Source: Owenweeksia sp.
Lineage (GTDB): Bacteria > Bacteroidota > Bacteroidia > Flavobacteriales > Schleiferiaceae
Assembly: GCA_002695025.1 (NCBI GenBank)
Contig: NZNV01000028.1
Span: 1-64,000, forward strand
Direction of reading: 5' to 3'
Length of the DNA: 64,000 nt
A program made the translations under genes and the position numbers. Within the stretch, counting starts at the first letter, position 1; each line of letters begins with the position of its first letter. Under the pieces are notes generated by a model. It ran no database searches. It was not told where the DNA came from and saw only the letters and a program-made list of their open reading frames with translations. Of this stretch, positions 1-64,000 are shown one piece after another.

Positions 1-384
1 GACCGGAACCCATAAACTATTTGCGCCACCATCAAATAACTGTAGGGTATAGGTGCCAAAGGTTCGCGCTACCAGGCTCTCATTGATGACCATCGAAAGG
101 GCCATCAGAAGGGAAGCGGCAGCAGTAATGGTACTTTTGCCATAGGCTTTTTGCAAAATCATGGCGATGCCGCCTGCTGAAGGATACGTATTGGAAACCT
201 TGATATATGAGTAAGAGCTAAAACCTGATATCAGGGCGCCTACTAAGAAGGCCACAGGGAACCATTTACCTGAAAGTTCGGCAACCTGACCCAGCAGGGC
301 AAAAATACCGGCCCCTATCATTACCCCAGTCCCCAAGGCTACCGTATCGGTTAAGCTCAGGCTGTTTTTCTTGTAATCTCCCAT
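1..384 (-). CDS. APC-family amino acid permease, N-terminal part (cut by window edge)
   Basis: This is the first 128 residues of an inner-membrane transporter; the reading frame runs off the window edge. Residues 18-28 read GTGVMIGAGIF, the glycine-rich first transmembrane segment of amino acid-polyamine-organocation (APC) permeases, where the helix unwinds around the substrate. Two more hydrophobic stretches follow. The ATG is preceded by only three bases after the stop of the multicopper oxidase gene, so it is probably co-transcribed with it. The substrate cannot be read from this fragment. Family assignment is firm; a cationic amino acid role is only a guess. Confidence 0.85.
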   Translation of the reverse strand, partial: MGDYKKNSLSLTDTVALGTGVMIGAGIFALLGQVAELSGKWFPVAFLVGALISGFSSYSYIKVSNTYPSAGGIAMILQKAYGKSTITAAASLLMALSMVINESLVARTFGTYTLQLFDGGANSLWVPV

Positions 385-387
385 TCC

Positions 388-2685
388 TTAAAATCTCGCG
401 GTTAATCCTCCTCCAAAGCCAAAACGGTTGTCATAGCTGGCCATTAGCGAAAAGTTCCTTGACAGAAAATATTCAAGTCCGGCCGCCCAAACCAGTTCTT
501 CCTTATAGAGATCGTTTCCGATGAGGTTGTCCTCATCACCAATATCATTGACCAGCCCAAAATCGGCCTGGTATTCAATCTCGCCAAAGGCAACGGTACG
601 TGGTAGGATCATGATTTCCCTTTCCAGCCCTATTTGAGGCCTCAGCAGATTGTCGATGCGAACATCAAGGTCAAACATATAGGGCGTGAAAAAACGGAAA
701 CCGGCTACGGCTGTGGTCACTACTTCGTCAAAACTGTTCTTTTGCTCATTCTCTACGTTTACTCCTGCAAATACCCTGAAATAGTCATACAAGTATCTTT
801 CATAGGTAAATTCGCCTTCCGCAATTTGATTCCAGCCGTATTCTGCAATGAAATTGAATTGGTTGCGGGTGTTGGACGTAACGAGGTTGAGGGTGCTCAT
901 GTGGGATGCTGCGTCAAGCAGACCCCAAGAATAATATTTATCTGTTTCGTGTATCAGTTCTTTTACAGGATATGGCTGCATACGCGGGTCGCGTGGCGTA
1001 CCGTAACTGTAAACCCTTGCCATGCCACCAACCAGGTGATAAAGGATATGGCAATGAAAGAACCAATCGCCTGTTTCATTGGCATCAAATTCTATAGTAA
1101 CCTGCTGCATGGGCGGCACATTTACGGTGTGCTTTAAAGGACTTCTTTCTCCGTGTTCATTGATTACCCTGAAAAAGTGGCCGTGTAGGTGCATCGGGTG
1201 GTGCATCATGGTGAGGTTGTTTAATGTAATGCGTACTACCTGGCCTTTTTCGATTTTAATCTTATCAGCTTCAGAGAGCGGCACTCCATTCATGCTCCAG
1301 ATATAGCGCCACATGTTACCGGTTAGGTTCAACAAGACCTCCTTCACTGGTCTGTCTTCCGAAAAGCTGGTTTTCTCTACTGCTTCCAGGTAATCATAAT
1401 TATACTCTGCAAACATGGTCATGCCATTCATGGCCGAACTGTCTATGGCCATTTTTCCGGAGGCTCGCGCGGTATCAGGTTTCATCTTCTCATCACGCCC
1501 TTTCATTTCCGAATGGTCCATTCCCCCTTCCATATCCATATCTGCGTCCATCTGCATGCCCCAGTTTTCTTTCAGCTTGTAGGGTTCTTCATTCGATGGA
1601 TTAAATTTCATAGCCGGAGCCCCCATGCGCATATCCATTTTTGCCATTTGTTTCATCATGGCTATTTTATCAGGGCGCGGCACATCTGGGGCAGACAGGG
1701 TGTCGCCACTGCCCAGGTAGGCTGAAGTCTGTCCTGAACCATCCTGCACAGAGGCCCGCACCTCCATCTGTCCATTGTCAGGAATGGTCACGATAAAGTC
1801 ATAGGTCTCGGCAATTCCAATGAAAGTTTTATTATGCATTACCGGAACCACCCGCAGGCCATCTGCGGCTACCAACAAGGGGTCTTTGCCCCCGAACGTA
1901 AGCCAGTATTGCGATGAAGCCGAGGCGTTGATAATGCGCAGGCGTACTTTATCACCCGGTTTATACTGGGTGTAGGCCACCTGCTTTTCACCATTCATCA
2001 GGAAAGCAGGATAGTAGATATCGGCTATATCAGCACCTTCCATCCGCTGCCGCCAAAAATTTAATTGCGCTCCAAAGCCACCTCTTGCAATGACCATGCT
2101 CAGTGGTGTGGATGTTCCTTTTTTAATACCATACCACTCATTGCCGCGTTTCAGGTTGCGGAGCACATTCATGGGTTTTTGGTTGGTCCAGTCAGATATT
2201 ACCAATACCTGTTCGTGGTCGTAGTCCAATGTTTGCTCTTTGGGATGTATTACGATGGAACCGTACACCCCGCTTTGTTCCTGAAGCATGGTGTGCGAGT
2301 GGTACCAGTAGGTACCGGATTGGATCAACGGATATTCATATTTCAGCGTTTCACCGGGTCTGATTGGCGGGGTGGTTAAATAGGGCACTCCATCGTAAAA
2401 ATTGGGCAATAACAAGCCGTGCCAGTGTACTGAGGTTTCCACATCCATTTTATTCTCCACATAAATTACGGCATAATCACCTTCGCTAAAGGTGAGGGTG
2501 GGGCCTGGGATATTACCATTAATGGTCATTCCGGTAACATCTTTTCCGGCTTTATTCACCGTTTCCTGGTCTATCGTTAAGTGATATACGGTGGTATCAG
2601 TTTGTGCTGATGCGGAATATGCAATGGACAAAACTATTGACGTGGCAAGTAAAAATTGTTTTCTGATTATGTTGAATTTGTGCAT
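388..2685 (-). CDS. Multicopper oxidase (CopA/PcoA type) with C-terminal outer-membrane-barrel-like extension
   Basis: A periplasmic copper oxidase, expected to oxidise Cu(I) and detoxify copper. A signal peptide ends near SASAQ (residues 24-28). The four copper-ligand blocks are present: HWHG (87-90), HSH (129-131), HPMHLHGH (496-503) and HCH with downstream His and Met (544-555). A Met/His/Asp-rich insert at about 343-424 resembles the copper-binding loops of CopA/CueO. From about residue 595 to 765 the protein does not look like an oxidase: it has alternating aromatic strands, resembles the CopB outer-membrane family and ends in Phe like a beta-barrel. I chose the ATG at 2685 because the longer frame overlaps the upstream gene and the signal peptide begins here. 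Confidence 0.93.
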   Translation of the reverse strand: MHKFNIIRKQFLLATSIVLSIAYSASAQTDTTVYHLTIDQETVNKAGKDVTGMTINGNIPGPTLTFSEGDYAVIYVENKMDVETSVHWHGLLLPNFYDGVPYLTTPPIRPGETLKYEYPLIQSGTYWYHSHTMLQEQSGVYGSIVIHPKEQTLDYDHEQVLVISDWTNQKPMNVLRNLKRGNEWYGIKKGTSTPLSMVIARGGFGAQLNFWRQRMEGADIADIYYPAFLMNGEKQVAYTQYKPGDKVRLRIINASASSQYWLTFGGKDPLLVAADGLRVVPVMHNKTFIGIAETYDFIVTIPDNGQMEVRASVQDGSGQTSAYLGSGDTLSAPDVPRPDKIAMMKQMAKMDMRMGAPAMKFNPSNEEPYKLKENWGMQMDADMDMEGGMDHSEMKGRDEKMKPDTARASGKMAIDSSAMNGMTMFAEYNYDYLEAVEKTSFSEDRPVKEVLLNLTGNMWRYIWSMNGVPLSEADKIKIEKGQVVRITLNNLTMMHHPMHLHGHFFRVINEHGERSPLKHTVNVPPMQQVTIEFDANETGDWFFHCHILYHLVGGMARVYSYGTPRDPRMQPYPVKELIHETDKYYSWGLLDAASHMSTLNLVTSNTRNQFNFIAEYGWNQIAEGEFTYERYLYDYFRVFAGVNVENEQKNSFDEVVTTAVAGFRFFTPYMFDLDVRIDNLLRPQIGLEREIMILPRTVAFGEIEYQADFGLVNDIGDEDNLIGNDLYKEELVWAAGLEYFLSRNFSLMASYDNRFGFGGGLTARF

Positions 2686-2707
2686 TTGATTGGTTTTCTC
2701 AGGTTCA

Positions 2708-3391
2708 TTAATGATCGTGCGATTCTTCTGTTTCCAGGTATTTTCCTTTTGGGCCCACTCCTTCAATGTGTACCAATTGAGAGCCGTAGTGTCCGGCCTG
2801 ACTTACAGAATAAGCGGCCCCGGCCAGCACCAGGCTTACCACTATTACGGCCCAACGATTCTGCTTTAAGACAAACTGACTGATTAGTTGCAGGACAAAA
2901 GCCGTGATGCTCAACCAAATAGTCCAGTCGGCATATAAGTCATGTTGGTCAAGGACAGCTTGCATTTGCTCAGTAAGGTCATGGGCATGTGGATGAAACC
3001 ACCTACCTGCTGCATAAGCACCCAGGGCACCCAATCCGGTAAAAATGGTGATTATCCAATCCAGGTCTCTTTTGAGAATGAGAATGTTGGCTATGGATAT
3101 AAGTGCCGCCAGCAATAGCAACACAATCGGAAAGTGGACGAGGAGAGGATGCAGGTTGGGAAACTCGTCAAAATCTGCTTTCACCGATTGATTACCCCTG
3201 GTTTCGTTATCAAAATCCGCTACCCCATGATCATCAATTTCCTGAACCTGCTCCAGTTGTTCGGTACTGTCCTTTTTATTGTGATCTTCATCCCCGTGGG
3301 CATAGATACTGGGTACATTGAGCAATAAAAGGCAACTCAAGAGCAGTCCCAATTGTACATTTGATATTTTTAGTTTCATCATCATCATCAT
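2708..3391 (-). CDS. DUF2231-type membrane protein
   Basis: A 227-residue inner-membrane protein of the DUF2231 family, function unknown. It has a signal-like hydrophobic start ending in AHGDEDH, an acidic and His-containing linker (31-75), then LHPLLVHFPI (80-89), the hallmark of DUF2231, followed by about four membrane helices. His residues at 81, 86, 133, 135 and 137 could bind heme or metal; that is inference. The gene begins with five consecutive ATG codons, so the exact start is ambiguous within 12 bases. It sits 22 bases upstream of the multicopper oxidase, which suggests a shared transcript and a copper-related or redox role. Confidence 0.85.
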   Translation of the reverse strand: MMMMMKLKISNVQLGLLLSCLLLLNVPSIYAHGDEDHNKKDSTEQLEQVQEIDDHGVADFDNETRGNQSVKADFDEFPNLHPLLVHFPIVLLLLAALISIANILILKRDLDWIITIFTGLGALGAYAAGRWFHPHAHDLTEQMQAVLDQHDLYADWTIWLSITAFVLQLISQFVLKQNRWAVIVVSLVLAGAAYSVSQAGHYGSQLVHIEGVGPKGKYLETEESHDH

Positions 3392-3402
3392 CTGGTTGTT
3401 TT

Positions 3403-3455
3403 AATAATTCATTAAAAAAAGCTGCCATATCCCTTCATAAAACCGGGCTAATGGA
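3403..3455 (-). pseudogene. Possible decayed copy of the 3' end of the gene at 5204-5860
   Basis: The stretch starting at 3403 (aataattcattaaaaaa, then gctgccat) matches 5206-5232 almost base for base, apart from a small indel in the A-run. Weaker similarity continues for about 25 bases. At 5204-5860 this sequence encodes the C-terminus ending FLMNY. Here the same tail is present but shifted out of frame and has no gene in front of it. The rest of the 151-base gap (3392-3542) shows nothing I recognise. It may be a remnant of a tandem duplication; chance similarity in AT-rich sequence is the alternative. Confidence 0.35.
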
Positions 3456-3542
3456 TTTCTGGTTTTGTTTAATTTAGGCCTCTATGGGTCATGTTAATTG
3501 CCCACTTTCTCAACAGCTGCTATTGTAAATCCTCAATGGATT

Positions 3543-4112
3543 TTACTTTTGTTTGGTTAGGTTTCGCGTTTCTTCATCCAGTTTACCTTCAAACTTGGGC
3601 ATTGGTCTTTTTTTCTTTTCCGCTTCTGTTATCACTACGCCATTTTCCCTTATGTCATTGATTAACCATTGCATTTCCATAATTTCTCTGCGTTGGGCTT
3701 TGATGATTTCATCGGCCAGCTCTCTTACCCGCACATCTTCAATTTGAGAACGCTCACTGGTCAAAATGGCGATGGAGTGATGGGGAATCATACCTTCCAT
3801 GTAATCCACATCAGAAACTGTTACCTGACTTCGCACCAGCCCTATGCCACCAGCGATAAGCAAGATACCCAAGGAAATGATGGCAATATTGGCTCCGCGA
3901 TTTTTATACATATTGAGCATAAAAAGCAGCATTATGATTACCATTGACCCCGCCATTATGATGGTCATAAACAACCTGGTCTCGCTATACCAGAAGTGGT
4001 CAATAATCTGGTAAGAGTGGGTGTACATCAGAAAAAACATGGCTACCATAGCTGTAGCAATCATTGCAAAAAATTTCCCGTAGTTGCTGTTTTGTTCTTT
4101 TTTGTTTTCCAT
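3543..4112 (-). CDS. DUF305 family membrane protein
   Basis: A 189-residue protein with three hydrophobic helices (about 13-31, 47-68, 76-93) followed by a DUF305 domain. The diagnostic residues are visible: MEGMIPHHSIAI (105-116) and the helix AQRREIMEMQWL (139-150), with paired His and spaced Met residues suited to copper binding. DUF305 proteins are ferritin-like bundles, often encoded next to copper oxidases and efflux pumps. Here it lies upstream of DUF2231 and the multicopper oxidase. The domain faces outward if the helices insert normally. Metal binding is inferred from family and context. Confidence 0.88.
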   Translation of the reverse strand: MENKKEQNSNYGKFFAMIATAMVAMFFLMYTHSYQIIDHFWYSETRLFMTIIMAGSMVIIMLLFMLNMYKNRGANIAIISLGILLIAGGIGLVRSQVTVSDVDYMEGMIPHHSIAILTSERSQIEDVRVRELADEIIKAQRREIMEMQWLINDIRENGVVITEAEKKKRPMPKFEGKLDEETRNLTKQK

Positions 4113-4178
4113 TTTAACTTGTTTTTAAGTGATTATTTGATTTAATATATTTTCCTGCCTTTTGTTCTGTGTGTCCCT

Positions 4179-5186
4179 TCACACACTTTTGCCTAATACA
4201 TTGTTCCATTTCCAGCAATCTGATTTCACTAAACTCATTGATATTTTGCGTCTTCCATAAAGCTCTTTATCAAAATCTCTTCTCATTGTAAACTTCACAT
4301 CACTAAAGTCCCGGATCAAATCTTCATGATAAGCAAAATCTGGTGGTTGATTGGCCGGATGAATAAAGCTTTTATTAAGCGTGGAAAAGTAATCTGACAA
4401 GGCAAGTTGCACACTATTTACCATCATGGGATTACTTAAGGCCTCAGTTGGAAATATGTTTCTCGCAATGCTCAAGGCTTCATCAAGGCGAACCACACTC
4501 ACCGGAGCGGAATAGGATAAGTGCCTGTGATGAAAATAATGTATTACCGGGTAGGCAAGATGCTTCTGTGTATGCTCCAGGAGCATGGGGTGTAAATCTT
4601 CCAGAAAAGGTTCAAGGTATTTGAAGTGCTTACCGTCCCAGCTATTTTTTAAGATAGAAACCGGTGATTCACCCATATCGGCAATAAAACCTGCCAGTTG
4701 TCTTCTGAAGTTGACGGCTGATAATACAGGTAGCAGATAGGTTATGGCCATGGTTATAAGTATTAGACCATTCAGTGCATTTAAGGCGGTGATAACCCGG
4801 TAAAGGTTATTACCTGGAATGAAATCTCCTATACCGAGGGTTGAAATGGCAAAGCCACTGAAATACACCTTCTCCCATATATCGGCAGGTAGTTTAGTTT
4901 GTGAGTGGACCACCGAACCGGCATCGGCCATATAGAGCAGAAAGTAACCACCCCACATAGCCCCCACCCAAAACAACAGAAGGGTGAACACAATGATAAA
5001 CCCCGAATAGCTGAGCAATGTACTTTGAGGACGATGGCCGGCTAAATTTTTTAAAAGCTTCCAAAGCCCGGCTGAAATTGGCCCTGAAATAAATCCCGCC
5101 CCGGAAGACTGTATAGTAGTTAGAAGCAGGTCGGTCGCAACCGTCAATATTATGACAATCCCAATACTGAAAATAATAATACTCAT
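4179..5186 (-). CDS. Potassium channel family protein
   Basis: A 335-residue ion channel subunit of the two-transmembrane pore type with extra N-terminal helices. The pore signature STLGIGDF lies at 115-122, the K+ selectivity filter TxGxGD with Ile in place of Tyr. The hydrophobic segments around 1-20, 62-85 and 136-155 bracket it. The C-terminal about 180 residues are soluble, with no RCK/TrkA-N signature that I recognise, so the gating ligand is unknown. Ile in the filter occurs in some K+ channels, but selectivity cannot be read with certainty. Confidence 0.85.
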   Translation of the reverse strand: MSIIIFSIGIVIILTVATDLLLTTIQSSGAGFISGPISAGLWKLLKNLAGHRPQSTLLSYSGFIIVFTLLLFWVGAMWGGYFLLYMADAGSVVHSQTKLPADIWEKVYFSGFAISTLGIGDFIPGNNLYRVITALNALNGLILITMAITYLLPVLSAVNFRRQLAGFIADMGESPVSILKNSWDGKHFKYLEPFLEDLHPMLLEHTQKHLAYPVIHYFHHRHLSYSAPVSVVRLDEALSIARNIFPTEALSNPMMVNSVQLALSDYFSTLNKSFIHPANQPPDFAYHEDLIRDFSDVKFTMRRDFDKELYGRRKISMSLVKSDCWKWNNVLGKSV

Positions 5187-5203
5187 CTAATTTCTTCCTT
5201 TTT

Positions 5204-5860
5204 TCAATAATTCATTAAAAAATAGCTGCCATCTTTCTCCATAAATACCTGGCTGATCAATCTCCGTTTTTTATCCAGCTTTTCGGTTACCTGATAGGTG
5301 ATGGTTTTTACATTCACCCCCCACATATAGGCTTTCACCGTTAACCGCGATGTAAGCGTAAAGCCGCTGCCTGTTGTCGAAACTTTACGATCATTAATAG
5401 CTATGATGCTTTTAGAACCGAAAAAGCTCAGGATGCCGGATTCAATGGACATTTCCAGGCTCAGGTTTTCCAGTTTTCGGTCATCTGCATCAAAGTCATA
5501 AAGCCTTTTAAACCCAGGAGAGGAGGCTTCTATCACGTACTCCGCATTTCCCTGCCGGGCGAATGGGAACACAGCGAGTAGTACGTCTGACTTGCCCGGT
5601 TCACAGGTGTATTGGGTAAGGTATTTATCTTTGAGATTGCCTTCCTCATCAAAAAGGTTTACCTGCAGTTGAACACTCAATTGGTTTCCGGTGGTTTGGA
5701 GTTCTCCAACCCTAAAAACTTGTTTGGCGGTTAGCTCCTTATCGGTATTGAAGGCCTTTCGTACCACTTCCTTACCGGCTATTTGCTCAATGAGCATATC
5801 TTGTCCATTAGCCGGAATACAATTAATAAGAGCCAATATGACGATCAAATTCTTATACAT
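5204..5860 (-). CDS. Secreted protein of unknown function
   Basis: I do not recognise this 218-residue protein. It has a signal peptide (residues 1-19, ending ANGQ). The body is rich in alternating polar and hydrophobic residues (SVQLQVNLF, FTLTSRLTVKAY), suggesting beta-strands, so a periplasmic or surface beta-sandwich is likely. Its start overlaps the stop of the upstream PRPP synthase gene by 8 bases, so the two are probably translated together. A short out-of-frame copy of its 3' end is seen near 3403-3455. Confidence 0.75.
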   Translation of the reverse strand: MYKNLIVILALINCIPANGQDMLIEQIAGKEVVRKAFNTDKELTAKQVFRVGELQTTGNQLSVQLQVNLFDEEGNLKDKYLTQYTCEPGKSDVLLAVFPFARQGNAEYVIEASSPGFKRLYDFDADDRKLENLSLEMSIESGILSFFGSKSIIAINDRKVSTTGSGFTLTSRLTVKAYMWGVNVKTITYQVTEKLDKKRRLISQVFMEKDGSYFLMNY

Positions 5861-6743
5861 GGTTCATGGTTGCTAATACCCTTGCAGCCAATATGCTGCT
5901 TAAATCAATCTTATTGCTTTCGTGCGGAATAGTGTTGCAGGTAACTACTTCGGCACCTGCATTTATTAAATCCTGGTAGGCACTGCCCGCAAATACAGCG
6001 TGTACGCCAATGCAAACGGGAGCCTTCATCCCGGCATTTTTTAAATGACCTACAGTTTCAATCATGGTTCGGGCTGTAGAAATAATATCATCAACAAGCA
6101 CGGGTGTATGTTCTTTAAATTCTTCCACCTGCGGCACCGAAACTTCCACATCGCGGTCGCCATGGCGGGTTTTTTCCAGTACCATAAACGGTGCTCCCGC
6201 TGCTGTAGCCACTTCCGATACCCATTGCTCGCTTTCACTGTCGGGGCCTACCAATACCGGGTTTTCAACATTTTCTTTAACCCATCTGGAAATGGCATTG
6301 GCTGCATGAACCACTTTTGAAGGAATATTGTACACCTCACTAAGTGAACTCCTGCGGTGCAGATGCGGGTCAACCGTGATAAGGCTGTCAGCAAAGCCGG
6401 AAATGAGCTTTCCAAAATAATCTGATGTAACGCCTTCACCGGGTTTGAAGACCTTATCTTGCCGCATATAGGCCAGGTAGGGTGCCACCAGGCAGGTGCA
6501 TTTGGCCCCAAGACTTTTAGCGGTTTGGGAGAGAAAGTACAATGGAAGTAGTTTTTCATCGGGCTGGTGCAGGGTAGCCACCAGCACTACGCATTTATCC
6601 CTTACATCGGATAGGATGCGTACATAGGTTTCTCCATCAGGAAATTGACGTATGGTAACTTCAGCAATTTTAGCTTTAAGATGAGTACTTAATTTTTCGG
6701 TTAATATTTCATTCCCGGGCAGGGCAACAAGTATTGATTTCAT
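5853..6743 (-). CDS. prs: Ribose-phosphate pyrophosphokinase (short form)
   Basis: Makes PRPP from ribose 5-phosphate and ATP, or runs in reverse when PRPP is supplied by nucleotide breakdown. Signatures: FPDGETYVRI (34-43), PYLAYMRQDK (88-97, normally YARQDR), DPHLH (125-129) and the PRPP-binding loop VLVDDIISTARTM (215-227). At 296 residues it is shorter than housekeeping Prs (about 310-320), and the usual PRPP loop reads STAGT; here Gly is replaced by Arg. It resembles the divergent short forms of archaea and some bacteria. It overlaps the upstream methyltransferase by 4 bases and lies in a cluster with a nucleoside-monophosphate phosphorylase, suggesting pentose-phosphate salvage rather than general biosynthesis. 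Confidence 0.88.
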   Translation of the reverse strand: MKSILVALPGNEILTEKLSTHLKAKIAEVTIRQFPDGETYVRILSDVRDKCVVLVATLHQPDEKLLPLYFLSQTAKSLGAKCTCLVAPYLAYMRQDKVFKPGEGVTSDYFGKLISGFADSLITVDPHLHRRSSLSEVYNIPSKVVHAANAISRWVKENVENPVLVGPDSESEQWVSEVATAAGAPFMVLEKTRHGDRDVEVSVPQVEEFKEHTPVLVDDIISTARTMIETVGHLKNAGMKAPVCIGVHAVFAGSAYQDLINAGAEVVTCNTIPHESNKIDLSSILAARVLATMNHV

Positions 6744-7363
6744 ATGGACTGATTTTTATTTGAAATTCTTTTAAAATGGCAAAACAGAAAGTTTTGGTTT
6801 GTACCAAATGGTGTGAGGTGATCTTTGGTAGTGCATTTTATTTTTCCCCACTTTTCATGCAGCAGTTTTGTCAGAGCCTCCTCTGAATAGCGCTGAACAG
6901 GGAGGCCACTGCACTTTTCGGGGCCATTTTCAGAAAAAGTACCCAATACCAGGTGCCTGGCGCCACTTTGATCGAGAATACTCAGATATTGCTGAATTTC
7001 CTGATCGGAAACCAGGAAATGAAAGGTGGCGCGGTCATGCCACAGGTCATAAGCCGAGGGTTCAAGCTGTAATATATCTGTGGCAATGAAATTCACCTTC
7101 TCCGCCATTTTGCCCAGCCTCTTTTTGGTCTTTTGAATGGCTGCCTCCGATATGTCCAGTACAGTGAGGTTCGTGTAACCCTCTTTAAGGAGAAAGTCTA
7201 TCAACTTGCTTTCACCTCCTCCTACATCAATAATGGCTGCTGATTTGGGCAAATCACTTTTCCGGATCCATTCCAAAGAAACTTCGGGAATTTGCTCCGT
7301 CCAGCTAAACTGGTCCGGGTCCTTTTCCTGATATATTTTATTCCAATGTTTTTGTCGTTCCAT
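6740..7363 (-). CDS. Class I SAM-dependent methyltransferase
   Basis: A 207-residue cytoplasmic methyltransferase. The SAM-binding motif I is IIDVGGGESKL (44-54), followed by TVLDISE (motif II) and an ATDILQL segment (motif III). The acceptor is unknown. The WNKIYQEKDPDQFSW start is typical of small methyltransferases found near metal and metalloid resistance genes, so a role in detoxification is possible but unproven. The stop overlaps the PRPP synthase start (ATGA), indicating translational coupling. The GDCCVxC protein lies 13 bases upstream. Confidence 0.88.
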   Translation of the reverse strand: MERQKHWNKIYQEKDPDQFSWTEQIPEVSLEWIRKSDLPKSAAIIDVGGGESKLIDFLLKEGYTNLTVLDISEAAIQKTKKRLGKMAEKVNFIATDILQLEPSAYDLWHDRATFHFLVSDQEIQQYLSILDQSGARHLVLGTFSENGPEKCSGLPVQRYSEEALTKLLHEKWGKIKCTTKDHLTPFGTNQNFLFCHFKRISNKNQSI

Positions 7364-7376
7364 TTTTCAACTATTA

Positions 7377-7601
7377 TTAAAAATCCTGGCTGAGCTGGAT
7401 GGATGGACATGGCACGGAGCCATAGCTGCAGTAAACACAGCAATCTCCTTTCCGGGGCTTCAGTAATTCACCGCAATTGGTGCATTCATAAAAATACTGG
7501 CAGGCATCCTCGGGCATCCTTTCTTCCTTAACAAAGCCGCAGACCGGGCAGGTGATCACAGAATAGATTTGAATGGCGCGGTTATTATTTCCTTTGTTCA
7601 T
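7377..7601 (-). CDS. GDCCVxC-motif small Cys-rich protein
   Basis: A 74-residue cytosolic protein with three Cys pairs: CPVCG (18-22), CTNCGELL and the family hallmark GDCCVYC. GDCCVxC proteins are often encoded near mercury or other heavy-metal resistance genes and probably bind a thiophilic metal or form a zinc ribbon. It overlaps the upstream phosphorylase by 4 bases (ATGA). The function is unknown, but the family call is firm. Confidence 0.85.
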   Translation of the reverse strand: MNKGNNNRAIQIYSVITCPVCGFVKEERMPEDACQYFYECTNCGELLKPRKGDCCVYCSYGSVPCPSIQLSQDF

Positions 7602-9118
7602 GTTATATCAATTATGCTGCTTTCATTTTGCCGGTAGTACTCCAGTGCGTAATCGAGTTCACCTTGCGACTCGGCATGGATTTCATACAGCGTTTGTCCA
7701 CTTTCTACTTTGGTTCCTGTTGGCGTCAAAAAATCTACCCCGGCTGATTTATCGTCCGGTGCTCCGGCCAGCTTGGCTATTTTGGCCAGCTTGCGGTTGT
7801 CAATGGCCGCTACCGTTCCTGCCCTCTCCGCTTGTACAGGATGTTGAAACCGTGCCTGCATGGGTTCGCGAAACCCTCCCTGGGCCTCGCAGATTGCTAT
7901 GAACTTCTTTAATGCTTTCCCGGAATTGAGAAGAGTTTCAGCTTTGCTATGGCTATTACCGGGGTCAGCCTTTCCGGAAAGCTCCAGCAGTTCGGCTGCC
8001 AATCGCAAGGAGCGCTCCCGCAGGTCTGTCGGGGCAGTACCTTCATTGTTTAATACTGCCAGCACATCTCTTGCTTCCAGTGCCGGGCCAATGCCACGGC
8101 CCACTGGCTGGCTGCCATCGGTGATTACAATTTTCAATTTCAGACCAACGGCTTCGGCCACCATCGTCATTCTTTGCGAAAGCTCTTCTGCATCATCAGA
8201 CGTGCGTACTTTCGCGGTCGGTCCCACCGGGATGTCGATCACTACGTGGGTACTGCCCGCAGCCGCCTTTTTGGAAAGGACTGAAGCTATCATTTGCCCT
8301 TCACTGTCAATATCAAGAGCCTTTTCCACCCGTATCAATATATCATCAGCAGGGCTCAGTTGCATGGATCCGCCCCAGGCCAGGCAGCCGTTTTCTTGTT
8401 TCACTACTCTCTTCATCTCTTCCAACGACAGGTTTACATTGGTGAAAACTTCCATCGTATCAGCCGTACCGGCCGGGGAAGTAATGGCCCGGGAGGAGGT
8501 TTTGGGAACCGTAAGCCCGGCAGCGGCAGCAATGGCTACCACTATGGGGGTGGTGCGGTTTCCCGGAAGACCACCAATGCAATGTTTATCGAAAACCCGG
8601 GCTGCAGGCCAGTGCAATTTTTGTCCGGCATCCACCATGGCCTTAGTCAGGTGGATGATTTCATCAATATCCAGCCGTCTTCCCGCGCAGGCGGTAACAA
8701 AAGCAGCTATTTCCACATTGGAGTAATTGCCTGCAGCCAGATCGCTAACTATATCCTGTATTTGCGACTCCTTCAGACGGTGGCCATATACTTTGCCCCG
8801 TACGGCACTCATGGAGTTAATGGGCGGAAGGTGCGAAAACGCAAGTAAATCCCCCGCCTCCACCTTCAGGGAGGTTATTGCTTTTTGCGAAAGGCTTGCT
8901 TCCTCATGGCCCAGCAAGGCTTCGTTGTCCAACACATTTAGCGAAGCCACTATGCTGCGGTCACCGTGGCTGACCATTATCCGCGTGAGTGCTTCAAATC
9001 CTTCGGAAACACATACCGGGCAGTCCCTGCGCATATACACGGTGTGCTCGTTGCGGGTATCGATGCCAAGAGGTTTGAGGATTAGCTCATTGTGTTTATG
9101 TGATTTTTTATTATTCAT
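7598..9118 (-). CDS. AMP/thymidine phosphorylase family protein
   Basis: A 506-residue nucleoside phosphorylase of the long archaeal-like branch, which includes AMP phosphorylase (AMP + phosphate to adenine + ribose 1,5-bisphosphate). An N-terminal extension of about 85-90 residues precedes the common alpha/beta domain, as in archaeal AMPpase and unlike the 440-residue bacterial DeoA. Conserved segments: DKHCIGGLPGNRTT (177-190) and PKTSSRAITSPAGTAD (205-220). Its neighbours are a PRPP synthase and a methyltransferase, the same pairing seen in nucleotide-to-pentose salvage. Nucleotide versus nucleoside preference cannot be decided by eye. No RuBisCO or ribose-1,5-bisphosphate isomerase is in this window. 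Confidence 0.88.
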   Translation of the reverse strand: MNNKKSHKHNELILKPLGIDTRNEHTVYMRRDCPVCVSEGFEALTRIMVSHGDRSIVASLNVLDNEALLGHEEASLSQKAITSLKVEAGDLLAFSHLPPINSMSAVRGKVYGHRLKESQIQDIVSDLAAGNYSNVEIAAFVTACAGRRLDIDEIIHLTKAMVDAGQKLHWPAARVFDKHCIGGLPGNRTTPIVVAIAAAAGLTVPKTSSRAITSPAGTADTMEVFTNVNLSLEEMKRVVKQENGCLAWGGSMQLSPADDILIRVEKALDIDSEGQMIASVLSKKAAAGSTHVVIDIPVGPTAKVRTSDDAEELSQRMTMVAEAVGLKLKIVITDGSQPVGRGIGPALEARDVLAVLNNEGTAPTDLRERSLRLAAELLELSGKADPGNSHSKAETLLNSGKALKKFIAICEAQGGFREPMQARFQHPVQAERAGTVAAIDNRKLAKIAKLAGAPDDKSAGVDFLTPTGTKVESGQTLYEIHAESQGELDYALEYYRQNESSIIDIT

Positions 9119-9147
9119 CCTTTGACTTGAAAATTATCCTTATCCTT

Positions 9148-9462
9148 TTAGTATTTAACAGCTGTTCCTTCTACATAAGGCCACCAAAATTGATATCCAT
9201 ATCGAACATCAAAGATGGGATCTGCGCCTTCTTCCTTTGCTCTTTGCCTCAGTTTTTGGAGTAGTTTTTCGGGCCTGTGAAAAATGCTTCCCTCAGCCTG
9301 GATATACTTCAATTCCGTATATTCTCCGGCAGGTTTCGTGGTGGTAAATACAGCAATATCTTCTTCATTAACAGGCTGAATGCTTGCCACCTGAGTGGTG
9401 ACACAACTGGTCAGGCCCATTAAAGCTGTTGCCAATAAAATAAAACCCATTTTCTTTTTCAT
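9148..9462 (-). CDS. Small lipoprotein of unknown function
   Basis: A 104-residue predicted lipoprotein: MKKKMGFILLATALMGLTSC gives a signal sequence with the lipobox cysteine at residue 20. The mature part is about 85 residues and includes a basic helix (EKLLQKLRQRAKEEGAD) followed by an aromatic tail (YGYQFWWPYVEG). I do not recognise the family. The start at 9462 is set by the signal peptide; longer reading is an artefact of the neighbouring small ORF. It lies 11 bases downstream of a single-helix membrane microprotein. Confidence 0.8.
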   Translation of the reverse strand: MKKKMGFILLATALMGLTSCVTTQVASIQPVNEEDIAVFTTTKPAGEYTELKYIQAEGSIFHRPEKLLQKLRQRAKEEGADPIFDVRYGYQFWWPYVEGTAVKY

Positions 9463-9473
9463 GATCTTATCAT

Positions 9474-9599
9474 TTATTTGAAGATTAACTGAAAAAATGC
9501 ACCGATAATTATCAATGCCAGTATGATGGCCATAAGCCAGTTCCAGACACGGCCCGCTTTGCTTTTCTTTTGATCTGTTGTACGGCAACAATCTTTCAT
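9474..9599 (-). CDS. Single-helix membrane microprotein (41 aa)
   Basis: A short gene easily missed by size cut-offs. It encodes MKDCCRTTDQKKSKAG, then one hydrophobic helix (about 18-38, NWLMAIILALIIIGAFF). Its ATG overlaps the stop of the upstream oxidase gene in a TAATG junction, so it is probably translated by re-initiation. The N-terminal Cys pair could bind metal or form a redox pair. No function can be named. Support comes from the coupling, the clean helix and the tight spacing on both sides. Confidence 0.7.
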   Translation of the reverse strand: MKDCCRTTDQKKSKAGRVWNWLMAIILALIIIGAFFQLIFK

Positions 9600-11572
9600 T
9601 ATTTGGCCTCCAGTATTATTTTCGAATTCCATGTTTTCCCATCTGCGTCCAATACTATCACGTACACCCCGGCTGGCAGGGCCGAAAGATCCAAAGCGTA
9701 GTGGTCTTCAGTGTTTGCAATTTCCTTTTTCAGCCAAAGCCGGCCATCAAGGTCTATTATCCTGAGGAGGGCACCGGTAGAGACACTTTCGGGAATTTCA
9801 AGCTGAACCTGCCCGGCTGTAGGGTTGGGGAATACTTTCAGCATTTGGCTTCGGCCGGTATTCCAATCGTTAATTCCCACAGTGCCATCTTCTTCAACCT
9901 TCAGCATTTCAGCGATAGAAGGCACATCATCAACCATCACAAAAAGCATGTAGTAGCCTTCCGGCAATTCCACAGAATCAACGGGCAACTGCACATTAAG
10001 GTTATTGCCATTTTGTGAAAAGGATAACTCCAGGAAACGGTTGTTGCCAGAGTTCATGAAATGGGTGACAGAAGCCGTGGAAACAAGGCGTACCGCTGTA
10101 ACTGAGTCCGCATACGACACGTTTACACTGAGCGAAGCTCCCTTTACAAAGTTGCCAGTAATGGAGTTAATCACCGGGCGGACACCACGAAAAAGGTAGG
10201 GAGGCGAAAAGGCTTCTATGATGCTTGCCGGGGGCTCATTGCCGGGCTGCCCTTCACCGCCCACGGTTATTACCCGCCCATCAGGAACCAAAATAGTGGT
10301 GGCGTGGTACTCCCGCGCATAGTTAAGGCTGTCCAGCCTGCGCCAGGTATCGTTAGCAGGGTCATACTCATCCGTGAGGTAAAGCTGGCCCCATTGGTTC
10401 ACAGGAGCCGGATGGGCTTGGTCTTCTTTGTAGCCTCCGGCCACCATTATTTTCCGGTTGGGCAGCAATACCATTTTGGCCCGCGAACGCATGGGCGCAA
10501 AGTTGCTTCCCAGGCTCCAGCTATTGGTTTGCGGATCGTATATTTCTACCAGGTCGCCCAATTGGTTGGACGTGAAAGAAATGTATCCAATAGCCACGGC
10601 CCTTCCGTCATCATTGGGAAGCAGGATAAGTTCATGGTCGCTGTGATCGCCATTGGGCATGCGGTTGCTTTGCACAAAATCGGCTGCCATGCTCCATTGA
10701 TCTGTGGTCGGGTCAAAGAGTTGAGGTGGGCGGTGCGTCATCAGTATTTTACCATTGTATAGCTGTACAATGGGCGATACTTCGTTGCCCACGGCAATAG
10801 TATCTACTAAGGTGCTTTGGCCGGTAGCCGGGTCGTACAATTCGGTAGTGTTTACCCGCACCGGGTTTTGCAGGCCGCCACCACCCGTCACCAGTATGCG
10901 GCCATCTGCCAATGGGGCTACCGTTGGGTACCAGCGGTAATCCAGCAAGTTTGGCTTCAACTGCCAATTATCGGCCACAGGGTCATAGGTTTTTACCTTT
11001 TTGATGCCCGGCCCATACACCTGCTGGTCTGTTCCGCCCATAAAAATCACCTCCCCGCTGTTGAGCAACAAAGGCCCCACGCATCCCTGCGTGGTATCGT
11101 AGCCTGAAGCTGTGAGTACCTGGTCAGTGGCCGGGTCAAAGAGAAAAGGGTCTTCCGTATCGTGGCAGTAAAAGATAGAGCCATCGGGAAGCAAAATACC
11201 CAGGTCTGTCCCGCCAAGTGACTGAGGCGAGTTCAGCAAAATATTCCACTCGCCCGGATGGGTTTCGGCCTGAAGTGAAAAGTTTAAGGAGGCAAGGCTT
11301 GTGCTGAGGTTCAGCACTGTATCCAGGTAATCCATTCCTTCTTTGGCCACACCGAGAGTATAGCTGCCGCTGGGGACATTGGCAAAAGCATAGCTGCCTG
11401 TAAGTGCACTCCTGGTCTCTTCAAAAAAGGTGGTATCGCCATTGAATAAAATCACCCTGGCATCTTGTACCGGCTGCATATTGCTGTAGGTGATACTGCC
11501 GTTGATGGTGTTTTGGGCTTTAGCCGTGAGGCAAAGCCCAAGCGATAGGATAAATATAAGAGCTTGTTTCAT
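9599..11572 (-). CDS. Secreted copper radical oxidase (galactose/glyoxal oxidase-like, AA5) with T9SS sorting domain
   Basis: A 657-residue secreted enzyme. Signal peptide (1-20), carboxypeptidase-regulatory/CNA-B-like domain (22-100), a seven-bladed kelch propeller (about 108-460), a DUF1929-like domain (FSPPYLFRG, from 455) and a T9SS sorting domain (from 577, VFPNPTAGQVQL). All five residues that hold the copper and the Cys-Tyr radical cofactor in galactose/glyoxal oxidase have counterparts: Cys164, Tyr215 (RWYPT), Tyr422 and His423 (REYHAT), His504 (THFMN), with similar spacing. It should oxidise primary alcohols or aldehydes to give H2O2; the substrate is unknown. A His-rich lipoprotein lies 12 bases upstream. 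Confidence 0.85.
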   Translation of the reverse strand: MKQALIFILSLGLCLTAKAQNTINGSITYSNMQPVQDARVILFNGDTTFFEETRSALTGSYAFANVPSGSYTLGVAKEGMDYLDTVLNLSTSLASLNFSLQAETHPGEWNILLNSPQSLGGTDLGILLPDGSIFYCHDTEDPFLFDPATDQVLTASGYDTTQGCVGPLLLNSGEVIFMGGTDQQVYGPGIKKVKTYDPVADNWQLKPNLLDYRWYPTVAPLADGRILVTGGGGLQNPVRVNTTELYDPATGQSTLVDTIAVGNEVSPIVQLYNGKILMTHRPPQLFDPTTDQWSMAADFVQSNRMPNGDHSDHELILLPNDDGRAVAIGYISFTSNQLGDLVEIYDPQTNSWSLGSNFAPMRSRAKMVLLPNRKIMVAGGYKEDQAHPAPVNQWGQLYLTDEYDPANDTWRRLDSLNYAREYHATTILVPDGRVITVGGEGQPGNEPPASIIEAFSPPYLFRGVRPVINSITGNFVKGASLSVNVSYADSVTAVRLVSTASVTHFMNSGNNRFLELSFSQNGNNLNVQLPVDSVELPEGYYMLFVMVDDVPSIAEMLKVEEDGTVGINDWNTGRSQMLKVFPNPTAGQVQLEIPESVSTGALLRIIDLDGRLWLKKEIANTEDHYALDLSALPAGVYVIVLDADGKTWNSKIILEAK

Positions 11573-11584
11573 GGGTTTCGGTTT

Positions 11585-12124
11585 TTAAGGATGGTGCGGA
11601 TAATGTGCATGGTGCAATGAATCTATTTGATCGTGATGATGAATACCGTGCCCGTTGAAATGGTTGTCATCATTGTGGTGAGGGCCGCCATGCGGGTTGT
11701 GGTGGTGCTGGCCGTGGCCCTGGTTTACCAGTAGCGAATCGTGGTGGTGTACGCTATGGTCACCATGATTGTGATTACCATGATCGTTGTGTCCACCCTG
11801 GTGATGCACATTGGTGCTGTCGTGGTGGTGATCGTCATGGTTATTTGTATGTGAATAGTTGTGATGGTGGTGCCAGTACAGCGAATCATGATGATGGAAC
11901 AGGCTGTCGAAATGATGTTTCTGGCTGTTGTGCTGTGCGTGGACCAGCGAATCGTTGTAGTGCCCCATCATCTGATAGTTTTCTTCCATGCCCTGCACTG
12001 CTGCTTTGTCAGCGGCTGAAAGTTCAGGGTTGTCATTCTCCTCCGCCACGAGATCTTCCTTTTGGCAGGATACGGCCAGGAAAATGACTGCTAAAACGGA
12101 AAGTAAAATGCTTGCATTTTTCAT
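11585..12124 (-). CDS. Histidine-rich metal-binding lipoprotein
   Basis: A 179-residue predicted lipoprotein (signal ending AVSC, Cys20). About a quarter of its residues are His (I count 44), in runs such as HHHDSLYWHHHH, spaced by Asp, Asn and Ser, with recurring DSL units. It should bind several copper, zinc or nickel ions at the cell envelope. The N-terminal part after the lipobox (ELSAADKAAVQGMEE, YNDSLV) matches the His-rich lipoprotein at 47934-48380, so these are paralogs with a shared short domain. It precedes the copper radical oxidase and may supply or buffer copper; that is inference. Confidence 0.85.
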   Translation of the reverse strand: MKNASILLSVLAVIFLAVSCQKEDLVAEENDNPELSAADKAAVQGMEENYQMMGHYNDSLVHAQHNSQKHHFDSLFHHHDSLYWHHHHNYSHTNNHDDHHHDSTNVHHQGGHNDHGNHNHGDHSVHHHDSLLVNQGHGQHHHNPHGGPHHNDDNHFNGHGIHHHDQIDSLHHAHYPHHP

Positions 12125-12170
12125 TGTTGTTGCTATTTATTTTCTATCATTACTAATGTGCGTAAGACAT

Positions 12171-13787
12171 CTATTTTGAAATTAATACTTTGGCCGTCCA
12201 GGTTTTATTATCATCTTTTAACCTTACCCAATACAGCCCTTTGGATAGGTGGGATATATTGAGTTGCTGAATGCCAGTACCTGTGAACTGTACTTCCTTT
12301 ATGTGCTGCCCATTACTGTTTAGGAGCGTAATCTTTCCTTTGCTGGCTTCATCAGGGATCTGAATATTTATGACATCCCTGGCGGGGTTGGGGTAGATGG
12401 TTAGTGGTAAAATGTTTTCTGAAAGAGAATTATTCATTCCCAAACTGGGGTTGACTGTGGTAAAAGTGGTTATGCTGTTGGGGGCGAGGGTAGCCGTGAA
12501 GCTGTTGTTTGGCACTGTGATGTCCGGCAAAATCGCCCAGTTTTCTGTCTGACTAGTTCTTATTGCTTTTAGTGTTGCCAGATTATTCAATCCATTTATA
12601 GCAAAATCAACTGTTTGAGCAACACCATGATTGTTTAAAACGACAATCGTCATATCTGCTCCGTCTTTATAGGCGGTAACACGGACATCATTGTTGGACG
12701 AAGCCGCATCAATACGTTGTGAACCCTGTTTTACGTACCTGGAGTACTGCCCCGTTACATAATATTGTTTATTGATGGTGTAGCCGGTATAGCTCGTGCC
12801 TGAAAAATTCAGGCTTATATACTGCGTTCCATTGCTTTCCTGCGATCCAAAAAATCCCCACATGTAATCTACTGCCGAAACATTGTAATTGGCAATTACA
12901 TCGTGTATCAGGTTTCCCCAGTCAAAGGCATTTGGGCGCGAATATTCCGTCATCCATACCGGAACATTGTATTGCTGCCCAAGCTGCATCATGGCGGTCT
13001 TGTTGGCATTGCTTCCACCATACAGGTGATAGGCCAATGCTCCGACATATTCCCTTGCCACTGTGTCTGCCATGATTATCTGTGACCTGGCGTAGGCCTC
13101 ATTGGCGTTCAGGTCGTCCGGCACCACGATTTTCGTGTTGATACCGGCAGTGTCCAACTTCGGGCCGAGTAATTTGATACAGTCTCTCAGGTACTCACCC
13201 GACCAGATGCCGCCCCTTATATACCCTGGTTCGTTCATAATGGCGTAGTACGGCAGTTCGTACCCCTGGTCTTTCCATCTTTTGATGATGGCAAAAGCCC
13301 ATTCGGCATATTCCTCCGGATTGCTTTCGGTCATCCAGTCTTCTATTTTTATGGTGGAAGGGAAATAGGTATTCACCCCCCTGGGAACGACCCTTGACAC
13401 GTAATCGATATGGGCATCCATCTTTTTCCAGGAAAAATCGAATTGAGAAGTGTCCGTAACGTAAGGGTTGTTATTGTCATTGGGGTTTTCTATCGGGCCA
13501 TCCTCACCGGTAGCAGGCCGTACACGGGTCAGGCCCAATTCGTTGTACAGCAAATTTAAAATGGTATCTTCCTCTGCTGCACTTATCACCAGCCCGGCCG
13601 TTATGGGGTCTGAGGTGGTGCCGCCAATTACGTGCGGATCGTTGAACACCCGCAGAGAAGAGCCGAACCCTTCCATTGTCTGGTTAACATTAATGGCATT
13701 AATATTAATGCTCACGTTTTGAGCGGTTAGTCCTGTTGAACTTAAAATGCCCAGACTTAATATTGTCAAAATTTTCAACGTTCTCAT
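12171..13787 (-). CDS. GH30 family glycoside hydrolase (xylanase-like) with T9SS sorting domain
   Basis: A 538-residue secreted glycosidase. Signal peptide (1-23), then a (beta/alpha)8 barrel opening with MEGFGSSLR (38-46), typical of GH30. The likely acid/base is Glu186 (IMNEPG) and the nucleophile Glu281 (WMTEYSRP). A beta-sandwich side domain follows (about 370-450), and a T9SS sorting domain closes the protein (IYPNPARDVINIQI). GH30 enzymes cleave xylan, glucuronoxylan or beta-1,6-glucans; the shape of the barrel motifs favours the bacterial xylanase branch. It lies between the M43 protease and the His-rich lipoprotein. Confidence 0.85.
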   Translation of the reverse strand: MRTLKILTILSLGILSSTGLTAQNVSININAINVNQTMEGFGSSLRVFNDPHVIGGTTSDPITAGLVISAAEEDTILNLLYNELGLTRVRPATGEDGPIENPNDNNNPYVTDTSQFDFSWKKMDAHIDYVSRVVPRGVNTYFPSTIKIEDWMTESNPEEYAEWAFAIIKRWKDQGYELPYYAIMNEPGYIRGGIWSGEYLRDCIKLLGPKLDTAGINTKIVVPDDLNANEAYARSQIIMADTVAREYVGALAYHLYGGSNANKTAMMQLGQQYNVPVWMTEYSRPNAFDWGNLIHDVIANYNVSAVDYMWGFFGSQESNGTQYISLNFSGTSYTGYTINKQYYVTGQYSRYVKQGSQRIDAASSNNDVRVTAYKDGADMTIVVLNNHGVAQTVDFAINGLNNLATLKAIRTSQTENWAILPDITVPNNSFTATLAPNSITTFTTVNPSLGMNNSLSENILPLTIYPNPARDVINIQIPDEASKGKITLLNSNGQHIKEVQFTGTGIQQLNISHLSKGLYWVRLKDDNKTWTAKVLISK

Positions 13788-13798
13788 GCTTTTTGATT

Positions 13799-15865
13799 TT
13801 AGTTGTTAGTAATAACCATCCGAATACTTCTTTTGGTGCTTCCAGTGCCTATCCGTACAAAATAGATTCCCTTTGGCAGGCTTTCGGTTGGTAACATCCT
13901 CTGATGTTCTCCTGAATTCTCAATGCCCTGGTCAAAAGCCTTTATGAGCTGGCCCTGGGAATTATAAATGCCAATGCTAACCTGCCCTGGCTCAGCAAGG
14001 GTATAACTGAGCGTACTGTTTCCGTTAGTAGGATTGGGATAGAGGGACAGGCTCTTGATAGTATGGGGCACTTCTTCCAAACCCACAGATGGTGCAGAAC
14101 CATCTCCTACATAAATATCATCAATGTAAAGATTGTTGCCGCCATCGGTAACATTTACAATCTTAACCTGGGCATAGGTACTGTTGCGGTAGGCGTTTAA
14201 AGAGATATAAGCCTCTTTCCACTGGGTAGAATCTGGGATAAACGGGGTGGTTTGCGTGGGGCCGGTGGCCAATGCACTTTGCGTTCTGTAAAATACCCGG
14301 TTATAGTTTACACCACAGTCTGTGGACAGGAGTACCAGCATCTCATCTGAAAAAGTGGGGTCTGATTTTGCATACGCCCAACTGAAACTCATGTACACAT
14401 TGGAATCGGGATTTGCTGTTGTTAAATCAAAGTAGGGCAATACCAACTCATCGGAAGAACCGTAATTCGTATTGATAAGGTTGTTGATTTTTAGGGAGTA
14501 GTTTCCTGAAACCGAAGCCATCGAATCCAGTTCCCAGGTTATGCCACCATCCAGGTTGTTGATAGTGAGGGTAGATGGGGGGTAAATTCCACTATCAAAG
14601 TTTTCTTTGAAGGATAGCGGGTCACCGGTTCCGGGAAGGCTAACGGTAATGTAATTGGTTATCTCCAGGCTATCGCTGCCCGTGCTGTCAGATACCACCA
14701 GTTTTACGGCATACGTGCCCACTGTATTGTAGGTTACGGTTGGGTTTTGGGCAGTTGAAGTTGCAGGGGTACCTCCTGAAAATGTCCATTGCCAGGTTGT
14801 AGGGTTATTGAGGGAGATGTCCATAAAATAGACGCTATTGCCGACACATATATCAGTAGTGAGCGTTACAAAATCGGCTGTTACGGGGCAAACGGAAGGA
14901 GCCACATAATTGCTGTCGCACCCGGTTGCTACCAGGTTGGCCGGCTGCCATATCTGTGTACGGATGGTATCGAGCGTGGCTTGTATGCGTTTCCTTTGCC
15001 CGTTGGTAAACATATTTTGACAGGTACCCGGAGTATAGTTCAAGTAATTTTCTTTCTGGTCGTTCTTATCGGGCACATCATTAGAGCAGGTGTTTTTGGT
15101 GCTGCAGTTATAACTTGGCAAAGCCTGTGGCGGTGTATCGCATACATAATCGCCATCGGAACAAGTATCGGTTCCACAGCCGTTATTAAAGGTGTGGTAA
15201 AGCCCAAACCAATGGCCCAGTTCATGGGTGGTGGTTCTTCCTACACCAGATGAAGCGGTTCCTGTATTTCCAAAAAGGTTGTGCCTCACTACTACACCGT
15301 CCTCAGCGGGTGGCCCTCCGGGAAAGGAGGAATAGCCCCCTACATTTCCATTAATACTTTTTACAATGTAGATATTCAGGTAACGGGTATTGTCCCAAAA
15401 GCTCAGTTCTTTCAAAAGTGCCCGTTGATAGCTTTGATGATTGGTAAGGGGTGAATTGACCCTTACAATACCGTTGGTACAATTGCCGTACGGGTCTTTG
15501 TTGGCCAAACAAAAGCGGACTTTGGTATCCACCCCATTGCCATCACCATTGGTGCCGGGCATTTTTCCATAATCTTCATTGAGGATTTGTATCTGGCTCT
15601 GTACCTGTGCATCAGATATGTTCTCCGGGCCTCCGTTGTGAATGATGTGTACCACTACCGGTATAGTTCGGACACTATCTGAAGATTCTTTTTTAAACGC
15701 TGAAGCCAACTTCTTTTGGAGGGCAGCCTGTATTTTTCCTTCTGCCGCCTGCAGGGATTTATTATTGGTATACTGGTCAAAATAGCAGGGTATGGTATTT
15801 TGCGAAAACAGCGAAAAACTGCTAAGGGCCAGCAAGGCTATGAAACAAGTATTTTTGATTCTCAT
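13799..15865 (-). CDS. Secreted M43-type zinc metalloprotease with PKD domain and T9SS sorting domain
   Basis: A 688-residue secreted protease. After the signal peptide (1-21) and a propeptide-like helix comes a pappalysin-like (M43) catalytic domain with HELGHWFGLYH (214-224), the zinc motif HExxHxxGxxH, and a downstream NYTPGTCQNMFT Met-turn. A PKD domain follows (about 333-410, TWQWTFSGGTP), then a jelly-roll-like segment (about 420-595) and a T9SS sorting domain (YPNPTNGNSTLSY onward). It should digest extracellular protein. It heads the three-enzyme secreted set with GH30 and the copper oxidase. Confidence 0.9.
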   Translation of the reverse strand: MRIKNTCFIALLALSSFSLFSQNTIPCYFDQYTNNKSLQAAEGKIQAALQKKLASAFKKESSDSVRTIPVVVHIIHNGGPENISDAQVQSQIQILNEDYGKMPGTNGDGNGVDTKVRFCLANKDPYGNCTNGIVRVNSPLTNHQSYQRALLKELSFWDNTRYLNIYIVKSINGNVGGYSSFPGGPPAEDGVVVRHNLFGNTGTASSGVGRTTTHELGHWFGLYHTFNNGCGTDTCSDGDYVCDTPPQALPSYNCSTKNTCSNDVPDKNDQKENYLNYTPGTCQNMFTNGQRKRIQATLDTIRTQIWQPANLVATGCDSNYVAPSVCPVTADFVTLTTDICVGNSVYFMDISLNNPTTWQWTFSGGTPATSTAQNPTVTYNTVGTYAVKLVVSDSTGSDSLEITNYITVSLPGTGDPLSFKENFDSGIYPPSTLTINNLDGGITWELDSMASVSGNYSLKINNLINTNYGSSDELVLPYFDLTTANPDSNVYMSFSWAYAKSDPTFSDEMLVLLSTDCGVNYNRVFYRTQSALATGPTQTTPFIPDSTQWKEAYISLNAYRNSTYAQVKIVNVTDGGNNLYIDDIYVGDGSAPSVGLEEVPHTIKSLSLYPNPTNGNSTLSYTLAEPGQVSIGIYNSQGQLIKAFDQGIENSGEHQRMLPTESLPKGIYFVRIGTGSTKRSIRMVITNN

Positions 15866-15874
15866 ATTGTGTTT

Positions 15875-16099
15875 TTATTGGTGTTTGTCTAATTGGGAAA
15901 CTTTAAATTTTTTCTGCAAAACAAGGGCAGTGGCTATCTGTTCCCATTTCATATCCAGCTCCTTTTTGCACCAATCTATCAATTTTGCCTGTTCACCTTC
16001 AGCAATAGCGTTCACTGTTTTTTCCAGTTCCTTCTTTAAAAGGCTTTCATCAAAACTCACTCTTTTTAATATGGCCTGATGATATTCCAGCGTATTCAT
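15875..16099 (-). CDS. Small helical protein of unknown function
   Basis: A 74-residue, charged, probably all-helical cytosolic protein with no motif I recognise. Two amphipathic helices are visible (SLLKKELEKTVNAIAEG and KLIDWCKKELDMKWEQIA). Its start overlaps the stop of the beta-CASP RNase gene by 4 bases (ATGA), so it may be a small partner of that nuclease. That is inferred from coupling only. Confidence 0.65.
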   Translation of the reverse strand: MNTLEYHQAILKRVSFDESLLKKELEKTVNAIAEGEQAKLIDWCKKELDMKWEQIATALVLQKKFKVSQLDKHQ

Positions 16100-17490
16100 A
16101 TTATTCTGTTTTTTTGATTCAATTCTTCAATTTCGTATAGCTGTGGCACTTTAGCCTCCCAGCCATACGTGTCTTTTATCTTTACCCGCAGGGCATCGGC
16201 TGGGTGAGGCTCTCCGTGTGTGATGAAAATCTTTTGAGGGGCACTCTCGATCTCACTCAGCCAGTCCAAAAGTTCATCCTGGTCAGCATGGGCAGAAAGC
16301 CCGTGCAGGGCATCCACTTTGGCCTTTACACGATAATATTTGCCGTAAATCTTTAGCTCTTCGGCACCCTCCTGTAGGTGGCGTCCGTTGGTGCCTTCCG
16401 CCTGGTAACCGGCCAGTAAAATGGTGGTATTCTCTTTATAGCTGTACTGCGCCAAATAGTTGAGTATGCGGCCACCGTTTACCATACCACTGCCGGCTAT
16501 CACCACCTTTGGCTTGCTGTCTCGCATGATTTCCAGTGTGTCTTTGTAAGAGGTGGTCACCTTTATATTGCGGCACATCTCTTCGCAATCGGCAGCACTG
16601 AGTTTGTGCCATTTACTGCTGTGGTGAAGAATTTTCAGCACATTGGCTCCCATTGGGCTGTCCAGGTACACCGGAATGTCAGGGATGCTCCGGGCATTTT
16701 TCAACTGCCAGAGGTAATACATCAGCAATTGGGCTCGCTCTACCGCAAAACTGGGGATGAGCAGAATACCATTGCTTTCTATGGTTTCAAGAATGTGTGT
16801 TTTCAGACGCTCCATTATATCTTCATGGAGGTGCCTGCTGTTGCCGTAAGTGGACTCGATAAATAAAACATCTGCTTTTTCAGGCTTTTGCGGGGGATGC
16901 AGCAAAGGGTCTTCGCTACGGCCAATGTCACCGGAAAAGACCAGCAGCTTTCCATCCATTTCCAGCTCTATAAAAGTAGAGCCCAGGATGTGGCCGTTGT
17001 AACGGTGGCGGTAGCGGATGTTTTCGCCCAATGCTATCCACTTGTCAAGTGGTTGCTGCCTAAACAGGGGCAGGGTTTTCTCTACGTCTTTCGTGTCATA
17101 AAGAGGTTCTGCAGGCTTATGTTTTGAATATCCTTCCTGGTTGACACGTTCTGCCCGCTCCTCTTGTATTTTGGCACTGTCACGAAGAATAACTTCAGCT
17201 ATCTCCAGCGTGGGGGCGGTGCCATACACCGGGCCGCGATAGCCCATTTTCATTAGCCTGGGCAAAAAGCCCGTGTGGTCCATATGGCCATGGGTGAGGA
17301 TGACCACATCTATAGTACCGGCTTCCACCGGCAGGTAGTCCCAATTGAGCTTGCGCAGGTTTTTTACACCCTGAAAAAGTCCGCAATCAATCAGGATTTT
17401 TTTCTCAGCGGTTTCCACCAAATACTTGGAACCGGTAACGGTGCCGGCTGCGCCCAAAAAGTGGATGTTGATGTAGGGTGATTTTTCCAT
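16096..17490 (-). CDS. MBL-fold beta-CASP RNA-processing exonuclease/endonuclease
   Basis: A 464-residue metallo-beta-lactamase of the beta-CASP group (Ysh1/CPSF-73 and RNase J relatives) that cuts or trims RNA using two zinc ions. Motif 2 is THGHMDH (66-72). Motif 4 (FSGDIGR) and the beta-CASP motifs A (FIESTYGN), B (SGMVNGGRI) and C (LSAHADQDEL) are all present. The ATG at 17490 avoids overlap with the upstream gene and starts at the conserved core. Relatives commonly sit in stress and metabolic islands like this one rather than with housekeeping RNA genes. It lies downstream of an ATP-cone nuclease. Confidence 0.9.
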   Translation of the reverse strand: MEKSPYINIHFLGAAGTVTGSKYLVETAEKKILIDCGLFQGVKNLRKLNWDYLPVEAGTIDVVILTHGHMDHTGFLPRLMKMGYRGPVYGTAPTLEIAEVILRDSAKIQEERAERVNQEGYSKHKPAEPLYDTKDVEKTLPLFRQQPLDKWIALGENIRYRHRYNGHILGSTFIELEMDGKLLVFSGDIGRSEDPLLHPPQKPEKADVLFIESTYGNSRHLHEDIMERLKTHILETIESNGILLIPSFAVERAQLLMYYLWQLKNARSIPDIPVYLDSPMGANVLKILHHSSKWHKLSAADCEEMCRNIKVTTSYKDTLEIMRDSKPKVVIAGSGMVNGGRILNYLAQYSYKENTTILLAGYQAEGTNGRHLQEGAEELKIYGKYYRVKAKVDALHGLSAHADQDELLDWLSEIESAPQKIFITHGEPHPADALRVKIKDTYGWEAKVPQLYEIEELNQKNRII

Positions 17491-17501
17491 TTTTCTTATT
17501 T

Positions 17502-17756
17502 TTAATGTCCGCCACAGCAAGGTGGTAGCGGGTTTTTGCCTTTGTTGTTTTCGCTTAAATCCATTATTGCCCTGTACAGAATAGGATAATCTTCCTTGAT
17601 GAGCAGGGCTACGTTTTTGGTGCTTTGTGGGTCTGAGGTTACCATTTCCAGCAGCACCTCAAATGCCTCTTCGAGTTTTCGCGGTTCAGCTTCCATTACT
17701 TTGTAAAAAGGTTCTAAATCCGTTTCATTTGATGATTTCTTTTCCCTGGTTTTCAT
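17502..17756 (-). CDS. Small protein of unknown function with CCGGH tail
   Basis: An 84-residue cytosolic protein I do not recognise. It is mostly helical and acidic, and ends in PPCCGGH, a likely metal-binding or redox tail. The ATG at 17756 keeps it clear of the upstream nuclease gene (12-base gap). It sits between an ATP-cone nuclease and a beta-CASP RNase, so it may belong to that nuclease pair. Confidence 0.6.
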   Translation of the reverse strand: MKTREKKSSNETDLEPFYKVMEAEPRKLEEAFEVLLEMVTSDPQSTKNVALLIKEDYPILYRAIMDLSENNKGKNPLPPCCGGH

Positions 17757-17767
17757 TTTATCGGTAT

Positions 17768-18622
17768 TTAAGATTGTAAAATATTGCATACTCCTTCAGC
17801 CTCTTCCATCACCTTTCGTTTCCGGCTTTCTGATAACGCTAACTGGTCTAAGAAGCCCGGCTTATCGCAAAGCTGGCGGCAGAGCACTATTCCCTGGTCC
17901 AGCAATGCCTGTTTATCTTTTCCGGATAGTGTGGTAAGGCAGGTAATGGGATGTGCACCTGTTTCATCTATCCAATGCTTAAGGCTCTGGTTGTGCGGAT
18001 AGTCCCAGCTCAGTAAGTATAAGTCCATGCATTTCCCATATTCAATGGCATCCGTGGTAAAACGGGTATTGGTAGCTACCCAGCCCTGGTGAAATTTATT
18101 ACCATGGCCCTGTTTTTGGAGCCAGGCCGCTTCCACATCTTTGAACCGGGACTGTATATAAAGCGGGATTTTTACATCACAGCGCCTGCCCTGGTCGCTG
18201 TGAAACTTGCACTCCACCATAAAATGCTTTTCAGCTTTTTGGGCTATTACATCCACTTCGTGCTGCACACAATTTCCCTGTACTATTTGTCCCGTTCGCG
18301 TTTCATACCCCTTAGCCTTTAGCAGTTCAGCCACATATAGCTCAAACGGAAAGCCGGTAGGGCCAAGCTGTAAAAGTGCCTTTTTGAGATTGTAGCGGGC
18401 AGCAGCCGGACGTTCTTTTTTCCTCAGCAGCGCAAATGCTTTCTTGTAGATCTCTTTGGTGGAAATACCTTCATACAGGATTGGCAGCACCTGTTCCACC
18501 ACTGCATCTATCACTTTTTCCTTTGCACCGGAGCGCTGCAGGGACTGCCGCAGTTTTTCTACATCAAAAGGGGCCTTTTCACCGGAGTACTTCGTAACGT
18601 TTATTTCTCCTCTATTCTTCAT
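17768..18622 (-). CDS. ATP-cone domain fused to Mrr-like restriction endonuclease domain
   Basis: A 284-residue two-domain protein. Residues about 7-85 look like an ATP-cone, the nucleotide-sensing module of ribonucleotide reductases and NrdR (VTKYSGEKAPFDVEKLRQSL and the following helices). Residues about 92-215 look like a PD-(D/E)xK nuclease of the Mrr type: HEVDVIA (Asp124) and VECKFH (Glu137, Lys139). This suggests a nuclease gated by ATP or dATP level. Its start overlaps the stop of the upstream lactate dehydrogenase by 11 bases. No methyltransferase partner is nearby, so a restriction-modification role is unlikely. DNA versus RNA as target is unknown. Confidence 0.8.
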   Translation of the reverse strand: MKNRGEINVTKYSGEKAPFDVEKLRQSLQRSGAKEKVIDAVVEQVLPILYEGISTKEIYKKAFALLRKKERPAAARYNLKKALLQLGPTGFPFELYVAELLKAKGYETRTGQIVQGNCVQHEVDVIAQKAEKHFMVECKFHSDQGRRCDVKIPLYIQSRFKDVEAAWLQKQGHGNKFHQGWVATNTRFTTDAIEYGKCMDLYLLSWDYPHNQSLKHWIDETGAHPITCLTTLSGKDKQALLDQGIVLCRQLCDKPGFLDQLALSESRKRKVMEEAEGVCNILQS

Positions 18623-19613
18623 CCAGAATTATTTCGTTTTTATTTTCCGTGGCTTTTTCAAAGCAGTCCAGGTTGTAAATGGTGGTTTCTGCAATATTCC
18701 TCAATGCCGTCTCAGTTAAAAAAGCCTGGTGGCTGGTGATGATTACGTTCTTAAAAGTCATAAGGCGTGCAATGGTATCGTCCTGCAAAATGTCTTCGGA
18801 GTGGTCTTCAAAAAATAAACCTTCCTCCTCCTCGTATACGTCCATTCCGAAATAACCGATGTGGCCGGTTTTCAATGCTGCAATTACAGCCTTAGTATCC
18901 ACCAGGCCGCCCCGGCTGGTGTTGATGAGCATCACTCCCTTCTTCATCCTTTCAATTTTTTGTTGATTGATGAGATAGCGCGTACTTTCTGTAAGGGGTA
19001 CGTGCAGGCTGATGATGTCGCTTTCGGCACAAAGCTTCTCGCAACCCACATATTCCAATCCGAATTTCTGTTGCAATTCCAGACTTGGCTCAATGTCGTG
19101 CGCCAGCACACGGCAGCCAAAACCATCCAGAATGCGGACCAGTACGGCTCCTATCTTTCCTACCCCGATAATGCCCGCTGTTTTTCCGTTCAGGTCAAAA
19201 CCGGTGAGGCCATCCAGCGAAAAGTTTAGTTCCATCACCCTGCGGTTGGCACGGATAAGTTTGCGGTTCAGGGCCAGGATGAGCGCGGTGGCGTGCTCGG
19301 CAATGGCATAGGGGGAGTAGGCTGGTACACGGGCCACTTTTATACCCAGTTCTTTGGCCTTCTTCAAATCCACATGGTTAAAGCCGGCCGATCGCAGCGC
19401 GATGTATCTTACCCCTATTTCATTCAGTTTCATCAGCACCGGGGCCGAGGCATCGTCTCCTGCAAACAGGCATATCGCTTCACTGCCCTGTGCAAGGGAT
19501 GCGGTCTCCTCGGTTAATCGCACATCCAGCCACTGGAATTCGTGCTTATCACCGTTGGCCGTTTCCAGGCTGGGTTTATCAAATTTATGGGTGCTGTAGT
19601 TGGTGGTTTTCAT
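18612..19613 (-). CDS. D-lactate dehydrogenase (2-hydroxyacid dehydrogenase, LdhA-like)
   Basis: A 333-residue NAD-dependent enzyme reducing pyruvate to D-lactate. It shows the Rossmann motif GIIGVGKIG, the substrate-binding Arg in NTSRGGLVD, the catalytic Glu in the DVYEEEEG region and the catalytic His in SHQAFLT. The segment FEDHSEDILQDD is characteristic of fermentative LdhA. It overlaps the upstream glycosyltransferase by 4 bases. With PFK, GAPDH, PFOR and PEP synthase in the same strand run it fits a fermentative redox-balancing role. Confidence 0.88.
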   Translation of the reverse strand: MKTTNYSTHKFDKPSLETANGDKHEFQWLDVRLTEETASLAQGSEAICLFAGDDASAPVLMKLNEIGVRYIALRSAGFNHVDLKKAKELGIKVARVPAYSPYAIAEHATALILALNRKLIRANRRVMELNFSLDGLTGFDLNGKTAGIIGVGKIGAVLVRILDGFGCRVLAHDIEPSLELQQKFGLEYVGCEKLCAESDIISLHVPLTESTRYLINQQKIERMKKGVMLINTSRGGLVDTKAVIAALKTGHIGYFGMDVYEEEEGLFFEDHSEDILQDDTIARLMTFKNVIITSHQAFLTETALRNIAETTIYNLDCFEKATENKNEIILDEE

Positions 19614-21874
19614 GATACGCTTATTGAGGGGGTGAAAATCGGTGTGTGTTTAGGTGTCACATTTTTGAGGTATTGCTCTGCTATCAGCCTGGCCATAAAA
19701 TAGCACAGCCCCGATTCTGCGCCCTGATTGATGTTGACGTTGTTTTTCTCCAGCCCGTCATAACAGGCCCCGTTGGCCGGGTTGTACATAATCTGTTTCA
19801 GGTGATTGTTGCCCAGAAACCAACTGAAAGCCACTTTTAACTGGTCAGCAAATTTCTTTTTACGGGTTACCTGGTAAAATAAATCCAGTGAAAAAATGGT
19901 ATAGGCCACTTCTATAGGCTGCTCACCGTGCAAGGAGCGCTTATTCCTTTTGTCAAACCAACCGTCATTTGAAATAACTTTTATCTGGCCCTTCATAAAA
20001 TAATGGGAGAGTAGAAAATCAAAAGTGATTTCGGCAATCTCTTGATATTTTTTGTTTTTGGTGATAAGCCAGGCGTACATCAGCGCTTCTGGCAATATAG
20101 GGTTGGCATAGGTGAGGTAATCTTCAAACCACTCCCAGTTGTGCCAGGCAGTGATGTGGTAAATGCGCAGCAATTCATCGGCAAGTGATGTGGCTATCGC
20201 ATCAAGTTGGACATTAGGCTTTGCCTGCAGGTAATAATAAATGCCTTTTAAGGCAAAGCCGATGGCACGGGGCGAGGTAAATTGAATATCGGATTGTATG
20301 GCCCTTTTTAAACAATCTTCCGCTTGCCTGATCATTTCTTCCGGCAGGCCTTCTGTGTCGGCCAATAAATAGCCCAATGCCCAAATGGCCCTGCCATTGC
20401 TGTCTTCAAGATTTACCTCCGCATTTTGAGGTGTGAAATGGCCGCCATAGTTCAGGTAGTTAAAAAACCCACCATCACTCTGCTGGCAATATTCTATGAA
20501 ATTGAGGTAAATGGCGGCCAGGCGCAGTGCTTTAGCTTTTCTATGCAAGCGGAAATACATCAGCATGGCCACCAGCGCTCGCGCATTATCATCCAAAGTA
20601 TAACCGGAGGCAGGGTCTGGCTCACAAAATTGTGAAAACTGAAGCATACCAAAATCCGTGGTCATGTCCTCAATATGGTCGGTTTTTATAGGTGGTAGCT
20701 GAAATTCCAACGGGCTGTCATACCTGAGGTATTCCTGAAAAATGTGGGAATACGCGATGGCCGCATTTTCCCAACTGTTGGCACGCATTTTAGAGAAAGC
20801 GTTCCGGCCCATTTTTATCCCAAGCATTGGTTGAGACAGTAAGTTTATCAGTGCTTCGCTGATTTGCACGGGCTTATCAAAATCTTCCAGCAAAATACCG
20901 GTTGCAGGATCGAGGCATTCCTTAGCGTGCGGTATGGGTGTGGAAATCACTGGGCTTCCACAGCTCATGGCATAGGCAAAAGTTCCGCTAACGGCCTGGT
21001 GCGGATCTTTGGATGAAAAAATATAGGCATCAGTCAAAGTGAGATACTCAAGCAATACAGGCAGTGGCAGGTATTCATTTATAAATTCTACCGATTTGGA
21101 AATGCCCAGTTCCTCTGCAAGTTCCTCCAGGTAATTACGGTATTTTTCACCTTCTTTTTTCACCACCTCGGGATGTGTTTTGCCTAAAATGAGATAAACC
21201 GTATCCGGGAAATGCCTTAACACTTCAGGCAAGGCACGCAGGGCGGTCTCCACATTTTTGTTCTCGCTCAGCAGCCCAAAGGTTGACAGTACCCTATTAT
21301 GCCGGAAACCATACCTGGCCTTTAGTTCCTGCTTCCTTTTCCAAAGCACTATATGGGTGCCGTGGGGAATCACACAAACCTTTTCAGGGTTTACCCGGTA
21401 ATCTTCCTGAAGGATATCGGCTGATTTTTGGGTAAGCACAATCATTTTTTCACTAAGGTCTTCCAGGGCATTCACCAGTTTGAGGCGTTTTTCATCGGGC
21501 CGGGGGAGAACGGTATGAAACACGCAGCAAGCCGGGATATTAAGCCTGAGCAGGAATGCCACCAGGTGGCTGCCATATTCACCACCGTACAGGCCAAACT
21601 CATGTTGAATGCACACCATTCCTATATCGCTTCTTTCATTTAGTTTATCAGCCACTGAGAAGAACGAGTCCAGTTCCGGGGCATTTATCATATAGCTTAC
21701 TTCGGGCGGGTAATCCCTGTCCAGGTTGCAGCCGTTTTCCAGGGCACAAACTTCTATTTCCAGGCTGGTCCCAAAGCTCTTGTGAATGGCCGAGACCAGG
21801 TCTCGCGAAAAAGTGGCTATGCCACACTCCCTGGGTGGGTAGGAGGTTATCATTAGTATTTTACGTTTTTCCAT
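19610..21874 (-). CDS. Bifunctional-looking glycosyltransferase (GT-B) with C-terminal alpha/alpha toroid domain
   Basis: A 754-residue cytosolic protein. The first about 390 residues are a GT4-type glycosyltransferase (TSYPPRECGIATFSRDL start, HEFGLYGG, GKTHPEVV, and SGTFAYAMSCGSPVISTP near the nucleotide-sugar site). From about 410 to 735 there is an all-helical domain with repeated Trp/Tyr-rich motifs (GYTLDDNARALVA, GRAIWALGYL), like an alpha/alpha toroid glycosidase or phosphorylase fold. Its start overlaps the upstream GH130 gene end by 14 bases. Together they suggest synthesis and turnover of a mannose- or glucose-containing storage glycan. Confidence 0.83.
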   Translation of the reverse strand: MEKRKILMITSYPPRECGIATFSRDLVSAIHKSFGTSLEIEVCALENGCNLDRDYPPEVSYMINAPELDSFFSVADKLNERSDIGMVCIQHEFGLYGGEYGSHLVAFLLRLNIPACCVFHTVLPRPDEKRLKLVNALEDLSEKMIVLTQKSADILQEDYRVNPEKVCVIPHGTHIVLWKRKQELKARYGFRHNRVLSTFGLLSENKNVETALRALPEVLRHFPDTVYLILGKTHPEVVKKEGEKYRNYLEELAEELGISKSVEFINEYLPLPVLLEYLTLTDAYIFSSKDPHQAVSGTFAYAMSCGSPVISTPIPHAKECLDPATGILLEDFDKPVQISEALINLLSQPMLGIKMGRNAFSKMRANSWENAAIAYSHIFQEYLRYDSPLEFQLPPIKTDHIEDMTTDFGMLQFSQFCEPDPASGYTLDDNARALVAMLMYFRLHRKAKALRLAAIYLNFIEYCQQSDGGFFNYLNYGGHFTPQNAEVNLEDSNGRAIWALGYLLADTEGLPEEMIRQAEDCLKRAIQSDIQFTSPRAIGFALKGIYYYLQAKPNVQLDAIATSLADELLRIYHITAWHNWEWFEDYLTYANPILPEALMYAWLITKNKKYQEIAEITFDFLLSHYFMKGQIKVISNDGWFDKRNKRSLHGEQPIEVAYTIFSLDLFYQVTRKKKFADQLKVAFSWFLGNNHLKQIMYNPANGACYDGLEKNNVNINQGAESGLCYFMARLIAEQYLKNVTPKHTPIFTPSISVS

Positions 21875-22931
21875 GGGTCACATTTTTTTTCAGTTCACTT
21901 AATAGTTGGCTCATACTTACACGGGCCACGGCAATATGCTTATCTGCGGCCCCGTAATAGATGTAGAGGTCATCACCAAAGAGAGCAGAGCCTGTTGGGA
22001 AGACTACGTGGTTTACCACGCCCTCTTTTTCCCATTTTTGTGAAGGGCTAAAAAGCGGGTAGGGAAGGCGGCCAATTACTTTAGCAGGGTTTTCCAAATC
22101 CAGCAGGGCTGCTGCAGCGTGGTAGGTTTTCCCAATATGGGTTTCGCATACCCCGTGATATATTATCAGCCATCCCTCCTCGGTTTCTATCGGTGGACCA
22201 CCCGCACCGATGTAGTTCACTTCAAAATCATAAAGCGGATCGAGCAGAATGTATTCCGTAAGGTTTTTTATATGGTCCTCCCAGAATGCCTTGGTAAGGT
22301 CTTCCCATTTTTCGAATTGCACTATCTGTATGCCCGGCCAGATGCGGTGCAACATCACAAACTTCCCGTTCACCTTTCGGGGGAAAAGCACAATGTCCTT
22401 ATCCCTGAGCAAGCGGTTCTTTTCATCAACCAGGCCTATCTGGGCAAACAGGTTATAGTAATGATAGTACTTGGGGTTTAGCTTTTCACGGATGCAATGC
22501 TCCAGGTGAAATTTGTATTCCTGATAGTTAACAGGTGGGGTTATTATTCCCTTTTTGTCAAAATGTACCAGGTCTTTGGAGGTGGCCAATGCCCCCATGG
22601 CATTTATTCCATCGTAAGCGGTATAGGTTAGGTAGTAGATGTCTTCTATTTTTACGATGCGGGCATCCTCCACTCCGTGCTTTTCATAGTCGTGCTCCCG
22701 TGCAATCAGCGGTTCAGATTTTCGCTCCACTAATTTCAATGGCCCTTCGGTTTTCGCATACCCAATGGTGGAAAAGTTTCCATCCTCTACCGCCCGGTAG
22801 AAAATATGAACCACTTCCCCTTCCTGATAAACACCCGGGTTGAGCACCCCGTTGTTTTCAAAGTTATTTTCCGTTGGGCTTAGGATAATCCCTAATCTTT
22901 CTACTGTTATCATATCATTAATTCTTACCAT
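21861..22931 (-). CDS. GH130-family glycoside phosphorylase
   Basis: A 356-residue five-bladed propeller enzyme of the GH130 type, which phosphorolyses beta-mannosides to mannose 1-phosphate. Hallmark segment: GVEDARIVKIEDIYYLTYTA around residues 84-103 (the usual motif is EDPR), with a later YHG and a C-terminal YYGAADKHIAVARV. The catalytic Asp/Glu assignment cannot be confirmed by eye. The start forms a TAATG junction with the cupin gene upstream, so the two are coupled. It pairs with the toroid glycosyltransferase and a type II phosphomannose isomerase cupin. Confidence 0.87.
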   Translation of the reverse strand: MVRINDMITVERLGIILSPTENNFENNGVLNPGVYQEGEVVHIFYRAVEDGNFSTIGYAKTEGPLKLVERKSEPLIAREHDYEKHGVEDARIVKIEDIYYLTYTAYDGINAMGALATSKDLVHFDKKGIITPPVNYQEYKFHLEHCIREKLNPKYYHYYNLFAQIGLVDEKNRLLRDKDIVLFPRKVNGKFVMLHRIWPGIQIVQFEKWEDLTKAFWEDHIKNLTEYILLDPLYDFEVNYIGAGGPPIETEEGWLIIYHGVCETHIGKTYHAAAALLDLENPAKVIGRLPYPLFSPSQKWEKEGVVNHVVFPTGSALFGDDLYIYYGAADKHIAVARVSMSQLLSELKKNVTHGKT

Positions 22932-23272
22932 TATTTCCTGTTGTATTTATCCGATAAGCGGACAATATCACCTTCATCAAAATTGCCAAAGGCTATTTCA
23001 AGGATGCTTACCGAAGTATTGGAAGTTTTTATTTGATGCACCGTTTCTTTTGGGATAAAAAACTCGTCCCCTTTTTGGCCAACTTTTGTTTTGTCGCCAA
23101 TGACGAAATTTCCCGTTCCGTCCAGTACTCTCCAGAATTCTTCCCTGTTGTGGTGAAACTGAAGGCTTAGCTCTTCGTTTGGGTTTACCGTAAGTATTTT
23201 TACGGTGCTTATCTCATTCTGGGTAAAGCGTTCAAAGTTTCCCCAAGGCCTTTCTTCTCTATATTTTTTCAT
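22931..23272 (-). CDS. Phosphomannose isomerase type II (cupin)
   Basis: A 113-residue stand-alone cupin of the ManC/AlgA C-terminal type. Metal-ligand pattern: LQFHHNREEFWRVLDGTG with a later HQI. Interconverts fructose 6-phosphate and mannose 6-phosphate, or may act on a related sugar. It is coupled by a one-base overlap to GH130, which supports a mannose link. It could also be a regulatory cupin without isomerase activity. Confidence 0.87.
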   Translation of the reverse strand: MKKYREERPWGNFERFTQNEISTVKILTVNPNEELSLQFHHNREEFWRVLDGTGNFVIGDKTKVGQKGDEFFIPKETVHQIKTSNTSVSILEIAFGNFDEGDIVRLSDKYNRK

Positions 23273-23302
23273 CTCTTTTGGTTTTACATTGATAATTTTA
23301 AT

Positions 23303-24457
23303 TCAACAATTCGTTTCTATTTCCGCATAGTCATGCTTACCATGCTTGCACCACACGCATGAGCAGTTTTCATGCATACACTGCTTATCCTGCAACCGGG
23401 GCCGGAACCATAGTTTTGCAAAGGGCAGTAGGCTTCTCTTCATAATTCCACTAAGGCGGTGCCTTTTTTGGAACAGTGGTAAAATATCTTCACTCCCTGC
23501 CAACGTTTTTAGTACCGCTTTATAACCACTATTGCCAAGGCGGGCAAACATCCACCGGTTTATCAGCGATGCTTCCATTTGCGGTTTGATGTGCGTTTTA
23601 CACAAATCAGCATAAGAGATATTCTCTATGATCCCTCGTGCCGCCAAATAACCGGACTGCATTGCATAGCGCATTCCGAAGCCCCACAGGGCATCCTGAA
23701 AGCCGGCATTTTCACCTACGTAATGGATGCGGTTGTCTTTGGTAAGGTTTGTATTGAAAAAGAAATTGACATACCCTCCAAAATTTTTGGGATTGACAAT
23801 GTCAATATCCACTGTTTCGTGCAAGCGTTTTAGGGCCCGATCAAAACATTCTTGCGCATTGGGAAAAGACTTGAACAAACAAGTTGCAAATGTGGCCCTG
23901 CCTTCATTTACCAAAAGGTAAGCATAGCCTTTGGGGGCAATGTCATCATCTAAAAACCCGGCATAATAATTTTTATGGGCCGTATCGAAAGTGATGCCTT
24001 TTGCTATGGCATCGGCTGCTTTGGGGCCTGTGGCAACAATCACTTTACCATCTGGAACCTTTGTCAAGTGAGATTTCCATTCTATATGAACGCCTGCTTC
24101 CAACGCCTGTCTTTTCAACCCCTGGTCAAGCGACCATTCGTTGGTGCCGCGTTCAACAAGGTAAAAAAGCGGACGCGAGGTTTGAACATGGTATTTTTTT
24201 GCCGAAGCATCAAAATAATCTCCATTGCTATAAGGGGCAAAGCGGAAATTTATTAATACTCCGATTGATTCCAGAAAATCACGGACATCTTCGGTTGAAG
24301 ACCAATTATCAATACCTTGAAAATCACCATTGAAGCGGGTACCTACATTTTCTTTCATTTCATGTACTGTAACTTCATAGTTATTTTTTGCAAGGTTGAT
24401 TGCTGCCACTAAACCGGCAGGACCTGCACCGATGATATGGACTGTTTCGGTATTCAT
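23303..24457 (-). CDS. NAD(P)/FAD-dependent oxidoreductase (geranylgeranyl-reductase-like) with Cys-rich tail
   Basis: A 384-residue flavoprotein. FAD-binding start VHIIGAGPAGLVAA (6-19), GG-reductase-like core (ATGPKAADAI; GENAGFQDALWGFGMRYA). The last about 25 residues hold five Cys and three His (CMHENCSCVWC, then GKH and a final Cys), a tail not expected in the family. It may bind metal or an iron-sulfur centre. The substrate is unknown. It lies between PEP synthase and the mannose-related genes. Confidence 0.82.
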   Translation of the reverse strand: MNTETVHIIGAGPAGLVAAINLAKNNYEVTVHEMKENVGTRFNGDFQGIDNWSSTEDVRDFLESIGVLINFRFAPYSNGDYFDASAKKYHVQTSRPLFYLVERGTNEWSLDQGLKRQALEAGVHIEWKSHLTKVPDGKVIVATGPKAADAIAKGITFDTAHKNYYAGFLDDDIAPKGYAYLLVNEGRATFATCLFKSFPNAQECFDRALKRLHETVDIDIVNPKNFGGYVNFFFNTNLTKDNRIHYVGENAGFQDALWGFGMRYAMQSGYLAARGIIENISYADLCKTHIKPQMEASLINRWMFARLGNSGYKAVLKTLAGSEDILPLFQKRHRLSGIMKRSLLPFAKLWFRPRLQDKQCMHENCSCVWCKHGKHDYAEIETNC

Positions 24458-24517
24458 TGGTCCTTTTGTTTCACATTTCTTTTTTTCATTGTTGTTGTTT
24501 TTCCATGATTTGATTGT

Positions 24518-26926
24518 TTAGTGGTTTTTTAATTTACTTTCTGCTTTTGAAATATTCTCGATGCCTCTTATTAAAGCATCCGGATTGAACGAGATACTGT
24601 CAATTCCACACTCTACCAAAAATTTGGCGTACTCTGGGTAGTCACTTGGTGCCTGGCCACATAAGCCGATCTTAACACCATTTTTCCTTGCCTTCGTAAT
24701 AGACATTTCAATGAGGTCCATCACGGCAGGGTCAAATGGGCTGAAGATTTCACTCAGCAACTCCGAATCACGGTCTGCTCCCAGAGTGAGTTGGGTCAGG
24801 TCATTGGAACCGATGGAAAAACCGTCAAAATGTTTTGCAAAGTCATCTGCCCGCACTGCGTTGCTTGGGATTTCCACCATCATGTACAGCTCCAATTTGT
24901 TCGCGCCTCTTTTCAAGCCGTTACGCTCCATGAGTTTGACCACCTTCTGAGCTTCATCCACCGTGCGGCAGAATGGTATCATCAGCTTCACGTTGGCAAA
25001 GCCCATGTCTTCGCGCACCATTTTCATGGCTTTACATTCCATCTCAAACCCTTCTTCATAGAGCGGATGATAATAACGGGAAGCCCCCCGGAAACCGATC
25101 ATGGGATTTTCTTCATGCGGTTCAAATAATTTCCCACCGATGAGGTTGGCGTATTCATTGGATTTGAAATCGCTCATCCTCACAATCACGTCTTTGGGAT
25201 GGAAAGCCGCAGCGATAATAGCGGTAGCCTCTGCCAGCTTATGGATGAAATAATCCTGTTTATTAGGATAATGGAGCGTCAGCTCTTCTATCTGCTGCCG
25301 GGTCTTCAAATCGGTTACCTTTTCATAATGACGCAAGGCCATCGGGTGGATACGGATCACGTTGCTGATAATAAATTCCATCCGCATAAGTCCGACACCA
25401 TTGTTGGGAAGCGCTGAGTATTTAAATGCTTGGTCCGGATGCCCGAGTATCAGCTTGACATCCGTCTTTGGCATTTTAATATTGCTGATGTCAATCTCCT
25501 TTTCTTCCCATTCTGCCTTGCCATCGTAAACAAAGCCTGTGTCTCCTTCAGCCGTTGAGACGGTTATGATCTGGCCGTCTTTTATCACCCGCGTAGCATC
25601 CCCCGTGCCTACAATAGCGGTAGCGCCCACTTCCCGTGCAACGATAGCTGCATGGGATGTCCTGCCGCCCTGATCGGTAATAATCGCGGCAGCTTTTTTC
25701 AAAATAGGATCCCAATCGGGGTCGGTCCTTCTTGTGACCAGAATTTCACCCTGCTTCAGCTTGTCGCTCTCGGCTGGAGTCTTGAGCAGCCTCACCTTTC
25801 CTGAAACGATGCTGTTCCCAAGTCCGATTCCCCGGCAGATCAGCTTTCCTTTCTCTTTGATTTTGTATTCTTTGAATGACGCCTTTTTGCTCTTTTGACT
25901 ATGCACCGTTTCAGGTCTTGCCTGCACTATAAACAACTCCCCGTTGATACCGTCTTTCGCCCATTCAATATCCATGTGGCGGTCATAATGCTGCTGAATG
26001 ACAGTCGCCCATTGTGCTAACTTGATCACCTCCTTATCATCCAAAATAAATTTTTGCTGCTGGCTCACGGATGTGTTCATGTTGATGATGGCGTCTTCGG
26101 GCTTCACGATTTCATTCACTGTCCTTTCCGAATAGATCATCGTTTGGGCTTTGCTGCCCAGCTTCCGTGAAATAATAGGTTGCTTCACTTTTCCGATAAA
26201 GGGCTTGAATACCAAAAATTCATCGGTGTTTACATTTCCCTGCACCACATTTTCGCCCAAGCCCCAGGCCCCTGCGACCAGTGCCACTTGCTCAAAGCCC
26301 GTATCGGGGTCAAGCGAGAACATCACGCCTGAGCAGGCTTTATCCGAACGCACCATCAATTGCACACCTACCGAGAGGGCAACTTTTGTATGGTCAAAGC
26401 CATTATCATTGCGGTATTTAATAGCTCTGTCCGTAAACAGAGAAGCGTAGCAACGAAGACATGCTTTCAGCAAATTTTCAATACCCCTGACGTTCAGATA
26501 GGTTTCCTGCTGACCCGCAAAGCTGGCATTGGGAAGGTCTTCGGCAGTAGCACTGCTGCGCGTGGCAAACGAAACCTCATTGCCGTACTTCTTTGTTAAA
26601 TACTTGTGTCCTTCTGCGATCTTTTCTTGAAGCGCATCTGGGAGGGCGCCCGTCATAATCAGCTCACGGCAGGCTTTCCCTACATCACCAAGGTTTGAAA
26701 ATTCAATGGTATCCAGTTTGGAGAGAATTTGTTTCAGCTTCTTCCGGAAATCATTATGATCCAGGAACGCCCAGTAAGCGTCAGCCGTCAGCGCGAAGCC
26801 GTCCGGCACGGAAATACCTTTGCTGGAAAGGTTGCTGAACATTTCTCCTAATGAAGCATTTTTCCCACCTACCTGCGGGAGGTCATTGATTCCGATTTCC
26901 TTGAAGTATTTGATGTATGTTTTCAT
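24518..26926 (-). CDS. ppsA: Phosphoenolpyruvate synthase
   Basis: An 802-residue three-domain enzyme: pyruvate + ATP to PEP + AMP + phosphate. N-terminal ATP-grasp (VGGKNASLGEMF near residue 20; RSSATAEDLPNASFAGQQ), the phosphohistidine domain GGRTSHAAIVAREVG, and a C-terminal PEP-binding barrel with LCGQAPSDYPEYA. Length fits PpsA. The gene precedes the FAD oxidoreductase by 60 bases and follows the PFOR gene by 36. With PFOR, PFK and type II GAPDH it closes a glycolysis/gluconeogenesis set. Confidence 0.95.
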   Translation of the reverse strand: MKTYIKYFKEIGINDLPQVGGKNASLGEMFSNLSSKGISVPDGFALTADAYWAFLDHNDFRKKLKQILSKLDTIEFSNLGDVGKACRELIMTGALPDALQEKIAEGHKYLTKKYGNEVSFATRSSATAEDLPNASFAGQQETYLNVRGIENLLKACLRCYASLFTDRAIKYRNDNGFDHTKVALSVGVQLMVRSDKACSGVMFSLDPDTGFEQVALVAGAWGLGENVVQGNVNTDEFLVFKPFIGKVKQPIISRKLGSKAQTMIYSERTVNEIVKPEDAIINMNTSVSQQQKFILDDKEVIKLAQWATVIQQHYDRHMDIEWAKDGINGELFIVQARPETVHSQKSKKASFKEYKIKEKGKLICRGIGLGNSIVSGKVRLLKTPAESDKLKQGEILVTRRTDPDWDPILKKAAAIITDQGGRTSHAAIVAREVGATAIVGTGDATRVIKDGQIITVSTAEGDTGFVYDGKAEWEEKEIDISNIKMPKTDVKLILGHPDQAFKYSALPNNGVGLMRMEFIISNVIRIHPMALRHYEKVTDLKTRQQIEELTLHYPNKQDYFIHKLAEATAIIAAAFHPKDVIVRMSDFKSNEYANLIGGKLFEPHEENPMIGFRGASRYYHPLYEEGFEMECKAMKMVREDMGFANVKLMIPFCRTVDEAQKVVKLMERNGLKRGANKLELYMMVEIPSNAVRADDFAKHFDGFSIGSNDLTQLTLGADRDSELLSEIFSPFDPAVMDLIEMSITKARKNGVKIGLCGQAPSDYPEYAKFLVECGIDSISFNPDALIRGIENISKAESKLKNH

Positions 26927-26962
26927 GTTGTTTGGTTTTTTGATAAAACTTTTCTTTTTATG

Positions 26963-29900
26963 TTATACCACAGGGTTAAATTCCTTAGCCCCCCATCCGG
27001 CCATATCCTCGTAAGTTTTCCAGCGCAGATCCACCATTTCCTGGGCGGCTTTCATAAGGCGTTCGGCTTCTTCGGGATTGGTACGGGCCAAAATACTGTA
27101 GCGCAATTCGTTATAGGCATAGTCCTTTAATTTGATTGTAGGCCTGGGCGAATCAAGCACAAACGGATTCTTGCCCGCCTCCCGTAAAGTTGGGTTGTAA
27201 CGGATCAGGGGCCAATGCCCGCAATCCACGGCCAGTTTTTGCTGGGTCATTCCTTTCTGCATGTCAATGCCGTGGGCTATGCACTGGCTGTATGCCAGCA
27301 CGACCGAAGGCCCCGGATAGGCTTCTGCCTCCCGCAAAGCCAACAGTGTTTGTTGCGCGTTAGCCCCCATAGCTACCTGTGCCACATAGACATTGCCATA
27401 AGAAATAGCTTGCAAGGCAAGGTCTTTCTTGCCTACTTTCTTTCCTGCAGCGGCAAATTTTGCAGTAGCAGCCGTGGGAGTGGCTTTGGACATTTGCCCT
27501 CCCGTGTTTGAATAAACCTCGGTATCTAAGACCAGCACGTTGACATTTCTTCCCGTGGAAAGGACATGATCCAGCCCCCCGGAGCCTATGTCATAGGCCC
27601 AGCCGTCACCGCCCACCAGCCACACGCTTCTTCTCACCAGGTGATCTGCCACCGAGAGTAGTTTTTCAGCTTCAGGCCGTTTGATTTGAGCCAACTTCTC
27701 CTTCAGTTCAGCCACTGCTTCTCTTTGAGTGCTGATCTCAGATTCATATAGCTGGGCATTGTTCAGCAGTTTTTCCGTCAATTGCTCCCCTATTACAGGA
27801 CTTAATCGTTGTATTAAACCTCTTGCCATAGCAAGGTGATTATCCGCTGTTACTCTCATGCCCAAACCGAATTCCGCGTTGTCCTCAAACAATGAATTGG
27901 ACCATGCCGGCCCTCGTCCTTGTTGATTGACCGCCCAGGGTGTTGTGGGCAGGTTGCCTCCATAGATGGAAGAGCAGCCGGTAGCGTTGGCCACGATGAG
28001 GCGGTCACCGAACAACTGGGTTAGCACTTTGATATATGGCGTTTCCCCGCAACCGGCACAGGCCCCCGAAAATTCAAATAAGGGTTCAAGGAATTGGGTG
28101 CCCCGCACGGAGGAGAAATCTACTTTGGCTCGGTCATTCATGGGCAGGCTTTCAAAGAAGCGAATGTTCTCCCTTTCAGTATCAAGCACCGGTTCCCTTG
28201 GTTTCAGGTTGATTGCTTTGGCACTTTCATCATCAGGATCGGTAACCGGGCACACTTCCACGCAGAGGTTGCACCCCGTACAATCTTCCACAGACACTTG
28301 TAAGGTATAGCGCGTTTCGGGAAATCCGCGTGCATTGATGGGAGCGGAAGGAAATTCCTCAGGCGCCTGTTTCAGATGTTCCCTATTGTAGAATTTGGAA
28401 CGGATAACACTGTGAGGGCACACGAAACTACAGTTGCCGCATTGAATACAAATATCTTTATCCCATTGGGCCACCATATCGGATAGATTGCGCTTTTCCC
28501 AACGGGTGGTCGCACTCGGATAAGTACCATCAACAGGCAGTTGGCCAACAGTAAGTTCATCGCCATCGCCACGCATCATCATGGCGGTAACTTGCTGCAC
28601 AAATTCAGGTGCTTCTGTAGGTACCGTGGGGGGGAGTGGACGATTGCCCGAAGCTTTAGCCGGTACTTTTACTTCAAACAAATTTTCCAAGGCAGCATCT
28701 ACCACGCGGAAATTCTGTTCGATGACGGCTTTCCCTTTTTTGGAGTAGGTTTTTTTAATGGATTTCTTAATTCTATCAATAGCCTCGTCCTTCGGTAGCA
28801 CGCCTGAAAGTGCAAAAAAGCAAGCCTGCATAACCGTGTTAATTTTCTCTCCAAGCCCTTCAGCCTGCGCCACGCCCGAACCGTCAATGACATAAAATTT
28901 TAATTCCTTTTCAATGATCTGTTCCTGAACGGGTCGTGGCAGGCGATCCCAAACTTCATCAACACCATAAGGGCTATTCAACAAAAAGGTGCTCCCTTGT
29001 TCTGCAAATCGAAGCATTTGTACTTTTTCTATGAAGTTGAATTTATGGCAGGCAATAAAGCCTGCCTCCCGGATAAGATAAGGGGCGTAAATTGGCTGCG
29101 GACCAAAACGCAAATGCGAAACCGTCTGCGCACCGGATTTTTTGGAGTCGTACACAAAATAGCCCTGGGCATATAAGTCCGTACCCTCGCCAATGATCTT
29201 AATACTGTTTTTATTGGCGCCTACCGTTCCGTCAGACCCCAGCCCAAAGAATATGGCGCTGACGGTGCCTGCAGGAATAATATCAAATTCAGGATCATAA
29301 TCAATACTTATATGTGAGACATCATCCCTGATACCTACCGTAAAACCATTTTTTGGGACAGGCTTTTTAAGTTCCTCAAAAACACCTTTGGCCATAGCAG
29401 GGGTGAATTCTTTGGAAGATAGCCCGTACCGCCCACCTACAATATGTGGAAACTCGCTGATTTCCCCTAGGCGGTAAGCCTCTGCCAAAACCGTAACCAC
29501 ATCCTGATAAAGAGGTTCCCCGGCAGCACCAGGTTCTTTTGTTCGGTCCAGTACCGCTATTTTTTTTACAGATTTCGGAATTACAGCCACGAAATGTTTC
29601 AATGAGAAGGGACGGTAGAGCCGGACCTGTATTACTCCTACTTTCTCTCCGCTTGCAGTCAATTTTTTCACCGTTTCACGTACCACTTCCGCCCCGGAAG
29701 CCATGATGACGATTACTCTTTCGGCATCCGTATCGCCATAATACTCAAAGAGGCGATAGTTCCGTAAGGTGAGGTTGCCAAAATCATCCATTGATTCCTG
29801 AACAATTTGCGGTGTAGCGGAATAAAATGGGTTAACCGTTTCCCTGGCTTGAAAATATACGTCAGGATTTTGGGCGGTTCCCCGAATAAAAGGATTATCT

Positions 29901-30541
29901 GGATTCAGGCTGCGCTTCCGGTGCGCATATATAAGTTGGTCATCGACCATGGCTTTGATCTGCCCTTCTGTCAGAAGACTGATCTTATTCACTTCATGCG
30001 AAGTACGGAACCCATCGAAAAAATGCATAAAGGGCAGCCTCGATTTCAATGTGGCTGCCTGGCAGATAAGCGCCATATCGTGTGCTTCCTGCACGGAAGC
30101 CGAAGCGATCATTGCAAAGCCGGTTGTCCTAGCTGCCATCACATCGCTGTGGTCGCCAAAAATGGACAATGCCTGTGTAGCAAGTGATCGTGCCGCCACA
30201 TGAAAGACCGTTGCCGTGAGCTCCCCTGCGATTTTGTACATATTGGGCACCATGAGCATCAGTCCCTGCGAGGCGGTGAACGTGGTGGCCAACGCCCCTG
30301 TTTGCAACGCTCCATGAATGGTACCGGCTGCGCCTCCCTCGCTTTGCATCTCGATCACATCGGGTATGTTGCCCCAAATATTTTTCACCCCTGCGGCAGC
30401 CCATTCATCAGCATGCTCGGCCATAGGCGATGCCGGTGTGATGGGATAGATCCCACATACTTCATTAACCCGGTAAGCGACATAAGCTACGGCTTCATTG
30501 CCGTCAATGGTCACCATTTTTGTTCGATCCGTTATGGTCAT
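26963..30541 (-). CDS. nifJ: Pyruvate:ferredoxin (flavodoxin) oxidoreductase
   Basis: A 1192-residue single-chain PFOR: pyruvate + CoA + oxidised ferredoxin to acetyl-CoA + CO2 + reduced ferredoxin, oxygen-sensitive. Domains in order: pyruvate-binding (YPITPASPMAEH near 33), gamma domain, two [4Fe-4S] ferredoxin motifs (CIQCGNCSFVCP; CTGCNLCVEVCP), the proximal cluster and thiamine diphosphate domain (CAGCGETPY; GDGWAYDIGSGG). All cluster cysteines I can check are there. Start overlaps the GltD-like gene by 4 bases (ATGA), a strong sign the two proteins work together. Confidence 0.96.
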   Translation of the reverse strand: MTITDRTKMVTIDGNEAVAYVAYRVNEVCGIYPITPASPMAEHADEWAAAGVKNIWGNIPDVIEMQSEGGAAGTIHGALQTGALATTFTASQGLMLMVPNMYKIAGELTATVFHVAARSLATQALSIFGDHSDVMAARTTGFAMIASASVQEAHDMALICQAATLKSRLPFMHFFDGFRTSHEVNKISLLTEGQIKAMVDDQLIYAHRKRSLNPDNPFIRGTAQNPDVYFQARETVNPFYSATPQIVQESMDDFGNLTLRNYRLFEYYGDTDAERVIVIMASGAEVVRETVKKLTASGEKVGVIQVRLYRPFSLKHFVAVIPKSVKKIAVLDRTKEPGAAGEPLYQDVVTVLAEAYRLGEISEFPHIVGGRYGLSSKEFTPAMAKGVFEELKKPVPKNGFTVGIRDDVSHISIDYDPEFDIIPAGTVSAIFFGLGSDGTVGANKNSIKIIGEGTDLYAQGYFVYDSKKSGAQTVSHLRFGPQPIYAPYLIREAGFIACHKFNFIEKVQMLRFAEQGSTFLLNSPYGVDEVWDRLPRPVQEQIIEKELKFYVIDGSGVAQAEGLGEKINTVMQACFFALSGVLPKDEAIDRIKKSIKKTYSKKGKAVIEQNFRVVDAALENLFEVKVPAKASGNRPLPPTVPTEAPEFVQQVTAMMMRGDGDELTVGQLPVDGTYPSATTRWEKRNLSDMVAQWDKDICIQCGNCSFVCPHSVIRSKFYNREHLKQAPEEFPSAPINARGFPETRYTLQVSVEDCTGCNLCVEVCPVTDPDDESAKAINLKPREPVLDTERENIRFFESLPMNDRAKVDFSSVRGTQFLEPLFEFSGACAGCGETPYIKVLTQLFGDRLIVANATGCSSIYGGNLPTTPWAVNQQGRGPAWSNSLFEDNAEFGLGMRVTADNHLAMARGLIQRLSPVIGEQLTEKLLNNAQLYESEISTQREAVAELKEKLAQIKRPEAEKLLSVADHLVRRSVWLVGGDGWAYDIGSGGLDHVLSTGRNVNVLVLDTEVYSNTGGQMSKATPTAATAKFAAAGKKVGKKDLALQAISYGNVYVAQVAMGANAQQTLLALREAEAYPGPSVVLAYSQCIAHGIDMQKGMTQQKLAVDCGHWPLIRYNPTLREAGKNPFVLDSPRPTIKLKDYAYNELRYSILARTNPEEAERLMKAAQEMVDLRWKTYEDMAGWGAKEFNPVV

Positions 30542-32184
30542 AGTCCTAAGTTTTTAGGTTCGGGAATCATTTCTATGGCATGGCAGGGGCATTGCTCATA
30601 ACATATCGCGCAGCCGGTGCACTTATCAAAGTCATACTCATATCTATTGCCGGGCCCCAGTTTTATAATGGCATCTTCCGGGCAGGCTCCATAGCAACCG
30701 TCACATTCAAAGCAATTGCCGCAGGAAAGGCAGCGTTGCGATTCAAAAAGCGCTTCTTGTTCACTTAGGCCCGCCTTTATTTCATCAAATCCTGCCATGC
30801 GTTTTTCAGCAGAAAGTTCTGCCTGTTCCTTTTGAGGAGCATCTGTTTTATACCAAAGGTGCAATCGTGTATGGCCCACGACCGGGTGTTTAGGAGGTTT
30901 TTGGTATGGGGCACTCCGTAAAAACCCGTCTATATAACGTGCCGCTTTTTTACCGTGCCCTATGGCTACGGTTACGCTGCGCTCGCTGGGCACCATATCG
31001 CCACCGGCAAAGATGCCTTTATGGCCAGTCATCATATCGTGCCCTACCAGGACTGTTCCATCCTTTTTGAACTCAATGCCCGGAACATTTTTCAAAAATC
31101 CCGTATCAGTATCCTGCCCCACTGCCAATATCAGTGTGTCTGCCTCAAGGGTTTCAAATTGCCCAGTGGGTACGGGCAGCCCTTTTTCCAGCCGCATCAC
31201 CTCTACGGTGAACGTTTCTTCGTCCATCGCTTTTATAGTGCGCAGCCAGTTGATTTTCACTCCTTCTTCTAGGGCCTCTTCGGCTTCAAACTCATGGGCC
31301 GCCATATGTTTTTGGTCCCGCCTGTAGATGATGGTCGCCTCAGTTGCCCCCATCCGTTTTGCCGTTCGTGCGGCATCCATGGCCGTATTGCCCCCGCCAT
31401 AAATGGCCACCCTTCTACCTATTTTTGGCTTTTCGCCATCTTCCACCTGTTTTAAAAAGGCGATAGCATCCAAAAATTTTCCCGCATCCATGCCAGGGAT
31501 ATCAATTCTTTTTGAAAGATGGGCGCCCACGGCAATGAACACAGCATCGAAATTACCGGCCTTTTTTTCTTCTAGGACATTTTCAACTTTATGGTCCAGT
31601 ACAATCTTTACCCCCATGGCCAAAATACGCTCCACCTCATGATCGAGCATGTTTCGCGGAAGCCGGTAGGCGGGAATCCCAAAGTGCATCATGCCGCCTG
31701 CCACTGGTCCTGCTTCATGGATTTCAACCGTATGCCCCAACCTGGTGAGATGGTATGCTGCAGACAATCCGCTTGGCCCGGCCCCGACTATCAATATCCG
31801 TTTACCCACAGGTTGTTTTTCATAAAGCACCTTCCAGTTTTCAGAGATAGCCATATCCCCCAAAAAGCGCTCTAAAGCATGTATGCTAACGGGACTATCA
31901 ATAAATGTACGGTTACAGCCTGCCTCACAAGGGTGATAGCATGCACGCCCCATCACAGCTGGCATAGGATTATCCTGCATGATAACCTGCCATGCTTCTT
32001 CATATCTCTCGGCTTGGGCCAGTGCCAGCCATGCCTGTATATTTTCCCCAGCCGGGCAAGCATTATTGCATGGTGGAAGCAGATCAACGTAAACTGGGCG
32101 CTGCTGTCTATCGGGCCCGGTACCTTCACCATGGCTTTTGAGGTCGGGAGGGGAGGTTATATCGTTTTTCTGTCGTTTTTTCAT
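30538..32184 (-). CDS. GltD-like FAD/NAD(P)-binding oxidoreductase with ferredoxin domains
   Basis: A 548-residue iron-sulfur flavoprotein resembling the small subunit of glutamate synthase and NfnB. N-terminal cluster region (CNNACPAGENIQAWL, CYHPCEAGCN), FAD motif ILIVGAGPSGLSAAYHL (around 129-145), NAD(P) motif VAIYGGGNTAMDAA, and a C-terminal ferredoxin with two Cys sets (CGNCFECDGCYGACP; CTGCAICYEQCP). No glutamate synthase large subunit is in the window. It overlaps nifJ, so it probably moves electrons between ferredoxin and NAD(P)H for the pyruvate oxidoreductase. Confidence 0.9.
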   Translation of the reverse strand: MKKRQKNDITSPPDLKSHGEGTGPDRQQRPVYVDLLPPCNNACPAGENIQAWLALAQAERYEEAWQVIMQDNPMPAVMGRACYHPCEAGCNRTFIDSPVSIHALERFLGDMAISENWKVLYEKQPVGKRILIVGAGPSGLSAAYHLTRLGHTVEIHEAGPVAGGMMHFGIPAYRLPRNMLDHEVERILAMGVKIVLDHKVENVLEEKKAGNFDAVFIAVGAHLSKRIDIPGMDAGKFLDAIAFLKQVEDGEKPKIGRRVAIYGGGNTAMDAARTAKRMGATEATIIYRRDQKHMAAHEFEAEEALEEGVKINWLRTIKAMDEETFTVEVMRLEKGLPVPTGQFETLEADTLILAVGQDTDTGFLKNVPGIEFKKDGTVLVGHDMMTGHKGIFAGGDMVPSERSVTVAIGHGKKAARYIDGFLRSAPYQKPPKHPVVGHTRLHLWYKTDAPQKEQAELSAEKRMAGFDEIKAGLSEQEALFESQRCLSCGNCFECDGCYGACPEDAIIKLGPGNRYEYDFDKCTGCAICYEQCPCHAIEMIPEPKNLGL

Positions 32185-32199
32185 CGCTCTTTTCTAAGT

Positions 32200-33174
32200 T
32201 CAATTATTAAACATCTTCAAAAGCCCCTGTAGCTCCTCATCTACCCGGTGTTGCTTCACCACCTGATCAAATGGGGTGAGGCTTAGCCTGTTTTGAATCA
32301 CTCCGGCCATGGCATTGCTTTCGCCCGCAAGTACGGCTTCAACTGCCGCAGCTCCCAAACGTATTCCCAACATCCGGTCGGCAGCTGAGGGGTTGCCCCC
32401 ACGCTGTACGTGCCCCAGTGTGGTTATCCGTAAATCCACCTCTGGATTCACCTCCCTGATTTTGGAAGCTACCAGATCCACCCCTAGTTCATCTCCTTCG
32501 GAGACCACTACAATCAATGCATCCTCACTGTGATAGTGGCGTACCTTATTGAGTAACCGGATAAAGTCATCTCCACTTTCGGGTATCAGAATGCCATCAG
32601 CGCCTGTACCCAAGCCCGAATGGATGGCGATGAAGCCCGAGTCGCGACCCATCACCTCTATAAGGAACACCCTGTTGTGCGATTCGGCAGTGTCCCTGAT
32701 TTTGTCAATGTTTTGAATGGCGGTATTTACAGCGGTATCAAAACCCAGAGTATAATCCGAGCCGGTAAGGTCGTTGTCAATAGTGCCGGGGATGCCAATG
32801 GCTGGCAGTTTACATATTTCAGAAAAAGCCAACAGGCCATTGAAAGTGCCATCTCCACCAATGGCAATAAGGGCATCTATCCTCTTTTCCTGTAACTTTT
32901 GCAGGGCGGTTTTCTGGCCCATCAATTTCCTAAAGCGTTCGCTGCGCGCAGTTTTCAAAACAGTACCCCCTTGATGCACCGCCCCTTGTAGTGCATTCTC
33001 ATCAAGTTCCATAAAGTCACCGTCTATCATTCCCTCAAAGCCCCTGCGGATACCGGTGATGGCGATACCATGGGTAGAGGCCGCTTTGGCCGCCCCATAA
33101 AGTGCCGCATTCATTCCCGGGCTATCACCGCCCGAAGTAAATATGCCGATATGTTTAATTGGAATAATGTTCAT
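32200..33174 (-). CDS. pfkA: ATP-dependent 6-phosphofructokinase
   Basis: A 324-residue cytosolic PFK. It has the ATP-binding GGDSPGMNA (15-23), GGDGT (106-110) and GTIDNDL (130-136). Gly at the position after GGD and the missing Lys before TIDND favour ATP rather than pyrophosphate as phosphoryl donor. It lies 15 bases upstream of the GltD-like gene and 39 downstream of the P-type ATPase. Its placement next to PFOR instead of with housekeeping glycolysis is unusual. Confidence 0.94.
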   Translation of the reverse strand: MNIIPIKHIGIFTSGGDSPGMNAALYGAAKAASTHGIAITGIRRGFEGMIDGDFMELDENALQGAVHQGGTVLKTARSERFRKLMGQKTALQKLQEKRIDALIAIGGDGTFNGLLAFSEICKLPAIGIPGTIDNDLTGSDYTLGFDTAVNTAIQNIDKIRDTAESHNRVFLIEVMGRDSGFIAIHSGLGTGADGILIPESGDDFIRLLNKVRHYHSEDALIVVVSEGDELGVDLVASKIREVNPEVDLRITTLGHVQRGGNPSAADRMLGIRLGAAAVEAVLAGESNAMAGVIQNRLSLTPFDQVVKQHRVDEELQGLLKMFNN

Positions 33175-33213
33175 TTTAAATTGTTTTTTGTTTAGAACGA
33201 AATCTTTTCTTCT

Positions 33214-35319
33214 TCATGCCGCTTTTTTGTCCAGTTTGTGAATGCCTTCCAGTTTGATAAACTTCAGCAACAATGCATTGACCGCTACAATGAGGGTACT
33301 GCCAGACATTGATAGGGCCGCGACCTCGGGGCTCAACACAAAAGGGTACAGAACCCCTGCGGCAAGCGGAAATGCCAACACATTGTAGCCTACAGCCCAC
33401 CAAAGGTTTTGGTGCATTTTGCGCACGGTGGCGCGCGAGAGCTCTATTGCGCCAACGATATCATAGGGGTCACTTTTCATGAGCACCACGTCCGCGCTTT
33501 CCATGGCCACATCGGTGCCGGCACCAATGGCAAACCCTACATCGGCCTGTGTTAGTGCGGGAGCATCGTTAATACCGTCTCCGACCATACCCACTTTCTT
33601 GCCCTGCGCCTGTAACTCTTTCACTTTCTCAGCTTTTTGGGCTGGTAGCACATCGGCCATAACGTTATTTATCCCAAGATCCTTGGCGATTCTTCTTGCT
33701 GTCGCTTCATTGTCTCCTGTAAGCATTACCACTTCAATACCTCGCTTATGCAGTTTTTCTACCATGGCCTTGGATGAAGGTCGTATTGCATCTGCTATAG
33801 CGATAAGTCCAATTACGCGGCCTGCGAGGGCTACGTGCACAGCGGTACGACCATCTTCTTGCATTCTAGTGACCTCACTTTCAAGACCATCGAGTGGGAG
33901 TTTCTGAGTGTCCATTAACAAACGGTTGCCAAGAAATACCGTTCCCGCATCAGTCTCTGCACGTGCACCCATACCGTCAAGGCTTTCAAATTTTATTGGT
34001 GCTTTTACTGTAAGGTTTTCTGCCTTGCGCAGTATTGCCTGGGCCAGCGGATGATCCGACCCCTGCTCTACGGCAGCGGCAGCAGTAAGCAATTGATCCT
34101 CAGTAATACCTTTTGCGGTAACAATTTCCACAACCTCTGGTTGGCCAACAGTAAGTGTACCGGTCTTGTCGCAGACAATGACGTTCAATTTTGTAGCATC
34201 CTCGAGTGCCGATGCATTCTTGAACAAAATACCGTTCTTCGCACCTAGGCCCGTACTTACCATCACTGCCATTGGCGTTGCAAGGCCCAGGGCATCTGGA
34301 CAGGCGATTACGAAAACCGTAATGGTAAGCGTCAGTCCAAACATCAAGGGCTCCCCGATCCACCAAAACCAAATTGCAAAGGTTGCAAGGCCAATGACGA
34401 TTGCGGCAATTACCAGCACTTGTGCTGCCTTGTCTGCCAATAGTTGTGCCGGTGCCTTGGAGTTCTGGGCCTCCTGTACCAGTTTTACGATCTGTGCCAG
34501 TGCCGAGTCGGCTCCTACCTTCGTTGCCTTATAGCGAAAGCTACCGCTCTTGTTAATAGTTGCACCTATTACTGTGTCACCAGGTCCTTTTTTAACGGGC
34601 ATGGACTCTCCTGTAAGCATGGACTCGTCAACCAGCGATTCTCCGCTTTCCACCGTTCCATCTACAGGGATTTTGGCACCTGGGCGCATCACGACAATCT
34701 CATCTTGCAATACTTCCGCAGTCGGAACTTCTATCTCCTCACCATTGCGGATAACCGATGCCATAGCGGGCGTGAGGTCCATCAATGCCTTTATGGCCGA
34801 TGACGCACCGGCACGGGCGCGCATTTCGAGCCAATGGCCGAGCAGGATAAAAACCAATAGAACGGCTATTGCCTCAAAGAACTGGTCACCTCCCTCCAAA
34901 AAGAATATACTGATGACACTGAAGATATAACCCGTCCCCACGCTCAGGACTATCAGTACCGCCATGCCCAGAGTGCCTGTTTTAAGGGCGCGCCAGGCAG
35001 AGACAAAGAACGGCCAACTTGGATAAAGCACTGCGGCACTTGCCAAGAAGAACAGCCAGAGGTTCAGGTCCAGGCCAAACGGTGGTGCGGGTGGAGTGAA
35101 GAGCCCTCCCATCGGGGAATAGATAAAGATGGGGACCGTGAAAATAAGGCATATCCAAAAACGGTTGCGTAAATCGCGAACAATAGCCGCCATGTCCTGG
35201 CCGTCATGGCCCATTTCGTAAGCCATTTGTTCCGACATCGTGGGCTGTTCGCCCTGGCCCTTGTGGCCTTGGTGACCTTTGCCTGTACGGGCCGTTGCCA
35301 TTTTATGTCCTTTTTTCAT
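33214..35319 (-). CDS. Heavy-metal P1B-type ATPase (CopB-like) with CPD motif
   Basis: A 701-residue inner-membrane metal exporter. Actuator TGES (236-239), phosphorylation site DKTGT (Asp384), ATP-binding and hinge [14 protein letters not shown]. The transmembrane metal motif reads CPD (Cys340-Asp342) instead of CPC (CopA) or CPH (CopB). The N-terminus has a Gly/His/Lys-rich tail and lacks an HMA domain. Substrate is probably copper or silver by neighbours, but the Asp makes it uncertain. The late helix [15 protein letters not shown] also differs from CopA and CopB. The stretch looks slightly more GC-rich than its neighbours, so transfer is possible. Confidence 0.88.
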
Positions 35320-35348
35320 CTTTTATCAGTTTTATTTTTGCTCAATAT

Positions 35349-36095
35349 TTAATTTTTTAGACAGGCGTTTATTGTTTCGATTATCCGTTTCGTCTCCTGG
35401 GGATCCCTTACACTGATGGAAACCACTTTAGTTTGTTTTACCGGATAGTCATTGCCCCCTGGAAATAAGGCGTCACCGATAAAAATCATTTCGGATAGTT
35501 CAATTTCCAAGATTTCCTTTAGTTTATTGATTCCGTACGCTTTGTCAATCCCAGGTTTTGTGATGTCCACTGAGGTGGTGCCTCCAATTCTGATCGAGAA
35601 TTCGGGAATGAGTCGATCGAGAATAGTCTTTATCTTTTTGCGCTTTGCAAAATCAGGATCCCACGTTTTCTTTTTTTCCAACGGGGCATTTTGGCCCAAT
35701 GCCGAAAAAGTGATCTGGCTTCCACGGTCTTCGATAACTTCGCCCCAGGTTTCCTCTGTCTTAAAACCTGCTGTGTTGGACGCCTTTTTGAGCGAATGAA
35801 TAATTTTCTCTTTTTCCTTTATTGATAGATCCTCAGCATAAATTTTTTTCCACCCATCGGAATATTTGTAAAACTTGGTACCGCATGTCGGGAGGATAAA
35901 CAGGTTTTTAAGTTGGTCATTCATGGAGAAGTTGGCGAGCAGTTGCTTTTCAAACTGCGGCCAATCGCCACCTGAAATAACGGCCACCTTTACCCGTTCG
36001 AGCAAGTCCTGCAGCAATGCTGACATTTCGGCATCGAGCGAAGATTTGCTTTCAGATAGGGTACCGTCCAAATCAAAAATTATCAATTTTTTCAT
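35349..36095 (-). CDS. HAD-IIB family phosphatase
   Basis: A 248-residue HAD hydrolase. Motif I FDLDGTLSES (8-17) with Asp8 as nucleophile, motif II VISGGDW, motif IV region IFIGDALFPGGND. The C2-type cap and length fit sugar phosphatases and phosphomannomutase-like enzymes of type IIB. The substrate is unknown; a sugar phosphate is likely given the mannose genes downstream. It lies 25 bases downstream of the alpha/beta hydrolase gene. Confidence 0.85.
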   Translation of the reverse strand: MKKLIIFDLDGTLSESKSSLDAEMSALLQDLLERVKVAVISGGDWPQFEKQLLANFSMNDQLKNLFILPTCGTKFYKYSDGWKKIYAEDLSIKEKEKIIHSLKKASNTAGFKTEETWGEVIEDRGSQITFSALGQNAPLEKKKTWDPDFAKRKKIKTILDRLIPEFSIRIGGTTSVDITKPGIDKAYGINKLKEILEIELSEMIFIGDALFPGGNDYPVKQTKVVSISVRDPQETKRIIETINACLKN

Positions 36096-36120
36096 CTTTG
36101 TTTTTATAGGCTTTCGCTAT

Positions 36121-37113
36121 TCATTTAGTTTTGAGGGCTTGTTCGCTTTCACCCATTTTTACGGCTTTTTGGCCAACTGTTTCTGTGATATGATCTTCGG
36201 AAACAGAAAAATCGTCAATAGCCTTCCACAGTATGTTGGGCTCTTTTAAAAATAATTGATGATCGCCACCTTTTATAGTTATAAATTCAGCGTTGGAAAA
36301 TGTTTCAGCATATTCTTTGGCACTTTCATACGGTGCAGAAGTATCTTCCATTCCGTGGATAAATACAATCTTTTCGTCTTTAATGGCTTTTGAAAAGGCA
36401 TATAGATCGGGTTTAATTACAACTTCTGTTAAGGAGTTGGCGTAGCTCTGCCACGTATGTTTTTTTGCATCTTCATAAACATCCTCCGTTAAATTATCGG
36501 GCTTAAAATAATCGGTCATAAAAATGGGATGCAGCATACAAATAAGTGGGCCATACTTTCCGGATGTCAATCGATCAAAAACGGAATGTTTAGACATGAT
36601 TTCCTTGAATTCATTTCTATCTTTATAAACAGGAAGCCCCGTGATGATTGCCCCTTCAAACCAATTGCTATGTTCAGCAAGTAGCGCCAGAGAAATAATG
36701 GCTCCCATGGAATGGCCTACGATAACCGTTTTGCCATCATTGAAGTTTTCTTTGGTAATTATCCTTTCCAAGGCGTTTAGTTGGACATTGAGGCTATAAT
36801 CGCTATTAGGTTTTGGAGAATCACCAAATCCCAGTAAATCCACCAACAACAGCTGATGTGTTTTACTAACGGTTTCAATCTCTCGTTTCCAATAATTTTT
36901 AGACCCTGTTAAACCGTGAATGAACACCAACTTTTTGTCACCAGAACCTATAATTTCATAATTTAATGGCATGGTTTCAAAAGTATAGGGTGAGGTAAGT
37001 TCAACTTTGAAATATTGATAACCAACAATTACAAGAAACGGAAGCAGTACGAACACTAAAATGCTAAATGCCGTCATCTTAAATATTTTATATCCTTGTT
37101 TTAAAAAATTCAT
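36121..37113 (-). CDS. Alpha/beta hydrolase with N-terminal membrane anchor
   Basis: A 330-residue hydrolase. N-terminal hydrophobic segment (about 10-33) likely anchors or exports it. The nucleophile elbow is GHSMGA (Ser), the oxyanion region FIHGLTGSKNYW, and the final His lies in KGGDHQLF. Substrate is unknown; esterase or haloperoxidase-like folds share this layout. The ATG at 37113 is used, since the next upstream in-frame codon is TTG. A 109-base gap upstream makes this a likely first gene of the long metabolic run. Confidence 0.85.
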   Translation of the reverse strand: MNFLKQGYKIFKMTAFSILVFVLLPFLVIVGYQYFKVELTSPYTFETMPLNYEIIGSGDKKLVFIHGLTGSKNYWKREIETVSKTHQLLLVDLLGFGDSPKPNSDYSLNVQLNALERIITKENFNDGKTVIVGHSMGAIISLALLAEHSNWFEGAIITGLPVYKDRNEFKEIMSKHSVFDRLTSGKYGPLICMLHPIFMTDYFKPDNLTEDVYEDAKKHTWQSYANSLTEVVIKPDLYAFSKAIKDEKIVFIHGMEDTSAPYESAKEYAETFSNAEFITIKGGDHQLFLKEPNILWKAIDDFSVSEDHITETVGQKAVKMGESEQALKTK

Positions 37114-37222
37114 GCACAATGTTTCATGTATGCTATTATCTGTAAAAATATGTTCAACCGAACTTTTTGTTTCTCGGCAGTTTTACTGGCCCATGTCCTT
37201 TGTTTTTAGGAGCCTATAACCC

Positions 37223-37939
37223 TTATAACACTTCCTTGACTTTTCCACATTTTAACATCTTTGAACCGAAATAGGGATTACTGATTTCTTTGGTTTCTGC
37301 GATCCAATAAGCTCCCTTTTCATCAAAAGCCATGGGGCAATAAGTGGCATACAGTTCTATGTCTTCCGCTAGATCAAAGCTCTTCACCGTGCAGTACATA
37401 ATTTCGGAGATGTGGCTGAAATAGGATCGTTTTTCATCAAGGCCATCTACATGCCGCATTTCGGCCAATTTATCAGAGTAGAGCAAAGCGTGCTGTTGCC
37501 AGGCACCTTCCCCTTCCTCTTTAAATAAAGAGCCATCCACTGCCTCTGCTTTTTGAGCCATTTTCACAGCTGCCTTGTCGGTCTCGGCTATATTATCATT
37601 TACTAAAGCATTTTTCATTTCGAGGTAGGCGCTTACTACTTCTTTCAGTTGAAATTTCGCGGCCACTCCCGTCTGGTAAGTATCATCTAGGATGATTATG
37701 CCCTGGTGGGAAAAATTGTCGCGGATAGACTCGTGTTGAGCATGCATGGACTCTTCTTCCTTCTTTTCATTGTAATTTTCTTCCATTTGAGAATGGTCGT
37801 GTCCATCTCTTGCTTCCATCTCCTCATGATGGTCATGGTCATGATCGTCATGTTCGTTTTGCTGATTGCCATTACAGGCAGTCATGAGCATCAATGCCGT
37901 TATGGCGATTGTCATTAAAATTGATTTCATAGTGTTCAT
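37223..37939 (-). CDS. DUF3347 copper-binding lipoprotein with His-rich N-terminus
   Basis: A 238-residue lipoprotein (lipobox LMTAC), then a His/Asp/Glu-rich linker (HDDHDHDHHEE and HDHSQ), then DUF3347 (about 90-238). The family end motif is seen: CPMAFDEKGAYW and NPYFGSKMLKCG, giving Cys/Met/Cys ligands probably for Cu(I). Its 5' 108 bases are nearly identical to those of the next gene upstream, while the rest differs. It is one of three DUF3347 domains in the window. It sits in the TonB-NhaA-GAPDH operon end. Confidence 0.9.
   Translation of the reverse strand: MNTMKSILMTIAITALMLMTACNGNQQNEHDDHDHDHHEEMEARDGHDHSQMEENYNEKKEEESMHAQHESIRDNFSHQGIIILDDTYQTGVAAKFQLKEVVSAYLEMKNALVNDNIAETDKAAVKMAQKAEAVDGSLFKEEGEGAWQQHALLYSDKLAEMRHVDGLDEKRSYFSHISEIMYCTVKSFDLAEDIELYATYCPMAFDEKGAYWIAETKEISNPYFGSKMLKCGKVKEVL
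37823..37930 (-). repeat. 108-bp near-identical repeat, copy 1
   Basis: It matches 38371-38478 with two mismatches (106/108). It encodes the signal peptide, lipobox and the start of the His-rich linker of the DUF3347 lipoprotein, and the match fades just outside these limits. The downstream domains of the two genes are unrelated, so this is a transferred N-terminal cassette. Confidence 0.9.
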
Positions 37940-37956
37940 TGTTATTCTGGCTTTAA

Positions 37957-38487
37957 TTAGTTTTTGTCGTAAGCCTCAGCATTGGCCTTATTTTTAAAGT
38001 AGGCCACCGTTCCCTCTTTGTCCAAAAGCACAATGTAAGCTTCGGTCTTGTCCACTTTTTCGCCCGTTTGTGGGTCGGTAGCAATCCGGGCAGTTTCCTG
38101 TTCATTCAGGGTTTTTACGCACATCTGGCAGCAGCCGTAGTAGGTTTTACCATTTACAGGTACAGGAATCTGGTCTTTTGCCATATAGGCATCGTTCACC
38201 ATACACACCTGTTTGGTGGGCACTTGGTCTCCCACAGTATAATTGCCGCTTTTGTCCTGCACTTTCATTTTATGCTCATGCTTTGCGGATTCAGTATTCT
38301 CGTCCTGATCTATTCCATCATGATGTTCTTCCATTTTGGAATGGTTGTGATCTTCATCCACTTCCATTTGCTCATGATGGTCATGGTCATGATCGTCATG
38401 TTCGTTTTGCTGATTGCCATTGCAGGCAGTCATGAGCATCAATGTCGTTATGGCGATTGTCATTAAAATTGATTTCATTTTTTTCAT
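37957..38487 (-). CDS. TRASH-like Cys-rich lipoprotein with His-rich N-terminus
   Basis: A 176-residue lipoprotein: signal sequence with lipobox LMTAC, His-rich linker, then a metal-binding domain with VCMVNDAYM and YYGCCQMC. The spacing C-x23-C-x3-C is close to the TRASH/YHS pattern used by metal chaperones and sensors. A paralog without the His-rich linker is at 60150-60569. The ATG at 38487 or the next at 38478 could be used. Starts overlap the DAACS gene stop (ATGA). Copper handling at the envelope is inferred. Confidence 0.85.
   Translation of the reverse strand: MKKMKSILMTIAITTLMLMTACNGNQQNEHDDHDHDHHEQMEVDEDHNHSKMEEHHDGIDQDENTESAKHEHKMKVQDKSGNYTVGDQVPTKQVCMVNDAYMAKDQIPVPVNGKTYYGCCQMCVKTLNEQETARIATDPQTGEKVDKTEAYIVLLDKEGTVAYFKNKANAEAYDKN
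38371..38478 (-). repeat. 108-bp near-identical repeat, copy 2
   Basis: Second copy of the lipoprotein-signal and His-rich cassette; see the DUF3347 lipoprotein for copy 1. The spacing between the copies is 548 bases. Both mismatches lie in the signal-peptide part. Concerted evolution by gene conversion between these neighbours is an alternative to recent duplication. Confidence 0.9.
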
Positions 38488-39845
38488 TTTGTTGTTGCTT
38501 TAAGATTAGTATTGACTGTAAGAGCTGGTTTTTTGCCATACCAGCGGTCGAAAACTATGCAGGCGGTCAAATCTCCGGTTACGTTTACTGCGGTACGGAA
38601 CATTCCCAATAGTCTTTCCACACCAATAATGATGATGATGCCTTCGGCCGGAATACCGGCACTACTGAGCACAGATGCCAGGATGACTACCCCACCGCCC
38701 GGAATGGCGGGCGTGCCAATAGAGGCCGCCACAATGGTTATGACCACCACAATGATGTTCAGCAGGCTCATTTCCAGCCCGTAGGCCTGGGCTATAAAAA
38801 GGGTGGTAACGGTTTGATAAAGGGCGGTACCATCCATGTTCACGGTAGCGCCAATTGGAATAATAAAGTTGCTGATAGATTTATCCACCTTGAGTTCTTC
38901 CTCGGCAGTTTGCAGCGAAAGGGGCATTACTGCGGCTGAACTGGTCGTGGAAAAAGCCAGCAATTGAGCGTCCCGGATTTTCCTGAGAAAGTGAAAAGGA
39001 TTGCTCTTGCCAAGTAAGGCTACCAGGGTAAGGTAAACTCCCACCAGCAATAACAATCCGGCCAGTACCACCAAAACATAATAGCCCAGCCCAGCCAGTG
39101 AGCTGAGCCCCACGCTTGAGGTAAGCTGAGCCATAAGGCCAAAAACAGCTATAGGCACCAGTTTCATGGCCCATTTCACTACGGTCATGCAAATTTCCTG
39201 AATGGCACTGAGCAGCAACTTTACCGGGCGCAATAGGTTTTCGGGCAAGGCCAGCACCGCCACGCCAATGATAATGGTAAATATCACGATGCTCAGCATC
39301 TCGCCACTTACCATGGCCGCCAGCGGGTTTTCGGGCAGCAGGTTGGAAATGGCACCGGGTATGCTGTTGATGCCAAAGGAAAGTTCAGCACCTCCCTGGG
39401 CTGTGTCGACCAGTTCCTTAGCGTGTTCGGCAGCGGCTTGCTCGTGCAGGTAGTTGCCCGATTTGAAAAGTGTGGCCAGTATTACACCTATGGTAACAGA
39501 AATGGTGGTGGTGCCCACAAAATAAAGCAGCACACCTCCCCCCAGCTTCTTCAGGTTTTCTTTGTCGTTGCTGGCAATGCCGGTGATGATGGAAGCCACA
39601 ATCAGCGGTATCATAATCATCTGTACCAGCTTGAGAAACAGGATGCCGGGCAGGGCCAGCCAATTGCCCAATACATCTGCTGTATCCTTACTCAACCAAC
39701 CATTTTGTGGGCTTAGCAACAGGCCAAAACCCACCCCCAGAAACAGGGCAATAATCACCTTCAGCCACAGGCGGTTCTCCACCAACTTTTGCAAGTAGGT
39801 GTTCAGTGATTTCAGGCTCCTTATTTCCGAATCAAAGATGCTCAT
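38484..39845 (-). CDS. Dicarboxylate/amino acid:cation symporter (DAACS family)
   Basis: A 453-residue inner-membrane transporter of the glutamate/aspartate/C4-dicarboxylate family. Conserved substrate-site signature NMDGTALYQ and the later GTPAIPGGG (HP2-like) loop are present, with about eight helices. Substrate is glutamate, aspartate, succinate or similar; which one is unclear. It overlaps the type II GAPDH gene start region by 14 bases and the downstream lipoprotein by 4 bases. Confidence 0.9.
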   Translation of the reverse strand: MSIFDSEIRSLKSLNTYLQKLVENRLWLKVIIALFLGVGFGLLLSPQNGWLSKDTADVLGNWLALPGILFLKLVQMIMIPLIVASIITGIASNDKENLKKLGGGVLLYFVGTTTISVTIGVILATLFKSGNYLHEQAAAEHAKELVDTAQGGAELSFGINSIPGAISNLLPENPLAAMVSGEMLSIVIFTIIIGVAVLALPENLLRPVKLLLSAIQEICMTVVKWAMKLVPIAVFGLMAQLTSSVGLSSLAGLGYYVLVVLAGLLLLVGVYLTLVALLGKSNPFHFLRKIRDAQLLAFSTTSSAAVMPLSLQTAEEELKVDKSISNFIIPIGATVNMDGTALYQTVTTLFIAQAYGLEMSLLNIIVVVITIVAASIGTPAIPGGGVVILASVLSSAGIPAEGIIIIIGVERLLGMFRTAVNVTGDLTACIVFDRWYGKKPALTVNTNLKATTK

Positions 39846-40863
39846 TGGTTATGCCCAGGCTTTCATTGGTTTTGACAATAGAATTTTCGGCACTTTCTTC
39901 AATTCCGGTGAGGGCGCGGATGGCATCAATCGTCTCCGGAATTACGATGGCCTGATTGTCCACCAAGTAGGCGTAAAACAACTCATCGTCCTGCACTTTC
40001 AGCATATCCTGCCAAAGGGCCACTTCGTACATATCGCCCCAAGGGCGGCCCATATCGAGGTATTTTTCCTTTACCGTATTGTTGGAAACGAGGCCATCCG
40101 AATAATTAATGAAAGTAATGCGCGTGGATGAACGAAAGGCTTCCAGCACTTCTTCCTTGGTTGCTTTGCGGGTGAGGCGCACATTCCAGTAGTGCAGGTG
40201 GCTCAGGGTTTCGGGTACTTTTACGGCCATGGTTACTACATCCAGTTCCGGGTCCACACTTTTGGCATCCGGCCCCTGGTGGCTTGGTATATCTTGTTCA
40301 GGAACCAACGTGTTCATAATTCCGCCTAGGTGACTTTCCCAGGGATCAGTGGCTCTGCGCAACAAGGTGCCTCGTGCGCTTTGCAGCAAGCCTGCCTTTT
40401 TCAATGCCGTAAGCGTGCGCACCATAGAAGTGGTATTGCACGACACCACCCGGGTACTCTCCCGATTAAGGGCAGAAGCATAGTTGCTCTCCGCACTGAA
40501 CGAGTGGCCAGTGGTTTCATGCTTTTCACCGCCTTGCATAATGAATTTTAGCCCCAGCTTTTTGTAGGTTTCTACATTTTGGGCCGCAATCTTTTTTGGG
40601 GTACAGTCCACTGCGAGGTCAACCTGTGCAAGAAGTTCATCCATGGTTCCTTTTACGGGAATGCCGGCAGAAGTCATGTTTTGGTGGGCATCACTGTTGG
40701 CGGCAAATATCGAATACCCCTTTTCTACAGCTGTGGATATGCGCCAGTCACTAATTACATCGGCCACTCCGGTCAGTTCCATATCATCTTGTAGGGCCAC
40801 GGCATCGGCCACTCTTTTACCAATTACACCATAGCCGATTAAGGCAATCTTTTGCTTTTTCAT
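39832..40863 (-). CDS. Type II (archaeal-type) glyceraldehyde-3-phosphate dehydrogenase
   Basis: A 343-residue enzyme of the archaeal GAPDH branch, distinct from the common bacterial Gap. N-terminal Rossmann GYGVIGKRVADA (10-21), catalytic Cys142 in SCNTTSMVRTL, and a later conserved HLHYWNVRL. It interconverts glyceraldehyde 3-phosphate and 1,3-bisphosphoglycerate, usually with dual NAD/NADP use and often in the gluconeogenic direction. It lies between an ion channel (4-base overlap) and a DAACS transporter. With PFK and PEP synthase nearby it looks like part of a transferred set. Confidence 0.92.
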   Translation of the reverse strand: MKKQKIALIGYGVIGKRVADAVALQDDMELTGVADVISDWRISTAVEKGYSIFAANSDAHQNMTSAGIPVKGTMDELLAQVDLAVDCTPKKIAAQNVETYKKLGLKFIMQGGEKHETTGHSFSAESNYASALNRESTRVVSCNTTSMVRTLTALKKAGLLQSARGTLLRRATDPWESHLGGIMNTLVPEQDIPSHQGPDAKSVDPELDVVTMAVKVPETLSHLHYWNVRLTRKATKEEVLEAFRSSTRITFINYSDGLVSNNTVKEKYLDMGRPWGDMYEVALWQDMLKVQDDELFYAYLVDNQAIVIPETIDAIRALTGIEESAENSIVKTNESLGITNEHL

Positions 40864-41420
40864 AAATTTTGAGTTTTTGAGTTAATGTGTATGTTATTAA
40901 TATTTGAAAGTCCGAAAATGATCATTACAAAGCTCTGGCCTATTTCTATGGTTGATATGAGCCTAGCCGGAATGGTAATGGGAGCAATATCTCCATAGCC
41001 CACCGAGGCAAAGGTTACCACACTGAAGTAGGTTAGCTCAAACAGGTGTCCTATGTATCCCAGATTTGCAGAGGCTGTCAGTCCTTTAAAGGCTGTGCCA
41101 TCGATAGCGTAAAGACAGGTGTAGTCTGCAGAAAAAGAAAATATTATCAACACAATGAGAAACCCAAAAACCGAAAGCAGTTGCCTGAATGAGTGGCAAA
41201 GCCGGATGGACTTATTGACCTGCCTGAAAGTGAAAAAGGTGAAATAAATCGTTTTGAAAAAGGCGAGTACCACTACCACATAAGGCACCCAACTAAGGCT
41301 ATGGTCAATAAACCGCATTAGGTACACATAAGCCACGGCCACCGCTACCACCACCAGGAGGGCCGGGCTTATCTGTTTGAAAAATGACCATAGAAATCGT
41401 TTTGGGTTGTATGCCGTCAT
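40860..41420 (-). CDS. Two-transmembrane potassium channel-like protein
   Basis: A 186-residue ion channel with about four hydrophobic segments. The pore loop reads TFASVGYGD (136-144), a canonical VGYGD selectivity filter, followed by an inner helix (158-173). No cytosolic RCK domain. Its start is one base downstream of the stop of the MgtC/DUF4010 gene, so they are co-transcribed. K+ flux is the likely function; the gating signal is unknown. Confidence 0.88.
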   Translation of the reverse strand: MTAYNPKRFLWSFFKQISPALLVVVAVAVAYVYLMRFIDHSLSWVPYVVVVLAFFKTIYFTFFTFRQVNKSIRLCHSFRQLLSVFGFLIVLIIFSFSADYTCLYAIDGTAFKGLTASANLGYIGHLFELTYFSVVTFASVGYGDIAPITIPARLISTIEIGQSFVMIIFGLSNINNIHINSKTQNL

Positions 41421-41421
41421 A

Positions 41422-42696
41422 TCAGTTTAGAATTAGGTTTATCAATACATATAAAATCCCGACAAGGAGTACGCTGCCAAATGCCGTCCCTACCTTGCGG
41501 CCTACTTCGCGCCCGCCTTTCCAAATGCTGATACCCATCTTTACAAGGGTGTTGCTTAGGGTGGCTGTTACCACCACCATAGCAGCGGTGGCAGCCGAAA
41601 TGGATTGACCGCCCAGCTCGGTCATACTAATGGTAATGGCATCGGTATCGGCCAGTCCCGAAATGATGGCAGAGAGGTAAAGCCCCTTATCGCCCAGATA
41701 AATACCGGCATAATAAACGGTGAGCAGTATGCCTACAAACAAAGCCCCGAAGCTGAGTGCGCTTAGGATATTAAGAGGGTTTCCTATTTTTATTTCCTGT
41801 TCGGTTTCGGGCTTTTTCTTTTTTCGCCACAAGCGCCAGGAGAAAAATATGGCCGTGGCAAACATCAGGCTGAAAGGCAGCCATAAGTCGGTGAGCAAAT
41901 CAGAATTGAAAATAAAAGCCAGCAGGGCAAGCCTCGGAAACATAATAGAGGATGAGATGACAATCCCAGATGCATAGGATCCGGCCAGCTCAGGATTTTC
42001 TTTGCCCCTAGGTGCAAAAGACCAGGCTACCGCTGTGCTGGAAATGAGTCCGCCCAATAGCGCGGTGAGAAAGATCCCTTTGCCTGTACCTATGAATTTC
42101 ACCAAAAAGTAACCAGCAAAATTCAGCAGTGATACAATCACCACAACCCAGCCAATGGTGTAGGCATTGAGGATATTCCCCGGCCCAAAATCACGGCTTG
42201 GTAAAAAGGGCAGAATCAATAGAGCGAGAATGAAGAACTTGATGATGGACAATAGTTCTGTGTGCGTAATGCGCTTTAGCGTAGAGGTGAAAGTTTCTTT
42301 TAATGCCAGTAGCGTTACAATAATCACTGCGCTGGCCAGTGCTTCTTTGTATAAGTGAAGGGCCACCATTACCCCCAGTACAAATGTGGATACCAAAGCT
42401 AAATGCGTAGTGTGGCCTGGTTTGCTAGGGGTTTTATTAAAATGATCGAGACCCAGCAACAGGATAAGGGCAGGCAGAGCCACTACTACAGACCATTTGC
42501 CATAATCTGCAGGGAGGCTGGCTAGTAAAAAGCCAAGAATACTTACAATGGGGAAGGTACGGATCCCGGCTGTGGAGTTTTGTTGAAACTTATTAAATTC
42601 ACGTTCCAGGCCAATGATAAGACCAATGCCTGTGCTCAATAATAGACCGGTTAAAAAGGGACTGAGGTAATTATATATTTCTTGGTGTGGCTCCAT
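41422..42696 (-). CDS. MgtC/SapB and DUF4010 domain membrane protein
   Basis: A 424-residue inner-membrane protein. The N-terminus has the MgtC-like GIGLIIGLEREF (23-34) and AGIRTFPIVSI, then a DUF4010 domain of about eight more helices (about 170-424). MgtC proteins affect Mg2+ or acid/low-phosphate adaptation; the fusion's role is unknown. It follows the MFS gene with one base between. The neighbours are channels and antiporters. Confidence 0.88.
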   Translation of the reverse strand: MEPHQEIYNYLSPFLTGLLLSTGIGLIIGLEREFNKFQQNSTAGIRTFPIVSILGFLLASLPADYGKWSVVVALPALILLLGLDHFNKTPSKPGHTTHLALVSTFVLGVMVALHLYKEALASAVIIVTLLALKETFTSTLKRITHTELLSIIKFFILALLILPFLPSRDFGPGNILNAYTIGWVVVIVSLLNFAGYFLVKFIGTGKGIFLTALLGGLISSTAVAWSFAPRGKENPELAGSYASGIVISSSIMFPRLALLAFIFNSDLLTDLWLPFSLMFATAIFFSWRLWRKKKKPETEQEIKIGNPLNILSALSFGALFVGILLTVYYAGIYLGDKGLYLSAIISGLADTDAITISMTELGGQSISAATAAMVVVTATLSNTLVKMGISIWKGGREVGRKVGTAFGSVLLVGILYVLINLILN

Positions 42697-42697
42697 A

Positions 42698-43933
42698 TCA
42701 GTTTCGTGATGATTTTAGGTGATGAAAACCAATAAAGGAAGTAGCAACCAAAATGCCACCGGTAATATAAAAGGGACTCCCGGGGCTAAGGGTGTATAAT
42801 GCCGTACCGGCCAAGGGGCCGGCCATTTGGCCTATACCGCTAAAGGAAGATTGCATGCCGAGTGCCCAGCCTGATGATGCCGGATCTTTGAGGGATACCA
42901 GGGCGAGTAAATTGGGCACCACCAGCGAAGCTCCCAGGCCAAAGATGCCTATAGCCAGCAGGATGACCCAAGGGTTTTGGCTGAGCACAAACACCGGCAG
43001 GGTGAGGCCGGCAATCAAGAAGCCCAGGGCCATTTGTTTTTCGGGGTTACGGATAACCAACGAGCCCCACTTTGCCACCACGGGCTGTAGCACCGCCATT
43101 ACTAATCCACATATAAGCAGGCCTGCGCCAATAAAAGCCACCGAAAACTGCCCGGAATCTTTAATGAACAATGGGAAAACACTTTCAAAGGAGGTAATGC
43201 CCAATTGCAGCACCAGCGAGAGCAGGAGCAGCCTTCCAAAGAGGTGCCATTTGCCTTGTGGGAAAAAAGAGGTCACCTTACGGTTGTGTGCTTTGACAAC
43301 CTTAACCGGCTTAACGTTTTTCAAAAACGCCAATGCCAGTGTGAGGGCCATCAGCCCAATGAGCGCCAGTACAAGAAAAGGAACACTGAAGCGGTCAATC
43401 AGTAAGTGGAAGGATGGCTCCCAGCGCAAATGCCAGTTGTTGCCGATCAGCAGGCCACTAATGCCCGGTCCGGTAACCACGCCAGCACTCACGGCCGTGC
43501 CCGCCCAGGCCATGGCTTTGGTGCGGTTGGCCTCTTCGGTGATTTCTGAAATAAAGGCGTTGATCACCGGCACCAGGAAGGAAGAAAACAAGCTCCCTAC
43601 AATCCTGGCCACGTATAACATGGTGAGCGTAGTGCTAAAAGCGATCATCACCTGCATAAGGACAAAACCGCCCAAACCGAGTATAATGGGCCATTTTGGC
43701 CCCAACCGGTCGGCTACCCTCCCCCAAAAGGGAGCGGTAAAGACCAGCGCAACCGGGTAGATAGCGGTGAGAATGCCGAAGTGAAAAGCGATGTTGTCCG
43801 GTGGGGTGGAGCTGGTCATGATCCGCTCCAGGAAAAAGGGCAATACCGGCAACAGCACGCCATAGCCCATCATCACCACAAAAAGGCAAGTGAGTAAAAT
43901 GAGCAGGTTGCTATGTATTTTTGGCGCTGTCAT
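42698..43933 (-). CDS. MFS transporter (DHA1/TetA-like)
   Basis: A 411-residue, 12-helix major facilitator. Motif A is GRVADRLGPKWP between helices 2 and 3, and motif C GVVTGPGISG in helix 5, which point to a drug:H+ antiporter. Substrate unknown. Overlaps the NhaA gene stop by 4 bases (ATGA). Confidence 0.88.
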   Translation of the reverse strand: MTAPKIHSNLLILLTCLFVVMMGYGVLLPVLPFFLERIMTSSTPPDNIAFHFGILTAIYPVALVFTAPFWGRVADRLGPKWPIILGLGGFVLMQVMIAFSTTLTMLYVARIVGSLFSSFLVPVINAFISEITEEANRTKAMAWAGTAVSAGVVTGPGISGLLIGNNWHLRWEPSFHLLIDRFSVPFLVLALIGLMALTLALAFLKNVKPVKVVKAHNRKVTSFFPQGKWHLFGRLLLLSLVLQLGITSFESVFPLFIKDSGQFSVAFIGAGLLICGLVMAVLQPVVAKWGSLVIRNPEKQMALGFLIAGLTLPVFVLSQNPWVILLAIGIFGLGASLVVPNLLALVSLKDPASSGWALGMQSSFSGIGQMAGPLAGTALYTLSPGSPFYITGGILVATSFIGFHHLKSSRN

Positions 43934-45279
43934 GCTGCGGATGTTTTATTGAGGTTGGCTTTTTCAGTTGACGGAGAATTAATCCATAGCAGGATGGAGC
44001 CCAATATGCCAGCCAGGGCCGAGGTAAACAGGATGCTGAGCTTGGCCACATAGCGCATCTCAGGACATTGAAATGCCAGGTCGGTAACAAACAACGACAT
44101 AGTGAAACCAATACCTGCAATAAGGGCTACTGCACAAAGCTGCCCCCAGGTAATGCCTTCTCCCAATTTTGCCACCTTAAGTTTTACCAATAGCCAGGCA
44201 GTGCCACTGATACCCACAAACTTGCCCACAATAAGGCCTGCCATAATGCCCAGGCTGATATTTTGTGCCAGCAGTGATATCAGGTTCCCGTGAATGTGAA
44301 TCCCAGCATTAACCAATGCAAATAGGGGCAGGATGAAAAAGCCTATTATGGGGGATAATGCGTGTTCTATTTTTTGTAAAGGGGTTTCCGCGTCATTGGT
44401 CTTTTGCTTGATATTTTCAAGGATTTCCAATTGGTGTTCAGAAATAAAACTTCCACCAATGGGCTTGGCATCGATGAATTGCCGATGCAGGCTTGTTAAG
44501 TCCTGTACATAATCTCCTTCTTTAATTTTTACCCTCCCGGGGATGGAGAAAGCGATTAGAATACCGGCAATGGTGGGGTGTACCCCTGAAAAAAAGAAGG
44601 CCAGCCACACACCTCCAATACCAATTATAGCATAAAACCAGGCACCTCTTATTCCCATAAAATTTCCTCCCACCAGAATGAGGAAGAAGATAAGGGCGTA
44701 CAAAAGGTCTATTTCAGCAATATTGGAAGTGTAAAAAAATGCGATTACCAGTACCGCTCCCAAATCATCAACAATAGCCAGGGCTACCAGAAAAACCTTT
44801 AATGCTACGGGCACGCGTTTGCCAAAAAGGGTAAGCACCCCCAGGGCAAAGGCAATGTCGGTGGCCATAGGAATGCCCCAGCCATCCTGCCCGTCTCCGG
44901 CAAAATTGAAAAGGGAATAAAGCATTGCCGGCAATACCATACCTCCTATGGCCGCACCAATAGGCAATATGGCCTCGCGAGGGTTTGATAGCCGGCCACC
45001 CAGTATTTCCCGCTTTAGCTCCAAGCCCACAAAAAGAAAGAAAACAGCCATTAGGCCATCATTAACCCACAGCAACAATGGCTCTGCCAGAGCAAACTCA
45101 CCGATTTGTACAGCGATTTCAGTATGGATGAGGCTATGATAGATTTCCTGCCAAGGGCTGTTGGCCCACACCAAGGCGATAACTACCGAAATGAAAATAG
45201 CCACACCTGACCAAACCTGACGGTTTTCCTTTAGGTTTTCCATGAAAATCACCAATATTTTCGGGCTTAACATGCTCAT
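43930..45279 (-). CDS. nhaA: Na+/H+ antiporter NhaA
   Basis: A 449-residue antiporter. Functional aspartates are present in MATDIAFALG (Asp141) and AIVDDLGAV (Asp171, Asp172, the ion-binding pair), and FLFVGLELKREI is typical. Pumps Na+ (or Li+) out for protons. The ATG at 45279 gives a slightly long N-terminus; a second ATG 6 bases in, and one at 45243 (MENLKENRQ), are alternatives. It is 24 bases from the TonB receptor gene end. Confidence 0.93.
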   Translation of the reverse strand: MSMLSPKILVIFMENLKENRQVWSGVAIFISVVIALVWANSPWQEIYHSLIHTEIAVQIGEFALAEPLLLWVNDGLMAVFFLFVGLELKREILGGRLSNPREAILPIGAAIGGMVLPAMLYSLFNFAGDGQDGWGIPMATDIAFALGVLTLFGKRVPVALKVFLVALAIVDDLGAVLVIAFFYTSNIAEIDLLYALIFFLILVGGNFMGIRGAWFYAIIGIGGVWLAFFFSGVHPTIAGILIAFSIPGRVKIKEGDYVQDLTSLHRQFIDAKPIGGSFISEHQLEILENIKQKTNDAETPLQKIEHALSPIIGFFILPLFALVNAGIHIHGNLISLLAQNISLGIMAGLIVGKFVGISGTAWLLVKLKVAKLGEGITWGQLCAVALIAGIGFTMSLFVTDLAFQCPEMRYVAKLSILFTSALAGILGSILLWINSPSTEKANLNKTSAA

Positions 45280-45303
45280 GTGTTTTTCAATGATCTTTTC
45301 ATT

Positions 45304-47751
45304 TTAAAAGTCAGCTTTAAGCCCCACCATGAATGCTCTGGGCATACCGGGACGAACTCCTGCCGGCCTTCTTGCTACAATGTACATCTGGTCCGAGATA
45401 TTGGTAACATTGGCAAAAAGGGAAATATTCCTATGCGCCCTATAGCTAACACTGGCATCGAGCACGAAGTAAGCATCTGTTTTTGCATCAGGAAGCAGGT
45501 CACCCTGTCCTGGCTCAGTCCGCATCTCATCCAAATATTTACCACTAAGGTTTATATTAAAGCGCCTATGCTCCAGTCCCAGCATAATGACAAGCTGATT
45601 CTTTGCAAAATAAGGAAGCTCATCACCTTTTTGTACATTTCCCCACCCTTCAAAATCGCTTTCAAAACTTGAAAGAAAGGTGGCATCGGTCAAGGTATAA
45701 ACCACTGATACCGGCAAACTGAAAGAGGCGCTATGGCTGGCGAGTAAATCATAGCCTGCCTGCAATTCCAGTCCTTGGGTTACTACAGCACCCCCATTAA
45801 ACAATTGGTTGGTCCCTGCCCCACCGGCAGCAGTAAGGTCAGTACCCAACAGGTTGTCATAATCGCTGTAAAATGCCACCGCCTGGGCACTAAATGCATT
45901 TTTACGGTAACGGACTCCCAGTTCGTAGTTTATGCTTTTTTCCGGCTGGGTCCCCTCTTTGGAGCCGGGAGGGGAAAAGCCTTTGTGCACACCACCAAAA
46001 GCACTTAGGTGTTTGGTGAATTTGTAATCCACACCCATGCCGGGAATGAAAACATCTGTTTGATTGCTTCTTTGTTCAAGATCGGTTCCTGTTCGGTCAG
46101 GGTCACTTTTGCCGTAATCCTGCCTTTCGATAAAGATATTTTCATAACGAAGCCCAGGAGTAAGCGTAAGCTTGCCATAATTTACCCGGTATTGAATGTA
46201 GGAGGCAAAGGCATTAGCGGTTTCAATGCGGTTGCTTTCTGTTCCCTTCACACCAGCTGTAGTTAGTTCCATCACTCCACCGTCCATCGCATATTCATCC
46301 ACCCACTGGAAGCGGTCAACTTGATCCTGGTGCAAGCGGATGCCAAAATCCACTTTGTGCGAGATGGCTTTGGTATTGAAAAGGAAGCTTAAAACAGATT
46401 GTACACCTTGGGCATAGTAAGTCCGGTTGTTGGCCTTTACATCCAGAGCATCGCCATTGGCACTGCTTGCGCCAGTTATTATGTTAAAGGCATCGGGAGA
46501 AAGGGAAGGATCCTTTAGAAGTTCGGCTATCCCGTATTTTGTTCCCGTACTGTCTTTGACCTTATCCAGTTTATACCAGTTTCGATGGAAGTCTGAGCGG
46601 TAAGCTGTGGTGGTTACTTCCAAATTTTTTGAAAACTTCGCAAAATGGGTAAGGGAAATCTGGGTTTGCTCAGTAGTTATGACGTCTTCTTGAGAGCCTG
46701 CGTACCTGCGGTATGGGTTTTCCTGGAAATCACGTTGCGTTAACCCCAGGTATGTTTCATTGGAAGTCTCCTGGGTTTGTCCAACTTTAAATGTTAAGGA
46801 CTGATAAATTTTTGCATCAGGATTAGTGTTAATTTTGAGCTTGGCCAGGTAATCCTTTTTGTCAAAGCCAGTGTTGCCACCTCTGTCCAGCACTTTGAAA
46901 CCGTTGGATTTATACTGGAATGTTTCTACCAAATAGGCTACATTCTTATGGGCGTTGCCCACATAAGCGTGCAGGTTTCTTCCGCCATAGCTGCCTCCTA
47001 ATAAGTGCATTCTGCCCGAAAATTGCTCAGGAATAGGAGTGGAGATAAGGTTAATAGCTCCGCCTGTGGTGTAAGGGCCGTATTTTATCTGGCTGCTGCC
47101 CTTTAAAATTTCTATAGCCTGCATCCTGCCAATAGTGGGAAAATAATAGGCTGCCGGGGCAGCGTATGGTGCGGGGGCCATTAATACCCCGTCTTCCATC
47201 ACGGTAATTTTGGAACTTCGTTCTACCCCAGTTCCCCTCAAACCAATGTTGGGCCGCAACCCGAAGCCGTCCTCTTCCTGAATATTAATGCCCGGCACTG
47301 CCCGCAGCGTACGGTTTATATCAGTATAACTGAATTTTTCGATTTCCTTCGGGGAAATATAATAGGCAGAGCCCGGGATGTCTTTTATGCCAGAGTTCCC
47401 ACCGGTAATGGATGAGGTAACGTTTACGGTATTTAAATTTTGAGTTGTTTCTATCAGTGCCAGGTTGAGCCGGAGGGTATCGCCTGCCGCAAGCTTAATT
47501 TTACGGGATAGGGGCTTATAACCCAAGAAGGACACTTGTAATTGATACGTGCCAGGGGGGATTTGTGCCATACGGAAGTTCCCCTTACCATTAGTGATGG
47601 TCCCATGCCTGGTACCCTGCAGGAAAACAGAAGCGTTGGCAATAGGTGTTAGGCTGTCCGTATGTGTGATGAACCCGGTAACGCTTGCGGTTTGCGCTGC
47701 CGCCTGAACAATAAAAAACATAGCGGCAATAACTGTAAATACATATCTCAT
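45304..47751 (-). CDS. TonB-dependent outer-membrane receptor
   Basis: An 815-residue receptor. Signal peptide (to AAAQ, about 1-19), a carboxypeptidase-regulatory-like domain (22-100, VTGFITHTDS), plug (about 110-235, IPGSAYY, LRGTGVERSS) and a 22-strand-like barrel ending in ADF. It takes up a large ligand using TonB energy. The ligand is probably a siderophore or metal chelate, judged by FecA-like plug features and the inverted-repeat operator upstream; there is no SusD partner, so a sugar is less likely. The ATG at 47751 is set by the signal peptide. Confidence 0.9.
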   Translation of the reverse strand: MRYVFTVIAAMFFIVQAAAQTASVTGFITHTDSLTPIANASVFLQGTRHGTITNGKGNFRMAQIPPGTYQLQVSFLGYKPLSRKIKLAAGDTLRLNLALIETTQNLNTVNVTSSITGGNSGIKDIPGSAYYISPKEIEKFSYTDINRTLRAVPGINIQEEDGFGLRPNIGLRGTGVERSSKITVMEDGVLMAPAPYAAPAAYYFPTIGRMQAIEILKGSSQIKYGPYTTGGAINLISTPIPEQFSGRMHLLGGSYGGRNLHAYVGNAHKNVAYLVETFQYKSNGFKVLDRGGNTGFDKKDYLAKLKINTNPDAKIYQSLTFKVGQTQETSNETYLGLTQRDFQENPYRRYAGSQEDVITTEQTQISLTHFAKFSKNLEVTTTAYRSDFHRNWYKLDKVKDSTGTKYGIAELLKDPSLSPDAFNIITGASSANGDALDVKANNRTYYAQGVQSVLSFLFNTKAISHKVDFGIRLHQDQVDRFQWVDEYAMDGGVMELTTAGVKGTESNRIETANAFASYIQYRVNYGKLTLTPGLRYENIFIERQDYGKSDPDRTGTDLEQRSNQTDVFIPGMGVDYKFTKHLSAFGGVHKGFSPPGSKEGTQPEKSINYELGVRYRKNAFSAQAVAFYSDYDNLLGTDLTAAGGAGTNQLFNGGAVVTQGLELQAGYDLLASHSASFSLPVSVVYTLTDATFLSSFESDFEGWGNVQKGDELPYFAKNQLVIMLGLEHRRFNINLSGKYLDEMRTEPGQGDLLPDAKTDAYFVLDASVSYRAHRNISLFANVTNISDQMYIVARRPAGVRPGMPRAFMVGLKADF

Positions 47752-47770
47752 ATTTAAAGAATTTAGTTTA

Positions 47771-47793
47771 TTATTTAGAATTAGTCTAAATAA
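47771..47793 (-). promoter_or_regulatory. 9-bp inverted repeat, candidate Fur- or DtxR-type operator
   Basis: The arms ttatttaga and tctaaataa are perfectly complementary with a 5-base spacer (attag). It lies 20 bases upstream of the TonB receptor start and overlaps the expected transcription start. The shape resembles iron- or manganese-repressor boxes of Bacteroidota, but this assignment is inference. Confidence 0.5.
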
Positions 47794-47796
47794 ATG

Positions 47797-47804
47797 CAAA
47801 TATG
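47797..47804 (-). promoter_or_regulatory. Possible Bacteroidota -7 promoter element
   Basis: On the minus strand it reads CATATTTG, one base from the Bacteroidota consensus TAnnTTTG. It lies just upstream of the inverted repeat and so is well placed for the TonB receptor gene. I see no clear TTG at -33. Confidence 0.3.
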
Positions 47805-47821
47805 TAAAACATTGTGTCATT

Positions 47822-47833
47822 ACCGATATCGGT
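47822..47833. promoter_or_regulatory. Perfect 12-bp palindrome upstream of the TonB receptor promoter
   Basis: accgatatcggt is self-complementary and lies about 20 bases upstream of the possible -7 element, where an activator would bind. No regulator can be named. Confidence 0.3.
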
Positions 47834-47869
47834 TTTAATTTTTTATCAATTAATTGCAGGCTATGGTGA

Positions 47870-47903
47870 AGAGGGGCGGGCTTCATAAATTTCCCACCCC
47901 TCT
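47870..47903 (-). terminator. Probable transcription terminator hairpin
   Basis: The arms agaggggcggg and cccacccctct pair over 11 positions with one G-U, leaving a 12-base loop. It begins 31 bases after the stop of the His-rich lipoprotein gene and marks the end of the ArsR-led run. A U-tract is only weakly developed further down, so termination could be partial. Confidence 0.6.
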
Positions 47904-47933
47904 CTGGCCAAACCTACATGAGTGGCCTTTCCA

Positions 47934-48380
47934 TTATCTATGGGGTGGATACTGTAAGTGCACCGCCCGCAGCTCATTCATCTCATTATGGCTTTCGATG
48001 CTATGGCCATGGTCATCTCCTTCGTCTTCGTCATGGCCACCTCCGCTGCCGTGGTGGTGATTGTTAGTACCTGAGTGATGGTGGTCATCCTCCCGGTTAT
48101 TGTGGCTGTAATTATCATGATGCCGCTCATATTCTGCATCCCCAAAATGAAACAGGCTGTCACAATATTGCACAAAGGCAGTATCACAGTTATTGGCCGG
48201 ATCATCGCACCACACAAGGGAATCCTGGTAGGCTTCTGCCGTGTGGAGGGCTTCCTCCATACCTTCAACAGCGATTTTATCCTCTGCCGAAAGCTCATCA
48301 GAAAGATCGCTTTCCTTTTCGCAGGCTGTAAACATCACAGCCATAGTGAAAACAGTAATTGTTAAAAAAATACTTTTCAT
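47934..48380 (-). CDS. Histidine-rich lipoprotein (paralog of the one at 11585-12124)
   Basis: A 148-residue lipoprotein (lipobox MFTAC). The domain after the signal (ELSAEDKIAVEGMEE, YQDSLV) matches its larger paralog, and two Cys-rich elements (CDDPANNCD, QYCDSLF) are specific to this copy. The His/Asp-rich C-terminal half (DDHHHSGTNNHHHG) should bind metal. It is the last gene before the terminator and follows a cytochrome c lipoprotein by 21 bases. Confidence 0.82.
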   Translation of the reverse strand: MKSIFLTITVFTMAVMFTACEKESDLSDELSAEDKIAVEGMEEALHTAEAYQDSLVWCDDPANNCDTAFVQYCDSLFHFGDAEYERHHDNYSHNNREDDHHHSGTNNHHHGSGGGHDEDEGDDHGHSIESHNEMNELRAVHLQYPPHR

Positions 48381-48401
48381 CTTCTTTGCTTTAATGGTTT
48401 G

Positions 48402-48671
48402 TTAATTGTTCGCTGCTTGTAGAAACTCTTTCACTTTGGTGGCTTCCTCTGGTGTTAAATTGGCCCTGATCTGCATATGCAGGGTGGCTACATCCCACTG
48501 TACATCCGAAAAGGTGGATGGGCTGGCCGGGTTGTGGCAACGGATGCAGTTCTCGCCCCATATCTGTGCTCCTGTTTTAGCCGTTATTTTGGCCGAAGGC
48601 GCACAACTGGAAACATATCCAATAATTCCTACCATTAAAATAATGCTGGTTATTACACTTAACTTTTTCAT
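48402..48671 (-). CDS. Small monoheme cytochrome c lipoprotein
   Basis: An 89-residue periplasmic protein with lipobox SSC (Cys23) and the heme c motif CIRCH (42-46). The rest is a short helix that may carry the Met axial ligand (LHMQIRANL). Only about 66 residues follow the lipid, small for cytochrome c. It could relay electrons between membranes. The ATG at 48671 (MKKLSVI) is preferred over an in-frame TTG 9 bases upstream. The neighbour upstream is a porin. Confidence 0.85.
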   Translation of the reverse strand: MKKLSVITSIILMVGIIGYVSSCAPSAKITAKTGAQIWGENCIRCHNPASPSTFSDVQWDVATLHMQIRANLTPEEATKVKEFLQAANN

Positions 48672-48692
48672 GATTATCAATTTTATTGGTTA

Positions 48693-49883
48693 TCAAAATC
48701 CCATGGCCCAATGGATGTAAAACATATCCTGGGTGATGGGTTCGGGTGAATCGTGGTCGCCCAGCCCGTCAGTGGTTTGGTATCCCAGCTTTATCACCGT
48801 GCGCCAGTCTATCCAGTAATTAAGGCCAATGGCCAGTTGCGTTGGGCTCTGTTCCCAAAGCGAGCCTTCCGGGGTATCCATACTGCTGTAGCGGCCTACC
48901 AGCTCAAGGTTGCTGATGAATTCATTACTTACAAAAGATGGCCTGATGGATACCTGGGCATAATAGCTGTTGCTGGTATTGGTAAAATCATAGAACAGGT
49001 CGGTAGTGTCTTCCGGCACCTTGTAGTTGGCATTACCAATTTGGGAGTAGTTGTACTGCCCTTTTATATCAACCATGCTTTTCATAAAGCTCAGGTTTTT
49101 GACCAGTGAAAAGTCAATGGCATAAAGGTTGGCCCGCACATCTGCAAAACGGCTGCCTTTGTCACCTACTTTGCCACTAAGGGCAGAAAGGCCAATTTCC
49201 AGGGCAGAACTGCTGAAGGGAAAAAAGCCCAATCGACCTCCCACGGCCTTGTCATTATTGTTATCTGCCATATAACCGAACATCAGCATACCTGCCTCAT
49301 CCGGTTCTTCCGAGCCGTCCTTTAATTGAGGGCCGTTGATAACATAGGCCTGGTAGTTCAACTTCACGTCTCCAAGGTGAAAAGCCCCGCGCAATTCTAC
49401 CCCTACATCAGTGGTGGGGGCAATTCCATCATGCCCAAAGCCCAATGGCCGCGTGGAAAGGCGGTTGATCCATGCCGGGTGGAGCTTTTCCATGAACGTA
49501 CCGAAGGGCAATAAAAATTTACCCGCCCGAACAGTCATATAATTATTGAGTACATAGGCTACATCGGCATACTCCAATCCCCATTCAAATTCCCCGTCTT
49601 CAAAAGCGCCTTCAAATTCGGCTTCAAAAAACAGGCGGTCGGATTGTTTGTACATGAGGATGGGCGCAATGGTACCCCCCGCAAAATTGTAATCCGTTTC
49701 TCCTTCTGAGGTAACCGCATCAAGCCCCGTATGGTAGTAACCCCTAAGCATAAACCTGGAGTCGCCCGGTTTTAGGCTGATATTGTTCTGGGCAGCCTGC
49801 CGGGAATAGGTACTCAACGAATCCTGGGCATAAGTGCCCAACGACATCAGGAGTACTGGCATAATAATCCATAAATTTTTCAT
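48693..49883 (-). CDS. Outer-membrane porin (OprO/OprP-like)
   Basis: A 396-residue beta-barrel. Signal peptide ends at TYAQ, the body shows alternating strands, and the C-terminus is IHWAMGF, ending in Phe. It resembles phosphate-selective porins, but anion selectivity cannot be read. It sits between two c-type cytochromes. Confidence 0.85.
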   Translation of the reverse strand: MKNLWIIMPVLLMSLGTYAQDSLSTYSRQAAQNNISLKPGDSRFMLRGYYHTGLDAVTSEGETDYNFAGGTIAPILMYKQSDRLFFEAEFEGAFEDGEFEWGLEYADVAYVLNNYMTVRAGKFLLPFGTFMEKLHPAWINRLSTRPLGFGHDGIAPTTDVGVELRGAFHLGDVKLNYQAYVINGPQLKDGSEEPDEAGMLMFGYMADNNNDKAVGGRLGFFPFSSSALEIGLSALSGKVGDKGSRFADVRANLYAIDFSLVKNLSFMKSMVDIKGQYNYSQIGNANYKVPEDTTDLFYDFTNTSNSYYAQVSIRPSFVSNEFISNLELVGRYSSMDTPEGSLWEQSPTQLAIGLNYWIDWRTVIKLGYQTTDGLGDHDSPEPITQDMFYIHWAMGF

Positions 49884-49885
49884 AG

Positions 49886-50320
49886 CTATTGCTTTTTAAA
49901 GGTTCTCAGATAGCTGACCAACTGCCAGCGTTGCTCTTCTGTCAATATATCCTTGTAGCCCGCCATGGGGGCCCGGCCGGTGGTCATTTTCCAAAACAGT
50001 GCCCCATCTGACTGGCTTTGCACTTTCTCACTGGTAAAATTGGAAGGCTTTGGTTTGAGGCTCATACCGGCCATACCATCCCCCTTGCCTTTGTCGCCAT
50101 GGCAAATGGCACACATGTTTTGGTAGGTTATCTTGCCTTTTTTTATGGCAGTCTCATCACCCTTAAAAGGGTTCTTAAGATTATCTGCACTTTTGGGCGC
50201 TACCCAGTCGTTGTTTTGTAAAACAGGTGCGTGCTCCATACCTTTTTCAGTAAAGGAGTACAAGACGAGCATGGCTGCTGCCAGTGCTACAGTTGCTGTT
50301 CGTTTTTTGATTAAATTCAT
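49886..50320 (-). CDS. Monoheme cytochrome c
   Basis: A 144-residue secreted or membrane-anchored cytochrome c (signal-like helix 9-22). Heme motif CAICHG (70-75) and a likely Met axial ligand in APMAGY near 118. It resembles c-type cytochromes of terminal oxidases and copper-related dehydrogenases. Only two bases separate it from the porin gene, so they share a transcript. Confidence 0.9.
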   Translation of the reverse strand: MNLIKKRTATVALAAAMLVLYSFTEKGMEHAPVLQNNDWVAPKSADNLKNPFKGDETAIKKGKITYQNMCAICHGDKGKGDGMAGMSLKPKPSNFTSEKVQSQSDGALFWKMTTGRAPMAGYKDILTEEQRWQLVSYLRTFKKQ

Positions 50321-50335
50321 TGTCCTTGATTTTTG

Positions 50336-50458
50336 TTATAAAAAAGTGCTATCTGAATTTCCAAATGCATTTGATTCCGTCATGGTGGATGTGTACATAA
50401 ATTCTTCATAAGCCATTTCGAGTATCTGGTTAGCCCATCGCGGAGTGGCTTTTCTCAT
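50336..50458 (-). CDS. Possible 40-residue small protein
   Basis: A 40-codon ORF starting MRKATPRWANQ, with a helix (ILEMAYEEFMYT) and no membrane segment. Its ATG overlaps the stop of the YHS lipoprotein gene (TAATG), and it ends 15 bases before the cytochrome gene. Coupling supports it, but no function or family is visible. Confidence 0.5.
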   Translation of the reverse strand: MRKATPRWANQILEMAYEEFMYTSTMTESNAFGNSDSTFL

Positions 50459-50832
50459 TAATGATTTACCCCAATGACCATAGCCGCTATCATGCCTGCC
50501 ACCATTACAACCCCTAAGGCGGGCCCCCACCATCCCAGGCGGTTCATGCCCATGTGGCCGTTGTGGCGGTTTTGCTCCCGGGCAAAGCGGGCGGGATTTT
50601 GCTCAAATACAGCCAGGCATTCGGCCGAGCTGAAATAATAGGTGCGGCCTTCGTACTCATACTTCAGATCAGTAGTGGCCTCTACCGTGTTGCCACATAC
50701 CGGGTCTATATAAGCCTGTGAATTGTTTTGCGAATACATCCGCGGGCCTGCACACGCAGCCTGCATCAGCACTATTCCAATCAGGGTGAAACCTACAAGG
50801 GTTTTACGGTATAAATCTTTAATGTTTTTCAT
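50458..50832 (-). CDS. YHS-domain lipoprotein
   Basis: A 124-residue lipoprotein. The lipobox is QAAC, and a YHS domain (DPVCGNTVE, YYFSSAECLAVFEQNP) follows. YHS domains bind copper or other soft metals. A C-terminal hydrophobic helix (VVMVAGMIAAMVIGV) may add a membrane anchor. A HNGHMGMNR linker adds His and Met. It is coupled to the next small ORF. Confidence 0.85.
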   Translation of the reverse strand: MKNIKDLYRKTLVGFTLIGIVLMQAACAGPRMYSQNNSQAYIDPVCGNTVEATTDLKYEYEGRTYYFSSAECLAVFEQNPARFAREQNRHNGHMGMNRLGWWGPALGVVMVAGMIAAMVIGVNH

Positions 50833-50843
50833 GATAGTTGTTT

Positions 50844-51389
50844 TTAATGGTGGTCTTCGTGTGATTGGCCTTTTTTATCCATCCCATCCATTTCGCCTTT
50901 GCCTTGCATCATGCCGTCACCCATGTCCATTCCGTCCATTCTCTTCATGCAGCTTTGCATGCATTCATCGCTCATCATACCTTTCTGGTGCATTTGCTTC
51001 ATCATGTTTTTCATCATGCCTTTGTGGTTGGCCATCATGCCTGTCATTTTTTTCTGCATGGTGCTGTCGCCCTCGGCCATTTGCATCATGTTCTGCATCA
51101 TGCCTTGCATCATTTCCGGGTTTTCCTGCATCATTTCGCGCATATGGTCTTTATCGCCCATCATCATCTTCATCATACCCTTGTTCTCCATCATCATCAT
51201 TTTACCATGCTCGCTGTTCATCATGGTTTCGTGCATTTCCATCATCATTTCATGGTCATTGGCTATGGTCTCCATGATCTCCTGGCGCTGGGTTTCATTT
51301 TCAAGCACTGCGTCTGTGCTTTGTTTTTGGTTACATGCCGTAAAAAATATGGCTACTGTTGCCGTGAGCAATACGATTGTCTTTTTCAT
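50844..51389 (-). CDS. Methionine-rich copper-binding lipoprotein
   Basis: A 181-residue lipoprotein (lipobox FTAC). About a quarter of the residues are Met (I count 47), in MM and MMMM runs spaced by Asp, Glu, Lys and His, and it carries MSDECMQSC near the end. Met thioethers favour Cu(I). It is likely to store or buffer copper in the envelope. Low complexity gives a His-rich open frame on the other strand, which is not a gene. Confidence 0.85.
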   Translation of the reverse strand: MKKTIVLLTATVAIFFTACNQKQSTDAVLENETQRQEIMETIANDHEMMMEMHETMMNSEHGKMMMMENKGMMKMMMGDKDHMREMMQENPEMMQGMMQNMMQMAEGDSTMQKKMTGMMANHKGMMKNMMKQMHQKGMMSDECMQSCMKRMDGMDMGDGMMQGKGEMDGMDKKGQSHEDHH

Positions 51390-51419
51390 AATTTTTTTAT
51401 TTTAAAATATGTGATTGGA

Positions 51420-52259
51420 TTATTGATTTTTTAAGTTCATGCTGAGTATGGAGGTTTCTGAATGATTCACCAAACTCTCAGCTATACTCTTGGATACCAT
51501 GCCAAGGAAGCCTGTTTTACCGTGCGTGGTAATAGCGATCATGTCGGCATTTTGCCGTTTTGCAAAATGGCGGATGCCCCTTTCCTCATCCATGGCATTG
51601 TAGATGTTGATGGAGCAGGTTCCACCGCGCGGACAGTGCTTGAGGAAAGCCTGCATTTTTGCTTCACTCGTAGCTGTTTCCTCAAAGTTGTACATGGTAT
51701 TGATGTACACCAGGTGAATATCGGCCTCCATGAGGTCGGCAAAGTCCACCACCTTGTGAAAATGTTCCTTTACATCCTCATCAAAACTTGAGGCAAACAC
51801 GATGCTTTTCATCGGGAACCGGGGTGGCTTTTCTTTAACCACCAATACCGGGGCAGTGGCATGGCGAATGATCTTTTGGGCATTGGACCCCATAAACGTT
51901 TCCCGCGCACCACTGGCACCATGCGAACCCATTACCACAAAATCGTGATGGTAATTGCTTACATGCTTAATGATTTCATCGCGCCCCGCATCAAAAGTGA
52001 GGAAGGTGCGCACTTTCAGGCCCAGGTCTTCGGCTCTTTTTTCCAATTGGGTCAGCTCATGTTTGGCATGACCTATTTGTTTGAGGGTTTCGGGATAGTT
52101 TTTTTCCTTTTGCTTATCCAGTTTCACCCAATCTACCGGGGTAAACTGTATGTGCAGGAAGTGAATTTCAGCCTTTGCTTTCTCGGCAATTTTTAAGGCA
52201 TATTCGCTGGCGCTATCGGCCAGCGGTGAAAAATCGGTTGGAACTAAGATGTTTTTCAT
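51420..52259 (-). CDS. Tandem universal stress protein
   Basis: A 279-residue protein of two UspA domains (about 1-145 and 150-279). The nucleotide-binding signature G-x2-G-x9-G is seen in GSHGASGARETFMGSNAQ; the second domain has the related TTHGKTGF. Cytosolic. It overlaps the P-II-like gene by 4 bases (ATGA). Confidence 0.9.
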   Translation of the reverse strand: MKNILVPTDFSPLADSASEYALKIAEKAKAEIHFLHIQFTPVDWVKLDKQKEKNYPETLKQIGHAKHELTQLEKRAEDLGLKVRTFLTFDAGRDEIIKHVSNYHHDFVVMGSHGASGARETFMGSNAQKIIRHATAPVLVVKEKPPRFPMKSIVFASSFDEDVKEHFHKVVDFADLMEADIHLVYINTMYNFEETATSEAKMQAFLKHCPRGGTCSINIYNAMDEERGIRHFAKRQNADMIAITTHGKTGFLGMVSKSIAESLVNHSETSILSMNLKNQ

Positions 52260-52615
52260 GATTGATCGTTTTTATGATTGATTATTTTCTTACCGGTTTT
52301 GAAGTCACGCACGCGATAAGCTTCCAGCACCGGGGTTATGTAGATGAGGCCATCACCGGGCTTGCCGGTTTTTCCATGTTTATGGATGATCTCCACTATG
52401 GGTTCCACATTTTCGTCACGGGCCACTATCTCCAGCTTTTCCACCTTGCTGTGCGAAAAGGGATGCTTCAGGGACGGGAAGTCGGTGTCAGGGTCAGTAT
52501 AATTTCCCGTGCCCTCGGCAGCGGTTACCGTCAAGCAGCAGAAACCTTCTTTTTCAAGTCCATTAACCACTTCATTGAGCATGAATGGGCGTAAGAATGC
52601 TTTGATCTCTTTCAT
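52256..52615 (-). CDS. P-II-like signal protein
   Basis: A 119-residue member of the P-II fold. The B-loop-like KTGKPGDGLIYI is at 82-93. The region matching the T-loop (about 37-56) lacks the Tyr that is uridylylated in GlnB. The HPFSHSKVEK start of the T-loop region differs too. Such divergent P-II proteins often occur next to metal efflux genes; the ligand is unknown. It is coupled to Usp. Confidence 0.85.
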   Translation of the reverse strand: MKEIKAFLRPFMLNEVVNGLEKEGFCCLTVTAAEGTGNYTDPDTDFPSLKHPFSHSKVEKLEIVARDENVEPIVEIIHKHGKTGKPGDGLIYITPVLEAYRVRDFKTGKKIINHKNDQS

Positions 52616-52627
52616 GATTTTTTGATT

Positions 52628-53167
52628 TTATTCGTTTTTAAGAACTGACTGTTTTAGCTGTATAATCAATTCATCACCTAGCTCCGGAATGTCTTCCAAT
52701 ACTGTCTGATTTTTAAGTTCAATATGGAGGCTTATGCTCAGCATGCAGGCATAGGTTTGGTAGTAAGTGTGTTCCAGTGTACCCTTGCCGTGTACTGGCC
52801 AAGACCATCCCTGTCCAATCAATTGGCCCTCAACTTCAAAAGTCTGAAGTGGGTGATCCTGGGTTTGTACAATGTCTATGTTTAGTTTGCCTTCAAATCG
52901 CACATCTTCCATGTTCAAGTCCTTCAACCGCTTATCCATAGAATCTATCCCGGTAGATATATCTGTGGACAACGGGCGTAAGACTACACGGGCCGTTTCA
53001 TAGTTTAGCCGTGCATCTGTTTTCACTCCCTGGATTTTAAAATCCTCACCTGCCCAGCTACCGCTAATGACGGCCACTCCCCGTGACGTACTATACTCGT
53101 GCTGACCCTGAAGGGGTATGGAGGCTAGCCAGAGGCTTATTGCGAAAAAAATCTTGATCCACATCAT
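52628..53167 (-). CDS. YceI-like periplasmic protein
   Basis: A 179-residue secreted protein with a signal peptide (to LQGQ) and a lipocalin-like YceI pattern (SWAGEDFKIQGVK, DKRLKDLNMEDVRFEGK). YceI proteins bind isoprenoid-type lipids. The nearby lycopene-cyclase-like gene fits that. It starts with ATGATG and overlaps the site-2 protease gene by 4 bases. Confidence 0.8.
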   Translation of the reverse strand: MMWIKIFFAISLWLASIPLQGQHEYSTSRGVAVISGSWAGEDFKIQGVKTDARLNYETARVVLRPLSTDISTGIDSMDKRLKDLNMEDVRFEGKLNIDIVQTQDHPLQTFEVEGQLIGQGWSWPVHGKGTLEHTYYQTYACMLSISLHIELKNQTVLEDIPELGDELIIQLKQSVLKNE

Positions 53168-54255
53168 GATGCTTTTTTATTTATTTGGTCTTGAATGCTT
53201 ATTACATCTTCAATATGCTTTTGGGAAATGGCACCTGTTACCTGGCCGCCATGGGTCACAGCTATGTATTTTTTGGGATTACCCATAAGTTTACGTACTG
53301 CCGTGTTGAGGTCTGTATGCTCTGATACACCCTCTACATGGGGGATTATGATCTCGCCAATAGACCTTTCACTTGCACTGTTCTTATGGGCTTCCAGTAA
53401 CTCATTGAAACTGGTGACACCCTGTATTTGCCCATCTATGCCCACAAAAAACAGCCGTTCCTGGCTGGCTATGGCATCTTTTACGGCTTCTGATATTGCC
53501 GCATCAGCCGATAGAACAGGAAGCTTTGTAAGCATCACATCCCTCACAAGCAAACCCTTCAGGGAAGCTTTTTGACGTTCATAGGCCACTTCACCTCCGG
53601 CTCCGAGGTAAATGAAAAAGCCAATGAATACCAACCAAAAGTTGGTGAAGAAACCAAGGAATACAAAAACAATGGCCAGCAGTTGCCCTATCCTGGCGGC
53701 AATGTTAGTTGCCTTCAATTTATCCATCCGGTAAGCCAGGAGGGCCCGCAGCACCCGCCCGCCATCCATCGGGAAAGCAGGAATGAGGTTGAACCCTGCC
53801 AAAATCACATTGGCCGCCATCAGGTTAAACCAAAAGTTGCCCCCGCCCATGTGATCCATTTCGCTGAGGGGCATCAGGCCACCTGAGGATTTTAACCACA
53901 GGTACAATCCGCCAGCTATCACTACATTAACCGCAGGGCCAGCCAGGGCCACGGCCAGTTCCTGCCCAGGTTTATCGGGCATTTTCTCAAGGCTGGCTAT
54001 TCCCCCTATAGGATAAAGAGTGATATTTCGAGTGGGAACACCGTAACTTTTGGCTGTTAGTGCATGGCCAAACTCATGCAGCACCACACAGCCAAATAAT
54101 GCCAGGACAAACACTGCTCCGTTCACACCTTCTGCCCAACCGTGCCCCATTTGGAAATGAAGCATAAAAATCCAGGCTATGATGATCCAAAAGCTCCAGT
54201 GGATAAAGACCTTTATTCCTGCAAAGCTACCTGCGTATAAAGACCATTGTTTCAT
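53164..54255 (-). CDS. Site-2 protease (M50) with CBS pair
   Basis: A 363-residue intramembrane zinc metalloprotease. The zinc motif HEFGH (60-64) and the distal Asp in FPMDGG (Asp164) are both present. Residues about 235-355 form two CBS domains, which bind adenosyl nucleotides. It probably cuts a membrane-held regulator, with ATP or AMP level as input. No anti-sigma partner is visible. It overlaps the NDH-2 gene by 4 bases. Confidence 0.9.
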   Translation of the reverse strand: MKQWSLYAGSFAGIKVFIHWSFWIIIAWIFMLHFQMGHGWAEGVNGAVFVLALFGCVVLHEFGHALTAKSYGVPTRNITLYPIGGIASLEKMPDKPGQELAVALAGPAVNVVIAGGLYLWLKSSGGLMPLSEMDHMGGGNFWFNLMAANVILAGFNLIPAFPMDGGRVLRALLAYRMDKLKATNIAARIGQLLAIVFVFLGFFTNFWLVFIGFFIYLGAGGEVAYERQKASLKGLLVRDVMLTKLPVLSADAAISEAVKDAIASQERLFFVGIDGQIQGVTSFNELLEAHKNSASERSIGEIIIPHVEGVSEHTDLNTAVRKLMGNPKKYIAVTHGGQVTGAISQKHIEDVISIQDQINKKAS

Positions 54256-55604
54256 GCTTCGGATTTTTTATATTTCTGTTCTGTGAATATTTCAGATTTG
54301 CGCTCTGCTCTGAAGTTATATTTCCTGATGATCAATCGGTTACTTTTCTCATAATTGAAATAGCTCCACATCCAGTTTAGCCCAACAAAAACCTTATTGC
54401 GAAAGCCACTGATAGACATCAGGTGTACCACCGACCACAGCAACCAAGCGGCATAGCCTCCAAATTGAAAACGGGCTATATCGGCCACTGCCCGGTTTTT
54501 GCCAATTGTGGCAAGTGAGCCTTTATCTTGGTATTGGAAAGGGCGAAAACTTTTACCCTGCGCCAGCCTCAGTAGATTATCTCCTAATAACCTTCCTTGC
54601 TGGATGGCGACCTGGGCCACCATGGGGTGACCTTTGGGATATTTTAAATCGCTTACCGAAGCAACATCGCCCGTGGCAAAGAGATTTACAGAGCCTTTTA
54701 CCCGCAGATACTCATCGGTAACAATCCGATTGGCCTTCCCTATGCCATTGCGTGCAACCCCTTTTGGATAGCTGCCCTTAACTCCTGCTGTCCAAACCAA
54801 AGTGGCCGCTTCCAATTCTTTTGAATCACCTGTCCGTGCTACTTTTCCATCATAATTGGTCACAGCCGTATTCAGTAACACCTCCACGCCAAGTTTTTTG
54901 AGATACTTTAGAGCCTTACCTGAGGCTTTGGAAGACATTCCATTTAAAAGCTGATCTCCAGCTTCCAGTAGATAAATGTTCATGTCATCCGGCATCAGTT
55001 CAGGATAGTCTTTGGGCAGGATGAAATTACGGAATTCGGCCAAGGCACCCGCCATTTCCACACCTGCCGGTCCGCCCCCCACAATTATAAAGTTGCTTAG
55101 TATGTCCTTTTCTTGAAGGTCGCAGGTAGTAGCAGCTTTCTCCAGGTTTTGCAGCATAATGTGGCGTATGTTCAAAGCCTCACGGATGTCTTTCATCCCA
55201 GTGCTGTTTTCCTTTAGCTGATCCATACCAAAGAAATTGGTTTGGCTGCCAGTGGCCAGCACCAGGTAATCGTAGCTCAGGCCGCCTTTATCCGTATAAA
55301 CCTGCTGTATTTCAGGCTCAATCTCCTCTACTTCAGCCATGCGGTACACCAAGTTTTTGTACCCCGAAAACATTTTCCGAAAAGGGAATACGATGCTATC
55401 CGGCTCAAGACCACTGGTAGCTACCTGGTAGAGCAAAGGCTGAAATTGATGGAAATTATTCCTGTCCAGCAAAACCACCTGATAGGGGCCGTTTTTCAAT
55501 TTTTTAGCCAGGGCAATTCCGGCAAAGCCACCTCCAATGATCACCACCCTGGGCATCGTACTTTCCGGCAGGCACATTTGCAGATCGGTATTACAGGCTT
55601 TCAT
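54252..55604 (-). CDS. Type II NADH dehydrogenase
   Basis: A 450-residue membrane-associated NADH:quinone oxidoreductase. FAD motif VVIIGGGFAGIALA (20-33), NAD motif IIVGGGPAGVEMAGALAE, a C-terminal amphipathic region for membrane docking. The ATG at 55604 is chosen because the LPEST-PRVVIIGGG lead resembles relatives; starts at 55577 or 55556 are possible. It overlaps the lycopene-cyclase-like gene by 14 bases. Confidence 0.9.
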   Translation of the reverse strand: MKACNTDLQMCLPESTMPRVVIIGGGFAGIALAKKLKNGPYQVVLLDRNNFHQFQPLLYQVATSGLEPDSIVFPFRKMFSGYKNLVYRMAEVEEIEPEIQQVYTDKGGLSYDYLVLATGSQTNFFGMDQLKENSTGMKDIREALNIRHIMLQNLEKAATTCDLQEKDILSNFIIVGGGPAGVEMAGALAEFRNFILPKDYPELMPDDMNIYLLEAGDQLLNGMSSKASGKALKYLKKLGVEVLLNTAVTNYDGKVARTGDSKELEAATLVWTAGVKGSYPKGVARNGIGKANRIVTDEYLRVKGSVNLFATGDVASVSDLKYPKGHPMVAQVAIQQGRLLGDNLLRLAQGKSFRPFQYQDKGSLATIGKNRAVADIARFQFGGYAAWLLWSVVHLMSISGFRNKVFVGLNWMWSYFNYEKSNRLIIRKYNFRAERKSEIFTEQKYKKSEA

Positions 55605-56322
55605 AGCTGGTAAGTTTTGGTTTGATATCTTTCACCAGCCTTTGCCAGTACAGGTGCTCATAAAGGCTGCTCCATAGCATTCCAAATGAAAAGGCAAAAA
55701 GAAGCTCTTCAAGCGGTATTCCCAGTATCAGGATATGGCTTAAGGCATCCAGGTTCCAGTACAGTTCTACATAGTCAGGATAAAAGGGCAGAATGCTGCC
55801 GAAATAAATAAAGTAGAGCAAGGTGAACAAAAGTCCACCAATCCATATTTTACCTTTAAGATCAGGACGGCAGTACAAGGTGGCCAGTGCCCCGGTAAAC
55901 ATGGCAATGATGCCGCAGTAAATGTGGTTCAGAGTAGTGAAGAAGGCCAGCAAGGCAAATACCAAGGCGGGCACTAACAGGATGTAGCGGTGCAGCCGGT
56001 GCCGGGCATGTTTTCTTTCCGATTCAGGAATTTCTATTAGATTACGCCTTTGAACGAGGCGGTACAGCACTGCACCTATACCTCCAATGGCGAAGGAAAA
56101 AATGAGGCTCTCAATATCGAAGCCGGTTTTTTCCGCCAGATGGAAAAGGGAGGGTGGCGACCAGTACTCAGGTACAAATAAAGGTTCGGTAAGCCCAAAG
56201 GGCATAGTAATGAGGCTCATATTGAGCATCACTCGCCTGTAACCTGGCCTGGCCATATAAATGATGCCCCAAATAACCAGGATAATAAGCGACCATATGA
56301 ACCAGACGTATTGTATGCTCAT
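55591..56322 (-). CDS. Lycopene cyclase domain (CrtYc/d-like) membrane protein
   Basis: A 243-residue protein with about seven helices and two related halves. The typical segments are PFGLTEPLFVPEYWSPP and PLEELLFAFSFGMLWSSLYEH. The first-half counterpart DIESLIFSFAIGG has lost the paired acid. Carotenoid cyclisation is the family function, but no other carotenoid genes lie here, so the substrate may differ. Confidence 0.8.
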   Translation of the reverse strand: MSIQYVWFIWSLIILVIWGIIYMARPGYRRVMLNMSLITMPFGLTEPLFVPEYWSPPSLFHLAEKTGFDIESLIFSFAIGGIGAVLYRLVQRRNLIEIPESERKHARHRLHRYILLVPALVFALLAFFTTLNHIYCGIIAMFTGALATLYCRPDLKGKIWIGGLLFTLLYFIYFGSILPFYPDYVELYWNLDALSHILILGIPLEELLFAFSFGMLWSSLYEHLYWQRLVKDIKPKLTSYESL

Positions 56323-56324
56323 AG

Positions 56325-57149
56325 TTAGTTGATTATAGCGCTTTTAGTCCCTTTCATTTTCAGGTATTTCACCGTTTCCTTCACTGATAGTTGGCGGGTG
56401 GCATTGCCTGCCCTTATATAAAAGGCGGTTGTATCAGCACCGCTCAGATATACTGGTTCTGCCGATGCTTCAATTTTCACCACGCAGATGGTTTGGCCAT
56501 CCAACTTGTGAAAGGAGGTGTTACACAAATGACAATACTCCGCCCCTAAACTGGTGGTGACCAAATCAAAAATCCTTCGCTCAAAACCATCTTCGTTTTT
56601 TTGCCGGAGTGTCATAAAGTCTTTTTCAAGTCCCACTACCTCACCGCTGTCTTTTACACCAATTAGCAGGTAGCCGCCCTCTGCGTTCATAAAGCCCGCT
56701 ATGGTCTTGGCAATTACTTCCTCAAGGTCTCTGTTGGTGGTTTTTTGCCGGAAATCATAGCGAATGGACGATTTGAATTCTGCGTAATGGTTTTCACCAG
56801 CGGCAATGAGTCTTTCAGCATCTATGCTATCAGGGGCTTCTTCTTCTTTTGCAGTAGCCTTTTTGCGCATCAGGCTTAGCCAAAAAAGGCCAGAAAGCAA
56901 ACCCATAATGGCACCTGCCACGATAAAAAGGTAAGCCATGGGCAACATGTGTATTGAAAAAGCATGGGTCAATTGAAAGAGAAGTCTTTCCCACATATCA
57001 TTCATAGTGTCGCGCAGCCCATTTCCTGCATTGACCGCCATGGCAAGCGGGTGTAGTAAAAAATAAAATACCAGCATACCTGCCGCTATGTGTGTAAGGA
57101 GCGCAAACAGATTTCGCTTTCTTGATATGTGGTGCATGATGCCGGCCAT
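56325..57149 (-). CDS. Membrane-tethered AlbA/Schlafen-type domain protein
   Basis: A 274-residue protein with two hydrophobic helices at the N-terminus (about 13-38 and 70-90) and a cytosolic AlbA_2/Slfn domain (about 110-260). The signature is AEFKSSIRYDF, KTIAGFMNAEGG, LLIGVKDSGEVVGL. AlbA_2 domains usually act as soluble nucleic acid- or ATP-related regulators, so membrane tethering is unusual. Function unknown. Two bases separate it from the cyclase-like gene. Confidence 0.8.
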   Translation of the reverse strand: MAGIMHHISRKRNLFALLTHIAAGMLVFYFLLHPLAMAVNAGNGLRDTMNDMWERLLFQLTHAFSIHMLPMAYLFIVAGAIMGLLSGLFWLSLMRKKATAKEEEAPDSIDAERLIAAGENHYAEFKSSIRYDFRQKTTNRDLEEVIAKTIAGFMNAEGGYLLIGVKDSGEVVGLEKDFMTLRQKNEDGFERRIFDLVTTSLGAEYCHLCNTSFHKLDGQTICVVKIEASAEPVYLSGADTTAFYIRAGNATRQLSVKETVKYLKMKGTKSAIIN

Positions 57150-57155
57150 TTCTTT

Positions 57156-57440
57156 CTACCGTTTTTCTTTACCTCTCAATGAGAAATTATAAAACCCGGC
57201 CACACAAGCTCCTACAAGCCAGGCAATAATAAAAGTCTGTACCAGGCCAAGGCCTGCCTCCCATAGGGGTACATCCATGCGTATCATCCCTGACGTGTCC
57301 AGTCCGTGCAGCAGGCTGTTAAAAAACTTTATGGTACCCTCGCGGCCTACAGTGGCCATCACAATCATACAGCCCAGGTAGAGCAGGGCCCCGGTAAGGC
57401 CAAAGGCCATTCCCAATTTTTTGATATTTAGCTTGTTCAT
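57156..57440 (-). CDS. DUF5676 membrane protein
   Basis: A 94-residue membrane protein with two hydrophobic helices (about 10-30 and 65-88) and the DUF5676 layout (MAFGLTGALLYLGC; LHGLDTSGMIRMDVP). Function unknown; the family is often found with copper and heavy-metal resistance genes. Confidence 0.82.
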   Translation of the reverse strand: MNKLNIKKLGMAFGLTGALLYLGCMIVMATVGREGTIKFFNSLLHGLDTSGMIRMDVPLWEAGLGLVQTFIIAWLVGACVAGFYNFSLRGKEKR

Positions 57441-57452
57441 AACATTTGATTT

Positions 57453-57671
57453 TTAATGATGAGAATGTTCTGATTTATTAGTTGGATCCTTTTGTCCATG
57501 GCCGCCATGACCATGCGAATGGCCCCGCATCATAAAGAGGTGCGCAACAAAGAAGACCACCAGGAACAAAGCGAAAGTCAGATCGGAGGTTATCCCGAAA
57601 AAGGGCAACAAAAAGATGAGCAGGATGGGGGCCACACAAGCCAGCAGCATCCAAAGCCAATGATTTTTCAT
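57453..57671 (-). CDS. DUF2933-like small membrane protein with His-rich tail
   Basis: A 72-residue protein of two helices (about 4-21 and 30-48) followed by a His/Gly tail (GHSHGHGGHGQ and SEHSHH). The tail is a likely metal site. The stop lies 12 bases from the DUF5676 gene. The function is unknown; the position right after an ArsR repressor is typical of metal genes. Confidence 0.78.
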   Translation of the reverse strand: MKNHWLWMLLACVAPILLIFLLPFFGITSDLTFALFLVVFFVAHLFMMRGHSHGHGGHGQKDPTNKSEHSHH

Positions 57672-57673
57672 AA

Positions 57674-57979
57674 TTATTCAATTTTATTATTAGTGATAAA
57701 ACAACCAGAAAGGCATTTCACAAACGGGTCATTAAAGCAAAGGCAGTAACTGGTTTGTCCTCCTGTAACCCGCCTGCTAATCAACCCGCTATTTCGCATT
57801 ACCGCCAGGTGGCGTGAAGTAGTAGGCTGATCGATACCGAGGGACTGATACAAGCTCTTAACACTAAGGCCTTCCGTTTCGCAATTGCATAGAAGGTGAA
57901 ACAATGCCACCCGCATAGGATGGCCTATAGCTTTCAGTTTTCCGGCCATTACTTCGTGTTCTTTTATTACATTACTCAT
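57674..57979 (-). CDS. ArsR/SmtB-family metal-responsive repressor
   Basis: A 101-residue winged-helix regulator. The HTH is visible in SVKSLYQSLGIDQPTTSRHLAVM. Cysteines at 31 and 33 (LLCNCE) match the sensing site next to the recognition helix, and four more lie at 79, 81, 89 and 93. Metal or metalloid release of DNA is the family mechanism. It heads a packed run of 16 genes and is the obvious regulator of it. It follows a perfect inverted repeat. Confidence 0.88.
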   Translation of the reverse strand: MSNVIKEHEVMAGKLKAIGHPMRVALFHLLCNCETEGLSVKSLYQSLGIDQPTTSRHLAVMRNSGLISRRVTGGQTSYCLCFNDPFVKCLSGCFITNNKIE

Positions 57980-58001
57980 GCTTTTGAACTATTTTGTTAA
58001 A

Positions 58002-58046
58002 ACCCGGTACCCCATTGCTTTCATTTCCTTAACCGGGGTACCGGGT
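58002..58046. promoter_or_regulatory. Perfect 12-bp inverted repeat upstream of the ArsR-type gene
   Basis: acccggtacccc and ggggtaccgggt pair perfectly with a 21-base loop; each arm also contains the palindrome GGTACC. It lies in the 128-base gap between the HMA chaperone and the ArsR gene. It could be the ArsR operator or a terminator of the upstream genes; TTTT follows the hairpin on the minus strand. I see nothing else in this gap. Confidence 0.55.
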
Positions 58047-58107
58047 GCCTTCCATCCCCCTAATGGAAAAGTGGATCAGACCCTCAATTATCTACCTTCC
58101 TGCACTG

Positions 58108-58344
58108 TCAGTTAACCGGTCCTTCAATAGCATAACTGGTATTCTCCAGTGAAGCCTGAAGCGTGCTTAGGGAAATAGGAGTTTCCGATTCAACCTGTGC
58201 CAGCTTCTTTTCCAAATCTACTTTCACCGTTTTAACTTGAGGGAGAGCAGACAAATTTTGCTCTACCGCCTTTGCGCAACCACCACAATGCATACCGCGA
58301 ATGTGGTAGGAATGCTTTGTATTTATACCTTTATTATCTACCAT
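58108..58344 (-). CDS. HMA-domain copper chaperone
   Basis: A 78-residue cytosolic protein with the heavy-metal-associated motif GMHCGGC (17-23) and ferredoxin-like beta-alpha-beta pattern. Transfers Cu(I) or a similar ion to exporters or sensors. Stand-alone, without an ATPase partner in the same operon; the CPD ATPase lies 23 kb away. Confidence 0.93.
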   Translation of the reverse strand: MVDNKGINTKHSYHIRGMHCGGCAKAVEQNLSALPQVKTVKVDLEKKLAQVESETPISLSTLQASLENTSYAIEGPVN

Positions 58345-58364
58345 GGTGACTTAAACTTTTGTGT

Positions 58365-58580
58365 TTATTTTTTTAAGAGATTTTTTTTCCGGGCTTCAAA
58401 CTCTTCTGAGTTAATCTCCCCGGCCGCATACCTCTTTTTAAGAATGTCAAGAGGGGTTTCCTTTTTCGTACGCTGTCCGGGCACGTCCCAGGGCGTTGCG
58501 AAAATCCATATCAAAAAAATGATCCATAGAATCCACCATATCCAGTGCATTCCCCAATAATGATGTCCATCAAACCACAT
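58365..58580 (-). CDS. SHOCT-domain membrane protein
   Basis: A 71-residue protein with one N-terminal helix rich in Trp (WIWWILWIIFLIWIF) and a C-terminal SHOCT motif (ILKKRYAAGEINSEEFEARKK). SHOCT domains are short oligomerisation or binding modules. The function is unknown. It shares an operon with the HMA chaperone, 20 bases apart. Confidence 0.82.
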   Translation of the reverse strand: MWFDGHHYWGMHWIWWILWIIFLIWIFATPWDVPGQRTKKETPLDILKKRYAAGEINSEEFEARKKNLLKK

Positions 58581-58624
58581 AATTTTACGTTTTAAAGGGT
58601 TATTGATTTGTCGTTTTTACCACA

Positions 58625-58632
58625 CAAGTATA
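58625..58632 (-). promoter_or_regulatory. Possible -7 promoter element for SHOCT-HMA genes
   Basis: It reads TATACTTG on the minus strand, one mismatch from TAnnTTTG, and lies about 45 bases from the SHOCT start. No -33 TTG is visible. Confidence 0.3.
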
Positions 58633-58636
58633 TGCT

Positions 58637-58657
58637 TATGTGCATAGCTATATGTGC
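58637..58657. repeat. Short direct repeats in the SHOCT promoter region
   Basis: tatgtgc occurs twice, 14 bases apart, around the palindrome atagctat. AraC-type regulators often bind such spaced direct repeats, so this could be the site of the adjacent AraC-HMA protein. Inference only. Confidence 0.3.
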
Positions 58658-58677
58658 TTTATTCCGGTTAATACTTG

Positions 58678-59256
58678 TCATATTTTGTCAAGCGGTATTC
58701 GCCTGGTAATGCCCAGTTTTTGGTATTCTCTCAGGCTCATACCGGTTTCTTTTTTAAACTGTTTGCTTAGTGCTGAAGGATTTTGATAACCAAGGCTATA
58801 GGCTATTTCGCTCAGGTTCATTCCACCATATTCCACCAGTTCTTTGGCCCTTTCTATTTTTAGCAGCAGGCTGTAGCGTTCTATGGTTTTCCCGAAAACC
58901 CTGGAAAAATTCCTACTTAAGCTCCCGTAGTTCGCCTGCATTTTATCAACAAGGAACCCGGAGAGCTTTTGCTCCAGATTTGTATTCCAGATGTAATTGA
59001 TCACCCAGCGTTTGGTCTGCTCGGCCAGCAGGGTTTCCTTGTCCCATATGAGGCTAAACTCGTTTTCGCGAATAACCCGCTCTATATGGCTCCTGCTTAT
59101 TTTCTGTGAAGAGTAGTTAATCACTACCCGGCCCAGTTCTATTTCCAAGATTTCTGCTCCGGCCTGCCTTAGCTCATCATTGAGCACCTTGAGGCATCGG
59201 CTGCAGATCATGCCCTTTACCCTGAATTCTTCTGTAATACGATTTTGATCTTTCAT
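58678..59256 (-). CDS. AraC-family regulator with N-terminal HMA-like metal-binding domain
   Basis: A 192-residue transcription factor. Residues 1-70 have the ferredoxin-like HMA pattern with GMICSRC (15-21), a Cys-x2-Cys site normally found in copper chaperones. Residues about 85-183 are an AraC DNA-binding region; the second HTH is LSEIAYSLGYQNPSALSKQFK (148-168). A Cu-sensing one-component regulator is the simplest reading. The start overlaps the stop of a small membrane ORF (ATGA). It lies between a His-rich protein and the SHOCT-HMA genes, which it may control. Confidence 0.88.
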   Translation of the reverse strand: MKDQNRITEEFRVKGMICSRCLKVLNDELRQAGAEILEIELGRVVINYSSQKISRSHIERVIRENEFSLIWDKETLLAEQTKRWVINYIWNTNLEQKLSGFLVDKMQANYGSLSRNFSRVFGKTIERYSLLLKIERAKELVEYGGMNLSEIAYSLGYQNPSALSKQFKKETGMSLREYQKLGITRRIPLDKI

Positions 59257-59408
59257 GCTTTCTGTAAGTTGATAATACCGAAACTGTGGCCCTGATCATA
59301 TCCAATGAAGAAAGATGCCCATACGAACCACACAGGTACAGATATGTACCCCAGGGCAAACACCTCATCAGGACTGCAGTTACAGCATACTCTAATGAGC
59401 ACGTGCAT
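59253..59408 (-). CDS. Possible 51-residue membrane protein coupled to the AraC-HMA regulator
   Basis: A short ORF. It encodes an N-terminal Cys cluster (CCNC at 8-11), then one hydrophobic stretch (VFALGYISVPVWFVWASF, 16-33) and a polar tail. The stop overlaps the regulator start as ATGA. The helix and coupling support it; there is no known family. It may be a random open stretch, since 51 codons is short. Confidence 0.45.
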   Translation of the reverse strand: MHVLIRVCCNCSPDEVFALGYISVPVWFVWASFFIGYDQGHSFGIINLQKA

Positions 59409-59458
59409 CGCTAATTATACGAGCCGCAGAGGGTAATTGCCCTAACAGAAAAGAAAGT

Positions 59459-59965
59459 CTAAATCAGGAAAGACTGATGGAGAATGCGAAGCTTAAAACC
59501 CGATGGTGCAGGCCTGGGAGGCGGCAACCATTTTTGAAGGGGGTGAACCTCAACATTGGGGAGGTATTGGTTGACAAATACCGGCAAAAGAGCTACCGGA
59601 TTATCAGCCGATTGAAAATCTACTGTATAAGGCTGAACCTGTTGCTGGAAAACCAGAAAGAAAGCGGTAGTAACATCGCTACAGCAGCCGTCATCACCTT
59701 GATCATCCTCTTGATGATGGCCGGAGTGGTTATGATTATGGTGGTCATCTGATTGATGATCGTGATGGTGGCTATCGTGGTGGTGATCATCGGTGTGCTC
59801 ATGCACTGTGGCATGATGTTCCACCTTGCCCGAATCGTGATGCTCACAACATTCAGCCAGAAAATTGCCCAGCCCGCACCAAATGCTGAGCATGTACACT
59901 CCCAGCATCGGCAACCCGAAGGCCGAAAGCATTACTTTTCTCGATATGTTGCTTTTTGCAGTCAT
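59459..59965 (-). CDS. His-rich membrane-anchored protein of unknown function
   Basis: A 168-residue protein. An N-terminal helix (about 11-31, VMLSAFGLPMLGVYMLSIW) leads to a Cys pair (ECCEHH), a His/Asp block (about 41-90, HTDDHHHDSHHHDHQSDD) and a second Cys pair (DGCCSD). The C-terminal 70 residues look hydrophobic and Pro-rich (KWLPPPRPAPSG). Metal binding is nearly certain; the role is unknown. Confidence 0.75.
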   Translation of the reverse strand: MTAKSNISRKVMLSAFGLPMLGVYMLSIWCGLGNFLAECCEHHDSGKVEHHATVHEHTDDHHHDSHHHDHQSDDHHNHNHSGHHQEDDQGDDGCCSDVTTAFFLVFQQQVQPYTVDFQSADNPVALLPVFVNQYLPNVEVHPLQKWLPPPRPAPSGFKLRILHQSFLI

Positions 59966-60010
59966 TTAAACAAACAGCTTCAAAAGTGCTAATTCTCAAT
60001 GTTTAAAACC

Positions 60011-60024
60011 ATGACATTTGTCAT
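60011..60024. promoter_or_regulatory. Palindromic candidate operator upstream of the His-rich gene
   Basis: atgacatttgtcat has perfect 6-base arms (ATGACA/TGTCAT) with a 2-base centre. It lies 46 bases upstream of the His-rich gene's start, in a 184-base gap (59966-60149) in which I see no other signal. A repressor site is plausible. Confidence 0.35.
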
Positions 60025-60149
60025 CTTTTGGTGAAAATTACATCTTTTTTTGAGAAAAGCGAAACAGGATTGAGCTTGATGGCTTTACCGGATAAATCCT
60101 ATTTCGCCATCACTTCTACCATTATTCACTTGATGCTCCCAATCAGCTA

Positions 60150-60569
60150 TTATTTGTTTTTAAAGGTTTCATAACTCCTCTGAGATTCAAAATACCCAAC
60201 CGTGCCCTGCTCATCCAAAAGCACGATGTAAGCATCCACCTTGTCGATCATTCTACCGCTGTGCGGGTCAAAGGCGGTGCGGGCTGATTCTTGTTCATTG
60301 AGCTTTTTTACGCACATCTGGCAGCAGCCATAATAGGTTTTTCCATTTACCGGAACAGCTATTTGAGGCTTGCCCATATAGGCATCGTTAACCATACAGA
60401 CCAACTCGTTAGGCACCTGGTCGCCTACCTCGTAATCCTGTTTATCAGTGGCTTGTGTTACGTCAGGCTGCTTTGCCTGCTCATTCTCCGGCTGAGATTG
60501 GGTATTGCAACCAAGGGCAGCAATCAAAAAGAACCCACCGGTCAATAATCTGAAAACTGAGTTTTTCAT
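60150..60569 (-). CDS. TRASH-like Cys-rich lipoprotein
   Basis: A 139-residue lipoprotein (lipobox ALGC). It carries VCMVNDAYM and YYGCCQMC, the same C-x23-C-x3-C pattern as its paralog at 37957-38487, with close similarity over the last 100 residues. It lacks the His-rich linker. A metallochaperone-like role is inferred. Confidence 0.85.
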   Translation of the reverse strand: MKNSVFRLLTGGFFLIAALGCNTQSQPENEQAKQPDVTQATDKQDYEVGDQVPNELVCMVNDAYMGKPQIAVPVNGKTYYGCCQMCVKKLNEQESARTAFDPHSGRMIDKVDAYIVLLDEQGTVGYFESQRSYETFKNK

Positions 60570-60585
60570 TGTTTAATAATTAGTG

Positions 60586-60641
60586 CCTGCGGGCACAAAC
60601 ACGAACTTTAATCCAACCAAAATTTATGTCGTGCCCGCAGG
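60586..60641. repeat. Perfect 11-bp inverted repeat between copper lipoprotein genes
   Basis: cctgcgggcac and gtgcccgcagg are perfectly complementary and separated by 34 bases. They fill most of the gap between the DUF3347 gene and the TRASH-like lipoprotein gene. It may attenuate or end transcription from the efflux genes; no U-tract follows. Confidence 0.45.
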
Positions 60642-60647
60642 TCTTAG

Positions 60648-61163
60648 TTATTTAATGGTTTCTTTTACTTTGCCGCACCTCAGCATCTTATCGCCAAAGT
60701 AGGGGTTATTGATCTGCTTTTCATTGGCCAGCCAGTGCGCACCTTCGCCACCATTGGCCATGGGGCAAAACTCCACATATACTGCGCCCGCGCTTATGTC
60801 AGCCTTTTTCACCAAATCGGCCATGTGTGTGCTCAGTTCTGAAAAGGCCTTGCGCTGGGCTTCCAGCGATCCCGCTTTCATCACGTTGGTGGCACTTTTA
60901 ATGGCATCATCAGCATTCTCAACCTTACTTAGTGCGGCCACCAGTTCTGCAGCTTTAGCTTCTGCCTCACCTGCATCTGAGGCTACCAGTGCATCTTTGA
61001 GGGCTATGTACTTTACATATGCCTGCCCCAGGTTTTCATTTTCAAATTCCGGAGCCATCTCATTTCCATGTGCACCGTTCATCTGGTGTTTCGAATGGTC
61101 GTGTTGGGCGAAAACTCCCAGGCTCAAAAGAGCCAAACTAAGTGTCATTGCTACTTTTTTCAT
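60648..61163 (-). CDS. DUF3347 periplasmic copper-binding protein
   Basis: A 171-residue secreted protein with a signal peptide (to VFAQ) and a short HDHSKHQM segment. The DUF3347 core ends in CPMANGGEGAHW and NPYFGDKMLRCG, giving the Cys/Met/Cys site. The same motif is found in the C-terminal domain of the adaptor just upstream, so this copy may have arisen by duplication of it. Cu(I) scavenging is inferred. Confidence 0.9.
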   Translation of the reverse strand: MKKVAMTLSLALLSLGVFAQHDHSKHQMNGAHGNEMAPEFENENLGQAYVKYIALKDALVASDAGEAEAKAAELVAALSKVENADDAIKSATNVMKAGSLEAQRKAFSELSTHMADLVKKADISAGAVYVEFCPMANGGEGAHWLANEKQINNPYFGDKMLRCGKVKETIK

Positions 61164-61241
61164 ATTTACTGATTATTTAAATTATCAAAATCGGACACTG
61201 TTTTAATACTTTGGGAATGGGTCCGTTTCATTCCGTTAATT

Positions 61242-63035
61242 TTATTTTATGCTATCTTCAACTTCTCCACATCCCAGCATGGCTTCACCGAAATAGGGGT
61301 TTTTTACTTCCTTTTCTAAGCTGAGCCAGTCTGCACCCTGATTGTTGTTGGCCATTGGGCAAAATTGAACGTACAAGGTCTGGTCATAGGGTTTAAAAGT
61401 CTTCACAAGCATTTTCAGTTGGGAAGAGATTTCAATAAAGTGTTCTCTGACTTTTTTGATATCCTCTGTAGCCGAAACTTTTCCTGCTGCCGATTCCAGG
61501 GCACTGCTATGCTTCATCCATACATTGTGCGCCTCTCCTGTGAAGAGGGCCATATTTATTGTGCTTAATTCCTGTTTTAGCTTTTTGGCACTATTCTGTG
61601 CTTTCGAAGCATCGTCATTTACAAGGGCGTCCTTCATTTCCAGGTAAGCATCTATGACCGGTTTCAGGGCCTTTTTGGCTTTAGTACCTATGGTAATATC
61701 CTGCTTATGGGCCGTATGCCCGTCTTCTGAGCCGGCAGGGGCATTGTTCGCGCCACCGTGGTTATGACCGGTCATGGCGGGGCCACCTTCAGGGTTCATC
61801 ATGCTTGGTTTACCGGCAAGCTGTGCAGCGGCATCGATGCTGAAGGTTCCACTTACAGCTATATCTTCTCCGGGATCCAGGCCTTCTTTTACAATAAATC
61901 CTTCCCCCAATTCTGGCCCCAATACCACCTCGCGCATAATGAAGTTAACACCTTGGGCAGAGCTGCTTTTCACATAAACTACAGAGCGTTCACCTGTCCA
62001 CATTACTGCAGATTTTGGGATGACCAGGGCATCTTCATTATACTCCAGGCTGGCATCCACCACGCCACTCGCAAACATCTCAGGCTTTAGCTTATTATTG
62101 GCGTTTCGCATTTCCACTCTGGCCTTGGCCACTCTTGTTTTGGGGTTTAATACCGGATCAAGAAATGTAATCTTACCGCTGAATTGCTCACCGGGGAGGG
62201 ATTGTACTGTGAAGTTTACCCGGTCGCCCTCATCAATCCATGGAAGGTCAGATTCATACACATCAAAAAGTACCCACACCTTACTGAGATCGGCAATTTC
62301 ATAAATGGGTTCGCCTTTTCGGATATAGTCACCCAGGTTCACTTTTTTGCTAATAACATAGCCGGAAACATCAGCTACAATCGGGAAATTTTCAATCGTT
62401 TCATCAGCATTCAATATCTGATCTATCTGGGATTCTGATAATTTCCAGTTGCGCAATTTTTCAATGGCCGAACGGTAGAGGGCCGGTTGGCTTTCCTTGA
62501 TTTTGCGAGCTTCAAAAACTTCTTCCTGGGCGGTTACCAGGTCAGGTGAATAGATGTGTGCCAGTAACTCGCCTTTTTTTACAAACTCACCGGTGAAGTT
62601 CACATTTAGTTTTTCGATACGACCGGGGATGTGGCTGGTTTGGGAAAAAACGAGCCGTTCGTCTTCCTGCACTTTCCCGTTGAGGCGAACTTTTTTCAGC
62701 GGCTCCATAGCACCTGCTGTAGCCGTACGTACGTTGGCCAATTGCATGGCTGTAGGCGACATGGATATTGCCATAGGATCCATCTCCGAACCGGCTTCAT
62801 CCTCAAGCGGAATGAGATCCATGCCGCAGATGGGGCAATCACCGGGTTCACTTTGCCGGATCTGAGGATGCATGGAGCAAGTCCAGATGGTTTCTTCCCC
62901 AGCGGCCATTTCGGTGTGTTCATGTACTTCTTCAGTGGGCGTATCCTTGCCAGGAAAAATCAGCCAGCCCGCCAGCATACCGACAACAAGTGTGGCGGCA
63001 AGGCTTATCCAGAATGTTTTTTTATTGATAGTCAT
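61242..63035 (-). CDS. RND efflux periplasmic adaptor (CusB-like) fused to DUF3347
   Basis: A 597-residue membrane-fusion protein. Membrane anchor (about 8-27), HMBD-type heavy-metal-binding motif CSMHP and GDCPICGMDL (53-74), then the HlyD/CusB barrel-sandwich and hairpin domains. The C-terminal domain, about 455-597, is DUF3347, with CPMANNNQGADW (Cys559) and NPYFGEAMLGCG (Cys589). It should carry Cu(I)/Ag(I) to the RND pump and TolC-like channel. The pump gene is not in the window and may lie beyond the edge. Fusion of DUF3347 to the adaptor is unusual. Confidence 0.92.
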   Translation of the reverse strand: MTINKKTFWISLAATLVVGMLAGWLIFPGKDTPTEEVHEHTEMAAGEETIWTCSMHPQIRQSEPGDCPICGMDLIPLEDEAGSEMDPMAISMSPTAMQLANVRTATAGAMEPLKKVRLNGKVQEDERLVFSQTSHIPGRIEKLNVNFTGEFVKKGELLAHIYSPDLVTAQEEVFEARKIKESQPALYRSAIEKLRNWKLSESQIDQILNADETIENFPIVADVSGYVISKKVNLGDYIRKGEPIYEIADLSKVWVLFDVYESDLPWIDEGDRVNFTVQSLPGEQFSGKITFLDPVLNPKTRVAKARVEMRNANNKLKPEMFASGVVDASLEYNEDALVIPKSAVMWTGERSVVYVKSSSAQGVNFIMREVVLGPELGEGFIVKEGLDPGEDIAVSGTFSIDAAAQLAGKPSMMNPEGGPAMTGHNHGGANNAPAGSEDGHTAHKQDITIGTKAKKALKPVIDAYLEMKDALVNDDASKAQNSAKKLKQELSTINMALFTGEAHNVWMKHSSALESAAGKVSATEDIKKVREHFIEISSQLKMLVKTFKPYDQTLYVQFCPMANNNQGADWLSLEKEVKNPYFGEAMLGCGEVEDSIK

Positions 63036-63039
63036 TGTC

Positions 63040-64000
63040 TTAATTTTTAGAAGTGATGTAATTCAGTTTTGCTTCCGCTATTTTGTATTCGGAAAGGCTG
63101 GTAGCCTTCATCATTTGGTATTTCAGCAACTGTTGTTGCATGCGAAGCACTTCTTCAAAATCATTTCCGTTATTGGAGTAGGAAGTGAACAATAGGTTAA
63201 GTGCCTGGCTCGTTTCATCGATCTGCTCACGGTACAAGTCGAGGTTCTGACGCTGCTTTTCCATCTCAAACCAGACCATTTCGTAAGCACTTCCCAGGTT
63301 GTTGGCCATTTCCTGCCGCATATCCCTGTACGCTTCCTGCATGATTCGCGCTTCCTCTTTGGCTGCCTTATACTTACCCCTGAAAATGGGCAGGCTCACG
63401 GTCACCATAGGCATCAATGCATCCTGCCCATTGTCCGCAAGATCCATATCTGTCCGTTCACCTACCAACACATAATCGAGACCAAGGCCAAAACTGGGGA
63501 GGCCTTTGCGAATGGCCGCTTTTTCCTGTTCCTTCATTGCTTCCTCCTTGAGACTCAGCTCTTCAAGCAAGGGGTGGTTTATCAACAAGCTGTCCCTGCG
63601 ATAGCCATCTGGTAAAGGAGATACATTTATAGTATCCACAATGCTGACGGTTTCCGAAGCATCACGGTTCAACTGGTTGTTGAAACGGGTCAGCAGCGGT
63701 TGGCGCTTATCCTCCAGGATATCGATGTTAGTGCGGGCATCCTTAATCATGATATCTACCCGCAGCACATCTACCATACTGCTCTGGTTGTTTTCGTATT
63801 TGCTTTGGGCCAAAGTCATAAATGACTCCAGTATTTCAAGGTTTTCCCGCTGCAGGCGCAACTGCTCGTCTAATTCGTAGAGCGGATAGTAGGCATCTGC
63901 AACATGGTAATAGAGCTTGTTGCGGGCATCGATGAAACTCTGGTATTTGGCTTGTGCCATAAGGGCAGCGGCATTACCTTGTGCTTCAAGCGTACCGAAC
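63040..64000 (-). CDS. TolC-family outer-membrane efflux protein (CusC-like), C-terminal part
   Basis: About 320 residues of an outer-membrane factor with coiled-coil heptads (QLRLQRENLEILESF; QGNAAALMAQAKYQS). The frame stays open through the window edge, so the start is not seen. The stop lies 4 bases from the adaptor gene. It exports copper or other substrates with the adaptor and an RND pump. Confidence 0.9.
   Translation of the reverse strand, partial: FGTLEAQGNAAALMAQAKYQSFIDARNKLYYHVADAYYPLYELDEQLRLQRENLEILESFMTLAQSKYENNQSSMVDVLRVDIMIKDARTNIDILEDKRQPLLTRFNNQLNRDASETVSIVDTINVSPLPDGYRRDSLLINHPLLEELSLKEEAMKEQEKAAIRKGLPSFGLGLDYVLVGERTDMDLADNGQDALMPMVTVSLPIFRGKYKAAKEEARIMQEAYRDMRQEMANNLGSAYEMVWFEMEKQRQNLDLYREQIDETSQALNLLFTSYSNNGNDFEEVLRMQQQLLKYQMMKATSLSEYKIAEAKLNYITSKN

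Follow-up and report, generated by a model that had tools for sequence, protein, structure and literature searches.

A gene pair for pyruvate:ferredoxin oxidoreductase and a GltD-like flavoprotein in Owenweeksia sp., a candidate two-protein pyruvate:NADP+ oxidoreductase

The locus and its products

The window analysed here is a stretch of 64,000 nucleotides from Owenweeksia sp. (contig NZNV01000028.1, positions 1 to 64,000), in which a gene for a GltD-like flavoprotein is followed by a gene for a single-chain pyruvate:ferredoxin oxidoreductase (PFOR). The features of the locus, all on the minus strand, are as follows.

24518..26926, minus strand, phosphoenolpyruvate (PEP) synthase, downstream neighbour across a 36-base gap (TIGR01418, 1090 bits)
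26963..30541, minus strand, single-chain PFOR, 1192 aa, second gene of the pair
28187..28486, minus strand, PFOR ferredoxin domain, the electron exit, approximately residues 686-785 (boundaries chosen by us), holding 6 of the 12 positions that distinguish linked PFORs
30538..30541, minus strand, ATGA overlap of the GltD-like stop and the PFOR start, read directly from the sequence
30538..32184, minus strand, GltD-like FAD/NADP iron-sulfur flavoprotein, 548 aa, first gene of the pair (NF009410/PRK12771 family)
30583..30732, minus strand, C-terminal ferredoxin-like domain, C485-C534 (Fer4)
30715..30843, minus strand, segment 448-490, related to the NfnB N-terminus and relocated C-terminally (profile match)
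31318..31326, minus strand, YRR motif of NADP(H) type, codons of Y287-R288-R289, matching in alignment the YRR of NfnB (chains 5jca_L, 4ylf_B)
31837..32076, minus strand, N-terminal GltD/NfnB-type cluster domain, residues 37-116, with C39, C43, C82, C86, C90 and E105 (Fer4_20)
32200..33174, minus strand, 6-phosphofructokinase, upstream neighbour across a 15-base gap (PF00365, 324 bits)

The preliminary description of this DNA had the two genes joined by a 4-base ATGA overlap, and its coordinates, strand and overlap are all correct. The overlap in itself is ordinary operon structure: in other genomes, where start codons were assigned by script, the spacing could be measured for 77 pairs (and not for five more); of these 77, 20 overlap, in 13 cases by exactly 4 bases, and 18 lie more than 100 bases apart, a spacing that counts against the function proposed below. 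The 6-phosphofructokinase gene is probably co-transcribed with the pair, and a promoter scan gave nothing exceeding chance (14 found, 15.4 expected). A foreign origin was considered on grounds of base composition and set aside, since the G+C values (PFOR 49.5 %, GltD-like gene 49.7 %, window 46.6 %, 13 other loci of the same genome pooled 47.6 %) do not set the pair apart.

The PFOR matches TIGR02176 over residues 9-1181 with 1774.1 bits (cut-off 911.35) and is thus a full-length member of that family; it matches the PFOR of PDB entry 6cin with 1352 bits. Such enzymes carry three [4Fe-4S] clusters, whose ligands we take to be C698-C764, C828, C831 and C856, present in 70/70 linked PFORs (those with a GltD-like partner gene), and C1087, present in 66 of these, with gaps in the other four.

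The GltD-like protein belongs to NF009410/PRK12771 (770.5 bits, curated cut-off 516) and contains the Pfam domains Pyr_redox_2, Fer4_20 and Fer4. Ferredoxin-type clusters had been proposed for both of its ends, which holds for the C-terminus (Fer4) but not for the N-terminus, where the Fer4_20 domain is of the GltD/NfnB/dihydropyrimidine-dehydrogenase type and has no ferredoxin fold. In the C-terminal domain, ten cysteines from 485 to 532 are present in all 86 aligned rows and C534 in 76 of them; Fer4_21 scores 29.5 bits there, below its cut-off of 35. This domain matches the ferredoxin parts of several solved proteins, among them RnfB (9eri_B, E-value 1.5e-8) and the delta subunit of pyruvate oxidoreductase (POR) (9bt4_G, E-value 2.7e-7), and its being closer to RnfB than to the POR subunit is again counted against the proposed function. 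A profile of segment 448-490 matches residues 11-46 of an NfnB-type protein at 34.9 bits, where 2000 shuffled decoys reached 5.4 bits at most, and C485 and C488, relocated to the C-terminal side, probably complete the distal cluster of the N-terminal domain. The YRR motif is intact in 85/86 aligned rows; one relative outside this set (L152) is without it, a further point against. The fold is NfnB-like, the closest solved folds being NfnB, StnC and NfnC, and both R174, by eye the FAD-binding arginine of NfnB, and E105 of the proximal cluster are conserved. The structure model is weak around the clusters (mean pLDDT 69.5), too weak there for distance measurement.

As had been noted, a glutamate synthase large subunit seems to be absent: the GXGXG domain (PF01493), to which the search was confined among large-subunit domains, has 0 matches genome-wide and is matched in 13 of 14 control genomes, and the protein is probably not the GltD of a glutamate synthase. 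PF10418, the domain of NfnA/PyrK-type proteins, likewise has 0 matches in this genome (6 of 14 control genomes match), and the protein is probably not half of an NfnAB pair. There is no match to [FeFe]-hydrogenase in the genome, which does encode a stand-alone 2[4Fe-4S] ferredoxin of 115 aa (L138), a possible electron carrier that weighs against the function proposed below; the search was for ferredoxins other than the [2Fe-2S] type. The genome also contains pyruvate dehydrogenase-type and terminal oxidase genes, and the host is probably an aerobe.

Conservation and co-evolution of the pair

Lack of conservation of the pair had been named beforehand as grounds for rejecting a coupling of the two proteins. 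Among the 80 closest GltD-like loci, 78 have a PFOR gene directly downstream on the same strand, and this gene order, unlike the overlap, exceeds chance. These loci, whose records name eight phyla and come mostly from metagenome-assembled genomes, were the top-scoring hits of a search with a six-protein alignment in which five members are PFOR-linked, and because of this query the figure is valid for the subfamily and not for all GltD-like proteins. In one of the two exceptions (L111) the sequence ends with the GltD-like gene; in the other (L089) leuA takes the place of PFOR, no PFOR occurs within its 13.6 kb, and we count it against the proposed function. In the phylum, PFOR was found in 213/395 genomes; the seven best matches, that of the window included, adjoin a GltD-like gene, and the flanks of the 23 next-ranked PFORs contain no adjoining one.

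Across 66 pairs the tree distances of the two partners are correlated (r 0.84, where the highest value among 2000 permutations was 0.18), and in 46 of these pairs the nearest neighbour is the same for both. In the PFOR tree a single branch (SH-aLRT 99) separates 70 linked PFORs from 28 without this partner, all of the latter from one phylum (Bacteroidota), and linkage requires one change, against a shuffled mean of 24.5. The trees are quick ones without bootstrap, and the program flagged long branches, including the one that joins L153 and two other split-POR proteins to the PFOR type. Of the 12 residues that set linked PFORs apart, 6 lie inside the ferredoxin domain, as against 79/645 over 94 other split comparisons.

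At five other loci a relative of the GltD-like gene lies within a split POR operon; it encodes the only protein with a double ferredoxin motif found there, and none of the five yielded a separate ferredoxin subunit. In one case (L157) the GltD-like module is fused to PorG, the gamma subunit. A PFOR frame of 1730 aa (genome G227) was considered as another fusion and rejected, as it has a GC-rich N-terminal extension in which no GltD-like stretch is visible by eye.

Neighbours of the pair vary. A dihydroorotate-dehydrogenase-like gene lies behind PFOR in 33/84 loci examined for neighbours (the two that were family-checked are both PRK07565); it was rejected as a real partner, since the window has PEP synthase in that position and a similar gene, judged by eye, also stands behind the PFOR of G227, which is unlinked. 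In eight loci PFOR is immediately followed by transhydrogenase-like genes (sthA-like in six Zetaproteobacteria, pntA-/pntB-like in two Bacteroidota). Relatives of PEP synthase are found near the pair in 3/84 loci (L100, on the other strand, L107 and L114, the last confirmed by family), two from Mycobacterium and one from Mangrovitalea; a 25 % match in L075 is excluded from this count.

Proposed function and its alternatives

The suggestion that the pair moves pyruvate electrons directly to NAD(P) gains support from the conservation of the pair, the correlated distances, the PFOR branch, the split-POR loci, the PorG fusion and the YRR motif. The same reading is favoured by the linkage-specific residues in the PFOR exit domain, by the transhydrogenase-like neighbours, by the lack of PF10418 and [FeFe]-hydrogenase matches in this genome, and by the NADP(H)-specific DsrL-2 and CAC0764. 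From these sequence data we consider it likely that the two proteins form a ferredoxin-independent pyruvate:NADP+ oxidoreductase, with electrons passing, as we infer, from pyruvate towards NADP+ and with no free ferredoxin involved. With thiamine diphosphate as cofactor, PFOR would turn pyruvate and CoA into acetyl-CoA and CO2 and pass single electrons through its [4Fe-4S] clusters into its own ferredoxin domain. It is there, in place of free ferredoxin, that the GltD-like protein may dock by its C-terminal ferredoxin-like domain, with contact predicted at PFOR residues 703, 738-741 and 750; electrons would then move from the C-terminal to the N-terminal clusters of the GltD-like protein and on to FAD, which would reduce NADP+ by hydride transfer. 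The host has pyruvate dehydrogenase-type and terminal oxidase genes as well, and would presumably use the pair when oxygen is low.

The GltD-like protein could instead be a general ferredoxin:NADP+ reductase, with a free ferredoxin reduced by PFOR in between and the genes adjacent for dosage only. The stand-alone ferredoxin of this genome would suit such a role, the linked PFORs keep a full ferredoxin domain (C698-C764, 70/70), and CAC0764, the nearest characterised partnerless case, uses free ferredoxin (PMC9365771). However, the built-in ferredoxin-like domain would make a free carrier unnecessary, no other double-ferredoxin protein was found in the five split POR loci, the module is fused to PorG in L157, and the linked PFORs are most divergent precisely in the exit domain; we think this explanation unlikely. 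Electron bifurcation or confurcation by the flavoprotein, on the model of NfnB, is suggested by its fold and by the conserved R174 and E105 (the equivalence to NfnB judged by eye), but the genome has no PF10418 protein and StnC retains the arginine without bifurcating (PMC10482914), making this extremely improbable.

A reversed pair, in which NADPH drives the reductive carboxylation of acetyl-CoA to pyruvate and PEP synthase pulls the product towards sugar synthesis, could coexist with the proposed oxidoreductase. PEP synthase is the next gene downstream in the window and also occurs close to the pair in the two Mycobacterium loci and Mangrovitalea, and DsrL enzymes operate in both directions (PMC7596348). 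Against this, PEP synthase is near the pair in only 3/84 loci, once on the other strand, and the gene immediately upstream encodes phosphofructokinase, a glycolytic enzyme. NADPH is moreover a weak donor for pyruvate synthesis, and we regard the reverse function as very unlikely. A wider scheme, also quite unlikely, is that a horizontally spread PFOR lineage abandoned free ferredoxin and had its exit domain reshaped to fit a dedicated NADP reductase, giving a reversible low-oxygen pyruvate:NADP+ oxidoreductase in aerobes and microaerophiles and, with PEP synthase, NADPH-driven pyruvate synthesis and CO2 fixation as well.

When an aerobe's genome encodes a PFOR, the enzyme is usually assigned to ferredoxin metabolism. 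If the proposed oxidoreductase is real, a whole PFOR branch would make NADPH directly from pyruvate in Bacteroidota, methanotrophs, the iron-oxidising Mariprofundus, Mycobacterium and others (taxa by record titles), metabolic models of these organisms would change, and a ferredoxin-independent pyruvate-to-NADPH enzyme would become available for engineering.

Comparison with known systems

The pyruvate:NADP+ oxidoreductase of Euglena is one chain in which PFOR is fused to a P450-reductase-like flavoprotein; it too couples PFOR to an NADP reductase, but that reductase is not GltD-like, and with two separate reading frames the present pair is not of the Euglena type. NADH-dependent phenylglyoxylate dehydrogenase (Pad), which has a flavoprotein subunit, is likewise, going by the NCBIfam names, a POR-family 2-oxoacid oxidoreductase working with a nicotinamide nucleotide, but it has several subunits, is NAD-linked and acts on another substrate. 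NfnB, StnC and NfnC are partnered by bifurcating subunits, unlike the protein described here, and NfnB, which shares the YRR motif, carries at its N-terminus the CxxC segment that here lies on the C-terminal side. CAC0764 of Clostridium acetobutylicum is an NfnB-like, partnerless, strict ferredoxin-NADP+ reductase and resembles our protein in being GltD/NfnB-like without glutamate synthase, and its strict NADP(H) dependence is what the YRR motif would predict for ours; compared by description, it differs in its size (~45 kDa), monocistronic gene and use of free ferredoxin (PMC9365771).

Among the open-licence PMC titles examined, no published study of a PFOR/GltD-like pair was found, the sole mention there being a sentence in a paper on DsrL, which excluded relatives linked to pyruvate/ketoisovalerate:ferredoxin oxidoreductase genes (PMC7596348). 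A term search for this PFOR in a paper on DosR of M. abscessus gave no hit, and the relevant passages of a paper on M. smegmatis concern MSMEG_4646/orB, taken as KorAB type.

DsrL, the NAD(P)H:acceptor oxidoreductase of DsrAB, shares the NCBIfam family and the domain order of the GltD-like protein, and DsrL-2 has the YRR motif, the form with YRR being strictly NADP(H)-dependent (PMC7596348). The phylum search yielded DsrL-type proteins, assigned to Chlorobia by inference, with 33-36 % identity to the GltD-like protein, and at the one such locus tested (L160) adjoining dsrA and dsrB were confirmed by family. The GltD-like gene here is directly linked to PFOR and so falls outside DsrL as that paper delimits it (PMC7596348), and three DsrL rows lie outside the branch of POR-linked proteins in the tree. 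The pair is akin to a known kind, that of DsrL and CAC0764, and differs from it as a variant, the partner being sulfite reductase for DsrL and probably PFOR here; if the proposed function holds, a single flavoprotein module would serve two unrelated machines, sulfite reductase and pyruvate oxidoreductase.

The gene pair and its neighbours

The pair comprises a gene for a GltD-like iron-sulfur flavoprotein and one for pyruvate:ferredoxin oxidoreductase (PFOR):

30538-32184, minus strand: GltD-like gene; 548 aa; NF009410/PRK12771, 770.5 bits against a cut-off of 516
26963-30541, minus strand: PFOR gene, 3' of the GltD-like gene; 1192 aa; TIGR02176 over residues 9-1181, 1774 bits against a cut-off of 911

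The PFOR matches a solved PFOR chain, 6cin (the Moorella enzyme), at 1352 bits. As the preliminary description had it, the genes are joined by an overlap, the sequence reading ATGA common to both, and a glutamate synthase large subunit appears to be absent, a search of the host genome for the GXGXG domain giving no match. The flanking genes encode phosphofructokinase upstream (gap of 15 bases) and PEP synthase downstream (gap of 36 bases).

The supposed coupling of the two genes is supported by their conservation. Six GltD-like proteins, five of them PFOR-linked and the sixth linked to a split, multi-gene PorG/PorA/PorB enzyme (split POR), were aligned and used to scan each species through a single genome. 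The 80 loci obtained are the best 80 of 573 relatives, and in 78 of these a PFOR gene lies directly downstream on the same strand, a few having frames broken or cut by the contig. The exceptions are L111, at a contig end, and L089, whose gene at 5986-7620, closely related to the GltD-like one (65 %), is followed by leuA with no PFOR beside it. The 80 records comprise Pseudomonadota (53), Bacteroidota (12), Actinomycetota (3), Dormiibacterota (3), Acidobacteriota (2), Armatimonadota (2), Planctomycetota (1), Verrucomicrobiota (1) and three unplaced; since most are metagenome-assembled genomes, and the Planctomycetota record is placed among Competibacteraceae on the tree, phyla represented by one record only are unsure. 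A search of the phylum Bacteroidota added six linked loci (L116-L119, L152 and L161).

Neighbour counts refer to 84 loci, 62 of which have a complete PFOR with more than 1 kb behind it. Directly 3' of PFOR there is a dihydroorotate-dehydrogenase-like gene in 33 of the 84 (e.g. L040 6848-7864, L116 11486-12487; the two checked with NCBIfam were both above cut-off, PRK07565), a soluble-transhydrogenase-like gene in six Zetaproteobacteria loci (two checked, both above cut-off; a seventh cluster member, in L094, is on the opposite strand and excluded), and pntA- and pntB-like genes in two loci from Bacteroidota, both grouping with the window pair, where both pntA-like proteins (368.8 and 373.2 bits) fall under the NCBI cut-off of 383 and the one pntB-like protein checked (454 bits) under that of 689. 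The transhydrogenase neighbours fit NADPH as product. We note that one further genome within the host's order (L121 1-3763) has an NfnA-like gene, recognised by eye, and an NfnB-type gene (TIGR01316, NADPH-dependent glutamate synthase, above the NCBIfam cut-off) immediately ahead of PFOR, which would be a different, perhaps bifurcating, route from PFOR to NADP.

Long reading frames across the window (1-64000) are almost all on the minus strand, and its content is mixed, with sugar-phosphate genes, a D-2-hydroxyacid dehydrogenase, a UspA gene and copper-handling genes (the last by eye). An archaeal-type (type II) glyceraldehyde-3-phosphate dehydrogenase at 39832-40863 (NF003251, 453 bits against a cut-off of 185) is unexpected in a bacterium, and at 5853-9118 a ribose-phosphate diphosphokinase (NF005537) lies near a relative of archaeal-type thymidine/AMP phosphorylase (TIGR02645, 617 bits), perhaps a nucleotide-to-sugar salvage pair.

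Clusters, motif and relatives of the GltD-like protein

Over the 86 rows of the GltD-like alignment, C82, C86, C90, E105 and ten cysteines between 485 and 532 are kept in all, C39 and C43 in 85 (one gap) and C534 in 76. The distal cluster of NfnB is held partly by its N-terminal C39 and C42 (PMC7596348), places occupied here by V31 and D34. A profile of segment 448-490, which carries an invariant RCxxC (C485, C488), matches the NfnB-type N-terminus in L121 (residues 11-46, 34.9 bits) and in L126 and L127 (36 bits), the best decoy scoring 5.4 bits. From these sequence matches we therefore infer an NfnB core whose first segment has been relocated to the C-terminal side, in which C485 and C488 would supply the lost distal-cluster ligands. 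Among solved folds, an AlphaFold model (mean pLDDT 69.5, weak at the clusters) comes closest to StnC, NfnC, NfnB and GltD.

The NADP(H)-type motif Y287-R288-R289 (YRR) aligns with that of NfnB, and 85 of 86 rows keep it intact. In a PFOR-linked protein of L152 (6288-7931) it is replaced by VYFPGDK, which may be a naturally occurring shift from NADP.

The same module occurs in five split POR operons. The gene order is PorG-PorA-PorB-GltD-like in L120, with a 4 base overlap, and PorG-GltD-like-PorA-PorB in L153, L155 and L156, while in L157 (1165-3432) PorG and the GltD-like protein form one 755-aa chain (TIGR02175 1-179, NF009410 229-750) followed by PorA and PorB. In all five loci the GltD-like protein is the only one with two CxxCxxCxxxC motifs, in a scan that ferredoxins of other spacing would escape, and it thus appears to stand in for the POR ferredoxin (delta) subunit. 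Its C-terminal domain matches a solved delta subunit (9bt4_G, E-value 2.7e-7), and the ferredoxin parts of RnfB match at least as well (9eri_B, 1.5e-8). A quick tree places 85 PFOR-type proteins on one side of a branch (99); these comprise L152 and 84 of the 86 rows (leaving aside L120 and a short row), with L089 and L111 included although no PFOR is seen beside either. A split-POR protein, L120 by identity, is next to join (100), and the other three complete a group of 89 (100) separate from three rows of DsrL, the flavoprotein partner of sulfite reductase DsrAB, with the program's long-branch warning at this last join.

The linked PFORs and the host

Partner distances are correlated (r 0.84, 66 pairs; maximum 0.18 in 2000 permutations, which leave host kinship in, so that common host ancestry may contribute), and the nearest neighbour is identical for both partners in 46 of the 66. 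In the tree of PFORs, the 70 linked ones whose frames are long enough lie on one side of a branch (SH-aLRT 99) from 28 unlinked ones (26 solo and two beside NfnB-type genes), the link state changing once against 24.5 times in shuffles; linked Bacteroidota PFORs cluster with linked PFORs of other phyla, apart from the unlinked. PFOR was found at E 1e-150 in 213 of 395 genomes of the phylum, and the seven best matches listed, the window's own and six at 68-73 % identity, all adjoin a GltD-like gene; the 23 PFORs listed next (63 % downwards), flanks included, gave no GltD-like match.

Twelve positions are diagnostic, being conserved in at least 90 % of linked and present in at most 10 % of unlinked PFORs, and six of them (703, 712, 738, 739, 741 and 750) fall within the 100-residue ferredoxin domain, the electron exit of PFOR (hypergeometric p 1.8e-4; 79 of 645 such positions over 94 other, partly nested, splits of the same tree). 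These differences would fit an altered docking surface, and ancestry may be an alternative source.

The host genome (4.46 Mb in 41 contigs) has seven matches to E1_dh, six above cut-off, of which the L128 match adjoins an E2-like gene (recognised by eye), and three to COX1, two being pieces at contig ends that may be one gene; there is no match to [FeFe]-hydrogenase, PF10418 or PntB. The 13 Fer4 matches (the ferredoxin search covered the Fer4 type) include one stand-alone ferredoxin (2[4Fe-4S], 115 aa, L138), and the single Flavodoxin_1 match, of about 208 aa, is WrbA-like by eye. These matches suggest an aerobic host that has PFOR as an extra. None of the genus and family relatives searched has a GltD-like match at E 1e-60 (0 of 59 genomes) or a window-type PFOR at E 1e-200 (0 of 47), and the pair was therefore probably acquired by transfer; its GC content gives no sign of foreign origin.

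Proposed electron transfer and comparison with known systems

Pyruvate oxidation gives electrons near -500 mV and NADP+ accepts them near -320 mV, so flow from pyruvate to NADP+ would be downhill in the oxidative direction. That the pair acts as a direct two-protein pyruvate:NADP+ oxidoreductase, as first proposed, seems to us a reasonably probable reading, with which its rivals are partly compatible.

Among the closest known systems is DsrL. The three DsrL rows seem to share the relocated-segment arrangement, although the cluster ligands were assigned to other residues in PMC7596348; two of them (from genomes taken to be Chlorobia) have other residues at YRR and the third has YRR, a pattern that fits that paper, in which DsrL-2 carrying YRR is NADP(H)-specific and the clusters of AvDsrL-1A titrate at -330 and -390 mV. 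Adjacent dsrA and dsrB are family-confirmed only in L160. A lone NfnB-like protein, CAC0764, is able to act as a ferredoxin-NADP+ reductase (PMC9365771), and POR-linked relatives were, according to PMC7596348, noticed by the DsrL authors and left out of their set. Among the studies listed in searches of the open-licence literature, none treats the PFOR/GltD-like pair. The parts and the principle are already known, and the combination, its spread and the apparent replacement of the ferredoxin subunit seem undescribed.
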